From Fennellomyces sp. T-0311 (lineage: Eukaryota; Mucoromycota; Mucoromycetes; Mucorales; Lichtheimiaceae), in contig JALLLT010000086.1 in NCBI GenBank assembly GCA_025266875.1, positions 1 through 64,000 of the forward strand: a stretch of DNA of 64,000 nucleotides, in the 5' to 3' direction. Numbering within the stretch: the stretch's first letter is position 1; each line of letters opens with the position of its first letter. This document shows positions 1 to 64,000 of the stretch, one piece after another. The position numbers and the translations under genes are program-made. The notes below the pieces were generated by a model, which had not been told where the DNA came from, did no database searches, and saw only the letters and a list, made by a program, of their open reading frames with translations.

Positions 1-690
1 CATAAAAACCATAGCAACAGCTTTAAAAATGCTTGGAAACAATTTGAGAACAGCGGCACTGGCAGAAAAGAGAGTTGTGGCAGACAGAATACAAACGTGT
101 TTACAGCAGTAGTAGTACACATACCTTACACATGTCTGAAACTGAATAAAAACGTTGGTTGCAGTACATGGCACTGTACAGAGTGAAAGGCTGATCGCGC
201 GTGCTGGAAATCACGACTAGAGAAAGGTCAAAGGGACAATTGTCGGAAGAGATGGGGCTAGTAATGTCATTACTGAATTCAAAGTTTACCATGGAGATTA
301 TATAACGCCGTGATTCTTAGGGAGAAAAATGCTGGGAGAAAGAAAAGGAAGAGAATAGCGAGGGAAAAGTATATTTTTTAAACCCGGTCAATTGTCAAAA
401 TATGACTTGTCCAACAGGGGTGTGCCTGTCATCATTTGTGTCGCTGTATCGTATACACTGTCATATTTGGTGCAAGCGTGCTTTTACTTATAATAACAAT
501 ACTAGCACTCTGTGCTTTATACCAATCATCGTTTGCAACCGTAACCTAAGGGTAGTAAGTATTATTAATGGGACAACAATTCTGACAATATCATATTCAG
601 TTTTTGTGTGCGTTGTATGTGTGACATACACAATTAAAATTTAACTGACGCTGATAACAGTGCTGTGATTCGCAAGATGGAGTGAGGAAG

Positions 691-698
691 TATAAAAA
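691..698 (+). promoter_or_regulatory. TATA box of A1 accessory gene
   Basis: TATAAAAA lies 48 bp upstream of the ATG at 739. The spacing suits a core promoter. The inverted copy A2 retains the same element. Confidence 0.55.
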
Positions 699-738
699 GT
701 TTTCGTTCTCCATATTTTAAGATTCGCCTTTCTCTATT

Positions 739-2073
739 ATGTCTGGTTCTTTCGATTTTACACGCAGTTACGATATGTACTTGAGCCCACCCCAGCCTAT
801 GGATAGCCCAAGTGTCAATTTCTCGTCGCAAGACAATTCATCTTTGGAGGCAACCCTTCCTTTCAATGGAAGTGCTGCTTTCGACGCGCCCTTGCGACGC
901 ACCAAGCGCGCACGACACCTTGATGGTGCAGAGTCAGTCGCTCAAGCCACCATCATTGGTAATGACGACGACGACGTGCACACAATGATGGTTAAGATGC
1001 AGCACGCGTTTAACCAGCGTTGTGGGCAACTGGAGGTGGATCTGCAGCTTCAGGCGCGGAAGCTCAAGAATGCAGAGAGCCTAGTTGGCGCCTTGCAGGA
1101 GAAGGTCACCAAGCTGGAGCAGGACAATGTAGACCTGCAAACCCAGGTCAACGAACTCAACCGCAAGGCCGAGCAAACGCGCTCCAAGAAAGTGTCCAAC
1201 GGACCGATCTGTGCTCTCGTAACATATTTACCGAATGCGTATATCTTTAGTTTAACTGTTGTTTCGTTTAGGGTGAGATTAGGAGCTACTTCATGGCCCT
1301 AAGACCTCATGTCCGAGCCTTGACGCTCCCGACCCAGTCATTGCAGATTGCACCATGTTGCATGCTGCTGTGCAGTATATGCGCACGGATGTAATGAAAG
1401 GCCTTGGAGTCGATTGGCCTGCGCCGTTCGTTGAGCAGAAGATACGAACATGGTTCAAGAACAGCGGCGCACGGTCCAAGCTCACCGGGGATGAACGAGC
1501 AGCGACCAACAAGGCTGCTCAGCTTGTTACTGCTCGCCGCGAGGTGAGACTTTGCAAAAACGTTTTTAGCTAATATAACTTAACCATATCTATTAGAAAT
1601 TGAATTGGCGCAAGAAAGTAGTGGACGACGAACGCTACAAGGCAATTCTGGACAACGAATTCGAGGAAGGGTATGAGAAGCTCGTTCAGCATGAGTTTCT
1701 CATGTCCGATGAGGAAGACGTGCGTGATGAGAGCGGCATCATGAGAGCAAAGCGTCCGTTGCGCCTCTTTGGAGAGCACCTGTGGTGCGTAGTGTGTTCT
1801 GGCTGGAGTTACGAGATTTTGTGTTCTGACTATATTTATATGCAGGTCGATGAGTTGTACGCTAGGCTCAAAGTGCTACGGGAGCTACAAACCAAAAAGC
1901 CCCTACACCATCTTCCTCGCCTAGCGTCCAAAGTGGACAGGGGAGAGTTGACGATGAGCAGCGAAAGCTGTTGCCCGACTGGGCCGTCAATTCTCCCGAC
2001 GAAGCTACGCAGCGTCCTGAGGAATTTGATGAAAATGTACAGGAATAAAAGCACCAACGTGGTAGGGTGGTAG
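739..2073 (+). pseudogene. Plavaka-A accessory coiled-coil DNA-binding-like protein (broken copy)
   Basis: Starts at ATG 739, 48 bp after a TATA box. The first exon encodes an acidic/polar N-terminus and then a heptad-rich coiled coil (about residues 95-150, leading into EQTRSKK). Likely introns end near 1271 (TTTCGTTTAG) and 1598. The middle exon has a basic segment, KIRTWFKNSGARSKLTG, followed by a Lys/Arg-rich helix and an acidic stretch. Compared with A2, one nucleotide is missing near 1316 (CGAGCC versus CACAGCC), shifting the frame inside the second exon, and another length difference lies near 1770. Role inferred: the element's own DNA-binding helper, since each Plavaka-like element here has such a convergent partner. 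I do not recognise a named family. Confidence 0.6.
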
Positions 2074-2598
2074 GGTTGGGCTTGGGACAAAAAAGATTGA
2101 GCTGTCTTTGGGCGCAAAAGTTGGGCATAAAGCTCATGGGTTAACAATCGTTAGCAACAGTCAAGGAGAACGGTAATTGTAAACTCATGAGTGCACAATG
2201 TTTTTACAATCTCGTAGGGATCATGGTATTTGCGCATAACTCCTATTCAAGAAAACATGGACTGAAAAGAAAGAGTGTCAAAAATTTTATTTCTGGGATA
2301 CAGGCTTACTAGAAAAGTAAGGACGCTTCTAAAATACCACGGTGCCCTGAGGCGGTGCCTTTCATATTTCCGTTGGTTGAATGGTCCGCCTCTGGATCAT
2401 ATCAGACAATTCCCGAGCCAACTTACCTATGTTTATACTTAAATGGATCATTATCGCTTCGTATAAAAAAAACAGAGCCGCATAATGTCATAGTCAGTTA
2501 AAAACGAATCAAGTTATAGCAGACGTTCTCTCTCGTGTGATCGAATGATAAGCATCGAATGCTTCTCAAGTAGTGCAAAGCGCGCGTCTAAGGACATT

Positions 2599-5500
2599 CT
2601 ACTGAATAGCTACACAAGGCATAGATTCATAAAGGCATAGAAGTATAAGTATATCGAATAGTGGAAGGAGTGAAGTGTGGACAACGAAGACATAAGTAGA
2701 AAAAGGTACATAAACATAAGATACAGAGAAAGAGAATGGAAATAAATAATAGAGAGCATAAGGCATAAGGCATAAGGCATAAGGCATAAGAAGGAATTGG
2801 CATAGGGCATATAGGCGTATTTTCGTGGTTGTAGAAATCGGAATTAAAGGAAAACGAATGGTGGAAGTTGGGAATGTAGGAAGCAATGAAGGTAAAAGTG
2901 TAATGAACGGAATGACTATGAGATTGTTGTCAATCCATGGGCAGACAGCAACCGGAGAGAAAATCCTATGAACAGGAAGAATACAATCCCTACTCAGTGG
3001 TAACAGCTGGGACTCGTCCTTGCATACCGCCAAACCAAACGGAGCAAAAGACGCAAAGGCTGGATGAGACTTCGCGAACCATCGAACAAATGCATATACG
3101 TGTTGCCCCATACGTGGTTCGTTTGTCTCCTCGCAAATAGCCTCGGCCAAGTGCACAAAGAAATATTCAATCCTACCATACCGGAACTCCATCTCATCAC
3201 AATCTAGGATTGGCTGATTGTCATTGTCGGTCTTGTCGAAGTAGGCTTGAATATAACATCCCCTGGTACTTCTAGCGTCGGTGCTTCGGTACAGTTGGCC
3301 TAGGATGTCGATTGTTGTGAACTTTCTGATCCTGTTACTCACCACCAGTGCTCCATCCTTAATCTCGCCTGTAATTTAAACATATTAATCAATGTCCATA
3401 TGTGTACATATGTAATTACCTGTCGCCCTGTATTGGCTTCCAATATACAATTCGCTGTGATGGGCGAACAAACACTTATAGTGCTCGTCACTCATTGCAA
3501 CGAACTGCGACTAGATCTTGGTGGTCTGGATTACAGATGGCGGCAGTGGCTCCTGACCAGTGACCTCTTCGTCGCCCAGTTCCTCTGCATAGCCGAGGAA
3601 ACGAGGCAAGTCAAAGTGAGCATGGTGGTTTGTGGTGTCGATGGTGGTGGCCTTGATGCTTGGAACAAGTGCTTCGAAAAGCCCAAGAAGGTTTGGATCT
3701 CTTGTTACTTGGAAGCCCTTGCTGGCCATGAAGCTATCCGCGAAGGACATTTCCAAGAAGCTTCGCATGAAGGTACCTTCAAAGCGATCCTTGTTGTTGG
3801 TATCAAAGCTTTTTATGAGGCCGTTGTACCGTTCGAACGAGAAAATCCAGAAAGCTGGTGCTGGGCCATAGTCAAGAACCGTTTCAGCAAGATGCAAATG
3901 CATATGCATATTCGGGGTGACTTCGTGATGACCGTACATTTCATCCACATTTATGCAGAATTGGCGGAAGTATTCATGCATTCTAGAAATATCATGGGTG
4001 GTCAAGGAGGGCTTTGCGAGCAGGCGACAGGCATCCACGAAAAGAAGCCAAATGTCCAGGTGGGATCTTGGGAGTCTTGTTTTCAGGAGCAGTGGTGACA
4101 AGGCCAAGGTCCACTCGCGCCATTCAGCTGCTGTCATATGTGCACAGCACTGACCAACCTTACGCTTTGATATCTCGTAGCCGGGAGGAAGGTCGAATGT
4201 GTGCAGCTGCTCTTCCATGCTTGCAAAGTGGGCTGGCATAAGATACGGCTGGTTGGTCTCTGGATCTATCACTCTCTGCCAAAGTTCCACCATCCGCCTG
4301 GCGGTTCCAAGAAACAGATTGTGCATTGGATCAACAATCGTTGCGCGAACCCTTCGAAAGTATGTCAGGCGACACAACTCTGACCAACAGCAACCAGCAT
4401 CATGCTCAACCGTCTGCCGTTCTTTGGCTGTTGTTGCTGTTGTCCACTGGTGCGACGCATCCAAGGCTTTGTTTTCGTCCATCGTTTGGGTGTTGATGTC
4501 GAAAACTGCCTAATTCCGATCTTTGGTGCCTGGGATCGCTTCGAACCGTCGGTCGCATTTGTAACAGGCGCGGAAAGATCGGATACCGGTAAAGCCTGAA
4601 ATCTTGCGTGCAGCAGGGATGTCACAAGCTACCATCAAAAGTGCCGCACGGATTCTTGGCCCATTACAATCGCTCTCGTCAAGGAGTACACCAGTATAAA
4701 GCTGCTGTAGCTCATCAACAAGCAGACGAAGGTAATTGTTAATCTGGTGGTTGCTTGGCTCATGTGGACCTGGCAGTACACCTACCAAGAGAATATTCTC
4801 TGGTTTGTAACGTTCAGATCGTGGCAAGTTATTGAGCGACAAATAAATTGCACCACATGAATATGCTGTGCCTTTAGCGTTTGAATTAAACCAATCGCAA
4901 TTAAGTGTCAACAGTAGAGAATGATGATCATCTACAAATGGTTTCCCCTCAGAATCCAAAGTCGCTCGCCACATTCTGCCATCATAAACATCAAACAGCC
5001 TATTTCCAAAACGGGTGCGATGTCTCCATGCATTGATCCATTCCAAAAAGTTTGGCCGCTTGAACATCATCCTCAGCCCCAAAATGACAGAGTGATAAGG
5101 GAACTCCTTCAAGGCCACTGGCCCTGTTGAGCTCCTTTTCACTAGTGGCCCCCCGCATGTCTTCCTAACCATGCTTGCCCAAGGGTGGTTTGGAAACTCG
5201 ATATGGTCGCAGAACTGTTGTTCCTGACGAACCAAATCATTGAGCTTATAAATCTTATGACACTTTTGACAAGTAACATAAGAAGTCAAACCGTCTTCAT
5301 AAAAAGCAACCCCCATATAGCCGCGAAGTGTGGACACTTTCTTTGGCAACTTGAACGGAGCATTGACCTCGGAAAGAAGAACATTGACAAACGCCATTAG
5401 CAATTCTCCAGCAGCCTCAGACAGGAACTGCCGCTGGAAGAGAACTAGGAACATGCCAAGGAACAAGTACAGCCTCTCAGAACCAGTGGTTGGCTCTGGG

Positions 5501-6044
5501 TGTACAGGCAATAAAAAACATGGTTAAAAGAGTATAATTTTTGGCAGTAACGACACTGACCATTCTCGGTTGTAGCAAAAGGGATCTCGTCCTCGCCATT
5601 CTCATTGCTGCCCTCATTGCTACCGTCTTCGACGTTTTCGCCCTCGTTTTCGCTGTCGAAATCGACATCGTCATTCCAATACGCGTCTGGAAGACGCGAA
5701 AAACTCTCTTCCACTACAACAGGCTGCACTGGAAGTTCGTTGTTCGCAGCAGTGATTTCAACAGCGCCTTCACTACCACAGCCGTAATCGTATTCAACGT
5801 CTAATTCGTTATGTTGATTAACTTTACAAAGTACCGTTTTTTTTTTAGTACCTTCTTGGAAATCAACATCCATGTTGCTATTACGTCTGGCAACCATTTC
5901 GTCATAACGATTGGTGCCGATGTATTCGTAATGGCGAAGACGTGTTCGAGGCTTCTGGGGTAAATATGTCCCCTTGCTTGCTTTAAAGCAATTATCACAA
6001 TGGCAAGGTACAAGTTTCTTCTGGCGCATATAATGAAATGACAT
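2599..6044 (-). pseudogene. Plavaka/tnp2-like transposase, A1 copy (nonsense and 3' deletion)
   Basis: A DDE-type transposase of the tnp2-like Plavaka group. Exon 1 is 6044-5561 (start ATG in the context of MSFHYMRQKK, a Cys-rich N-terminus with CHCDNC, then an acidic tail). Exon 2 is 5495-3420 and exon 3 begins at 3368. Exon 2 carries a zinc-ribbon-like CQKCHKIY, the first Asp in CDIPAARKISGF with a following CYKCDRRF, the second Asp in VDPMHNLFLGTA, and the Glu in SFERYNGL. A stop (TAG where A2 has TGG) occurs at about 4512 just after KDRN. About 38 bp including the native stop are deleted near 2905, so the frame runs into 3' DNA until 2599. Not functional as read. Confidence 0.85.
2757..2792. 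repeat. Short tandem repeat (7-bp unit CATAAGG)
   Basis: About four to five head-to-tail copies of a CATAAGG-type unit lie in the 3' flank of the A1 transposase. The A2 copy has only related sequence, not the array, so the array expanded after the copies separated. Confidence 0.7.
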
Positions 6045-6119
6045 TTTTGGTAAAAAAAAAGAATAAGGTACAAAAAGTAGTAGTGATAGGACTTCGAGTT
6101 TTTTTTGTGATTAAATTAT

Positions 6120-6355
6120 CCCTTTAGTTTGAAATTGACTAGCGAAAAAAATTGACCAAGGAAAAGTTGGTCTGGAATTGACTAGGAGACTAGCAAAAAA
6201 AAAGTTGGTCTGAAATTGACTAGAAAAAAGAAAGCTGGTCTGAAATTGACTAGGAAAAAAAAGTTGGTCTGAAATTGACTAGGAAAAAAAAAAGTTGGTC
6301 TGAAATTGACTAAGAAAAAAAAATTGGTCTAAAATTAACTTAGGAAAAAAAAACA
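6120..6355. repeat. Imperfect tandem array, unit about 30 bp
   Basis: Seven or so units of the form GAAATTGACTAGG, then an A-run, then GTTGGTCT, repeat with variation in A-run length. The array sits immediately outside the A1 transposase start. It could be a subterminal array of A or an independent minisatellite; A2 is cut before this point, so the two cannot be told apart. Confidence 0.75.
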
Positions 6356-6367
6356 TTTTTTTAGCTA

Positions 6368-6435
6368 GCTCAAATGCTCAAATGTGGACTTTTAGCGTTT
6401 GAGCTAGCTCAAATCCCACATTTGAGCATTTGAGC
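6368..6435. repeat. Perfect 20-bp inverted repeat rich in TTTGAGC motifs
   Basis: Arm 1 is 6368-6387 (GCTCAAATGCTCAAATGTGG) and arm 2 is 6416-6435, its exact reverse complement, around a 28-nt loop that itself holds the palindrome GAGCTAGCTC. More TTTGAGC/GCTCAAA words flank it to about 6475. From 6480 to about 7180 the DNA is AT-rich and I see no gene. Confidence 0.8.
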
Positions 6436-7179
6436 GCGCTCAAAAAACCCAGCAATTTTGAGCAGTCTGCTCAAAAGCTAAAAATCATTTTAAGTGCAGT
6501 GTTTTTTATTATTTTTTTTATTAATTTTTTAACCACTTCAAATAAGCACTTATTGTTAATTATGGTAATAAATAACTTTAGGAGCATTGATAAGTATCTA
6601 AAATAGTAATAAGAAAGTATTTTTTATAACAGAAGTACTATAAAAGTATATAAATAGAAGTTTTATTAAGGAAAAATCCTATATAAATGTAAGTTATTAT
6701 TAAGCAGAAAGTAAAAAAAGCAGTAATGACTAAGAAAGATTATATAAAAAAGGAAAAGGATTCTTTATGTACAAAAAAAAAATTAGTGTTTGTCACCAAT
6801 ATTCTATATAAATGGAAAGAAAGTGTAAATATTTCCAAATATATAAAAAAAGCATGTAATTACTATTACATAAAACAAAATTAGTCAACATTACTAAATA
6901 TATCAAAAAGAAATATGTAAGCACTATTACATAAGACAAAATGAGTCAGCATAAATATAATTTGCATATAACTTTCCAATAGTATGAAAAAATATATAAA
7001 GAGTATACTTTTTTTATAAGCTTTACTGCATTTTATTCTTCTCTTTTCTGCCTATTGGCAATACCTCCAGTTCGTATTCCCTTTTTACTTTTGCTCTGGC
7101 CTATTTTGGAGTCCTATAAAACTCTTGTTGAGTAAGTGTTTATAATATTTTTTTTTATAAAATACTAAAATTTTACTAT

Positions 7180-8755
7180 AGTTACCTTGATAAGTTCTAT
7201 GTTTTTGAAGATCTCTCAGTTGAAAGGCTTTGCTTTGGTAATCATGTGATGGGGCATACATTTGATCGTAATGGCTACCACTAGGTTTGTCTTAAAAAGT
7301 CCAAGTGTGGTAATAGTGGTCCCAAAACCATATCATACCTAAAAGGATCATTCTTTGCAGAGTATAAGTCTGATCTTCGTAGTGTGTTTTTGGTTCTTTA
7401 CTGCTGGCTTATCTTGTCCTACTATTGCTGGTATCCTTGATAATATCTATATGCTTTTGGAATCAGATTTGAAAACAGAAGATGTTGTCATTGGTAAGTA
7501 ATTACTTAGCTATAATATATATATATACTAATGCGTAATTCTTTTAGGTGGAAAAGACAAAGATGGCAATAGAATCATTGTGGAAATTGACAAAATGTAA
7601 TGGTGTGTCCATTACAGATGTTATCCAACCTGCAACTTGGTTGATCGCCATGCAGTATCTATATACCATATTAATAGACGTAGCATGCAACAACTCATAT
7701 GGTGCATGGTTGGATAAGGATATTAGGATTACGTATAGCTTAGATGGAATTTGTAGATTGTAGATTATAGACGCCTTAGCTATTACCCTCTAATATCTGA
7801 CATATATATAAAGTAGGATTTCTGGATACAGGAATCCTTATCATTTATACCCTTATATAACCGGTTCTACCTTCGGGTTATTGTCTACATTGTCTGACTC
7901 ACAGCAACGTACATGATTGTAAGTATCCTCTGGTCTGCACTGTTATACAAAAGCAAGTTTGGCAAGCATAAAGGTGGTAAAAGACATAAGGTCGAAGGTG
8001 TTTGGGTAGTTGAAGGGGTAGAAAGAACACTATAACGAAAGGTGTTCCTTTTTACAGTTCCAAATCGCAAAGCTACTACTCTGAAGGCTATTATTGACAA
8101 GCATGTAAAAGATGGTATGTATTTAATATAATATTTCTACATTAGCTAATAGAATAGTAGGCTTTCATATTATAGTTGACTGCTGGAAAGGCTATATTGG
8201 TATTGATAGCAATTCTGATCATGACCTTATTGTTGAAAGGGTTAATCATGAGTATAACTTTGTTAACTCTGAAACTGGAGCCTGTACCAATACTATTGAA
8301 GGTAAGATTATATAGTATCTAATTCATATATACTAACACTTACTATAGGTACCTGGAATGGAGTTAAAGTGGGTGTTCCAGCTCGTCATCATACTCGTCG
8401 CCTTATGTTTTAGAAGCTTATGGAGTTCATTTGGCATCGTAAATATAGTGGTGATTTATAGCAAAATCTTTTGCATTGCCTTAGTGAAGTAGAATTCTCT
8501 AAGGCTAAACCTGGAGCTGAAGAGCCTCGTTTATACCTTACAGAGGTTATTGAAGAGGCAGTAGACACAGAAGAGGTTTTAAAGGAGGATGATGCCTTTG
8601 AGCCTAGTAATGATAAGGAAATTTTAGATAATAAAAGTAAGTTTTTCTAATCTTTATTAGTATTTTCCTCTTTTTTACTAATTTACAGCTACTATAGATG
8701 ATCAGGATTATCAGGAGCCTTCTTCATCACGTGGTACAAAACGCAGAAGGCTTTA
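7180..8755 (+). pseudogene. Degenerate Merlin (ISXO2/IS1595-like) transposase with introns
   Basis: Conceptual translation across several exons gives, in order: a zinc-ribbon-like N-terminus followed by GNSGPKTISYLKGSFF, a segment KSKFGKHKGGKRHKVEGVW, then PNRKATTLKAIIDKHV, DCWKGYIGIDS, VNHEYNFVNSETGACTNTIE and LMEFIWHRKYSGDL. That order and these motifs match ISXO2-like/Merlin DDE transposases: the second Asp is in DCWKGY and the Glu in NTIEGTWNGVK. The first Asp, expected just before SKFG (DESKFG), is absent, with YK in its place. Several in-frame stops occur, one where Trp is expected near 7280, another before the IWHRKYSG block. GT-AG introns are visible near 7494, 8114, 8302 and 8636. 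No TIRs were found. The C-terminus is acidic and ends in a basic RGTKRRRL. Confidence 0.75.
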
Positions 8756-8967
8756 AAATGTGTTTTTTAGCTTAGAAGCTTTTTTTTAAGTTTTTATAAA
8801 TTTTTATATATTTTATATATATTTTATACAGCGTTTCATATTTTTTTCTCACGCACTATTCTATTTATAGCTTTGTGTTTATATTCATTAAAACCAGCAA
8901 AATTCAGGCTATTTAGCAATAATACGTATATAACACTACAATGTATAATAAATACTTTATAAGCAAT
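8756..8967. other. AT-rich gap, nothing recognised
   Basis: AT-rich DNA between the Merlin fossil and the left TIR of F. No open frame or repeat that I can support. The last three bases (AAT) are the left TSD of F. Confidence 0.5.
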
Positions 8968-9445
8968 AGAGGGTTTTAGGACTTCGTAAAATTGAATTTT
9001 GTGATGTTACCTACTATATACAATGAGATACCTGACTTTGAAAAGGCAAGGCTGTGCTGGTACGAATAAAGCAGGATCAGTTGCACAGACGAGGCTCATC
9101 TACTAAAAGCACAATCACAGCTGCCATGCTGTTTTTTGGCTTTGTCCTTTTTTTATTCCCATTTTTTATGAATTCAACATATCCAGCTATGCTAAAGCTC
9201 TTAATCAAAATCTTCTTGGCTACAAAGCTCTTTTGGAGCACAGAATTTATAGACAGTTCGCTGAGAGAGAACCAAGAAAGATGTTTAATTTAGATAACAT
9301 TCCAGACAGAAAGTGTCTCAAAAAGTTTCACTTTACTAAGGCACAGGTACATAAAACAGAAGCCATGAAGTACTTACCAACTTATATAGTTTTTCAAATA
9401 TAAATTAATCCGCCATATCAATAGATCAGAACAATAATTAGAGCG

Positions 9446-10567
9446 ATGGAGCTACCACCATCTCTTACTTTCAACGAAGAAACCATTCGTGCTCATTTTT
9501 GGGTCCCTACTGAAGAAGCAATTGCCATTTGTCTGCGTCGGCTTGTGTACCCACAACGCTACTGCGATATGAACGACTTGTTTGATCGATCTGAAGCTGC
9601 ACTGTGCATCATCTTCAATGGTGTCATTGATTACCTTTATGACAAGTATGCTGCATTGTTGGAATTTGCCAAGTGTCAATTCATACCACACAAGCTTCAT
9701 CGGTTTGCAAATGCTATTCATGACAAAGGTAGCACTCCATATAAAGAAAGGTGCTTATGATCCATTAAAGTATAACTAGTAGTTGTATTTCTCTATATAG
9801 GAGCGCCACTTGATAATTGCATCGGCTTTCTCGATGGTACTGTTAGAGGTATTTGCAGACCAATCGAGGACCAGAAGCTATTGTATAATGGGCACAAAGT
9901 AAGTATACAACTGGAACTGATGTTTCGACAGCGTGATGTTGTTAACAGTGCAGATGTGTGTGTAATTATTTATGTATAGCATAAGCATGCACTGAAGTTC
10001 CAAGCTCTTACCACACCTGATGGTATCACTGCATGTCTTTATGGCCCAGTTTGCGGTTCTCACCATGATGGATATCTCCTAACTGAATCTCGTCTGCTCG
10101 AGCGTTTTGAAAACATACTAAATCTCGATAATGGATCATGGTTCATAGTATATGGTGATCTGGCATACTGTCGACACCAAAATCTGGGTTCTCTCCACCG
10201 TGTCCCTCGAGGTATTTAATTTTATAAATGTGCAATAAGCATGTTATGTTTCAATACTTAAACGCCCACTGTAGATGATCGTACTAGCCCAGAATCCATT
10301 TGGAACCAACAGATGTCAAAGATCAGAATCTCGGTTGAATGGGAATTCGGAAGGACACTTAACCTTTTTGGATTTGTTGACTATGCAAAAAACCAAAAGA
10401 TATTGTTGAGCCCAGTTGGGATGTATTACCCGATTGCAGTCTTGTTCAAAAACATCAAAGTATGTTTGGGGGACGGGCAATCTGTAAAATACTTCTGCAT
10501 CCGACCTCCTACCCTAGAAGAATATCAGTGTGCTGCTAACGAAGCATTTCGACAGCGTAATAATTAA
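9446..10567 (+). CDS. PIF/Harbinger transposase (DDE nuclease) of element F
   Basis: Exons 9446-9728, 9801-9898, 9980-10211 and 10275-10567 sum to 906 nt (301 aa) and stay open. Family motifs appear in order: RLVYPQRYCDM near the N-terminus, first Asp in GFLDGTVRGICRP, the KHALKFQALTTPDG block, second Asp in VYGDLAYCRHQ, and Glu in SVEWEFGRTLN. Harbinger transposases cut and paste DNA with a DDE nuclease and need a Myb/SANT-like partner to bind and enter the nucleus. The likely partner is the convergent gene at 19022-20162. At about 300 aa it is slightly short for the family but lacks no catalytic residue. The 52-58 bp before G1 are its 3' end, so G1 inserted just after the stop. Confidence 0.9.
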
Positions 10568-10811
10568 TTCTGATATGATTACTTATATCGGTACATATAC
10601 TCAAATATTTATACTTATACTTAGGGTGCTCTCATTTTGCTCCGAACAGAGAGACGAAAATGGATTCAAACTATTTCAAAGTCCTCTCCGGTCAGATCAT
10701 CCAAAAAGGTGCACCGAACAGAGAGATTTTCCTTTTCTGTACATCAACCAAATCGATGAACGAATATGCGATTTTTTCTCTTTTCCTTAAGCATTGACGC
10801 GCCCGATTGCA

Positions 10812-10819
10812 TATAAAAG
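10812..10819 (+). promoter_or_regulatory. TATA box of G1 Myb-like gene
   Basis: TATAAAAG lies 72 bp upstream of ATG 10891. The same box, on the other strand, is kept at 62633-62640 in G2. Confidence 0.6.
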
Positions 10820-10890
10820 GTGCAGAGCGACGATAATGTTGATTAAAAGTTATTTTTATCTATCTCTTTGAACTTTTTGTGATCTTTAAC

Positions 10891-11787
10891 ATGCGTAACA
10901 ACAACACCAATGCCACCTTCAACATTGTGATGTGGAATCCCCGTCAGGAACAGCAAGAGCAGCAGCAACAACCTCAACCTCAGCAGCAGCAACAGCCTGC
11001 AGAGGCATTACCATCGACAAGCACTTCTGCTTTCGCTGCAAGAGCACCCAATCGCAGATGGGAAGATGGTCATGTCGAAGCATTGATAGATGCTGTCAGT
11101 GCTAGGTATGACACACTTATAAGCATGATCGAAACGCGAGCCAAGGGAGCCATCTGGGACCAGATCGAACAGGTGTATACCCAAACCGATCCTGTGGGCC
11201 GCTCAAAGGAAGCCTTGCAAAAGAAGTGGGGTGACTTGGTAGACATCTACCGCGATGTCCGGACCGTGGTGCAAGACCAATCTGGCGAGAATGGCCCTCC
11301 TGGTCAATAACGATGGGAATATTATGATGCCATGGATAGCATTGTCGGCAGCGATCCAGCAATTGTTCCACCGGCCACCATGAACTCCATCAGTGGCCTT
11401 GTTCGAAACAGACAACGCAACGACGAGGATGGAGTTAATGAGCGGCCAGCACAAAGACGCCGAACCACCGCGTTCCAAGAGCAGGTCCTCGAAAATGCTA
11501 ACCAGCAGATGGATCGCCTGATAGCCAGTATTGGCGAGTCTTTCCGTCGGTTTGAGGAGGCCGAGGATCGTCGTGCACGAGATTTTGAGGCAGCGGAAAA
11601 CCGACACCATTCGGAGTACCTTCAGACACTGAGGGAACTTTTTGGTCGCCCTGGCAACAGTGGTGGACCAAACAATGGAAGCACAAGCGGTACTGAAGCA
11701 GAGCAAGCCGATAATCATGATGATCAATACAGGATTTTGCACGTAATACCGCCGATGGCGGTGGTATTTTATATACTTTGGCAGTGA
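10891..11787 (+). pseudogene. Myb/SANT (trihelix)-like accessory protein of Harbinger G1, interrupted
   Basis: ATG 10891 follows a TATA box. After a Gln/Pro-rich leader (runs of Q near residues 25-40) comes a trihelix-like domain: APNRRWEDGHVEALIDAV, AKGAIWDQIEQVY, and SKEALQKKWGDLVDIYRDV. An in-frame TAA at 11308 follows GENGPPGQ, where G2 has GAG. Reading resumes in the same frame with MDSIVGS, then a Glu/Arg-rich coiled coil (residues about 190-250) and an acidic tail. Nested element H inserted in the original TAA stop, so the frame now reads about 20 codons into the H TIR, to 11787. Family role: binds TIRs and partners the transposase. Confidence 0.75.
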
Positions 11788-12241
11788 ATTTTTGCAACTT
11801 TGGCAGGCAGATTTTGTAGGTTTGGGAGAGACAATTTTTCGTGATCGGGCGGGGTTATCCACCTTCGGGCTGCTAGATTATTCACTTGTGGGCATCGAGT
11901 TTTTCGTTTTTGAAATTCATCTGTGGGTGAACCATTTTCCATATACAAACGCCACTTTTTGATCTTTGATCCCACATGTTATTCACATTCGATGGCATGT
12001 GTTCATTCACATTAAACAATGTGCATTATTCAATCTCGGTGCATCAGCTATTCATAATTGGCACGCCAAGTTTCATCATTGGAAAACATATTCATCACTA
12101 AGCGCTGCAGTTCACCATTGGAATCTCGGTTTTTCTCTCGTCGCTAACCAAATGTTGCCAATGGCTAATACTATAATTCACATCTATAACAGGCCCTTTC
12201 TGCTTCTCAGGCAAAGTTGCACTTGTAGTGTTCCGAGGAAA
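11730..12241 (+). repeat. Left TIR of H (512 bp)
   Basis: Inverted match to 16665-17176. It includes a short near-palindrome AATACCGCC / GGCGGTGGTATT at 11745-11768 and repeated CTTTGGCAG words just inside it, plausible transposase-binding sites. The match stops abruptly after CCGAGGAAA. Confidence 0.92.
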
Positions 12242-12329
12242 AGGATTGTACCTTCGTAGCCTAAAATATATGTGATACATATTGTCTTTTGAGTGTATTT
12301 CTTTTACCAACGTTTTCTTTTGGTTTATC

Positions 12330-12686
12330 ATGGGTCGTGTTAGGCTTGTCCAAGCTAAAAAGCCTTTGCCTACCAGGAAGCGCACATCGAAGCTAGTTCC
12401 ACCTCCAACGTCGCAAGAATTGAAAGAGACTTTAAGAGGCCTAAAGTCGTTAACGGATGGAGTCACTTGCTTACAAAAAGAATTGATGCCAAATGAATAC
12501 GATATCAGTGTCTTAACAGCGCAATTAAGGCGTCTTCATCTCCATCTTCACCTAGAGCCCACAAACTGTAAACAGCATGTTAGCAAGAATGGCATAAAAA
12601 TGCCTAACTCCCAATCGAGCCTGGTCAACGACGAATGGAAAGAACCATCTATACCGGAGCTTCCATCTGGTGTCACAAGATTGTAA
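12330..12686 (+). CDS. Small basic protein of element H (unknown function)
   Basis: The ATG at 12330 is 88 bp inside the left TIR boundary; the 118-aa frame ends with GVTRL. The N-terminus is basic (MGRVRLVQAKKPLPTRKR). The middle has a leucine-rich heptad-like stretch (LKETLRGLKSLTDGVTCLQK, then ISVLTAQLRRLHLHLHL) that could form a coiled coil. I recognise no family. Its position, the first frame after the TIR and upstream of the transposase on the same strand, suggests it belongs to the element. Translation is not proven; it could also be an exon of a longer transcript. Confidence 0.45.
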   Translation: MGRVRLVQAKKPLPTRKRTSKLVPPPTSQELKETLRGLKSLTDGVTCLQKELMPNEYDISVLTAQLRRLHLHLHLEPTNCKQHVSKNGIKMPNSQSSLVNDEWKEPSIPELPSGVTRL

Positions 12687-12899
12687 ACTGATATTTAGAA
12701 AGTCAAGATACTATGCGATGGTATTTAAAGCAACTTAAGCTATTTCTGAGAGCATTACAATTCCAAAGACCCTTTCATAAAAATGTATAATTGTTTATTA
12801 AGATGTCAGTAATAAAGAGCAGCATCTCAAAACTATCGTTAAAAAATGACCCCTTGTACTACATCTCAAGGTTTTTCAACAGGTGTTCATACCGCGCTC

Positions 12900-12907
12900 T
12901 ATAAATA
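12900..12907 (+). promoter_or_regulatory. TATA box of H transposase
   Basis: TATAAATA (followed by TAAAG) lies 50 bp upstream of the ATG at 12957, which supports that ATG over the internal one at 13188. Confidence 0.55.
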
Positions 12908-12956
12908 TAAAGTACTTACCTTTCTTCTCAAAGATTTTAAATATTCGCTGTGAGTT

Positions 12957-14540
12957 ATGAAGACACGTTCTCAAAGAGCATTGACTCGCAATGCCACTAG
13001 GACAGCTCAAAGACAGCCTGTCACTCGACAACCTAGACGATCATCTAGACTTGCAGAAGCTATGACGAAACTGAGTATGGAAGACAAACAGGCTCCAGGT
13101 ATATCAACTGCTTGAAGCTCTGTCCAAAGCTTACTAAGTTCTGGGTATGTAGTTGATACACCTGATATTCCAGACGAAGATACAGACATGGAAGAAACAA
13201 TCGAGTTTATTCATGACGAAGAACTCTATCATGTTCACTTTCCAATTGATCCAGCTCGTCTGAACCAACCAGGCGATGATGTAGACGACGATACTGATGA
13301 CGACAACGACAACGACAACGACATGAACAATGGAATGATAATCGAAGACAGTGATGATGAGCACCAACTTTTTTCGATTGCCCCGATAGCACCGCCGATT
13401 GCTTCCGCCGAAAATAACAGCTCTGTCAGGAACGCCGTAAGACAAATAGCAAGAATAAATGCCCCGGCAAATCCCCGCCGAAAAAATACCAGACATTCGT
13501 CAGATATTATGAGCCAGTCGTTGATACTTAAGCTTGCAGGATTCTCCAACCACTCTGTTGGTGAACTTTTGGGTGTACCCGAAGAAACTGTCCGGGATCA
13601 TAGCAAGAGATTTGACACTCGAGGAGGTGAAGCGACTCCAATCAGTAACAAACGTCCCGAGCCAGTACGAAAAATTACTGAAGAAGGAAGTGATTTCCTT
13701 CTCGACATGGTCAAGAAAACAAACACTGTGACCTTAACTCAAATCCAGCATCTCTATTATCAGCAGTTTCAGGTGTTGTTGGCTCCCTCAACGTTCTACC
13801 GACATCTCGTTCATAAGTGTAGAATCACAATCAAACGCGCTCATCCGTACCCAGAGCGCCGTACCGATGAAGATACCAAGGATATGAGACGAAATTTCAT
13901 CCTTAACAACATCATACACGGCAATGTCGATTACAAGCGCAACTGTGTATTTGTCGATGAAGCATCTGTAATGGCAAACATGCGTCGCAACTATGCATGG
14001 GCACCAGTGAATCAACCAGCACATGTTGTAGTTCCTCAAATGTATGCCCGTTCCCGATCAATGCTTGCAGCGATTTCCCACTTTGGAATCGTCGAAGTTT
14101 GTACAAAGATCAATCAAAGGGGCCAAGGAGGAGGAACAAAAACCCGTGACTTTTACGCTTTCGTAAACCTGGTGATGGACAAACTGGACGAACGAGGCCT
14201 GAAGGAGAAGGACTGGTATATTGTGTGTGATAATGCACCTATCCACACTGCACAATTTGTCCAGAAGAGGGTATCGGATCGTGGGTACACATTGATCTTC
14301 TTACCGAGATATTCCCCGGTACTCAATCCCATCGAGCTGTTTTTCTCGAAGGTAAAGCTGCTTTTCCGGCATGTCTCGTTAGAGGCTCAGCTTGAACAGA
14401 CAATAGAAAGCCAGTCGAATGATTTGGAAGATCGTCTGACGAAGGCAATGGCAAAGGTCACTGCCAGTGACTATACCGGCTGGATCAAGCATTCAATGTC
14501 TTATTTTAAGCGCTGTCTTGACCGAGAAGACTATCTTTAA
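12957..14540 (+). CDS. Tc1/mariner-superfamily transposase, DD34E, of element H
   Basis: Exon 1 is 12957-13098 and exon 2 13153-14540. The 54-nt intron gives a 1530-nt open frame (509 aa). The N-terminus is basic (MKTRSQRALTRNATRTAQ), then acidic. A helix-turn-helix region follows (ILKLAGFSNHSVGELLGVPE, about residues 155-175) and a second one (LTQIQHLYYQQFQVLLAPST). Catalytic residues: Asp in CVFVDEASV, Asp in VCDNAPIHT, and Glu in LNPIELFFSKVK. The second Asp and the Glu are separated by 34 residues. All three are present, so the enzyme may be active. It should cut at the TIR ends and insert at TA. It converges with the gene at 14748-16449. Confidence 0.92.
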
Positions 14541-14747
14541 TCCCTTTGCCGAAGATCCTTTTCTTGATTTCTTTCTGTCAATGCTCTGTCTATTCTACTT
14601 CCTGTTATCATTCATCCCATGTCAATTCCTTATATTGAATGTCTAGTAGCATACACACATTTACATGCCTAAATCTAAACGTTTTTATAATGGAATAAGT
14701 ATGTGTGAAGGAAAGCAAAAAGCTGAATGGGTTACAGAAAGATACGC

Positions 14748-16449
14748 TTAGGGTTGGGTCGTATTCGAAGAAGGACGGAAGCGAAAAAGATCAGCGTGTT
14801 CGCAGTCGTGGCAGCATCTAAAGCGACCAATGATGCAAGTTCTGATGATTTCAGCAGTAGTTTCGCGTAAGGTCGAGTCAAGGCGATTAAAGATAGCCTT
14901 CTTTAAACTCGCTGGGGTATCAGATACTTTGCGATCACACTTCAGCTCCACATAATCGAATAGCATATCGACAGGGTTGAGAGAGAAAGTATAGCGCGGC
15001 AAGAAGATCGCTCTATGACCAGCTGCCTCAACTACCTGTGTTAGCATTTTTTTGGTCTCGCCTGGGGCATCGTCGAAGATGATGTCCCAGTTTTGGAGTT
15101 CATCTTCCTCCATCTTGACTAGAACTTGCCGTACAAACTTCTTGGCGTCGTCATCGGTGGTTTTACGGAATAATTTAAATTCCTGGCAAATCACCCCCTT
15201 TCGGTGGATGGCAGCCAGGTAGGCCATCTTGGTGACAATGGGCTTCTCCTTCATTTCCCGCGTCTTGACTTCCTTGCCTTCGGCTCTGGCTTTAGCAATT
15301 CTGCATTGCTTCTTGTCGTCATCACCATACTTTCGTTTGGGATTTGCGTCGTAGGCTGCTTCACCGACGAATACACAGCGTCTGGGGTTAACACCTTTAT
15401 CAAATAATGTGTGTAGACAGTTTTTCTTGCTTGTTGTTGGCGTCTCTTCTATCGGCTGCTTCGGGAAGGTTTGATGGCGGCGCAACGAAATTCGAAAGTT
15501 TTTTTGCACATATGCTTTTAAATCTGCTCGGGTGATATCGTTGCCAAACATTTGCGAGAAATGTTGGTACACTTCATTGTGGGTTGCAATACTGTGCTCA
15601 TCAACAAATCTGCAAACCCATTTATACATAGCATCAGTAAAGGTCGGAGGGTTCTTCTTCGTTGGACCGGTCTTTTTCTTTTCAAAAGTGCCGGTTTCTT
15701 CGAATGCTCGTGCTCGGCTGCGCAAAGTGTTGATGTTTATATTGTGATCTTCAGCAGTCAGAGTCAAACCCTTTCCTGCTAGCAGATCTTTCAAAGCAGC
15801 TTCAATGGCACCAGATTTTGGGCCGTTATACAGCTTTCTTTGCTTCCCCTTTTTGATCCGTGTTGGAGCAGCTGCAGGAGAATCATCAGCAGTAGAGGCA
15901 GTGTTCTGTGACACTACCTGTTGCTCAGGTGCTGCTGGTGGCTGTTCTAAAGATACAGCAGGTGTCGGTCCTTGCACGAGTTCCTCGGGAAGCGGAGTAG
16001 ATGAAGAGTCATCATCGCTGCCCTCCATGTTTACATCACCTTCCCAGTCTACTTGACTGTAATCTGAATGGGCTATACGTGTCACTTAGTAAGTCACCAT
16101 CGTATTAAACAATACTTTCAATAGACAACATACGGGAGCCTTGGTGTACTGCAGCTTCTGGACTCTCGTATGAAAGTGACGCCATACCTACTCCCGTGTC
16201 TTTCAAAAATAAGGTGGTACAACACTGGTTTTAGAAAGAATTTCATCTATACTACTTTTGCAGTACTCAGTTACCTCCATGATTTCTATCATTACTCATA
16301 TTCAAATCACTGAAGGTGCGCACCATAGATGCGACTGTAGGAGCACTAGTATGCATGCCTACAAGGCCATCAGCAGCATCTCGCTCAGAAGCCGAGAGTT
16401 CGGTAGCAACACGAGGACGCTTTTCCCGCTGGATACTATCGATATCCAT
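14748..16449 (-). CDS. Catalytically degenerate transposase-like protein of element H
   Basis: Exons 16449-16275, 16187-16134 and 16072-14748 total 1554 nt (517 aa) with good GT-AG borders. The N-terminal third is acidic/Pro-Ala-rich and then basic (TRIKKGKQRKLYNG). HTH-like segments follow (IEAALKDLLAGKGLTLTAED and FVDEHSIATHNEVYQHFSQM). The C-terminal half follows the plan of the neighbouring transposase: CVFVGEAAYDAN (first Asp replaced by Gly), WDIIFDDAPGET (second Asp kept), IFLPRYTFSLNPVDMLFDY (Glu replaced by Asp). A Cys/His cluster, FRCCHDCEHADLF, closes the protein. Known family logic predicts no catalysis; a regulatory, structural or DNA-binding partner role is inference. The frame is long and clean, so it is unlikely to be a random relic. 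Confidence 0.8.
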
Positions 16450-16664
16450 GTTCAAAGGTGGAGGCGGTGTCGGGAATGAGCACGTTTGTTTGTCTCAGTT
16501 GTCATTTTTTTTTTAAAAAAAAGGCGATGAAGAGAAAGAAGGAAGTTTATGTGCCTGTTTTACAAAGCGGAAATGTATCTAACATGTTTGTCATACACTC
16601 AAGCTGGTGTATTGCGAAGCGGTGAACGGTTCTCTAACTTTATCTGGCCAAAAATATATCACTC

Positions 16665-17176
16665 TTTCCTCGGAACACTACAAGTGCAACTTTGCCTGAG
16701 AAGCAGAAAGGGCCTGTTATAGATGTGAATTATAGTATTAGCCATTGGCAACATTTGGTTAGCGACGAGAGAAAAACCGAGATTCCAATGGTGAACTGCA
16801 GCGCTTAGTGATGAATATGTTTTCCAATGATGAAACTTGGCGTGCCAATTATGAATAGCTGATGCACCGAGATTGAATAATGCACATTGTTTAATGTGAA
16901 TGAACACATGCCATCGAATGTGAATAACATGTGGGATCAAAGATCAAAAAGTGGCGTTTGTATATGGAAAATGGTTCACCCACAGATGAATTTCAAAAAC
17001 GAAAAACTCGATGCCCACAAGTGAATAATCTAGCAGCCCGAAGGTGAATAACCCCGCCCGATCACGAAAAATTGTCTCTCCCAAACCTACAAAATCTGCC
17101 TGCCAAAGTTGCAAAAATTCACTGCCAAAGTATATAAAATACCACCGCCATCGGCGGTATTACGTGCAAAATCCTG
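16665..17176 (-). repeat. Right TIR of H (512 bp)
   Basis: Reverse complement of 11730-12241. Between it and the start of the minus-strand gene (16450-16664) there is only AT-rich DNA, including a T10/A8 run near 16505-16523, presumably promoter. Confidence 0.92.
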
Positions 17177-17230
17177 TAAATGACTTTGTTTAACTTCTAC
17201 TTAACTTTTTATAATGTTTGTTTTATTTTA

Positions 17231-18683
17231 CTACAATCTACGACTGGCTTCATACAATTCATCTCTTAATCTATCGCGTACTATGACACCTTGCTGACGC
17301 AACGACGCAGTGTCTCCAGCACCGCGCTGGTGTCCTGAACCCATTACAGAAATGCGTCCCGTGCCTTCATCTTCTTCCATATTCAATGGAAAAAGTTCAT
17401 TGGAATGAGGATCATGCCGTTCGATGCAGATATTGTGCAATATACAGCATGCGTATATTGCCAATGTCAATCGCACATGATCCTTAAGATAAAGGTAATG
17501 GCGCAGGAATCTCCAACGAGAAACAAGGCAACCGAAGGCTCGTTCAATAGCCATACGCATGGAAGAGTGGACGAAGTTGAACTTCTTCTCGGCAAGATCT
17601 GTTGCTGTCCGTGAATAGGGCACCATTATCGTGGGTCGTAGTGGATACGCAGAGTCTTTCAAGTACAAACAGCTTCATGTCAGTAATATTCATTAAAGCA
17701 CAGAATGCTTGAAATGCTAACCGGCAAGGATATATGTTCCATTTGGGCACCATTGTTCAGTTTCGTTTATTAGCTTCGTATTGAGGGAGCTATTGGCAAA
17801 CGTACGTGCATCATGGGTTCGACCTTATAGATTGATTTGAAAATACATTAGACTGAGTAATATATCGATATTATAATACGTAATTGACAATACCTGATTG
17901 ACCAGCTTCTATGTATGAGAATCTCCCATCAGCAGTACAAACAGCAAGTAAGTTGATGGAATGGTGCAATTTACGATCCCAGAAGCGCTGTCCATTGCTA
18001 GCAGACTTGTGGATTACAATGAGTTTGCCATCCGTCGCTCCGATGGCTCCTTGTAATCTTCTGCCTGCATCGTTGGTGCTCGCCAGCCCAGTAGGTGCTG
18101 AAAACGCTTGGGCAGCTTGCTGTGCTTCTTCTGGTGTGCTTGGCCATCTGATCTGTTGCCGGTGAACGTCACAGATGGCATTTAGGAATTGCATCGTGAA
18201 GTTGTGATATGATCCTTGGCTCAAACCAAATTGCGTTTCGAACATGCAGTATCCAACATGAGTGTTTGCGAAACGCCACACCGCACAGCAGACTTGAATG
18301 TACACTGGGGTCATTCGAGGAGAGTCCGAGGCAAATGCTTCGTGCGTCGACAAGGTACTGATAAGCCATTCCAAAGTTGACTTCTTCATGCGATAATGCC
18401 ATCTGTAACTGTCATAGCCATCGTCGTCATTCAGGTTTGGATGCGTCAATGTCCAGAATTGCGCACCATGCGTTCGGCTAACTTTTGCTGCACGAAAGTG
18501 GTGAGGTGAGCTTGCGAAAGCTGCAACAATGCTTGCATCAATAAAGCGGATAGCCTGTACTGATGGCGCAATAAGTTCTGTTAGCCGTTGCATAAATGCT
18601 GCTCGACGGCGTCTTCTTTCTGCAGCATTATTATGTCTGGGACGTTGGATCAGAATTGGCGGTGGAATGCTGTTGTTGTTCAT
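17231..18683 (-). CDS. PIF/Harbinger transposase of element G1
   Basis: Exons 18683-17894, 17823-17722 and 17655-17231 sum to 1317 nt (438 aa), all open. The N-terminus MNNNSIPPPIL is followed by an Arg-rich stretch. Motifs: YRMKKSTLEWLISTLSTHEA, first Asp in GAIGATDGKLIVIHKS, WDRKLHHSINLLAVC, ARTFANSSLN, second Asp in ILADSAYPLRPTIMVPY, and Glu in RMAIERAFGCLVSRWRFLR. The codon of the second catalytic Asp is split by intron 2 (G at 17722, AC at 17655). The intact frame and recognisable TIRs make it a plausible active transposase, but its Myb partner in this copy is interrupted. G2 carries a nearly identical gene. Confidence 0.93.
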
Positions 18684-18804
18684 AGTAAAGAAATGTTGGT
18701 AATAAAAAAATAGTAGAAGAAAATAGAGAGACAATGAGAAACAAGAGGCATATATTTTGTAATACTCTGATCGCATTTTAAAGCACAGAAGAAGTGACAG
18801 TTTC

Positions 18805-18812
18805 CTTTTATA
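18805..18812 (-). promoter_or_regulatory. TATA box of G1 transposase
   Basis: On the minus strand TATAAAAG lies about 120 nt upstream of the ATG at 18683. In G2 the LINE2 insertion (ending 60119) removed the equivalent box. Confidence 0.5.
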
Positions 18813-19021
18813 TCGATCCGAGCGAGTCTTCATGATGGTATTTCCACCGAGAAGCAGTTACCAAAGTAGGAGACATCCGTGAACCCTAATTTTGGAAGGT
18901 GGAATGGAAAAATTATTTCCCATCATCAATTTTGGAAATGGGGTTCTCTGTTCGGAGCATAATGAGAGCACCCTTATACTTATAAATTTATTTTATAACA
19001 ACTACATATAAAGGTTTACTA

Positions 19022-20162
19022 CTGTTGCTGAGGAGGATATAGTGCCTTGAAAATGTGTTGAATTGTGGCATCTTGCCTTGCCACAATGTTTTGCAAGTAT
19101 GCAACTTGGGCTTCCAGGTTGCTAACCCTGTCTTGCATTGCCTTTGCCGTTTCCACATGTTTGCGATGAGTCTTGCGAAGTGCCGCAAGTTCCTCGATTT
19201 CCTGGGCAAGAGCGTTGCCAGCCAAGCTCTTTAGGTTACTCTTCTTTCTCCGAGGAGGAGGAGAAGGAATAGTGTTGCTACTGCTGCCCTCTTCATCATC
19301 TTGTCGGCGACGAACAAGCGAGGCAGCAATCATTCTCTTCTCTTTCCGGTCTTTGCGCTCCTGTTTCTCATTCTTTATCGCCTTCTCTCTGTTGACCTTC
19401 GCCTCTTGATGTTTCACCTATGCAATGGAATTGTTTTTACATGATTATGAGCAACATAAGATACAAATATTGTCAATGCCACACGTACCATTTGAGCGAG
19501 ACTTATAAGCTTCTCTTCAAAGGCAGAAGGTTGAAGACCACCAAGGCCACTGGACGTTGCCAATTTCTTAAGGTACAGACCATCGTCATTCTTTAAGATA
19601 TCGATCCGATCTCTGCAGTATCTTTCTGTGATTTCCTTATCTGTGATGAGACCTTGTTCAATGTGCTTCTTGGCACCTTCGTTGACTTTCGTAGTCAGTT
19701 CAATCCAGGCTGGTCCTACTTGCCCATGCTTTAGCGCGAAGGGCTGGATATCCAGAAAATGGTCCAAGATTAACTCGTCGAGTACTTCTGACCGAGTCAT
19801 ATTTTTTTTGTCTTGCTATTTTCTGCCGCTTTCTTCTGATTCTTCTTCTGTTTTTTCTTGCCCTTCTTGTTGGCCACCGCCGCATAGACTTTTGCAACTG
19901 GGGTCGCATCTTCATTATCAGAGGCAGAAACATCTTCAACAGGTACAAACTCTTGGATGTTGGCAGTAGCCTGTATTTATATACGAAGATGAGATAATTA
20001 ATAAATGACAAGGTAATTTTATTTTGCATAAATTTAACATACCTCAGCAGTTATCTTGCTATTACGTGCTTGCTGTGCAGCGGCTTCTGCAACGGCTTCT
20101 GCAGCACACAGCATGTGAACATACTGTTCAGTTTCGTCAATAATCAAGAAGTTGTGATACAT
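19022..20162 (-). CDS. Accessory (Myb-like/coiled-coil) protein of Harbinger F, one apparent frame slip
   Basis: Exon 1 is 20162-20043 (MYHNFLIIDETEQYVHML), exon 2 starts at 19970, and the last exon starts near 19417 and ends at 19022. Exon 2 has a Lys-rich segment (ANKKGKKKQKKNQKKAAE). The helical domain LDELILDHFLDIQPFALKHG then runs through GPAWIELTTKVNE to RYCRDRIDILKNDDGLYLKK, the trihelix-like pattern of Harbinger partners. The C-terminal exon is basic with a long coiled coil (LEAQVAYLQNIVARQDATIQ). Reading from exon 2 into the helical domain needs one more A in the A8 run at about 19802. This could be a real mutation, a sequencing homopolymer error, or a start at ATG 19800. Confidence 0.65.
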
Positions 20163-21799
20163 TTTCTGGAGAAATAAAGAAGTAAAGGATGTAGATAAAA
20201 AGAAGGCTGAGCTGTCTTTTTTATAGTGCAAGAAGGGGGCTGAGCTGTCAGGTAGGTTGGCAAAGAACAGAAGGAATTCTCATTGGACCGGTTAAACATC
20301 CCGTCATCCTTTTTCAGAATATCAATTTTACGAAATGCTTCGTAAAATTGCATAGCCTCACCCCAATTGAAGTAACACCAACTTCCTTTTGAAGGTTCGT
20401 AAAATTCAATTTTACGAAGTCCTAAAACCCTCTAATATCAAAATGTTGTCAGATATATTTTACATCAACTGTTTATTTTTATCAAAAATATAATGCTGAC
20501 GATTTACACTTATAGGAACCAGAGTCGAAATCTTCTTTTGGCTTTGCAGCTGGACAATTACGTTTCTAAACACAGCTGCTATATCCCGCAGAGGTACGAG
20601 TCCCATAAGGACATGTATTTTGAACAAAAGGATGAGGCAAACAAATAGAAGAATGAAAATGACGATGACATGCTCCCTCCATCCAATCTCGAGGATGAAC
20701 GCCTGGCAAAACGCCAGCATAGCACAGATTAATTGTCTTGGAATAAATGGCATTCTGTGCACAGACCATTTTTTTACTTTGTCTTTTCTTTTGTAATCAA
20801 TTGATACACTACTCTGCAATCCAATATGCCATCCTATCGTCCATGCCATTGTAGTGAATGCAAGGGTGCCAAAAATCAGTTACTGCGCACCATTGTGAAT
20901 CATATACTTCGAGATGAAGAGAGAGAGCTTAATATGCTGGTTAGCAATGGTATATAGCTATATACACAGAAAGCAGAACGGTGCTTCGATATCTTGCTTA
21001 CTGAAGTTCTCTCCGTAGCTAACGAAGCTTCTGCTGTGAATGACAACAACATGTCTCTTACAGATAATGAGGATAACAACTACCAAATAGGAGTCGACGA
21101 TGGTAAGCCATAAATTGTGATTGATGTATGCTTGAAGTTGCTAAAGCAAATTAGATCAAGACCAGGCCAGATGGATTGCTGACGATTTTCGCAACTTTCA
21201 CGATGAACAACAGCAGCAGCAGCAGCAATCGATGCCAGAAGTACAGAGAACTCGTGATGCTGGAGGCTTTGCTGCCTTTGAGCAGGAGCATGTCCTGCAA
21301 ACAGCTGAGGAAGCCGAAATGGAGATGTTTGAAGACGATGAAGACTTTCTTCCTCATGTAACTACAGTTGAAGAAGCTGCTCTCGAAAGTACGCTCAGTC
21401 TTAATTTATTCCGCGATACCCTTTCTAACATTTTTCTATATTAGACCATATGCCAATCACAGTAAAAAAAACGGGCTGTAGAGTGGTAGTACACCATGGG
21501 TACTTTTTGGTAAAGTGCCGTAAATAGGCGGTATATTTCCGTGAAATTGGGTTGGAACCATCTTTTACATGTTTTGAACAAGCATTTACCCTAAAGTTAC
21601 CATGATTTTTCTGGTTTCCTGGTGGTAAATCTGAGTTTTCTTGTAAAACACTGTACATTCTAGGTATTTTCCTGTCTGTCGCCATCACATCCTATCCGGG
21701 TAATAACGATGCACCTTGCTTATACAATATGACAAAACGCATGTCATTTGGCTTTTATACGTATTGATGAAAATAAACTACTAGTTAGAAAAAAAAATA

Positions 21800-24700
21800 C
21801 TAAACGCTATTAAGTATTCCGAGCTTAGGGAGTTCTCGCATCATATCCTCGTAGACGTAATGATATCGACTTTTATGGGTTGGAGATTCCAAAACACCTA
21901 CTGGGCACTCGATTTCCGAAGCAGCGCATACATAATATTTGCCATTTGTCGAACCAACTGTACTCTTGCCATAGGGATAGCCGTAATTTGATAATTCCAT
22001 GCCCTTAGCTATATGTAGCAGACAAAGGGTTCTTTTCATTCCTAGTAAAGAATGCACTGTCAGCTCAGGGAGTTACACTTATCATATCCTTGGTATTTGA
22101 GTATTTAGTTACCCATATACTTGTGGGAAAAGAATAAGATGGCTTCACCAAAGAACGTTCGCCATTCAAGGTTACCGACTGATGAAAAGTCATTTGCGTC
22201 TAAATCCACAGGTAGCGATGCCTTCACATATGTACCGTGTGCTTTATCTGATCCAAGGGGCAATGCGCAATCGAAGGTCGTGTCACCGAGCAGTAAGCGC
22301 TTTCCAATAACTATATTAGTGTTCAAACTAGGCAACGAAGAGGCTTTGACTTTTTTCTGGCGAGCCCAAAAATTCCATAGATAGTACATCAAATTATACT
22401 CTTCGTCGTAATTGTAAGTGGAAGCTTTATCTGAGAAGTGAGGCCCCCAAATTTCTGGTGCTCCGGCACGAGATGAGTCCTCACAATCCATGTTCTTTTT
22501 CGGAAGAACCTTTTTCGTGTGCAATGTTCGTTCGTAAAAACGTCGGGATGCCATCAACATCAGTTCATTAGCGGCATTCGGTCCTGGGTCCTTTGTCGAC
22601 TTTATCCGTCTGTCGTAAAGCCCAACAGCTCTCTCCATACAACGCGCGCTTATTCCCTTCAGTGGTCCCAATTGTCTTAACATTTCGGGGACGTGTCGGA
22701 GATAGTGGAAGTTGACTGTGTATACGTTGCCAGGCAGACTAGTACGGGCAAAATTATGCCAGACCTGAAAAAGGCTGTTGTCAGCTAGTTATTAGTAACA
22801 CGATTCACTACTCTGCCTCCATTTTACCTTTCAACCGTTGTGATCTGATCATTTGTCAATTCCCAAGATAGCGAGATCGCACATGCTTTCGCGAGACAAG
22901 TAAGAGCATATATTGCGTCCACATTGCAACCTTTCGATTTGAGCTGGTCGACGACGATCGTTGGAATGACATATATTAGCAAACTAATATAGTCGACACC
23001 TCTCGCATCCCTTGGGCAAGATATAGCATCTGTAATAATAAGTAACTACTGGATACTGAGGAAGGACCTGAACTGTACATACCAACGATTTTCCCGTCAA
23101 ACGTCTCTGGCCAATTTGCTTGAGAAGCCATGATTGCGTTGCTAATGGCTCTTTGCTCGGCTTTTGTCAGGAGAAATGGTGTTTTAAAGATAGGATTTGT
23201 CAGCATCGCCCAAACATGCGGTCCAAGATTTGATCCATAAAGATGTAACTCATCAAGACCATAAAAAAAAGGGCCATAAAAGGAAGACAGCTGCGCAAAT
23301 GGGCTTGGTGATTTTATATTATGATCCTGGGTATATGAATCAGTATGCAATTAGCTTATAGAAAATTAGAACCACAGTACCGGATCACCATTTTTGTAGT
23401 GTTCCTTGGTGCGCTGGGGATCGAGAGCTTCTGTACCAGCGTAATATCGACCATAGCCAAGCTTTGACTTGTCAGTGGGTGTTTGATCACTATGCCGAGC
23501 GCTTGATTTCGGGCTTTCCAAACGGACTGATGGTATCAAACATACTCGGCAGCCAAATGTGGACTGATGGCCACCGTGATGTGCGAGAGAAGCGATCCCT
23601 GGGATGTCACCTGTAGCCAAAACAAGGTGGGCTTTCAGTGATCGAATATTTCCATCATCACATTGTACGTCAATTCCTTCCGACTCGAGTTTGAGAAACT
23701 CCTGTATGAGTGGTACAAGGAACCAGTCCAAGTTACCACCCTTTGACGATGCTGGTATAATACAAACTTGCATCATATTCTTATCCTTGTATCTGATGTA
23801 ATAGAATTAGCAATTCATGATAAACCTATAAAATACATATTCTGTCGCAGCCAAACCTTACCTTTCGTCGGCAGGGATGTTCAAGATCACTACGTGAACT
23901 ATTGTCATGGATACGGAACTATGTATAAATGGTCGGAAGCCATCCACATAAAGAGCGACTGCAATATCGCTCATTCCCCACTCTTGCATTCCTTTTAAAG
24001 CATTTCCGTCGAAAATATCGCAGAACATATCTGACTTTTGTTGGGTTTCTGCTGGATGGTGTAACATTTTCCTTGTATTTTTATTGGCCATGAACGTGGC
24101 GAGTTGATCGGCAAGCGGAAGATACTTCATCTGGGCGAAAGGTTCTTTCCTGGATTCGTTTCGATATCGTGGGGTCCCGCAATTCTTATTCGGACATTTC
24201 GTTATATCATCGTGTAAATATAGATAACATCCGCTGGGGCAAATGTCAAACTCTTTCATCTGGACTGGGTATAGAGACACAAGGAGATTCTCAGCCAGAT
24301 AAGGTGAAAGAATACTGTAAAAGTTGACATTATCCGATGCATCTGCACTTGGCACCCAATCAATTAGTATTCTTATATTGTTGTTCGCGAGGATGCATAC
24401 CATAGTCTGACTCAACCAATGTCATAGATTCGTTTGTGAGTGCTACTATCTTTTCGTAAGCGGCGTCAGGTATGTTGAATTCGTTAATGATGTGTAAGAG
24501 CCGTAGGCTCAATTGTTCAGATGGATCAAGCGGCCGCGCCATTTGATCGCTTAGATTAAATAGCATTGTATTGTTTGATGTGGCCGTCACGTTTACATTA
24601 GTGCTTGTCGTTTGATCTGCGGTGGTATTGTCCATATCCTCAAGTCCACGAATATAATCAAGAGGATCGTCGTCATCGTCGCCGTAATCAGGGTCAAAAA

Positions 24701-24980
24701 AATCATAGTTGTTCTGATCCAAGTCATGACGATCTTGAGAACAATTGTCAGTGAACGCAAATTGACTTGGAGCCTGCTCTTTGGAGCGGGTTTTGCGTAC
24801 TTTCTTCTGAACTCTATTTTGCCGGCGCTTATGGATTGGAATTTCGGCGTGTAGTGGACGTGATTGTATGCCAACATTCTGCGCTGCAGGCTTCAAGTAC
24901 GTTTTTTCATAGCAGCGCAGTCTATGACTTTTGTAATTTCGACGAGAAAACGAACCTTTACAACAGGGGCATATGGCCAT
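21800..24980 (-). CDS. tnp2-type (CACTA-like) transposase of element I, multi-exon
   Basis: The start ATG at 24980 opens a Cys/His finger (CPCCKGSFSRRNYKSHRLRC), then a basic and an acidic segment. Further blocks: FDICPSGCYLYLHDD with CPNKNCGTPRY, a C-terminal VVILNIPADERY, first Asp in ATGDIPGIASLAHHGG with FGCRVC, second Asp in YGLDELHLYGSNLGPHVW, Glu in CMERAVGLYDRRIKS. Exons lie roughly at 24980-24410, 24325-23866, 23800-23390, 23335-23088, 23030-22840, 22765-22110 and 22060-21800. The block near 22960 (GVDYISLLIYVIPT) has no ATG but is in frame between GT-AG borders. I saw no stop in the modelled exons, though the exon borders are not all verified. Order and motifs match element D's transposase. 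Confidence 0.75.
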
Positions 24981-25111
24981 GAGGAACACGTTCAATGATA
25001 AAAAAAAAGCGCATGATTCTGTCACACCTGAACAGCGTGGTCAGGCTGTGACTGTGTCCATGGCAGTGACAAAAGATATTTCTTTTACTTTCCACATCAT
25101 TCACCACCACC

Positions 25112-26112
25112 ATGCCAAGGGGTTCAAGTTCGAGTAAAACTACCAATTTAAGTCACGAAGTAACGGAACTTCGTCGACAAGTGACAGCTTTGACCGGCGA
25201 CGTTGAAAACATGAGTGGAAGGGTAGAAGAGATTCTCGAATTAGTGAAACGATTCGAATTAGTTCTCGACTTGAACATGCGGTCCATGGATGGGAATCAA
25301 CAGAAACTGGTGTCAGCAATGGAAATTCTTAGCGATTCTACTAATGCACCAGTAGAACAGCAACCTCGCGCCACCTCGTCTGGGCTGACAGATTCTGTAT
25401 CCAAGATAGCGGCGAAAATGATACCACATCCGTTCACACGAGTTACAGCTGAAGGAAAACGAAAAAAGAAGCGACTTGACGTGAAGAAGGAACATATTCT
25501 GAATCTGGTGATAAAAAAGCGGCGGAGAACGTGGATGATGATAAGGCTGAATCGTTTTACAACACCATGAAAACCGAGCGAGCATTAGCGTTGACAAATC
25601 TAGCAACGTCTCTTGGCTTGACAGTATCTACGAAGAAGAGCATGCCTGAAAAGAAAGCAGGTGCTAAAGAGAAGTCAGGCAGTAATGGACCGAAAAGTGG
25701 ATCAGACGGGGATGAGCCCGACAGCGATGAGTCAGGCAACGATGATTCCAGCAACGATGAGTCAGGTAACGGTGAGTCCGACAGTAGTGAATCGGATCCA
25801 GATAGCGATGAAGAAGTCAAGGATTTGGTCGAAGTAAAGATGACCTGGATTGGCGTGCCAGAACCCTCGCGTAATGTGACGCTGAAAGGATTTGAACAAT
25901 CGGTTATCGACCGTATTGCTATTGACCTATCATGCTGTGAAGAGCACTGGGCTTCTGAGCATATGTTGAGTGAAGCCTGGAACAACAAAAAAAAGTTCAA
26001 GATCAATTCAAATGCGGATTCTCGTCGTACTAGCAGGTATTTTGCGGCTTCGCATGTTCAAGTAATAGATGACCTTATCCTCTTTATAGTTTCAGCTACA
26101 GCGATTTTCTAA
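25112..26112 (+). CDS. Accessory protein of CACTA-like element I (apparent frame slip)
   Basis: ATG 25112 (CACCATGCC) starts MPRGSSSSKTTNLSHEV, then a coiled coil (LRRQVTALTGDVENMSGRVE). The first frame ends at 25570 and the second is open from about 25475, so one nucleotide or a small intron is needed within the A-rich run 25455-25480. The second part holds a Ser/Asp/Glu repeat region (DESGNDDSSNDESGNGES, about 25700-25810). It then has the block DLSCCEEHWASEHMLSEAWN with KKKFKIN. The same block (DFSVCEDNWVLEHLARQCWR) occurs in D's accessory protein, so this is a family feature. Function unknown; likely DNA-binding helper. Confidence 0.55.
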
Positions 26113-26509
26113 AGGATGGCAATGATCTTCTTGGCCTACTGTAAGTAAATAACTAAGAACGTATGTTAAATCAAGTATAAGGACTAATAGCACTTTGATA
26201 GGAATAGAGATGAAAGTATGGCACCGTCAGTCCTTCAAAACAATACCAATATGACGCTTTAACTAATGACTTAAGCAATGTTCAAAATGTCGTCTTTTAT
26301 ATCATTGTTAGTTTAGCTTTTGAATAAAAACAGTTGTAATTCGTCGTTTAATCAGATACTGCCCATAGCTAGCTATGGATATAATAGCTTCCTGTTATAT
26401 ATGGGAGCTGTAGAATACACCTATACACTTTCGTGTACTTTCAGGTGGATCTGTGTACTTACTCGTACTCTTATATAGGTAAATCCCTGTACTTCCTGGT
26501 TAACCCTTG

Positions 26510-26558
26510 TTCTGTACTTTCCCGGTAAGTGGTATTTTTTCACCGGGAAAGTACAGAA
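26510..26558. repeat. Subterminal 17-bp perfect inverted repeat in I
   Basis: Arms 26510-26526 (TTCTGTACTTTCCCGGT) and 26542-26558 are exact reverse complements around a 15-nt loop. It lies about 50 bp inside the right TIR, a plausible transposase-binding or end-pairing site. Confidence 0.8.
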
Positions 26559-29364
26559 CTCGAGAGTACACTAAACTACAAGGATTTCACAGCCCATTTT
26601 TTTTACTGTGAATCCAAAATTTGCTCTACTTCATTGCCTACTTCGTTCGCTTTTCCACTTGCTCTCGCTCACTGACAAGGCTGCAACGACGCTGCTCTAT
26701 TTCTTCAACATGGTATTACCACTGTTCAGCAGCGATGCCAGTATCGCTGTTACACCATCTACCGTGAAGAAAGCGACTGGCCTTGATGAGTACTCGAGCC
26801 AGGTCAAGCGCATTGTTGTCTGTCCTGAATGCCATAAGCTTTATGATATGAATCGCGAACAGATTCCAGCTACATGCGATTATGTTCAATACCTGGATCA
26901 TCCAAGGGCAAACCATCGCCAACGTTGTGGACATTCTCTGTTTAAGAATGCGTGCAAGCAGCGGCCATACAAGGAATATGCCTACAATCGCCTTAAGGCA
27001 CATATCAAGCACTTGTTTGCGCGTGAAGGCTTTGAGAAAAGCATTAATCTGTGGCGTAACTGCCAAGTAGAGCCGAATACCTACTCAGACGTATATGATG
27101 GAAAGATGTGGCATGGAATTCCCGACCCTGATGACAATTCTTACAGCTATGTTCAGTACCACACCCGAGCGCTTCTTCTCACACTAAATGTGGATTGGTT
27201 TAACCCGTTCGAGAACTCAGTGTATTCATGCGGTGCTATGTATCTGACGATCAACAACCTTTTATGTACAGAGCGTTTCAAGAAGGAGAATGTCATTATC
27301 ATTGGTATCATGCCCGGGCCAAAAGAGCCATCCACTTTCGAGATTAATAACTATCTCAAGTCTCTTGTTGACGAGCTGGAAGAGTTGTATCAGAATGGGG
27401 TGGAGGCTCCGACCGACGATCCAGAACTTACAAAAGATCATGCACGAGCAGCGTTGTTGAATGTCGCTTGCGATATACCTGCAGCAAGAAAGGTGTGTGG
27501 TTTCCTGGGTCATATGGGTCGCCATGGTTGTAACAAGTGCGATCGGATACTTGAAACTATTGGTCGCAGTGTGCAGTATTCCAGTTTCTCCGCCATATAT
27601 CCACAACCAACGCCAGAAGAAAATCGGGCTGCCGCTGCTCGATGGCTTGAAGCAACCACCAAGTCCAGCCAGAAAGACGTGGAGAAGCAGTTTGGGGTAT
27701 GATGATCACAGCTCCACCAACTAATGTACTTTGACCTGGTTAACGGCACAATCATCAATCCTATGCACAACTTGTTGCTCGGGACGACGGAGTATATGAT
27801 GAAGATCTGGATTGAGAATGGTGATCTTACCAACGTGGATATGCAGGTTATAAAATTGAAGGCAGAGTGCATTATAGTCCCTCCAAATTTCGATATCTTG
27901 AAGACACAGAACATTTCGTCCTCTGGATTCTCATATATGAAGACAGCCGACTGGAAAAGCTGGTGCTTGATATATTTGCCATTTTTGCTCAGTGGATTGC
28001 TTGAAGAAGCGAAGTTTGACAACTGGATGAGCTTTGTCAATGCCTGTCGGTTGTTATTCAAGCCTACATTGACTGAATCAGAGGTCGACAAAGCTCATAT
28101 ATTGCTGCTCGATTTCTGCACAAGGTTCGAGGATCTTTATAGCGATGACAATGTTACTCCAAACATGCATATGCACATCCACCTTCACAGCACCATCTGC
28201 GCGTTCGGCCCGATATATGCTTATTGGCTTTTTAGCTTCGAGCGCTATAATGGTATGCTTGGGAGGATCCAAACCAACCGCAAAGATTCCTTCGAAGTAA
28301 CCTTCATGAGACGATTCCTTGAAATTACGCTCTTTACAAACTATATCAACTCGCCAAAGGCTAAGGCTCTTCTCAATATTCAGCAGAGAGAGTTCCTAAC
28401 AGCCGTGGTGAACACTCCACCTTCCTCCACCATCACTGCTCACCTAAATTCGGCCGACGCCTTCAACATCGACAAGTTCACGCTAAACTTTACACAAATC
28501 CGTGCCTCAACTGGTTCTGAAGTACTCCCTCTGGGCACAATTACAAGCACTGCGCAAAATTAGAAGTATCTGTAACTTTCAAAGGTTACAGAAAGTTACA
28601 GATAGTTGCAGTAGGGATGGGGCCCGTGAGAATGTACGGGGACCCCGAAATTTTATCGCGATGGATGTTGATTAGAGTACAAAAATAGACAATGTCAATA
28701 TCGGCAGCAGTATTCCGAAGTGTAACGTTCAAAAGTGCAACCAAAAAAGCAAACGGCTGAACCTAGTTTGGGCAGGAGCACTGTATTTTCTGTGCAACAA
28801 GAAGACTGCTTGGAAATTGTCGGCAGGGCAAGAGCAGAATGATCATTTATCTTTAGCTTGCTTAGAAATAAAAAATACATTGAGAGAAAAATGCAGTATG
28901 CTGCGTTGTAGTATAAAAAGGTAGCTGATTTTTAAGCAATGGCGTTGGAAAAATGGTTGTAATGAAATTAATTCTTCAATGGCAAGACAATCACATGGGT
29001 AATTCTTAAGTTAATGTTGTAGATATAAAGTCAACCGTTCTTAGAATGCCAAGGACGCACATATGCTTAAACTTCTAGACGCGTCCTTGAAATGAAAAAG
29101 TGTCATGCAACTCTATATTATGCAGCTTACTATTTTTACCGACAGTCTGAATGTAGGACAGCATCCAAAACGGGCAATCTATTGTATTGAAAAACGTGAT
29201 AGTAATGCGTATTAAACTGACGTCTAAGGGATCAAGCAATGCCGCCAAGAGGGAAAGATACACAGCCAAGAGGATGACGGATGGCCAAGAGAAAGACATG
29301 CTGCCAAGGAAACATGTTCCTAGCGTACATGTATTTGTAGGGACGTTTTGTTTATGTGAAAAGA

Positions 29365-29372
29365 TATAAAAG
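29365..29372 (+). promoter_or_regulatory. TATA box of B1 transposase
   Basis: TATAAAAG lies 75 bp upstream of ATG 29440. It is conserved in B2, upstream of ATG 50872. Confidence 0.6.
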
Positions 29373-29439
29373 CAGAATAAGAAGGCTGCCAGAAAAATCT
29401 ACATTAACACCTCCTTTACAACACCCACCCATATCATCG

Positions 29440-32400
29440 ATGCCGGGACAACCTACTTACCTATGTGTGTGTACACGCTGCACCGGCAGAAATCGGCCAG
29501 GGAGATATGTGACAGACGAAGTATACCGCGCTCACTTTGAGCAACAAGTTGCTCGAAGACTCAGACGTTGTAAGTCGAAAAAATGGCATAATGGAATTGA
29601 TGATATTAACAGTTGTATAGTCACCCCACCTACTACCACTGCTGCCAGCCATCAGACCGAAGATCAATCCGAACCAATGGCTATCGATGACGAAGTTGAC
29701 AACGATGGTAGGTCTGCAACATATCACTGAAAGATAGCTTACTGATGAAAAATAGAAGCTTTGCCTGGAAACTGGGATGTAGGTACAGCAGAGCCTACCC
29801 TGGAGCCGCTACTGCAAGAGTCATTCGACGATCCGATCAACCAGGATCAAACCGAAATGAATGAGAACATGGAGAACCAGTTCGATTCTTTGCTGAACGG
29901 CGATGAAGGCGATGACCAAGGTTGGTTAAGAAGATGCTAAACAAAAAAGCCGGTCGTTAATAAGAAAATATCAGATATGTCCGTTGACAGCCCAGCTACT
30001 ATGGTAGCCCTACGCCTAATTGATATGATCCCACAGCCATACCTTTTCGTCTTCATGTTCATCGTTCTCTTCCAGCTCCATTACCTCTCGGAACGAACGA
30101 CCGCCATCCTGATCACCTTCATCGTGACCTTGCTTGCCACCCTTCCCATCCCTGAAAGGTTCAACTTCCCTGAAACCTTGGCCACCATCCGCCACTATGT
30201 GGGCTTCGATCAATTGACGGATACACTTACCATGTATGTCGTTTGCTCCAAGTGCCACGCCATATATCTCCCGGAACGTGCTCGAGATACATGCACTACC
30301 ACGGCTTTGAATGGAAACGTATGCGGAAATGCCCTGTTCAAGATATCGACTGTCGGTGGGCGTCGTGTTCATGGGGCTCCACTTAAGCAGTACGCATACT
30401 ACAAGCTAGGGCACAGCCTCAAAAGGCTTTTCACGCGCAACGGCTTTGAGGACAAGATCATCGAATGGAGACAGGATCTCTTCAATGGCACCGAGTTTCG
30501 CGACATTTACCACGGTTTGAAATTGAACAGGCTCAAAGATGCAAACCGCATTCCTTTTGTTCCTGACGATCACTTATTGATGCTCACGCTCAATGTCGAC
30601 TGGTTCGCACCTTTTGACAGCGGTTACTCTTGCGGCGCTATATACCTTACGGTCAATAACCTACCCCGTGCGGATCGATTCAAAACGGAAAACGTCGTCC
30701 TTGTGGGCGTCATGCCTGGGCCACGCGAACCAAAGACCTACGAAATGAATAATTATTTGGAGCCCCTCGTGGATGATCTTCTTGCCTTCTATGCGGGTGT
30801 TTGTATGAAAACTTTCAAGTACTCAAGAGAAACCATGGTACGCGCCGCTCTGTTGAATGTCGCTTGCTATATCCCAGCCAGCCGTAAGGTGTGCGGCTTC
30901 ACGGCACATTCCAGTACACGTGCTTGCAATAAGTGCAACCGCGAGTTTGTCACCGATCAGAAGAGTGGCAATATGGTCTACGCCGGTACGGACATTCCCC
31001 ACGCAAGCTTGCGAACCAAACGAAGCAATCGTATTGCAGCCGACAATTGGAGAAATGCAACGACCCAGGCTGAGCGGCAAAGACTTGAACGAGAGCATGG
31101 CACCCGCTGGTCACAGCTTCACAGGCTTAGCTACTTTGACCCAGTACGATGCACCATAATCGACCCTATGCACAACCTTTTCCTTGGCACAGCTGCTCGT
31201 ATGGTCAAAATCTGGAGGACCCGGAGCGTCTTCACGGAATCGATGCTCAAGAATATGCAAGAGATTGCTGATCGTGTTGTGTTGCCCTCTGGGATGCCGA
31301 CGCTTCAGCGCAAGATCGAGCGAAAATTTGGCTTTATGACGGCGGATGATTGGAAGGTGTGGACCTTGGTGTACTCCCCTTACGTGCTCCACGGCGTTTT
31401 GCTCCCAGACTATTATGAACACTGGATGCTGTTTGTCGACGCCTGTCGATTGTTGGCGCAAACGAGGATCACGTATGACAATATCGCCGACGCACACCAG
31501 AAACTTGTCAAATTCGTAAACAACTGTGCGATGTTATACATGATTCCGTTGTGACGCCCAACATGCACCTGCATCTCCACCTCCGCAAAGTTCTGCAAGA
31601 CTTTGGCCCCATCTATGCGTTCTGGTTGTTCAGTTTCGAGAGATACAATGGGTATATGAAGGATGCTGATACCAACCAGAAGGATTGCTTCGAGGTCACG
31701 TTTATGAAGCGATTCATTGAAAAGACTGGTGCCATTGATTTCGTTCAGGCTGAGGCTGCTCGCTTTGGGAGGAATTCGGCCGAGTTCAGGATGCTGCTAC
31801 AGATTGCTGGGCGATCTTCTCGTCACGTACTGCAGCAGGGTCCAGGTGCCTTCGATTACGAAACGTTCATCAGCTACTCTATGAATCCAAGCCTATCCGT
31901 CAATGTCACTGGATCTGAGCCGCTGCCCCCCTCGACTGCGATCACCATGAGCGACGGCGTTGACGCAAACCTTAGCGAAGAATCACCACGCACACTTGCT
32001 TGAGTACTATGCGTATACATATGGTATGGCTGTTTTGCCTGCGAGTGACGGGATTCCAGCTCATGCATTTGCCAAGCGGAAGGCTGAGAAGTTTCGGACG
32101 ATTGAAATCTTTGGGCAAACATATCGATCGGCAGCTGCAGCATCCTCGCGCAGATCCTACATTCAGGTTGTCTATTGGCGCGGTGAGCAACCTGGCGCGT
32201 ACACCGGCCGTGTGCAGTATTACTTCAAGCATCCACTGGTTGTCAATGGTACATCGGTCGTCCACCATCTCGCTTTCGTTCGTTGGTACCACACCGTACC
32301 GGAATCCCACCAGCGATTCACTTTCGGTGGCCTTGAAGAATGGCTATGGCAATTCACAGATGAACGCTACGATTGTATCATACCTGTTCACCGCATCCAC

Positions 32401-32493
32401 TCACAAGTCGCTGTTGTTGCTCATGGGCCGCAAGATGACGTGCAAACAGCCAGGATGGTTGTGATTCCGTTGCCAAAACGGATTACTGTTTAA
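29440..32493 (+). pseudogene. Plavaka/tnp2-like transposase, B1 copy (two frameshifts)
   Basis: Exons 29440-29707, 29756-29920 and 29975-32493. The N-terminal finger is YLCVCTRCTGRNRPG, then an acidic linker. Core: CSKCHAIYLPERARDTC, first Asp position reads ACYIPASRKVCGF here (B2 has ACDIPASRK, so the catalytic Asp is mutated to Tyr in B1), second Asp in IDPMHNLFLGTA, and Glu in SFERYNGYMKD. One base is missing at about 31538 (ACATGATT versus ACGATGATT in B2), and one extra T at about 31983 shifts the frame again. The C-terminal domain (IEIFGQTYRS, VQYYFKHP, DCIIPVHRIHSQVAV) continues to 32493 and is shared with A, where the equivalent is after an intron absent here. Confidence 0.88.
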
Positions 32494-32565
32494 AAAAATA
32501 AAAAATTGTTCTTGACAAAGGCCTAAAACTTTACTCAAAAATTGGCTACTAAAAGAAGCAGGCTT

Positions 32566-33807
32566 TTATTGTTGCTGAGGTCGGCACACAGCCCACGAAG
32601 GCAACCTGCTCGCCAGCTCGGGTGTCAACACGAAGTCGCACTCGAGGTCCACTGGTCTACGCTCGATTCTACCAGTGGCACTTCCACGACCAGTGCCCAC
32701 TCGGCGTCGTACGTTGCGACTTTCCTCGACAGAGTTGCTGTTGTCATTGCTGTCGCTTCTTCTGCGGCGGCTTCCTGCTGGCTGGCGGCGACCGGTTGCC
32801 AACTTCCTCACCGCTGTCAGCTGATCCAGTTTCTTGAAGTACTGGACAGCCTACATATGCATACAACTTCTAGCTTAAAAACAAATACCCTTCACTTAAA
32901 ATTTGGTTACCTGTTGGGAGCGATAGCCCACCTTGTAGACATTGACAACCTTATCACTTTCGTCAGCTTCGCCATCTGTCAACTCTGGAGACATACACTC
33001 CCGAGCGAGAAGTGCACTCCCGCCTGGAACGGGGATCCCTCTGCCTCGAGCAAGTCACATTATCAGCATACGACTGGACAGCGCGCATCATGCTTCTATA
33101 TATGACCAGTTTTTCTTTTTAAGTGCCACCTTCCTTGTTGAAAATCGTTTATTGACTCTTACCTCTCGCACACGCTGGTACCGGCGCTTGTCGTCGTTTT
33201 GCTCCTCCTTTCGCTGTTTGCTCATGCGTGCATCATCACGGCGGGAGCGAAAAATGTTGTGCACCTTCTCGCGCACAGTCTTTTTGTCTACCTGGCAGCT
33301 TGGTCTGCCACAAACCCAGTTAACCACTTCCGTGGCCAGCTGGTTGTTCGGTGCCCTGTTGAAGTATACACCCAGATCGAACTCTCTGGGTGACTCTTCG
33401 TTGGCAAGCGACTCCAATTTCTGATGGATGAGGTCCTATGTCACTACGCGTATCAGGCTAAAGCAGTATCAGCATTGCATTATTTTTTATTACCTTTGCG
33501 TGCTTGATCTCTTCACCAGTATATGCTCGGACAGCAGGGGCAGTAGGCGCACTGACTACAGGGGCAGCGGGTTGCACGCTCTGCTGCGCAGCATACAGGG
33601 CGCTTAAGTCCTGCAAGCGACCTTCATATTCCTCCTGCCTGGCTTGCACACGACGGTACTCACCCACGAGATATCGCAACTGGGCCTGAATATCATCAGA
33701 CACACCAGTTGCTTGGTGTAGAGTCCGGCGATCGTTGAATGACAGCTCCTCATCACTGCTATCGCCACTGTTACTGTTGCCAAGAGTGAAGTTAAAGTTG
33801 GATATCT
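32566..33807 (-). pseudogene. Plavaka-B accessory protein, B1 copy
   Basis: Convergent with the transposase. Four exons, best read in B2: an acidic N-terminus with a coiled coil (DIQAQLRYLVGEYRRVQARQ), a DNA-binding-like middle (FDLGVYFNRAPNNQLATEVV, then CQVDKKTVREKVHNIFRSRR), a short exon, and an Arg/Ser-rich C-terminus (GSRRRRSDSND). In B1 the start codon equivalent to B2's ATG is ATA (about 33805-33807) and the third exon lacks one base near 33075, so this copy should not be expressed correctly. The basic helix resembles in composition the A accessory protein, suggesting a common helper class; that is inference. Confidence 0.6.
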
Positions 33808-33974
33808 AGACTATGCGTAAGTATAAGCATTCACATAAATTAAACAGCGAATATTACGGTAATTGGAGCGAGCTGAGGCAAGATAAAGCGGTATAAATAG
33901 ATACTTTCCAACATGGTGTTTACACTTTATATATTTGGTACTGCCGCCACGTTAGGTGGCAAGCGTCGCAATGG

Positions 33975-34535
33975 CTATAAAAGTCGACTACGGAGCTCGG
34001 GTTCTTTTCTCTTCCTTTAACTTTTTCCCTTCAGTTTTATCAATGTAGTCCATGGGTGCCAAGGTAATAACAGTGCTGTTTCCTCTCTGCTGCCTCCATA
34101 TAATCATTGACTTTTTCCAAACACAGCACTACCGATTGTATTCAAGGCATTATCCTCTTTTCGTTGACACCGGAGCTTTTCTGGCCAGAACACCGAGCAT
34201 ATCACAACATGGTAAGCACCCTCTCAAAGCGTGGTCTGTTGTACTTTTCTTAACAGCATCTCTTCCTTTGCAGCCATCACTCCATTTCGCAAACTAAATC
34301 AATCAAGGTGCGTATAATTCGTAAACTACATTGCAAGTGAACTAATAAAATCTTAAGAATAGGCTTGCCCGCACTCGTATTATTTCAAAACTGTAAGGTA
34401 ATCTGCTTACTTTTTCTCCACTGTACATGTTTTCTAACTTTCTCCATTCTAGTTACCGTCATGCCACCCTTTTCTCCGGAGTTCTTTACTCCTTCTGGTG
34501 TTTCTTACGCCGTCCATCGTTATTTTCCTGGTTGA
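33975..34535 (+). other. Possible third transcription unit of B with mini-exons (B1)
   Basis: A TATAAAAG box at 33976-33983 is followed by ATG(s) near 34041-34052 and a run of GT..AG segments. The segments start at about 34062, 34148, 34211, 34310 and 34396 and end before CACAGCACTACC, AACACCGAGC, CCATCACTCC, AATAGGCTTG and TTACCGTCATG. The pattern is repeated in B2 (55435-55999). In B2 the spliced frame from ATG 55501 is only about 30 codons. It may be a small gene, a non-coding transcript, or chance. From 34536 to 34860 I see nothing else. Confidence 0.3.
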
Positions 34536-35035
34536 CTAGTCGCTAGTGATTTATGTAGACACATAGAAATTTCACCCATTGTATACTCCTTTCTGAAAAT
34601 AAAAATGCTTTGCTGCTATAATCATAATTACCACCACCAATTTTGCCAGTTGCGCAACTAAAATTAGCGATACTATTGCTAAAAAAATATGCTATTCAAC
34701 ATCAGATGCTTCTTCCGAAATCAATAAGCAACGTCCCAGTACCCCCATCTGTGTACCCTACTACAAAAAAGCTTCTAACCGGCCGGTGCATTACACAACG
34801 ATTAAGGTTTACCGCATGGTTGCTAATGCCTTTTACAGCAAAAAATACGGCACGTCCAATTGGCTGGTGCTTACAAGTATCTGTAACTTTTAAACTTACA
34901 GATACTCGATAATAGTCAGTTTCGTTACAAGTATATGTAACTTTTGAAAGTTACAGAAAGATAAACATATACCCGGCTATCTGTTTGTTTCCCTGTAACT
35001 TTTTTACTTACATATTCTTCTAAAAATGCCCAGTG

Positions 35036-36139
35036 TGTGCGGTTCACCTCCCTTGAGAATATCTCGCACTTGCGGGTATATGCGGCCCAGTATTTTGCCT
35101 TCACCACGACATTGGAAGGTGCATGCCTCCACTTCCGATATGCTTCTTCTCGCTGGTCTGCTTTTTTCTGCAGGTCATCGTTCCAAAACCATTTCCAGGA
35201 TTTCGGGCGCCCCTCACTGCGTGTAGCACTGGCATCTAGTGCATCGTAAATTGCTGAGTTCAGATCTTGACTCAACTGTTCAACTAGCGCCGGATCAGGT
35301 ATCATCTTTTCGCTATCTTCCATATCTTCGAGCTGTTTAATGATGTTTGCTGTGTTTCTGTTGAAGTTTGTGACGAAAAGTTTGTTGATTTCTGGATCCG
35401 AGAGTCGTTGTAGTTTCCAGTGTTGTCTGGGGGCGTTTGGTGTTGGTAGTGGTTTCCAAGGGTTGGTCGGCGAGAATTCCAACGTACATATATGGTGGTG
35501 TGAGTTTAATGAGTGTAAATCGAAAATGTTCATAATAGGAGCTAATATGGCTCCCTCATTCGATATAAACAAGTCGGTTATGCTTGTACCACTTGCTGTG
35601 CGAAAGGTTGGCTTTCCACGCTGTAATGAACCATTCCAGACATGTAGACCATGTTGTATTAACCAAGGTTCTAGTACGTTAATTCCTCGAGAGTTGTTGG
35701 AGTGATCTCCAGTAACCACCTTTGTACGAGCATTGAGATCACCAAAAATGATTGTACGTTCATCAATATTGAGCTGATCCAGCAGCGTTGTGCATGTTTC
35801 GTTGTGGAGTGAAGGTGGCAGATATAGGCCATGGAAGGTGTATAGTCCGATGCTGAAGGACAATGTAAATCGATTTTTACTTGGGAGGTGGTGTATATGT
35901 AAGTTGAGATCTGGACGTACTAGTAGTGTGATGCTACCTTGCCCTCGGTGCTGAATGTCAGGCCTGATTGCGTAGTTGTGATACTGAAGTCAGTCAGTAT
36001 AAAGTCGGCCTTGAACTAGGAAAGTTTCGTTGATAAGAATGATATTGATGTTGTGATCGTTGCAAAAAGTTGTAATTTCATCTGGTGAGCGATCAACACC
36101 AGTTGCATTAAATAAACCGATCTTGATACAGTCTATCAT
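35036..36139 (-). pseudogene. LINE1 ORF2: endonuclease domain, truncated, one nonsense codon
   Basis: Starts at ATG 36139, whose bases overlap the ORF1 stop (ATGA). Reading gives IKIGLFNATGV, INIILINETFLV, HHLPSKNRFTLSFSIGLY, IFGDLNARTKVVTGDHSN, and SLNSHHHICTLEF. These correspond to the N-strand, ExxW-type, GDxN and SDHxxL steps of APE-type LINE endonucleases, though the usual SDH is NSHHH here. A TGA at 35990-35992 stands where Trp is usual (TD-W). The frame continues into a basic linker (SWKWFWNDDLQKKADQREEA) and ends at the B1 junction, before any RT motif. Confidence 0.8.
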
Positions 36140-37539
36140 GCTACTTGCATCGGGTCCGAGATACCACCGTTATTGTCGTCGCCTCCAGACAACATTTTGC
36201 GAGCTTCCTCCTTTGATTCAACTCTCTGTCTCTTACGAGGGGCAGGCTTGGGATTTGTCTCTTGAAACTTGGCCCAATACACCATGGCGATCTGGTGCTT
36301 GTCTTCTTTTGGGAGAGATGTAAAGTATCGAAGGATGGCTATACCAAGATGCTTTTTAGGCATACGCATGCACATGTTGAACATACGCTCTTGGTATAGT
36401 AGCTTAGCCTCGTTGGCACGTTCAGTTTTGGTCATTTTCTCGAGTAGGCGTGGGTTACCGATAGTGGATGCAGCGGTTGGGTCAAAGTCATCCTTCGGCG
36501 TCAACTTGGCTTGTTTCAGCGTATCTCTAAGAGTTGCCTCGTATGATGAGTGGATAAGCAGACCCACAACTCCGTGTGCTGGAAAGTGAACATCAATGAT
36601 ACGTTCTTGTGCCACTCCCAAAATGCACAAGGCACTGCGAATCTCACTGTGCGATGTGCGCCTTGGCGTTGGCATATACACCACCGTGTATGCTGTGGCC
36701 TCGGTTGCTGGTTTCAGAATCCTGTTTGCCCAGTTCAGAAGTTTTTCAGACGGTGGTCCCGTGGTTCTCTTTTTCATGGCTGTGGTGCGGCTGGTGATTG
36801 TTGCCCATGATATCTCCTTCGTACCATCTTTCTTTGTTAGCTGTTTTGGATGCTTTTGAAGCTCTTGTCTTTCCAGCTTCTGGAACTGTTTGGTGAGACG
36901 CTGATCTCTCTTTTGTTGCTGTTTAGCTTTGTCAGCCTCAATCTTTTTCTTTCGCTCTGTCCATTCTTCGTTGGTAGCTGCGTGCATTGACTCTACCGTT
37001 CCCGTTAGCATCTCATCTTCTGCTTCAGGAATTGCGTCTTGCGCTGGTGGTGATACAAGTTGCGACGGTGATTCCATAAGCAGTTGTTGCTTCTCAAGCT
37101 CTGCGATGCGTGTGCGACTTAACACAAGCTCTGGTTCGAGTTGTGTGTTTCGTTGCACCAGTTCCTGATTTTGCTGAATTAAGGCCTCGTGTTGCTCAAT
37201 GAGTGCTTCGTTTTGCTCCATAAGAACTTGCACTTTTTTGGCTTCTTCTTTCTGAGCATGCATTCGTTGTTCATGGATAGTCATACGACTTTCGATGTAT
37301 GCCATCCGCTCATTGAATTCCCATTCGCCATTGTGCTGAGGTCGCTGTGGGTTCGGGCCAGTAAGGTTTACTGAGTCTTGGGACAGCTTGAAGACTTGCG
37401 AGCTATGGAAGCTTTGAATGCTTTGTTGGCTTCCTAGTTGTGCAAGTCTACTGTTCTTGTGGTTGATACTTGAGTGGGTACCTTCAGTGGGTTGGGGTGA
37501 GAGCTCGTTACTCAGACCTGATGATTGATCTGTTGCCAT
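36136..37539 (-). CDS. LINE1 ORF1 protein
   Basis: ORF1-type nucleic-acid-binding protein. The first clear ATG is 37539 (MATDQSSGLSNELS); the frame is open upstream to about 37660, so the start could lie further out. A Gln/Glu-rich coiled coil follows (ESRMTIHEQRMHAQKEEAKK and LMEQNEALIEQHEALIQQNQ), then a basic region, and a compact C-terminal domain with AYTVVYMPTPRRTSHSEIRS and IDVHFPAHGVVGLLIHSSYE. This is the strand order I know from Mucoromycota LINE ORF1s (recognition by resemblance only). A basic tail (PRKRQRVESKEEARK) precedes the stop. No CCHC knuckle was seen. It ends in an ATGA overlap with ORF2. Confidence 0.7.
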   Translation of the reverse strand: MATDQSSGLSNELSPQPTEGTHSSINHKNSRLAQLGSQQSIQSFHSSQVFKLSQDSVNLTGPNPQRPQHNGEWEFNERMAYIESRMTIHEQRMHAQKEEAKKVQVLMEQNEALIEQHEALIQQNQELVQRNTQLEPELVLSRTRIAELEKQQLLMESPSQLVSPPAQDAIPEAEDEMLTGTVESMHAATNEEWTERKKKIEADKAKQQQKRDQRLTKQFQKLERQELQKHPKQLTKKDGTKEISWATITSRTTAMKKRTTGPPSEKLLNWANRILKPATEATAYTVVYMPTPRRTSHSEIRSALCILGVAQERIIDVHFPAHGVVGLLIHSSYEATLRDTLKQAKLTPKDDFDPTAASTIGNPRLLEKMTKTERANEAKLLYQERMFNMCMRMPKKHLGIAILRYFTSLPKEDKHQIAMVYWAKFQETNPKPAPRKRQRVESKEEARKMLSGGDDNNGGISDPMQVA

Positions 37540-37749
37540 CGTCCGACCCTTTTCAGTAACCGTGGCGTTCGGTGTACGAATATTTGGGGTCGTGCTATGT
37601 CTTTGCTGATTGCTTTGTTGGGTAAACACGCTGTTTTGTGCTCTTTTAATCTTGTGTGACAACGTGTTTGGGAAAATTTGGAAATAAGAAGAAAGTGGTT
37701 TGTATAAAAGGGGGTATTGGTTGCCGCGCGCGATGCTCGACTACGTCTC

Positions 37750-40700
37750 GTCATTTCATTATATGCGTCAGAAGAAACTCGTACCTTGCTATTGTGATAA
37801 TTGCTTTAAAGCAAGCAAGGGGACATATTTACCCCAGAAGCCTCGAACACGTCTTCGCCATTACGAATACATCGGCACCAATCATTATGACGAAATGGTT
37901 GCCAGACGTAATAGCAACATGGATGTTGATTTCCAAGAAGGTACCAAAAAAAAATGGTACTTTGTAAAGTTAATCAACATAACGAATTAGACGTTGAATA
38001 CGATTACGGCTGTGGTAGTGAAGGCGCTGTTGAAATCACTGCTGCGAACAACGAACTTCCAGTGCAGCCTGTTGTAGTGGAAGAGAGTTTTTCGCGTCTT
38101 CCAGATGCGTATTGGAATGACGATGTCGATTTCGACAGCGAAAACGAGGGCGAAAACGTCGAAGACGGTAGCAATGAGGGCATCAATGAGAATGGCGAGG
38201 ACGAGATCCCTTTTGCTACAACCGAGAATGGTCAGTGTCGTTACTGCCAAAAAATTATACTCTTTTAACCATGTTTTTTATTGCCTGTACACCCAGAGCC
38301 AACCACTGGTTCTAAGAGGCTGTACTTGTTCCTTGGCATGTTCCTAGTTCTCTTCCAGCGGCAGTTCCTGTCTGAGGCTTCTGGAGAATTGCTAATGGCG
38401 TTTGTCAATGTTCTTCTTTCCGAGGTCAATGCTCCGTTCAAGTTGCCAAAGAAAGTGTCCACGCTTCGCGGCTATATGGGGGTTGCTTTTTATGAAGACG
38501 GTTTGACTTCTTATGTTACTTGTCAAAAGTGTCATAAGATTTATAAGCTCAATGATTTGGTTCGTCAGGAACAACAGTTCTGCGACCATATCGAGTTTCC
38601 AAACCACCCTTGGGCAAGCATGGTTAGGAAGACATGCGGGGGGCCACTAGTGAAAAGGAGCTCAACAGGGCCAGTAGCCTTGAAGGAGTTCCCTTATCAC
38701 TCTGTCATTTTGGGGCTGAGGATGATGTTCAAGCGGCCAAACTTTTTGGAACGGATCAATGCATGGAGACATCGCACCCGTTTTGGAAATAGGCTGTTTG
38801 ATGTTTATGATGGCAGAATGTGGCGAGCGACTTTGGATTCTGAGGGGAAACCATTTGTAGATGATGATCATTCTCTACTGTTGACGCTTAATTGCGATTG
38901 GTTTAATTCAAACGCTAAAGGCACAGCATATTCATGTGGTGCAATTTATTTGTCGCTCAATAACTTGCCGCGATCTGAACGTTACAAACCAGAGAATATT
39001 CTCTTGGTAGGTGTACTGCCAGGTCCACATGAGCCAAGCAACCACCAGATTAACAATTACCTTCGTCTGCTTGTCGATGAGCTACAGCAGCTTTATACTG
39101 GTGTACTCCTTGACGAGAGCGATTGTAATGGGCCAAGAATCCGTGCGGCACTTTTGATGGTAGCTTGTGACATCCCTGCTGCACGCAAGATTTCAGGCTT
39201 TACCGGTATCCGATCTTTCCGCGCCTGTTACAAATGCGACCGACGGTTCGAAGCGATCCCAGGCACCAAAGATCGGAATTGGGCAGTTTTCGACATCAAC
39301 ACCCAAACGATGGACGAAAACAAAGCCTTGGATGCGTCGCACCAGTGGACAACAGCAACAACAGCCAAAGAACGGCAGACGGTTGAGCATGATGCTGGTT
39401 GCTGTTGGTCAGAGTTGTGTCGCCTGACATACTTTCGAAGGGTTCGCGCAACGATTGTTGATCCAATGCACAATCTGTTTCTTGGAACCGCCAGGCAGAT
39501 GGTGGAACTTTGGCAGAGAGTGATAGATCCAGAGACCAACCAGCCGTATCTTACGCCAGCCCACTTTGCAAGCATGGAAGAGCAGCTGCACACATTCGAC
39601 CTTCCTCCCGGCTACGAGATATCAAAGCGTAAGGTTGGTCAGTGCTGTGCACATATGACAGCAGCTGAATGGCGCGAGTGGACCTTGGCCTTGTCACCAC
39701 TGCTCCTGAAAACAAGACTCCCAAGATCCCACCTGGACATTTGGCTTCTTTTCGTGGATGCCTGTCGCCTGCTCGCAAAGCCCTCCTTGACCACCCATGA
39801 TATTTCTAGAATGCATGAATACTTCCGCCAATTCTGCATAAATGTGGATGAAATGTACGGTCATCACGAAGTCACCCCGAATATGCATATGCATTTGCAT
39901 CTTGCTGAAACGGTTCTTGACTATGGCCCAGCACCAGCTTTCTGGATTTTCTCGTTCGAACGGTACAACGGCCTCATAAAAAGCTTTGATACCAACAACA
40001 AGGATCGCTTTGAAGGTACCTTTATGCGAAGCTTCTTGGAAATGTCCTTTGCAGATAGTGTTATGAAGGGAGAGAAACGAACTCAGACCATGAACGAGCA
40101 TAATTACGTTATATACGAATGGGGGAACCACACAGCTGTATCATCACGCACTATGTATTCACAACATATTACAATAGTTCCTTTAGTAGTGAGTGGTGTC
40201 ACACACTTGTGCCCTTATATAAGGTCTTGTGAACAGATAAAAATAAAAGAGAGCTTTTCTTCTCAGAGGAGGATAGAAGAGAGCCCTCCTGTGAGTGTTC
40301 ATTTGAGACATTGTTAGTGTATGAAAACTTATCAGTTGTAAATTCGATAGTGACATTCTGTACACGTGTATCGGTGTTCTTGATTTACACATCCTCTTTT
40401 AAATTTGTATTCTTCAGCGGTTGGTGTATACCGATTTTTCCTCGATAGAGCGTTTGCCTACCGAGCTTCTTCAGATAGCAACAAAGGTATTTTCCATATT
40501 CTTGATTTAGATAGTACTTCTTCTTTGCTCACATGGCAGGGTCTCTCCTTCTAGATCCTGTCGCTGTCACAAGTTCCCGAACTTTATTACAATAGCTTCA
40601 TGGCCAGCAAGGGCTTTCAAGTGACAAGGGATCCAACCCTTCTTGGGCTTTTCGAAGCGCTTGTTCCAAGCATCAAGGCCACTACCATCGACACCACAAA

Positions 40701-41453
40701 CCACCATGCTCACTTTGACTTGCCCCGTTTCCTCGGCTATGCAGAGGAACTGGGCGACGAAGAGGTCACTGGTCAGGAGCCACTGCCGCCATCAGCCATC
40801 CAGACCACCAAGATCCAGCCGCAGTTTGTTGCAATGAGCGACGAGCACTATAAGTGTTTGTTCGCCCATTACAGTGAATTGTATATTGGAAGCCAATACA
40901 GGGCGACAGGTGATTACACATATACACATATACATATATATACATTGATTAATATGTTTAAATTACAGGCGAGATTAAGAATGGAGCATTGGTGATGAGT
41001 AACAGGATCAGAAAGTTCGCAACAATCAACATCCTAGGCCAACTGTACCGAAGCACCGACGCTAGAAGTACTAGGGGATGTTATATTTAAGCCTACTTCG
41101 ACAAGACCAACAACGACAATCAGCCAATCCTAGATTGTGATGAGATGGAGTTTCGGTATGGTAGGATTGAATATTTCTTTGTGCACTTGGCCGAGGCTAT
41201 TTGCGAGGAGGTAAACGAACCACGTACGGGGCAACACGTATATGCATTTGTTCGATGGTTCGCAAAGTCTCATCCAGCCTTCGCGTCTTTTGCTCCGTTT
41301 GGTTTGGCGGTATGCAAGGATGAGTCTCAGCTGTTGCCACTGAGTAGGGATTGTATTCTTTCTGTTCATCGGATTTTCTCTCTGGTTGCTGTCTGCCCAT
41401 GGATTGACAACAATCTCATAGTCATTCCGTTACCATGTAAGACCATCGGCTAA
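37750..41453 (+). pseudogene. Plavaka/tnp2-like transposase, A2 copy
   Basis: Exon 1 is 37750-38230, exon 2 38297-40909 and exon 3 40969-41453. Core motifs: CQKCHKIYKLN, first Asp in CDIPAARKISGF, second Asp in VDPMHNLFLGTA, Glu in SFERYNGL, and the C-terminal domain DILGQLYRST-like block. Breaks: one A is missing in the A-run at about 37947; the solo LTR splits exon 2 after MSFADS; TAA replaces CAA at about 41089-41091. The Trp at about 39280 that is a stop in A1 is intact here. An in-frame ATG at 37734 comes from LINE1 5' DNA and is accidental. Confidence 0.87.
40059..40591. mobile_element. Solo LTR (533 bp) inside A2 transposase
   Basis: Present in A2 and absent at the same codon in A1. 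Begins TGTTATGAAG, ends TTTATTACA, giving the TG..CA ends of an LTR. ATAG is duplicated at 40055-40058 and 40592-40595. A palindromic TATA-type box (CCTTATATAAGG, about 40213-40224) is followed by a purine-rich leader, as in LTR promoters. No internal region or second LTR is present, so this is most simply the product of LTR-LTR recombination. The superfamily cannot be told from the LTR alone; a 4-bp TSD fits several. Confidence 0.85.
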
Positions 41454-42281
41454 TCGCCTCCATTCCATTCATTGCACTTTTACCTTCATTGCTTCCTACA
41501 TTCCCAGCTTCCATCATTCGTTTTCCTTTTATTCTGATTTCTACTACCACGAAAATATGCCTATATGCCCTATGCCAATTCCTTCTTATGCCTTATGCTC
41601 CCTATTATTTATTTTCATTCTCTATCCCTATATCTTATGTTTATGTACCTTTTTCTACTTATGTCTTCGTTGCCCGCACTTCACTCCTTCCACTATTCTA
41701 TATACTTATGCTTCTATGCCTTATGAATCTAAGCCTAGTGTAGCTATTCAGTAGAACGTCCTTAGATGTGCGCCTCTGTACTACTTCGGAAGCAATCGAT
41801 GCTTATCATTCGATCATATGAGAGAGAACGTCTGTTATAACTTGGGTTGTCTTCAACTGACTATGACATTATGCGGCTCTGTTTTTTTTTATATGAAGCG
41901 ATAATGACCCATTTAAGTATAAACATAGGTAGGTTGGCTCGGGAATTGTCTGATATGATCCAGAGGCAGACAATTCAAGCAACGGAAATATGAAAGGCAC
42001 CGCCTCAGGGCACCATGGTATTTTAGAAGCGTCCTTACTTTTCTAGTAAGCCTGTATCCCAGAAATAAAATTTTTGACACTCTTTCTTTTCGGTCCATGT
42101 TTTCTTCAAGAGAAGTTATGCGCAAATACCATAATCCCTACAAGATTGTAAAAACATTGTGCACTCATGAGTTTACAATTACCGTTCTCCTTGACTGTTG
42201 CTAATGATTGTTAACCCATGAGCTTTATGCCCAACCTTTGCGCCCAAAGACAGCTCAATCTTTCTTGTCCCAAGCGCAACC

Positions 42282-43621
42282 CTACCACCCTACCACATTG
42301 GTGCTTTTATTCCTATACATTTTGATCAAAATCCTCAGGACGCTGCGTAGCTTTGTCGGGAGAATTGACAGCCCAGTCAGGCAACAGCTTTCACTGCTCA
42401 TCAGTCAACTCTCCCCTGTCCACTGTGAATGCTAGGCGAGGAAGATGGTGTAGGGGCTTTTTGGTTTGTAGCCCCCGTAGCACTTTGAGCCTAGCGTACA
42501 ACTCATCGACCTGCATATAAATATAGTCAGAACACAAAATCTCGTAACTCCAGCCAGAACACACTACGCACCACAGGTGCTCTCCAAAGAGGACGCAACG
42601 GACGCTTTGCTCTCATGATGCCGCTCTCATCACGCACATCTTCCTCATCAGATATGAGAAACTCATGCTGAACGAGCTTCTTATACCCTTCCTCAAATTC
42701 ATTATCCAGAATTGCCTTGTAGCGTTCGTCGTCCACTACTTTCTTCCGCCAATTCAATTTCTAATAGATATAGTTAAGTTATGTTAGTTAAAAACGTATT
42801 TGCAAAGTCTCACCTCGCGGCGAGCAGTAACAAGCTGAGCAGCCTTGTTGGTCGCTGCTCGTTCATCCCCAGTGAGCTTGGATCATGTGCCGCTGTTCTT
42901 GAACCATGTTCGTATCTTCTGCTCAACGAACGGCGCAGGCCAATCGACTCCAAGGCCTTTCATTACATCTGTGCGCATATACTGCACAGCAGCATGCAAC
43001 ACGGTGTAATCCGCAATGACTGGGTCGGGAGCGTCAAGGCTGTGGACATGAGGTCTTAGGGCCGTGAAGTAGCTCCTAATCTCACCCTAAACGAAACAAC
43101 AGTTAAACTAAGACATACATATTCGGTAAATATGTTACCGAGAGCATAGAATCACGTCTGTTGGACACTTTCTTGGAGCGCGTTTGCTCGGCCTTGCAGT
43201 TTAGCTTGTTGACCTGGGTTTGCAGGTCTACGTTGTCCTGCTCCAGCTTGGTGACCTTCTCCTGCAAGGCGCCAACTAGGCTCTCTGCATTCTTGAGCTT
43301 CCGGGCCTGAAGCTACAGATCCACCTCCAGTTGCCCGCAACGCTGGTTAAACACGTGCTGCATCTTAACCATCATTGTGTACATGTCGTCGTTGTCATTA
43401 CCAATGATGGTGGCTTGAGCGACTGACTCTGTACCATCAAGGTGTCGTGCGCACTTGGTGCGTTGCAAGGGCGCGTCAAAAGCAGCACTTCCATTGAAAG
43501 GAAGGGTTGCCTTCAAAGATGAGTTGTCTTGCGACGAGAAATTGACACTTGGGCTATCCATAGGCTGGGGTGGGCTCAAGTACATATCGTAACTGCGTGT
43601 AAAATCGAAAGAACCAGATAT
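42282..43621 (-). pseudogene. Plavaka-A accessory protein, A2 copy
   Basis: Same gene as 739-2073. The start codon is ATA (43619-43621) instead of ATG, and CAG has become TAG at about 43314-43316 within the coiled coil. The segment that is frameshifted in A1 is in frame here (LDAPDPVIADYTVLHAAVQY), so the two copies together show the ancestral reading without either being functional. Confidence 0.7.
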
Positions 43622-44301
43622 AATAGAGAAAGGCGAATCTTAAAATATTGGAGAACGAAAACTTTTTATACTTCCTCACTCCATCTTGCGAATCACAGCA
43701 CTGTTATCAGTGTCAGTTAAATTTTAACTATGTATGTCACACATACAATGCACCACTGCAAAAAATTTTCGGGGTGAAAAATGGTGAAAAAAATGGGTGA
43801 ATTTTTTCATCTGTTTGAAGGTGATTAATTATAAGACATTTCACCACTTTAATTTCTAGACTCAGCACCAGTTTAATCACTAGTAACCGAACTTTTTGAT
43901 TAATAGTCACCGAAATTTAACCATTTTTAACTCCTTTACTTCATTCAAGTAACTACTACTTTTAGCCGAAAGTAACCGTATATCATGATTCATATCCACC
44001 ACCGTAAACCAAATAGCGTTGATAAACTGGTATTTTTATATAATAAACGTAAATATATGGGTGTATACAAACATGTGCATGTTAAAAATATCAAGGATAT
44101 GACAGTTCAATGGTAAATAGTTCCTAATGCTAATTCCTTTCGTCACCACTGGAACGCCCAATATTCCATAACCTACATGCATGCGATGCGTTGTATAATT
44201 GATACTACTAGATGGAATACATTAGTGCTGCGCATCTTATTTACCCACTAAGTTCCAATTGATATCCTACTTACATATGCAAGTTGTACGTGAAAAAAAT
44301 A

Positions 44302-45420
44302 TCATGTCAAACTATAAGACGTAAGCATCACGTACCATCCTTTCGCATATGTAGGCTTACTTTTGTTGTTCGCTGAAAGTTTCTTGATTGATTCCTTGCG
44401 CTTTTTTCGTGCATTCTTCGCTTCCGACCGTTCCTTGCCATTCTTTTCACGATGCTCCTTACTACGCTTCTTACGTTTCTTTCCTACCTCACCTTTCTTG
44501 GCCGATTGTGCCGAGGATTTATGTTCCTGATTGCTCAGCTCGCCTTTCGACACCAGGTTACTGCTACTATAAAGTACATACAAAATCAGATCCTACAAAG
44601 ATAAATGGACAGCGACATACCTGGGTTCTTCTCGGTCATCGTCCAGTCGTGGAGTCACAACATATCTATTAGATGATTGATAACTATAATTAGCGATCAT
44701 AGCACAAGCTATGCAAAGTAAAACCAAACCAAAATAACGTACCCGACTTTATCGCGATCACGATTTTCGCCGCTAAAATTATTAATAATTAAAATCCAAT
44801 TGATACACGTTGATGACTACGAACCTTGTCGATTTACCCTTTGCTTTTCCTTTGAGGTACCTTTTTTTATTTCTCCAACATTGCCTGGCCAGATGCTCTA
44901 AGACCCAGTTGTCTTCACATACAGAAAAATCCACGCCTGTTTCGCTTTGGCTTATCTCCCGAATTTGGTTCATAAGAGTTTCCTTTCGTTTACGCAGAAA
45001 CTTCCATCTGGGGATCATCGGCGGTTGTTTCTTCTTGATAGCTCTTTCAGTCATTTGGGTTTTGAGCTCGCAGCAAAGCTTGTTGATCCAACCGGTTACT
45101 CTTTTGTAATCATCCTCTATCGTGGAATCATCAACAGTAACAGATTGATCACTTTTTTGGTTTTTCTGAGAAGCAATGAACGACTTCACGATTGACTTGG
45201 TTATCTTGCTCGGCTTCCTTACAAGTTCTTTCCTTGCTCCATCTTCGTTTATAATTGATCTGGCTCGGTTTGTGCTGGATTCTACATTACTGACGGCTTT
45301 CATTACGATGTCGGTTAAGCTTGATATTCTTGAGGTCATTTCGTCCATAAACCTTTGGTTTGCGATCAAAAGGGTTTGGATATGATCTGGATTTTCGTTT
45401 TCTTTGTCGCTGTTCTATTT
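44302..45420 (-). CDS. Accessory protein of CACTA-like element D
   Basis: Main exon about 45420-44822; further exons toward 44302. The start ATG is not certain. The first good Met is in QRFMDEMTSRISSLTDIVMK, with an upstream basic frame open to about 45410. Features: coiled-coil-like N-terminus, SITKSIVKSF-type basic helix, RWKFLRKRKETLMNQIREIS, then the block DFSVCEDNWVLEHLARQCWR shared with element I. The last exon is very Lys-rich (GKKRKKRSKEHREKNGKERS), probably nuclear targeting or DNA contact. Divergent from the transposase, with about 180 bp between the genes serving both promoters. Confidence 0.6.
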
Positions 45421-45594
45421 CCCCATTTAAAGTAAGTAATCATGTTAAGATCAGGACATCGATGCCAAAAAATGAGATACCATTGTGGACGAGTTTCTGT
45501 TGAAACGAAGGCTGGCTTCACTATAAAATTGACGCGTTACGCGGGGATGGATGGCTGTGACTGAGTGACTGCAGTATAGCATACTGCTTTGACT

Positions 45595-48500
45595 ATGCGT
45601 TACTGTTATAAACATCGAGTACATTTAAGCGAAAAAAAATGGAATGAACATTGGAAAGAACTGCATGCAGGGCGATCTGGCGATGCAGATACCTCAGATT
45701 CGGAAGACTCTAACACAGACGAACCTGTCATTGGTGTTGAAAACCAGAATCCTACCGCGAAGACTGAACAGCCAGAGCCCCTTGAGATCCCAGAGCAACC
45801 AAAGCCTGTTACAATGGATGAACAACCAAAAGCTTCCAGGAAGCGGCGCCGAACCGAGTATGACTTTGGGGTACCACGAATTGTACGCATAGCTAACATA
45901 GAATATTAGTGAAACAGCATACATTAAACAGCACCTCACAATCAGCAGCGACGAATCCAGCAGCGACGAATCCAGCAGCGACGAATCCAGCAGCGACGGA
46001 AATATTAGTGTTGGTGGATATATCAGCGAAGACTACATCAGCAGTGACGAGGAGGGTTATACTGATGACGGGGAGGGTTATACTGGTGACGAGGAGGGTT
46101 ATACTGGTGACGAGGAGGGTTATAACACCGAGGAAGACGAAAATGAAAGTGATTTCGAAGACGATGAGAATATCAACAGCACTTCGCCATACAGCATAAC
46201 TACGACAAAATCACCTGATGGGATCCATGTCTCTATGACATTGCCAAGTACCGAAAACATGAGCTTCTCTATGCAAAAGGGTTTAGAGCTGATAGCTTTG
46301 TTGAATGAACTGAACATTAGCGATAACGGTGCAAGTGAAATTATCAAGTGGTTCAACGAATACATTACCGATCGATGGTTTAGACTTGGTAACATACATT
46401 TCCATGTTAGGCTTCATATTCTTACTTAATAGCTATCTATAGAGCATGGAAAGCTTCCGTCACAGTTTCAAGCAAAAGCACGAATGCAAAAACTGCTACC
46501 TCTGCAAACTGAATCTTTTGATGTTTGTCAAAATGGATGCGTTATGTATACTGATACATCAACTACATACTGCCCAAAAGAGGATTGCAAGCTTCCACGC
46601 TTTGGTGACGACGGAACCACCCCGGTGGCGCAGACAACACAACTCCCTTTAGTATCCCAAGTTGCAGTTCACCTATCTATGACATCTGAGAAAGATCTTG
46701 TTATACCTGTTACAGATGCCAAGGCCTCTACTGAAGAAGATACTAGCGAATCTGACACTGAGCAATCATCCAAAGCAGATAATACAAATGGTATACCATC
46801 AGCTGAAATCCGTACTATGCGAGACATCCATGATGGTGCCGCGCTGAAACTTATACGTCAATCTCTCGCTGCCAAAGACAGTGATGGTGATATACAAGAC
46901 ATTTACATATCACTTTTTACGGATGGATTTTGTCCGTTCAAAAGAAATGGCCCGTCGATGACTTTAATCATGGCAGTTATTCTAAATCTTCCGGCGGATA
47001 AGAGGTAAAATTAGATGCGATGGTTTCATTGAGTTAACATCTAATTCTTTGCTAGATATAGGAAAGAAAACTTGATGTTGCTTGGTATCACACCTGGTCC
47101 AAAGAAGCCTCATGATCTCCTATCGTTCTTGAAACCAACATTGGATGATCTCTTGATTGCAGAAAGTGAAGGTATGATTGTGGAAGTACGAGGCAATACC
47201 GAAGCAAAGAAATATCGAGTACACCTTGTCCTTGCTGGCGGCGATATACCTGGTGTTGCAGAGTATATTCATCATAGTGGTCATTGCTCTTTTTATGGCT
47301 GCCGCGTTTGTACTATATATGGTGAAGCAGGACCTACAGGCGGAAAATACTTTCCTCTGTCAGCACAGGATCCCAAGCTTCGAGCGAAATCAGACTTTGA
47401 AGATGGTGATCCTGTAAGTAACTATACCTTAGAAGTTTGGTAAAACAGTGCTGATAGGTAATTTCTGTTTAGGCTCACGGCTTGAAGAAAGGAACGGAAT
47501 TTGCACAATTACAATCATTCCATGGCGCAACTTTCTTTGCAACAGATGAGATGCATATTTTGTGCCACAATCTATCGAGCCAGATATGGGATATGATTAG
47601 TGGTGAATTTGGAGAAGAAGCATCATTATTCCTACAAAAGAAGTACCGTGATAGGATCGGACATGCGATGACAAAATGCAAACTACCATATGCATTCGAA
47701 GGAAAATTGTTCGGTAAGTGTACGGAACGTCATAAGAATGATGGTTTTGGCTTTAATTTATATGCAATTATAGATATTCAAACGAAAAAAGGTCATGCTA
47801 GAGCCGTTGACTGGCAGATGTTTTTGTTATATATTCTACCTTCCTACGTCATCGAAATGCTTGATCAGCAACAAAAGGATCTTCCAAAAGGTAAAAAAAT
47901 GGACGACGATCTGCTTAACGACACAAAACGAGCAATCGGGTCATTGGTTCATGCTGCAGCCTTGTCATTACGCTTCGAAATTACAGAAGAGGAAGTTATT
48001 GAAATTGAAAAGTAAGCTACTGTAAAAGTAAGGAAATCTGAAAGAGGTGATCATGTTCTGACACGTTTTCCTCAATTTAGGTGTGTTTCAGTGTGGCACG
48101 GCTTCCTCCGTAGACACATGCCTATAAGCGTGTTCACGGCTAATCAACATTATCTCTCACACCTACCATTGATGATTCGCGAACTGGGTCCACCGCGATA
48201 TTATACTACTCGGCCTATGGAAAGAATGAACGGAGAGGTCAAACGCAGGATAAAGTCAAGATCACAACCAGCAAAAAATGCGGAGAATGCGATTGTCGAC
48301 ATGGCCTTAACAAATATTTTTTTGGGTGGAAACTTAACACGCGATTTCGCTCACAATACATCTCCATCGAAACGTACTGCACACAACCTAGGGAAATGTA
48401 CGGAGGTGCAACTCTTACGGCGCATGGACAAAAAATTGGAGCACTTTGAGCATTACAAATTGACAAACTATCTACAGAAGTACTACAGTGGAAAGAAGCT

Positions 48501-49053
48501 ATGGAAAAACGGTGATCCAGAGCTTGAACCCAGCATTATGGTCAGTGATCAAATCGAATTTGCATCTAACATCTTCACGTCAATACAACGTCGCAACAAA
48601 AGTACCAAGCAGATGTATTTTGTGAAGCTAAGCATTCCAGTTGATCGAAAGTCAAAGTATACAAAAAGATGCAAAAGAAGAGCTTGGGGTGAGTATTTTG
48701 CTACGGCTTTATTGTTTTTTTTTCACACGCACTGTGGCAAACAGAGAGCATTGTGTCTTGTCGCCTTGGCGAACGATGTGAAGAAAACTAATGAGGGTGC
48801 AATACGCGCAAGTATGTACCACGACCTGCACAGTGATAAAGAAAAACATCGTTTCTATGTTACCGACGCGAAGTATTTGGACACGGTACTTGGATTTATG
48901 AAAGTTCTGAATGCTGGTACAAGGGGAACTGAAGCAACAAAGGCCAAGAAAGGATATCTTATCTGGCCCGGCATGGCACCGTCAATCATCATGAAAAAGT
49001 CAAAGAAGCGCACTCGTAACGGAAGCAAAGCGCAGAAGAATGTATTGCTATAA
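45595..49053 (+). CDS. tnp2-type (CACTA-like) transposase of element D, seven exons
   Basis: Exons 45595-45857, 45910-46388, 46443-47004, 47056-47413, 47473-47713, 47774-48011 and 48081-49053 sum to a multiple of three and encode about 1037 aa with no stop. An N-terminal Cys/His finger (CYKHRVHLSEKKWNEHWKEL) precedes acidic repeats. Then come ESFDVCQNGCVMYTD with CPKEDCKLPRF, and VILNLPADKRY. Catalytic: Asp in AGGDIPGVAEYIHHSGH with FYGCRVC, Asp in FATDEMHILCHNLSSQIW, Glu in RPMERMNGEVKRRIKS. The 60-nt intron at 47714 has a counterpart at the same place in element I. With intact TIRs and TSD this is the best candidate for a recently mobile autonomous element in the window. Confidence 0.9.
45944..46130 (+). 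repeat. Two in-frame coding minisatellites in D transposase
   Basis: A 15-bp unit (CAGCAGCGACGAATC) repeats about four times at 45953-46000, encoding SSSDE. A 21-bp unit (GAGGAGGGTTATACTGGTGAC) repeats four times at about 46048-46125, encoding EEGYTGD. Both keep the frame and make an acidic linker. Confidence 0.85.
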
Positions 49054-50871
49054 CTACTGATGTAGTATACTCTTACATATTATATGGATCTGTTGTGTTC
49101 TTTTACAAACATTTTGCACTTCGGATAGTATAATGATGGAATTAGTAGCAAGATATTAAATTGCATTTTGTCACCGATTATAACTACTTTTCACTTATAA
49201 TGGGCGGAAGGTTAAAACTGGTTACTTCCCGATTACAGGGATCACCACTTTTAACCATTTTTAACTAGTTTTGAGTGGTCAATAATTCATAGCGGAAAAA
49301 TGGTTAAAATTGGTTATTTGTCAAAATTGTAACCACTTTTTTAATCTACTTTTAATCACTTTCACTTCCAGTCACTCAAAAATTTTTTGCAGTGCACACA
49401 GAAACTGAATATGATATTGTCAGAATTGTTGTCCCATTAATAATACTTACTACCTTTAGGTTATGGTTGCAAACGATAATTGATATAAAGCACAGAGTGC
49501 TAATATTGTTATTATAAGTAAAAACATGCTTGCACCAAATATGACAGTGTATATGATACAGCGACACAAATGATGATAGCGCACCCCTGTTGGACAAGTC
49601 ATATTTTGACAATTGACTGGGTTTAAAAAAATACACTTTTCCCTCGTTATTCTCTTCCTTTTCTTTCTCCCAGTATTTTTTTCCTTAAGAATCACAGTGT
49701 TATATTAATCTCAATGGCAAGCTTTGAATTCTTTAATTGACATTACTATTCCCATCCCTTCTGACAATTGTCCCTTGACTTTTCTTTAGTCGTGCTGTTC
49801 AGCACGCACAATCAGCTTTTCACTCTGTAGAGTGCCACTCCAACCAATATTTTATTCAGTTTCGGTCAGATGTAAGGTATATGTACTACTAGTGCTACAA
49901 ACGTATATGTATTCTATCTGCCACAACTCTTTTTTCCGCCATTGCCAGTGTTTCCAAATTGTTTCCAAGCTGTTCTAAGCACTGCGCAAAATTAGAAGTA
50001 TCTGTAACTTTCAAAGGTTACAGAAAGTTACAGATAGTTGCAGTAGGGATGGGGCCCGTGAGAATGTACGGGGACCCCGAAATTTTATCGCGATGGATGT
50101 TGATTAGAGTACAAAAATAGACAATGTCAATATCGGCAGCAGTATTCCGAAGTGTAACGTTCAAAAGTGCAACCAAAAAAGCAAACGGCTGAACCTAGTT
50201 TGGGCAGGAGCACTGTATTTTCTGTGCAACAAGAAGACTGCTTGGAAATTGTCGGCAGGGCAAGAGCAGAATGATCATTTATCTTTAGTTTGCTTAGAAA
50301 TAAAAAATACATTGAGAGAAAAATGCAGTATGCTGCGTTGTAGTATAAAAAGGTAGCTGATTTTTAAGCAATGGCGTTGGAAAAATGGTTGTAATGAAGT
50401 TAATTCTTCAATGGCAAGACAATCACATGGGTAATTCTTAAGTTAATGTTGTAGATATAAAGTCAACCGTTCTTAGAATGCCAAGGACGCACATATGCTT
50501 AAACTTCTAGACGCGTCCTTGTAATGAAAAAGTGTCATGCAACTCTATATTATGCAGCTTACTATTTTTACCGACAGTCTGAATGTAGGACAGCATCCAA
50601 AACGGGCAATCTATTGTATTGAAAAACGTGATAGTAATGCATATTAAGCTGACATCTAAGGGATCAATCAGTGTCGCCAAGAGGGAAAGATATACAGCCA
50701 AGAGGATGACGGATGGCCAAGAGAAAGACATGCTGCCAAGGAAACATGTTCGTAGCGTGCATGTATTTGTAGGGACGTTTTGTTTATGTGAAAAGATATA
50801 AAAGCAGAATAAGAAGGCTGCCAGAAAAATCTACATTAACACCTCCTTTACAACACCCACCCATATCATCG

Positions 50872-53800
50872 ATGCCGGGACAACCTACTTACCTATGTGT
50901 GTGTACACGCTGCACCGGCAGAAATCGGCCAGGGAGATATGTGACAGACGAAGTATACCGCGCTCACTTTGAGCAACAAGTTGCTCGAAGACTCAGACGT
51001 TGTAAGTCGAAAAAATGGCATAATGGAATTGATGATATTAACAGTTGTATAGTCACCCCACCTACTACCACTGCTGCCAGCCATCAGACCGAAGATCAAT
51101 CCGAACCAATGGCTATCGATGACGAAGTTGACAACGATGGTAGGTCTGCAACATATCACTGAAAGATAGCTTACTGATGAAAAATAGAAGCTTTGCCTGG
51201 AAACTGGGATGTAGGTACAGCAGAGCCTACCCTGGAGCCGCTACTGCAAGAGTCATTCGACGATCCGATCAACCAGGATCAAACCGAAATGAATGAGAAC
51301 ATGGAGAACCAGTTCGATTCTTTGCTGAACGGCGATGAAGGCGATGACCAAGGTTGGTTAAGAAGATGCTAAACAAAAAAGCCGGTCGTTAATAAGAAAA
51401 TATCAGATATGTCCGTTGACAGCCCAGCTACTATGGTAGCCCTACGCCTAATTGATATGATCCCACAGCCATACCTTTTCGTCTTCATGTTCATCGTTCT
51501 CTTCCAGCTCCATTACCTCTCGGAACGAACGACCGCCATCCTGATCACCTTCATCGTGACCTTGCTTGCCACCCTTCCCATCCCTGAAAGGTTCAACTTC
51601 CCTGAAACCTTGGCCACCATCCGCCACTATGTGGGCTTCGATCAATTGACGGATACACTTACCATGTATGTCGTTTGCTCCAAGTGCCACGCCATATATC
51701 TCCCGGAACGTGCTCGAGATACATGCACTACCACGGCTTTGAATGGAAACGTATGCGGAAATGCCCTGTTCAAGATATCGACTGTCGGTGGGCGTCGTGT
51801 TCATGGGGCTCCACTTAAGCAGTACGCATACTACAAGCTAGGGCACAGCCTCAAAAGGCTTTTCACGCGCAACGGCTTTGAGGACAAGATCATCGAATGG
51901 AGACAGGATCTCTTCAATGGCACCGAGTTTCGCGACATTTACCACGGTTTGAAATGGAACAGGCTCAAAGATGCAAACCACATTCCTTTTGTTGCTGACG
52001 ATCACTCATTGATGCTCACGCTCAATGTCGACTGGTTCGCACCTTTTGACAGTGGTTACTCTTGCGGCGCTATATACCTTACGGTCAATAACCTACCCCG
52101 TGCAGATCGATTCAAAACGGAAAACGTCGTCCTTGTGGGCGTCATGCCTGGGCCACGCGAACCAAAGACCTACGAAATGAATAATTATTTGGAGCCCCTC
52201 GTGGATGATCTTCTTGCCTTCTATGCGGGTGTTCGTATGAAAACTTTCAAGTACCCAAGAGAAACCATGGTACGCGCCGCTCTGTTGAATGTCGCTTGCG
52301 ATATCCCGGCGAGCCGTAAGGTGTGCGGCTTCACAGCACATTCCAGTACGCGTGCTTGCAATAAGTGCAACCGCGAGTTTGTCACCGATCAGGAGACTGG
52401 CAATATGGTCTACGCCGGTACGGACATTCCCCATGCAAGCTTGCGAACCAAACGAAGCAATCGTATTGCAGCCGACAACTGGAGAAACGCAGCGACCCAG
52501 GCTGAGCGGCAAAGACTTGAACGAGAGCATGGCACCCGCTGGTCACAGCTTCACAGGCTTAGCTACTTTGACCCAGTACGATGCACCATAATTGACCCTA
52601 TGCACAACCTTTTCCTTGGCACAGCTGCTCGTATGGTCAAAGTCTGGAGGACCCGGGGCGTCTTCACGGAATCGGTGCTCAAGAATATGCAAGAGATTGC
52701 CGATCGTGTTGTGCTGCCCTCTGGGATGCCGACGCTTCAGCGCAAGATCGAGCGAAAATTTGGCTTCATGACGGCGGATGATTGGAAGGTGTGGACCTTG
52801 GTGTACTCCCCTTACGTGCTCCAGGGGTTTTGCTCCCAGACTATTACGAACACTGGATGCTGTTTGTCGATGCCTGTCGATTGTTGGCGCAAACGAGGAT
52901 CACGTATGACAATATCGCCGATGCACACCAGAAACTTGTCGAATTCGTAGACAACTGTGCGATGTTATACGATGATTCCATTGTGACGCCCAACATGCAC
53001 CTCCATCTCCACCTCCGCGAAGTTCTGCAAGACTTTGGCCCCATCTATGCGTTCTGGTTGTTCAGTTTTGAGAGATACAATGGGTATATGAAGGATGCTG
53101 ATACCAACCAGAAGGATTGCTTCGAGGTCACGTTTATGAAGCGATTCATTGAAAGACTGGTGCCATTGATTTCGTTCAGGCCGAGGCTGCTCGCTTTGGG
53201 AGGAATTCGGCCGAGTTCAGGATGCTGCTACAGATTGCTGGACAATCTTCTCGTCACGTACTGCAGCAGGGCCCAAGTACCTTCGATTATGAAATGTTCA
53301 TCAGCTACTCTATGAATCCAAGCCTATCCACCAATGTCACTGGATCTGAGCCGCTGCCCCCTCGACTGCGATCACCATGAGCGATGGCGTTGACGCAAAC
53401 CTTAGCGAAGAACACCACGCACACTTGCTTGAGTACTATGCGTATACGTATGGTATGGCTGTTTTACCTGCGAGTGACGGGATTCCAGCTCATGCGTTTG
53501 CCACGCGGAAGGCTGAGAAGTTTCGGACGATTGAAATCTTCGGGCAAACATATCGATCGGCAGCTGCAGCATCCTCGCGCGGATCCTACATTCAGGTTGT
53601 CTATTGGCGCGGTGAGCAACCTGGCGCGTACACCGGCCGTGTGCAGTATTACTTCAAGCATCCACTGGTTGTCAATGGCACATCAGTCGTCCACCATCTC
53701 GCTTTCGTTCGTTGGTACCGCACTGTACCGGAATCCCACCAGCGATTCACTTTAGGCGGCCTTGAAGAATGGCTATGGCAGTTCACAGATGAACGCTACG

Positions 53801-53922
53801 ATTGTATCATACCTGTTCACCGCATCCACTCACAAGTCGCTGTTGTTGCTCATGGGCCGCAAGATGACGTGCAAACAGCCAGGATGGTTGTGATTCCGTT
53901 GCCAAAACGGATTACTGTTTAA
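50872..53922 (+). pseudogene. Plavaka/tnp2-like transposase, B2 copy (three frameshifts)
   Basis: Exons 50872-51139, 51188-51352 and 51407-53922. The catalytic set is complete at the sequence level: ACDIPASRKVCGF, IDPMHNLFLGTA, SFERYNGYMKD. Indels relative to B1: one base lost at about 52824 (CCAGGGG versus CCACGGCG), one A lost at about 53153 (GAAAGACT versus GAAAAGACT), and one C lost at about 53359 in a C-run. The region broken in B1 (about 31538) is intact here. All three B2 indels fall in homopolymers or near them, so sequencing error cannot be excluded. Confidence 0.87.
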
Positions 53923-53989
53923 AAAATAAAAAATTGTTCTTGACAAAGGTCTAAAACTTTACTCAAAAATTGGCTACTAAAAGAAGCAG

Positions 53990-55263
53990 GAAAAAAAAGG
54001 CTTTTATTGTTGCTGAGGTCGGCGCACAGCCCACGAGGCAGCCTGCTCGCCAGCTCGGGTGTCAACACGAAGTTGCACTCGAGGTCCACTGGTCTACGCT
54101 CGATCCTACCAGTGGCACTTCCACGACCAGTGCCCACTCGACGTCGTACGTTGCGACCTTCCTCGACAGAGTTGCCATTGTCGTTGCTGTCGCTTCTTCT
54201 GCGGCGGCTTCCTGCTGGTGGCGGCGACCGGGTTGCCAACTTCCTCACCGCTGTGAACTGATCCAGTTTCTCGAAGTACTGGACAGCCTACATATGCATA
54301 CAACTTCTAGCTTAAAAACAAATACCCTTTACTTAAAATTTGGTTACCTGTTGGGAGCGATAGCCCACCTTGTAGACGTTGACAACCTTATCACTTCCGT
54401 CAGCTTCGTCATCTGTCAACTCTGGAGACATACACTCCGAGCGAGAAGTGCACTCCCGCCTTGGAACGGGGATCCCTCTGCCTCGAGCAAGTCCACATTA
54501 TCAGCATACGACTGACAGCGCGCATCATGCTTCTATATATGACCAGTTTTTCTTTTTAAGTGCCACCTTCCTTGTTGAAAATCGCTTATGGCTCTAACCT
54601 CTCGCACACGCTGGTACCGGCGCTTGTCGTCGTTTTGCTCCTCCTTTCGCTGTTCGCTCATGCGTGCATCATCACGGCGGGAGCGAAAATGTTGTGCACC
54701 TTTTCGCGCACAGTCTTTTTGTCCACCTGGCAGCTTGGTCTGCCACAAACCCAGTTAACCACTTCCGTGGCCAGCTGGTTGTTCGGTGCCCTGTTGAAGT
54801 ATACACCCAGATCGAATTCTCTAGGTGACTCTTCCTTGGCAAGCGACTCCAATTTCTGATGGATGAGATCCTATGTCACTACGCGTATCAGGCCAAAGCA
54901 GTATCAGCATTGCATATTTTTTCATTACCTTGCGTGCTTGATCTCTTCATCAGTATATGCTCGGACAGCAGGGGCAGTAGGCACACTGACTACAGAGGCA
55001 GAAGGCTCACTGACTACAGGGGCAGCGGGTTGCACGCTCTGCTGCGCACCATACAGGGCGCTTAAGTCTCGCAAGCGACCTTCCTATTCCTCCTGCCTGG
55101 CTTGCACACGACGGTACTCGCCCAAGAGATATCGCAACTGGGCCTGAATATCATCAGGCACACCAGTTGCTTGGTGCAGGGTCCGGCGATCGTTGAATGA
55201 CAGCTCCTCATCACTGCTATCGCCACTGTTGCTATTGCCAAGAATGAAGTTAAAGTTGGACAT
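53990..55263 (-). pseudogene. Plavaka-B accessory protein, B2 copy
   Basis: The start ATG (55261-55263, MSNFNFILGNSNSG) is intact, unlike B1. Exon 1 55263-54929, exon 2 54870-54599, exon 3 about 54510-54350, exon 4 from about 54288. The N-terminal acidic stretch carries an insertion that duplicates a PVVS-type segment (about 54990-55025). Exon 3 has an extra A (TTCCAAGG) relative to B1 and the C-terminus runs past the B1 stop because of indels near 54030. Same domain order as B1: coiled coil, basic helix, Arg/Ser-rich tail. Confidence 0.6.
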
Positions 55264-55434
55264 CTAGACTATGCGTAAGTATAAGCATTCACGTAAACTA
55301 AACAGCGAACATTACGGTAATTGGAGCGAGCTAAGGTAAGATAAAGCGGTATGAAATGGATACTTTCCAACATGGTGTTTACACTTTATATATTTGGTAC
55401 TGCCGCCACGTTAGGTGACAAGCGTCGCAATGAC

Positions 55435-55999
55435 TATAAAAGTCGACTACAGAGCTCAGGTTCTTTTTTCTTCCTTTAACTTATTCTCTTCAGTTTTATC
55501 AATGTTGTCCATGGGTGCCAAGGTAATAACAGTGCTGTTTCCTCCGTGCTGTCTCCATATAATCATTGACTTTTTCCAAAGCACAGCACTACCAATTGTA
55601 TTCAAGGTATTATCCTCTCTTTTCGTTGACACCGGAGCTTTTCTGGCCAGAACACCGAGCATATCACAACATGGTAAGCACCCTCTCAAAGCTTGGTCTG
55701 CTGTACTTTCCTTAACAGCATCTCTTCCTTTGCAGCCATCACTCCATTTCGCAAACTAAATCAATCACGGTGCGTATAATTCATAGACTACATTGCAAGT
55801 GAACTAATAAAATCTTAAGAATAGGCTTGCCCCACACTGGTATTATTTCAAAACTGTAAGGTAATCTGCTTACTTTTTCTCCACTGTGCATGTTTTCTAA
55901 CTTTCCTCCATTCTAGTTACCGTCATGCCACCCTTTCCTCCGGAGTTCTTTACTCCTTCTGATGTTCCTTACGCCGTCCACCGTTATTTTCCTGGTTGA
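55435..55999 (+). other. Possible third transcription unit of B (B2)
   Basis: Counterpart of 33975-34535. TATAAAAG at 55435-55442, ATG 55501 (ATGTTGTCCATGGG; B1 has ATGTAG here). The candidate splice borders are retained. The spliced frame, MLSMGAKHSTTNCIQEHRAY and on to SLHFAN, is about 30 codons. Conservation of borders with drift in coding potential fits a non-coding or fortuitous unit better than a protein. Confidence 0.3.
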
Positions 56000-56488
56000 C
56001 CAGTCGCTAGTGATTTATGTAGACAGATAGAAATTTCACCCATTCTATAGTCCTTTCTGAAAATAAAAATGCTTTGCTGCTATAATCATACTTACCACCA
56101 CCAATTTTGCCAGTTGCGCAGCTAAAATTAGCTGAAAAAATATGCTATTCAACACCGGATGCTTCTTCCGAAATCAATAAGCAACGTCCCAGTACCCCCA
56201 TCTGTGTACCCTACTACAAAAAAGCTTCTAACCGGCCGGTGCATTACACAACGATTAAGGTTTACCGCATGGTTGCTAATGCCTTTTACAGCAAAAAGTA
56301 TGGCACGTCCGATTGGCTGGTGCTTACAAGTATCTGTAACTTTTAAACTTACAGATACTCGATAATAGTCAGTTTCGTTACAAGTATATGTAACTTTTGA
56401 AAGTTACAGAAAGACAAACATATACCCGGCTATCTGTTTGTTTCCCTGTAACTTTTTTACTTACATATTCTTCTAAAAATGCCCAGTG

Positions 56489-59400
56489 TATTGTTTCCGA
56501 TATTTGTACGTCACATGGGGCTCTTTGTCGCCTGGTAGCCATCTATGCATATGCAGAAGAGACACCGCGCAAAGGGTTTTTTGCTTCTTTACCAGCCTTG
56601 CCATGTTTTGTAGACTCCACTATGCCATGTATTATCGTCGGTGACTTTAACCTACACCTCCACGAAGTCATTCCAGCCGAAATCCAGCCATGGTGCACTT
56701 TGCTGATAGAGAAATTTGTCAACTGCATGTACCCTGATGAACCGGAAGGAGTTTTGTCACCTCGCTCGGCAGCTCCCACCTATAGCCACAGCTCACGTCA
56801 GTCCACCATCGACTACGTGTTCATCTCTAAGAATCATTTGTCCTGTATACTCCGACGTAATCAATGGCTACTCCCACCCTCCTGGACGGACCACAACATG
56901 CTCACAATTGACTTCCAAGCACCTAGCATTGAATGTGGAGCGGGTTGCTGGCGCTTCAACCCTCTCCTACTGGAACAAGAGCCTTTTCGACTTTTGCTAT
57001 CCACAACAGTCGCAAAGTTTTTTGAACGTACTCGCGATGACGAGTTGCCCAACACCCGCCACTGGGATCATTTCAAGCGAGTAATCAAAGACACTGCCCT
57101 TCAGTATAGTCGTGGTAACAGTCGGAGGAGGCACCAACGCATCCAAGAACTTCAACGCCACCGCCAGCAACTCCTCTTTCGACGATGCCCTGATGACACT
57201 GTCAAGGAAGTTGCGCTACGCGAAGTCGAACAAGAGCTTGTTGAGCTCCAAGAGCAACAGACTCGCCAACTATTATTACGCTCGGCAACTCGCTGGCACG
57301 AGGAGGGCGAACGCAATAACAAATATTTCTACCGGGTACTACGTGAGCGCACAGCTGCAGCGACCATCACACAGCTACAAGATCCTCAGACTGGTGAAGT
57401 GGCACTCACAATGCCGAGCATTATGCGGATGGCACGCTCATTTTACACCGATCTATACACACCGGATCCAGTACATCAAGACAGCATAGATCGATTGTTA
57501 GCCGCCATCCCCCAGACCGCACAGTTGACTGACGCAGATATCGAATACTTGTCGGCACCTTTCACTCGAACCGAGCTGATGGACACGATTACCCATACAC
57601 CTTTAGGCAAAAGCCCTGGACTTGATGGCATATGCTTTGAAGTGTATCGACATTTTGTGAACAATGCTTCGGTAATCGACCTCTTGCTTTCCGTGCTGAA
57701 CACCGCATTACATGACCATCAATATCTGGCTTCCTGGCTTAATACTCGCATGGTCCTACTTTTCAAAAAAGGAGATGTGCGATTGCTGTCCAACTGGCGC
57801 CCCCTCTCCTTGATCAACGCGGATGCCAAGCTCTATACCAAGATGTTGGCGAACAGACTGCAACCCATGCTTCAACAGATGATCAATCCATACCAAACTG
57901 GATTTCTCACTCACCGCCTGATCTCGGACAACGGCTGGACGGTTCAAACTCTCATGCGTCATGCTCAAAACGTGGCACCTGACAACCCTGCTGTCTCCAT
58001 TGCACTGGATTTTCAGAAGGCTTACGATCATGTGCATCCGGATTATCTAAGACAAACAATGGCAAGGTTTGGCTTTCCCCTCTCTTTTATTAATTCTATT
58101 CTCTTTCTTTTCTTTTCCACTTCCATTTCTATTTCTATCAACGGATGGCTTTCTGAGCCAGTCCAACAGCACAGAGGGTTACGCCAAGGTGATCCTATTT
58201 CCCCTTTACTATTTAACATAGCTTGTGAACCGTTACTTCGTACCCTTCTTTCTGACCCCCTTCTCTTGGGATCACCATTGGCGCCGCTTACCGAGCAACG
58301 TTGGCAACGACGTGCTCACTTTCGTACTGGTACATTACCGCTTCCACACTCACCGATAAAATTGTTAGCTTATGCCGATGATTTGTTGGTATTCCTCCAC
58401 AACCCAGGTGAATGGCCACGCTTGCTTCAGCATCTACATGAATATCGACAGGCTTCCAATGGGCGAATCAATCTCAATAAAACCGTCGCGATCTCTCTAT
58501 CTGGTAACAATCACCCCACATGGCGCACTATCCTGGATCCTCTGGGGATCACCTGGCATGACAAGACATCATATTCGGCAGTTACGTATTTAGGTTACCC
58601 TTTATACAGCTCTGAATCGCAGATGGAAGTATTTCTTGACCGCATCCTTACCAAGATCGAGCGACAGATACATATACTTCAACAACGGAGATTATCAGTC
58701 CTAAGGAAATCGATGGTCGCTAATTCCCTATTGTTGGCGCGCCTTTGGCACATCCTGCGAGTATGCATTGTCCCGGATAAATGGCTCAACAAATGCACCA
58801 CCTTGATTCGACAATATGTACTGCCTTTTTTTCCGTATCCTCGCATGTGCCATGTGTATGCACCAAAGCAGCTCGGTGGGCTTGGTATAGTGGATATCCA
58901 TTCCCAGTACCTAGCATTGCATTTTACGTATCTTCAACGGATATTCATGCCTTCCGACCACCAGATACAGCATCCATCTTTCATCACCTCTCATATTACC
59001 CAGCTCTTCCGAACGTATACTGGTCAGCCATCAATATATTCGCTTCTCTTGTGCGACAAACAACTACAATCCCTCTGTGCCAAGGTCCCGCACTTGATAC
59101 AGCTACTTAAGCTGACGGCAAAACTACCAAAATTCACCATACCCTCGACGGCTCCACTATGTGCTCTATTGGAACTACCTCTGCAAGGCGTTCTTACCTC
59201 GACCGCTACCAGAGGCGACCTGAAGTGGCTGTCACCAAAACTCCTAGTGTGCGACCTCTATACATGGTGTCCCACGACTTTACGCCTTCAGCCCGCCGTC
59301 AACCGATATACACCAAGGATAATTACCAACATCCGGACCAAATTACTCCTTGGCCAGCTTCAGCAGCATCCCATTTTAGAACATAGTTTTTCCCATTCAG

Positions 59401-60068
59401 TATCATTGAGCCCTTGGCTCAACCGAATACCCACTTCTCAATGGTGTCTACCTCCATCGACAACAACTTCCCAGATCTCACCCTCAAGACAGCATCTAGC
59501 CAAAGAAATCAATGTTTTACACGTGGGACCAGGACGCCTACGTCGCTATTGGCTCAAGACCTCTACCACTACTGGGATAAGTACATCTCTCTCACCAGCA
59601 CAATGGCGGCTCTTTTGGCGTTTACGTTTGCCTCATGGAATTCGTACGGCCTGGTGGCGTCTACTCCTGGATCGTATCTCCAACAAAGCGCATCTCCACC
59701 CCATTCTCCCCTCCAAGCACCCCACAGATCTCTGCCCACTCTGTGAAACCGAACCTGAAACGCTCCGACACTTCGTGCTCGATTGTCCGCTGAAGGCCAC
59801 GTTCTGGATATATGCCTTGCCCATGATTAATGCACCACCATCCACTACTCTGGACATCGTATGGGATGCTATTCATCTTCGTTTTTCGTCTCCTCTGGAC
59901 TTCTGTGCTCAAAATCTACCAGCCATCGGTTTGGTACTCCAAACCATATGGGCGATGCATTGGCGCTGCGTGCTAGAGGGATCCACATGGAATCTTACTG
60001 TCGCAAATAATCATTTAATGGAACTTAAGACTCGATATAATTTTCTTGTACCTGAACTAAACACCTAA
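56489..60068 (+). CDS. LINE2 ORF2: endonuclease (partial), reverse transcriptase, zinc-binding tail
   Basis: A partial CDS of about 1193 codons, 5' end missing; the ATG upstream in B2 DNA is accidental. Endonuclease remains: YAYAEETPRKGFF, IIVGDFNLHLHEV, STIDYVFISKN, PSWTDHNMLTIDF. RT blocks: LGKSPGLDGICFEVY, RPLSLINADAKLYTKMLANR, ALDFQKAYDHV, RGLRQGDPISPLLF, LLAYADDLLVFLH (catalytic YADD), NLNKTVAISLSG. A C-terminal zinc-binding module reads LCPLCETEPETLRHFVLDCP, as in RT-linked zf domains. All RT catalytic residues are present, so the RT half could be functional. It reverse-transcribes LINE RNA at a nicked target. Confidence 0.92.
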
Positions 60069-60089
60069 TCTTGGGGTCCAGCCCCAAGA
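60069..60089 (+). other. LINE2 3' hairpin next to the stop codon
   Basis: TCTTGGGG (60069-60076) pairs with CCCCAAGA (60082-60089) around a 5-nt loop TCCAG, beginning on the base after the TAA stop. A compact 3' stem-loop is a known RT recognition feature in several LINE clades; here that role is inference. Confidence 0.7.
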
Positions 60090-60213
60090 AAATAAAACAT
60101 ATACATACAAAAAAAAAAAACGCAATCAGAGTATTACAAAATATATGCCTCTCGTTTCTCATTGTCTCTCTATCTTCTTCTACTATTTTTTTTATTATCA
60201 ACATTTCTTTACC

Positions 60214-61669
60214 ATGAACAACAACAGCATTCCACCGCCAATTCTCACCCAACGCCCCAGACGTAATAATGCTGCAGAAAGAAGACGCCGTCGAGCAGCA
60301 TTTATGCAACGGCTGACAGAACTTATTGCGCCTTCAGTACAGGCTATCCGCTTTATTGATGCGAGCATTGTCACAGTTTTTTCAAGCTCGCCTCACCACT
60401 TTCGTGCAGCAAAAGTTAGCCGAACGCATGGTGCGCAATTCTGGACGTTGACGCATCCAAACCTGAACGACGACGATGGCTATGACAGTTACAGATGGCA
60501 TTACCGCATGAAGAAATCAACTTTGGAATGGCTTATCAGTACTTTGTCAACACATGACGCATTTGCCTCAGACTCTCCTAGAATGACCCCAGTATACATT
60601 CAAGTCTGCTGTGCGGTGTGGCGTTTTGCAAACACACATGTTGGATATGGCATGTTTGAAACGCAATTTGGTTTAAGCCAAGGGTCGTATCATAACTTCA
60701 CGATGCGATTCCTAAATGCCATCTGCGACGTTCACCAGCGACAGATCAGATGGCCAAGCACACCACAAGAAGTACAGCAAGCAGCACAAGCCTTTTCGGC
60801 ACCTACTGGACTGCCGAGCACCCACGATGCAGGCAGAAGGCTACAGGGAGCGATCGGGGCTATGGATGGCAAACTCATCGTCATCCACAAGCCTACTAGT
60901 AACGGACAGCGCTTTTGGGATCGTAAATTACACCATTCGATCAATTTACTTGCTGTTTGTACTGCTGATGGAAGATTCTCGTATATAGAAGCTGGTCAAT
61001 CAGGTATTGTCAACTACGTATTGAAATATCGATATATTACTCAGTCTAATGTATTTTCAAATCAATCTATAAGGTCGAACCCATGATGCACGTACGTTTG
61101 CCAATAGCTCTCTTAATACGAAGCTATTAAATGAAACTGAACAATGGTGGCTAGATGGAAGTTATATCCTTGCCGGTTAGTACTTCGACCATTCTATATC
61201 TTGATGAATATTACTAACATGAAGTTCCCCAAACTTGAAAGACTCTGCGTATCCACTACGACCAACGATAATGGTGCCTTATTCACGAACAACAACAAGC
61301 CTTGCCGAGAAAAAATTCAACTTCGTTCACTCTTCGATGCGTATGGCCCTTGAACGAGCCTTTGGTTGCCTTGTTTCCCGTTGGAAATTCCTACGCCATT
61401 ATCTTTATCTTCAGGATCATGAGCGATTGACATTGGCGATATACGCATGCTGTATATTGCACAACGTCTGCATCGAACGGCACGACCTTCATTCAAATGA
61501 ACTTTTTCCATTGAATACAGAAGAAGACAAAGGTACGACCGGCCGCATTGCTTTAATTGGTTCAGAACACCAACGTGGCATTGGAGACACTGCATCACTG
61601 CGTCAACAAGGTGTTGTAGTATGCGACAGATTAAGAGATGAGTTGTATGAAGCCAGTTGTAGATTGTAG
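60214..61669 (+). CDS. PIF/Harbinger transposase of element G2
   Basis: Exons 60214-61003, 61074-61175 and 61242-61669 total 1320 nt (439 aa), one residue longer than G1 (an extra Thr in KGTTGR). Catalytic residues are kept: Asp in GAIGAMDGKLIVIHK, Asp in ILADSAYPLRPTIM (codon again split by an intron), Glu in RMALERAFGCLVSRWKF. The frame is open, but LINE2 ends about 95 bp upstream and has replaced the promoter, so expression from this copy is doubtful. Confidence 0.92.
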
Positions 61670-61721
61670 TAGAATAAAACGAATATTACAAAAAAATTAA
61701 GTGGAAGTTAAGCAAAATCAT

Positions 61722-62561
61722 TTATTGATCTTCATTATTGTCGACCTGCTCTTCTTCAGTACTGCTTGTGCTTGTATTGTTTTGCCCGCCACTGTTGCCA
61801 GGGCGACCGAAAAGTTCCCTCAATGTCTGAAGGTATTTGGAATGGCGTCGGTTTTCTGCTGCCTCAAAATCGCGCGCACGGCGGTCCTCTGCCTCCTCAA
61901 ACCGTTCGAAAGCCTCGTCAATACTAGCAATTAGGCGGTCCATCTGCTTGTTTGCATTCTCGAGGAGCTGCTCTTGGAATGCAGTGGTTCGGTGTCGTTG
62001 CGCTGGCCGCTCGTTGCCGTCGTCTTCGTCATTGCGTTGTCGGTTTCGAACAAGGCCATTGATAGAGTCCATGGTGGTTGGTGGAACAACAGCTGGATCG
62101 CTGCCAACGATACTATCCATGACGTTATAATACTTCCATCGCTCTTGACCAGGAGGGCCATTCGTGCCAGTCTAGTCTTGCACCACGGTCCGGACATCAC
62201 GGGAGATGTCTACCAAGTCACCCCACTTTTTTTGCAAGGCTTCCTTTGAGCGGCCCACAGGATCAGTCTGTGCATACACCTGCTCGATCTGGTCCCAGAT
62301 GGCTCCCTTGGTTCGCGTTTCGATCGTTGTTATACGTGTGTCATATCTAGTACTGACAGCACCTATCAATGCTTCGACGTGGCCATCTTTCCATCTGCGA
62401 TTGGGTGCTCTCGCAGCAGAAGCAGAAATGCTTGATGATGGTAATGCTTCTGCAGGCTGTTGTTGCTGCTGAGGTTGAGGTTGTTGCTGCTGCTCTTGCT
62501 GCTCCTGACGAGGATTCCACATCACAATGTTGAAGGTGGGATTGCTGTTGTTGTTACGCAT
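61722..62561 (-). pseudogene. Myb/SANT-like accessory protein of Harbinger G2, one nonsense codon
   Basis: ATG 62559-62561 (MRNNNSNPTFNIVMW) follows a TATA box at 62633-62640. Gln/Pro leader, trihelix-like domain (APNRRWKDGHVEALIGAVS, AIWDQIEQVYAQTD, EALQKKWGDLVDISRDV). TAG at about 62172-62174 replaces the Gln codon of QDQSGE in G1. The frame reopens at once and runs through the region that is a stop in G1 (GPPGQERWKYY), then the coiled coil, to TAA at 61722-61724. Neither copy is a full-length frame. Confidence 0.75.
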
Positions 62562-62829
62562 GTTAAAGATCACAAAAAAGTTCAAAGAGATGGATTAAAA
62601 TAACTTTATTCGACATTATCATAGCTCTACACCTTTTATATGCAATCGGGCACGTTAATGCTTAAGGAAAGGAGAAAAAAAACGCATATTCATTCATCGA
62701 TTTGGTTGGTGTACAGAAAAGGAAAGTCCCTCTGTTCAGTGCGGCTTTTTGGATGATCAGACCGGAGAGGGCTTTAAAATAGTTTGAATCCATTTTCGTC
62801 TCTCTGTTCGGAGCAAAATGAGAGCACCC

Positions 62830-63526
62830 AGGTGCGCCCAAGGAGGAGGGTCAGACTCAGAAGAAGTAGCGCGATCAGTCGGATTGGAAGTGTTTTGTTC
62901 TTTCTCCATAACAATGACTTCGTCAGTTGAGTACCAGAGCACTGAAATCGAATGAAACGATGATACCATTCATATATTACACAGAAATTTATTTTGTATT
63001 TCGAATAAATTAAGAAAAGATGGTAACACAGTCAATCTATCCTCGTTCTGAAGGATAATATAGTATAAAAGAGAGATGTGTCAAAACTTCAAAAACAAAA
63101 AAGTGCATTGTTTTTATTTCTACTTCCAAATATAGGTTGGACATCACTTTTTGTGCGGGACTGTATATTGTAAATATCCTGAATTGTACACAGACGGAAA
63201 AATAAAATGTGAATTATAAGTAAACACTGTTACGAAACTTTCATCAAATTAATAGGTGAAACATTCCCCTTTCACATTCTTTAATTGAGCAAAATTACCA
63301 TATAATTACATGCTTTATGTCAATTTTGTGGTTAATTAGACATGCTTTTATGTTAAACATTTAATGAAAGTAGATTAATTTTTAATCTTGTAAAATGCTC
63401 ACTTTCACACAAATTTATACATTCCAATAGGTGAATCTTTGCCCTTTCATACTTTTCAACACCACTTAACAGCTAGTGAATCTTTGTACTTTCACATTTT
63501 TCAACATCACTTGAGCATATTAGCTA
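62830..63526. other. AT-rich flank with degenerate repeats
   Basis: Three related words of the form GGTGAATCTTTGCCCTTTCA followed by CATTTTTCAACACCACTT occur at about 63255-63295, 63428-63470 and 63472-63515. I see no convincing gene. A weak frame on the minus strand (62969 down to the G2 border) begins MVSSFHSISVLWYSTDEV, but nothing supports it. Confidence 0.5.
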
Positions 63527-63575
63527 CAGTGGCTGCTTGATATAACGATACTCTATATAACGATATTTCCTGCTA
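63527..63575 (+). other. Possible pogo/Tigger-type terminus
   Basis: CAGTGGCTGCTTGATATAAC begins right after TA (63525-63526), followed by a second CTATATAACGATA word. CAGTG ends with repeated TATAACGA words and a TA target are the style of pogo-like elements. No partner terminus or transposase lies in the window. Confidence 0.4.
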
Positions 63576-63779
63576 TAGACGAAAGATAAAGACCTGGAAG
63601 TATATATGCTGTAGTCTTCTTTTTTATTTATTTAAAGCGAATATCTGAGTACAAAAAAGGAAAATAAAAGAAAACTTCTGTCTAAATGTCTATACTTTGA
63701 TCTTCTTGAGAGCGAAGGAAAGATGGTTGTGGGAGGGGGGAGCATATATACTTCCAGGTCTTCATCTCTCGTCTATAGT
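63574..63779. repeat. About 38-bp imperfect inverted repeat
   Basis: 63574-63611 (CTATAGACGAAAGATAAAGA then CCTGGAAGTATATATGCT) matches the reverse complement of 63742-63779 with two differences. A third, direct copy of GACCTGGAAGTATATATG lies at about 63800-63817. It may be a small fold-back element or the ends of a decayed MITE. Confidence 0.7.
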
Positions 63780-63833
63780 GGGAATTGACGGTCGATTCCG
63801 ACCTGGAAGTATATATGTTGATCCGGAGTATGA

Positions 63834-64000
63834 TTAGTCGATTGAGACTGGGAGGCGTAGGATAGCACTTGTAACATCGGTTTGTGTTAAGCATTGGCGT
63901 CTGTAATGTGTATCCACCATGGCGTCGGAGGGCCAGTTTCCCAGAGTCACCACATCCATGACAGGAATGCTACAGGCAATGGCCAGGTCGGTGCCAAGAG
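63834..64000 (-). CDS. Tyrosine recombinase, C-terminal fragment (continues beyond window)
   Basis: The last 54 residues read LGTDLAIACSIPVMDVVTLG, then NWPSDAMVDTHYRR and a short tail ending in RLPVSID. The pattern IPVxDVxxLGNWxS followed about ten residues later by a Tyr in HYRR is that of the end of tyrosine recombinases of eukaryotic mobile elements (Crypton, Ngaro/DIRS and related). The Tyr would be the nucleophile. Catalytic Arg and His motifs must lie past 64000. It could be an intact gene or a fragment. Confidence 0.6.
   Translation of the reverse strand, partial: LGTDLAIACSIPVMDVVTLGNWPSDAMVDTHYRRQCLTQTDVTSAILRLPVSID

Follow-up and report, generated by a model that had tools for sequence, protein, structure and literature searches.

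Element H of the fungus Fennellomyces sp. T-0311 (Mucorales) encodes, convergently, a DD34E Tc1/mariner transposase (A) and a diverged transposase paralogue (B) in which glycine has replaced the first catalytic aspartate. The first acid is lost from B in four families of such elements, where B is inherited together with A, and B is maintained by purifying selection and is predicted to keep the mariner fold. That B is kept intact by selection suggests that the element encodes a dedicated non-cutting partner or a brake of its own.

Results

The window analysed is a stretch of 64,000 nucleotides, positions 1 to 64,000 of contig C168 (68,967 bp) in a genome of 45.6 Mb; the features of H within it are given in Table 1. 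The arms at 11728-12241 and 16665-17178, 514 nt each including the target TA, are 100% complementary, corresponding to 512-bp terminal inverted repeats (TIRs) plus the TA. When the flanks of H were fused over one TA, the resulting 242 nt matched 14 other places in the genome full-length at 97-99% and 11 further places at 86-89% across 235 nt or more; the remaining rows of the 30 were the two flanks of H itself, a single match of 79% and two incomplete ones. Since these empty sites are uninterrupted, both ends of H and its TA duplication are real. The original prediction of a TA duplication and 512-bp TIRs is thus borne out by the perfect arms and the 14 near-identical empty sites. The order within H is TIR, C, A, then B in convergent orientation, TIR. 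Insertion at TA, TIRs, DDE/D spacing and a mariner fold place H and protein A among the Tc1/mariner elements.

Table 1. Features of element H and of the genes that it carries.
Feature	Position	Strand	Remarks
Element H	11730-17176		TA on both sides
Left TA target-site duplication	11728..11729		from arm comparison and empty sites
Left TIR	11730..12241	+	512 bp; begins CAGGATTTTGC; 100% complementary to right arm
Gene C	12330..12686	+	118 aa, basic (pI 9.9); between left TIR and A; conserved in families I-III
Possible 5' exon of A	12957..13187	+	from the original prediction; unconfirmed
Gene A	13188..14540	+	DD34E Tc1/mariner transposase; 450 aa from ATG at 13188; frame open from 13116
A, first catalytic Asp (D257)	13956..13958	+	
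A, second catalytic Asp (D348)	14229..14231	+	
A, catalytic Glu (E383)	14334..14336	+	
Gene B, main exon	14748..16072	-	two helical DNA-binding-like units and RNase H-like domain without first Asp
B, Asp at catalytic Glu site (D373)	14967..14969	-	
B, second Asp kept (D338)	15072..15074	-	
B, Gly at first catalytic Asp site (G241)	15363..15365	-	
Gene B, exon 1	16275..16449	-	MDIDSIQREKRPR...; KRPR kept in families I-III; shared with P0002
Right TIR	16665..17176	-	512 bp; complementarity to left arm
Right TA target-site duplication	17177..17178		from arm comparison and empty sites

The triad of A is D257, D348 and E383 in the numbering of the 13188-14540 frame, with 34 residues separating the last two. 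The protein matches Pfam DDE_3 at 9.6e-19 and has a Mos1-type mariner transposase fold; a search of solved structures by sequence gave three weak matches, the best to Sleeping Beauty (E 0.0017). A had been placed at 12957-14540, and its DD34E triad holds, whereas the start exon from 12957 is unconfirmed: no GT-AG join for it was found within the limits set.

B has G241, D338 and D373 at the corresponding positions, with the same spacing of 34 residues between the last two, and therefore lacks the intact triad of an active Tc1/mariner transposase; the loss of the first aspartate and the change from glutamate to aspartate had both been read correctly. B does possess a DNA-binding region and an RNase H-like domain homologous to those of Tc1/mariner transposases. 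It matches DDE_3 at 5.1e-7, more weakly than A, is 24% identical to A over 331 aa by blastp (E 7.6e-19), and aligns with A by hhalign at a probability of 99.7% across both the DNA-binding and the catalytic parts. The comparison thus agrees with the earlier view of two convergent proteins on the same transposase plan, with the mariner fold kept in B. A deacetylase match of the B profile among solved structures (E 0.0017) was taken as chance.

A two-exon prediction of B (16449-16275 and 16072-14751, joined at GT-AG, 499 aa) is open throughout. The public model P0002 (254 aa) has the same exon 1 and first junction and then treats a further stretch, the glycine included, as intron. Both models are predictions. 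As P0002 omits this stretch, B may have two exons or more, and the data neither bear out nor contradict the three exons and 517 aa first described.

Gene C, absent from the first reading, is the third gene of H. It is found in families II and III at 44-49% identity, on the strand of A and between A and the TIR; in the C13 copy about 13 kb now separates it from A. C was not found in family IV, of which the C21 copy was read only in part, and it had no Pfam match better than E 0.11.

From the genome we aligned 12 copies of B and 12 of the A clade. A and B occur together, always convergently, at ten places belonging to four families: I (C168, C130), II (C30, C13), III (C29, C111, C98, C149) and IV (C21, C163). 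B without A is seen at C104, where the contig stops just past B, and at C24, which has a single end and no A in the stretch examined. A without a whole B is seen at C36, where the contig ends within A, and at C165, where there is a fragment resembling B. With the copies spread over many contigs, an artefact of assembly is unlikely. Both full-length copies of H (n=2) carry B, so that most H copies do not lack it. Short possible remnants of B lie at C165:20638-20937 and C150:688753-688926.

The 11-bp terminus CAGGATTTTGC is common to all four families, and A and B were found between the same termini in three families besides that of H. The shared end is 17 bp long between families II and III, and beyond such ends the TIRs of I, II and III do not resemble one another. 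In families I and III, the TIRs contain two occurrences of GTGAATAA, a motif picked post hoc, with small counts, and not relied on here; those of family II have none. The 13-mer TACAGGATTTTGC occurs 40 times in the genome, versus 0 for its reversed control; of these, 24 delimit 12 paired spans, and the other 16 are solitary ends. Nine of the 12 paired spans contain both A and B (C13, C21, C29, C98, C111, C130, C149, C163 and C168). C54 and C105 are 1,487-bp derivatives with neither A nor B and with a broken C, and C46 seems to be a similar derivative carrying an insertion. Of the many unclassified partial A-like matches in the genome, none falls within a paired-end span except the A piece of C21.

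Glycine occupies the first aspartate position in all 12 aligned B copies of this genome and in the outside relative P0001, so none of these keeps all three acids. The second aspartate and the aspartate at the third position are kept in 11 of the 13 B copies that reach them (10 from this genome, and P0001); in C21 and C163, the two copies of family IV, these positions read N and F. D246 of B is invariant in seven aligned rows. The first aspartate is kept in 12/12 A copies, the other two acids in 11/11 A copies that reach them, and the first aspartate again in 19 of 20 other DDE_3 genes, with asparagine in the remaining one. It is also present in all 16 outside relatives of A examined (of 21), among which P0010, P0011, P0013 and P0015 are changed at another triad position. 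Loss elsewhere in the triad thus does occur among copies of A; the exchange of the first aspartate for glycine is what marks B. The triad table covers 10 B rows of the 13, all but C111, C98 and C163, and 9 A rows of the 12, all but C111, C98 and C36, together with the 20 other DDE_3 genes, taken from 98 matches.

In codon models omega was 0.205 (B), 0.161 (A) and 0.19 (C); fixing it at 1 worsened the fit by 119, 176 and 26 log units, respectively. The models used 6 A, 7 B and 4 C rows, estimated no kappa and masked stops; A_C163, A_C165, A_C36 and B_C163 were left out, and between-family dS is saturated. With the family IV copy C21 and one copy of each other family, omega of B was 0.17 and omega 1 was worse by 112. 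Within family III, where dS is unsaturated, five B rows gave 0.30, with omega 1 worse by 17 units. B is thus under purifying selection overall and does not evolve neutrally, while some recent copy pairs look relaxed. C29 and C149 differ by 12 synonymous and 3 nonsynonymous changes; the counts are 1 and 12 for C30 and C13, and 0 and 5 for C29 and C98. A stop codon is present in four B copies (C30, C149, C24 and C163), and these, like the pairs rich in nonsynonymous changes, look like decaying copies.

In an unrooted tree of the rows of the triad table, less the near-copies A_C13, A_C130, B_C130, B_C30, O_L056 and O_L059 and less O_L033, the B sequences cluster together (100/100) and are separate from the A clade (98/95) and from other DDE_3 genes, with B_C21 on a long branch. 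The tree is compatible with an origin of B from A as well as from another mariner. P0001 groups with family I in the B tree, and its counterpart P0004 groups with families I and II in the A tree. For both P0001 and P0004 the listing gives a 4294-bp contig from the source lgn, probably one shared contig, and an A-B pair therefore probably exists elsewhere. With this pairing assumed, A and B identities across five lineages correlate at r 0.94, and 2 of 120 relabellings, the true one included, are as high. In the protein database, relatives of A occur in Circinella minor and C. umbellata. No Circinella B is among the matches listed there, in a search that needs shared words and was capped at 8,000 candidates, and for a gene that diverges faster; elements without B could exist in that genus. 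Of 28 pattern-matching stretches in IMG/VR and 46 in GTDB genomes, none was confirmed as B.

Discussion

Tc1/mariner elements usually carry one gene. H resembles other members of the IS630-Tc1-mariner group (Mos1, Sleeping Beauty, Hsmar1) in its TA duplication and TIRs, and A resembles them in DD34E and the Mos1 fold, but H has three genes, one of which is a transposase paralogue without the first acid. Transposase-derived inhibitors such as Tn5 Inh and P-element KP are truncations of the same gene and are able to limit the active transposase. They share with B the nature of an inactive transposase-like product, whereas B is a separate, diverged gene.

Among Mucorales elements, Tc1-MP1 of Rhizopodaceae/Mucoraceae is 1,688 bp long, with 141-bp TIRs and one DD34E ORF (PMC9977792); it is like H in host order and DD34E, and differs in size, TIRs and single ORF. 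The ciliate elements TBE, Tec, Sardine, Thon and Anchois carry a transposase and further genes, and Sardine and Thon share long TIRs with H; in the excerpts of these accounts at hand, the extra ORFs are a tyrosine recombinase and hypothetical ORFs, none given as a dead transposase paralogue (PMC12242761, PMC3464196). In Paramecium, the PiggyMac partners PgmL are transposase paralogues without a full triad that evolve faster than the active partner (PMC6143343). B shares with PgmL a triad lost yet kept by selection; PgmL are domesticated host genes of the piggyBac family, whereas B is mariner-like and lies inside a mobile element. The same paper states that transpososome subunits are generally identical because an element has one transposase gene, dead partners being domesticated host proteins (PMC6143343). 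Multi-gene Tc1/mariner elements in ciliates and triad-deficient host partners in Paramecium are therefore known; what appears new is such a paralogue carried by the element. We found no report of an element-borne dead transposase paralogue in the open-licence PMC literature, which is weak evidence of absence and agrees with the original suggestion that the layout is undescribed.

The interpretation of B as a dedicated inactive partner is supported by the present data, while repression, end pairing and DNA binding are candidate roles for it. We give slightly better than an even chance to B being a dedicated non-catalytic subunit that binds element DNA and/or A and so aids the transpososome. A would then be the catalytic transposase that does the cutting. 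B would be an old transposase paralogue, evolving separately, that exchanged its first metal-binding aspartate for an invariant glycine, kept both the mariner RNase H fold and a DNA-binding-like region in two parts, and assists in assembling the transpososome or keeping it together during cutting by A. Such a B would have to be expressed, to bind DNA, to contact A, and to help rather than hinder transposition. The third gene hints that the element encodes an assembly. In its full form, in which one eukaryotic cut-and-paste element encodes a heteromeric transpososome of catalytic A, required dead paralogue B and small C, co-inherited by families that have diverged (four for A and B, three for C), this proposal is plausible but falls somewhat short of probable. 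Against a subunit speak the splicing out of the glycine stretch in P0002, the recent B pairs that are not clean, the saturated dS between families, the Circinella relatives of A with no B among the matches listed for that genus, and the retention of two of the three acidic positions in families I-III.

The main rival, rather unlikely in our judgement, is that B is a self-encoded repressor that limits copy number by sitting on the ends or by entering mixed, dead dimers with A. Hsmar1 uses a single active site to cut both strands of an end, and D155A subunits, which are inactive, join its dimers (PMC5714172). By analogy, a mixed dimer with an inactive subunit should fail at one end, an argument that would favour a brake, or else a helper B placed outside the catalytic pair. 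Overproduction inhibition, by which mariner elements limit themselves (PMC3687335), and the few copies per family (two full-length in H, four with paired ends in family III) are also in keeping with repression. However, losing a mere brake should pay, so that A copies without B should gain and appear, and yet none of the 12 A copies has clearly lost B: ten have it, the contig stops within another, and the last has the fragment resembling B. In addition, B at 24% identity is far from A for a poison that needs to mix with it. For these two reasons we favour help over hindrance.

A subunit that assists A is also preferred over a B that acts without contacting A, for instance in nuclear import, target choice or shielding from host silencing. 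The conserved KRPR-containing exon 1 and the room for extra binding sites in the long TIRs (in which the motif counts are small and post hoc) would suit such a role, but B keeps the mariner plan in full, from its DNA-binding part to its RNase H fold, which points to transposition itself and makes such a role improbable. It is very unlikely that the B proteins of families I-III still act as nucleases through a first acid relocated to E242 or to the invariant D246: D338 and D373 do persist in all of families I-III and in P0001, but an equivalent of E242 is present in A beside A's own aspartate, both family IV copies have lost the other two acids, and one Asp change inactivates Hsmar1 (PMC5714172). 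Least likely of all is that B is the remnant of an ancient second transposase, a decaying passenger. The stops and the nonsynonymous excess in some recent pairs might suggest this, but frames are open in four families that are 23-60% identical, and the rejection of omega 1 already contradicts it.

If the reading of B as a non-catalytic subunit is true, a split between catalytic and non-catalytic transposases arises within selfish elements. A, B and C with two TIRs make up a small system in which a helper and a brake can be distinguished directly, and one that bears on how self-restraint of a transposon survives competition among its own copies.

Genomic setting and copies of element H

The Tc1/mariner-like element H seems to be nested within a PIF/Harbinger-like element, since its surroundings hold a TTA-flanked 30-bp inverted repeat and a DDE_Tnp_4 open reading frame. 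Searching the genome itself, we found 25 further sites that match the joined flanks of this putative host. A further Harbinger-like flank copy, without H, lies within the same window at 61600-61835 (87%, query 8-242 of 242).

H also occurs in shortened forms, each 1,487 bp when complete, in which the TIRs persist together with a disrupted gene C, and both the transposase gene A and its convergent paralogue B are missing. The family IV elements span 10.3-10.6 kb, and the A gene of the copy on C21 matches in two parts with approximately 4 kb between them.

Features around H and related elements in the own genome (G000)
Feature	Location	Remark
30-bp inverted repeat	window 10623-10652 and 18945-18974	flanked by TTA
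DDE_Tnp_4 (Harbinger-like) ORF	window 17231-17668	
Family IV element	C21:4062-14611	
Family IV element	C163:23231-33538	
Short H derivative	C54:5891-7377	
Short H derivative	C105:486721-488207	
Short H derivative	C46:4201-10765 (apparent derivative)	

Changes at the catalytic triad

Four relatives of A from Circinella minor each have one triad place altered: the catalytic Glu is replaced by Lys in P0011 and P0015, and the second Asp by Asn in P0010 and by Glu in P0013. Although the A and B proteins of H are only 24% identical, their genes agree at 91% of positions over a 22-nt segment that spans the first catalytic codon (A, window 13943-13964; B, 15357-15378), and at that position a single base separates the Asp codon of A from the Gly codon of B.
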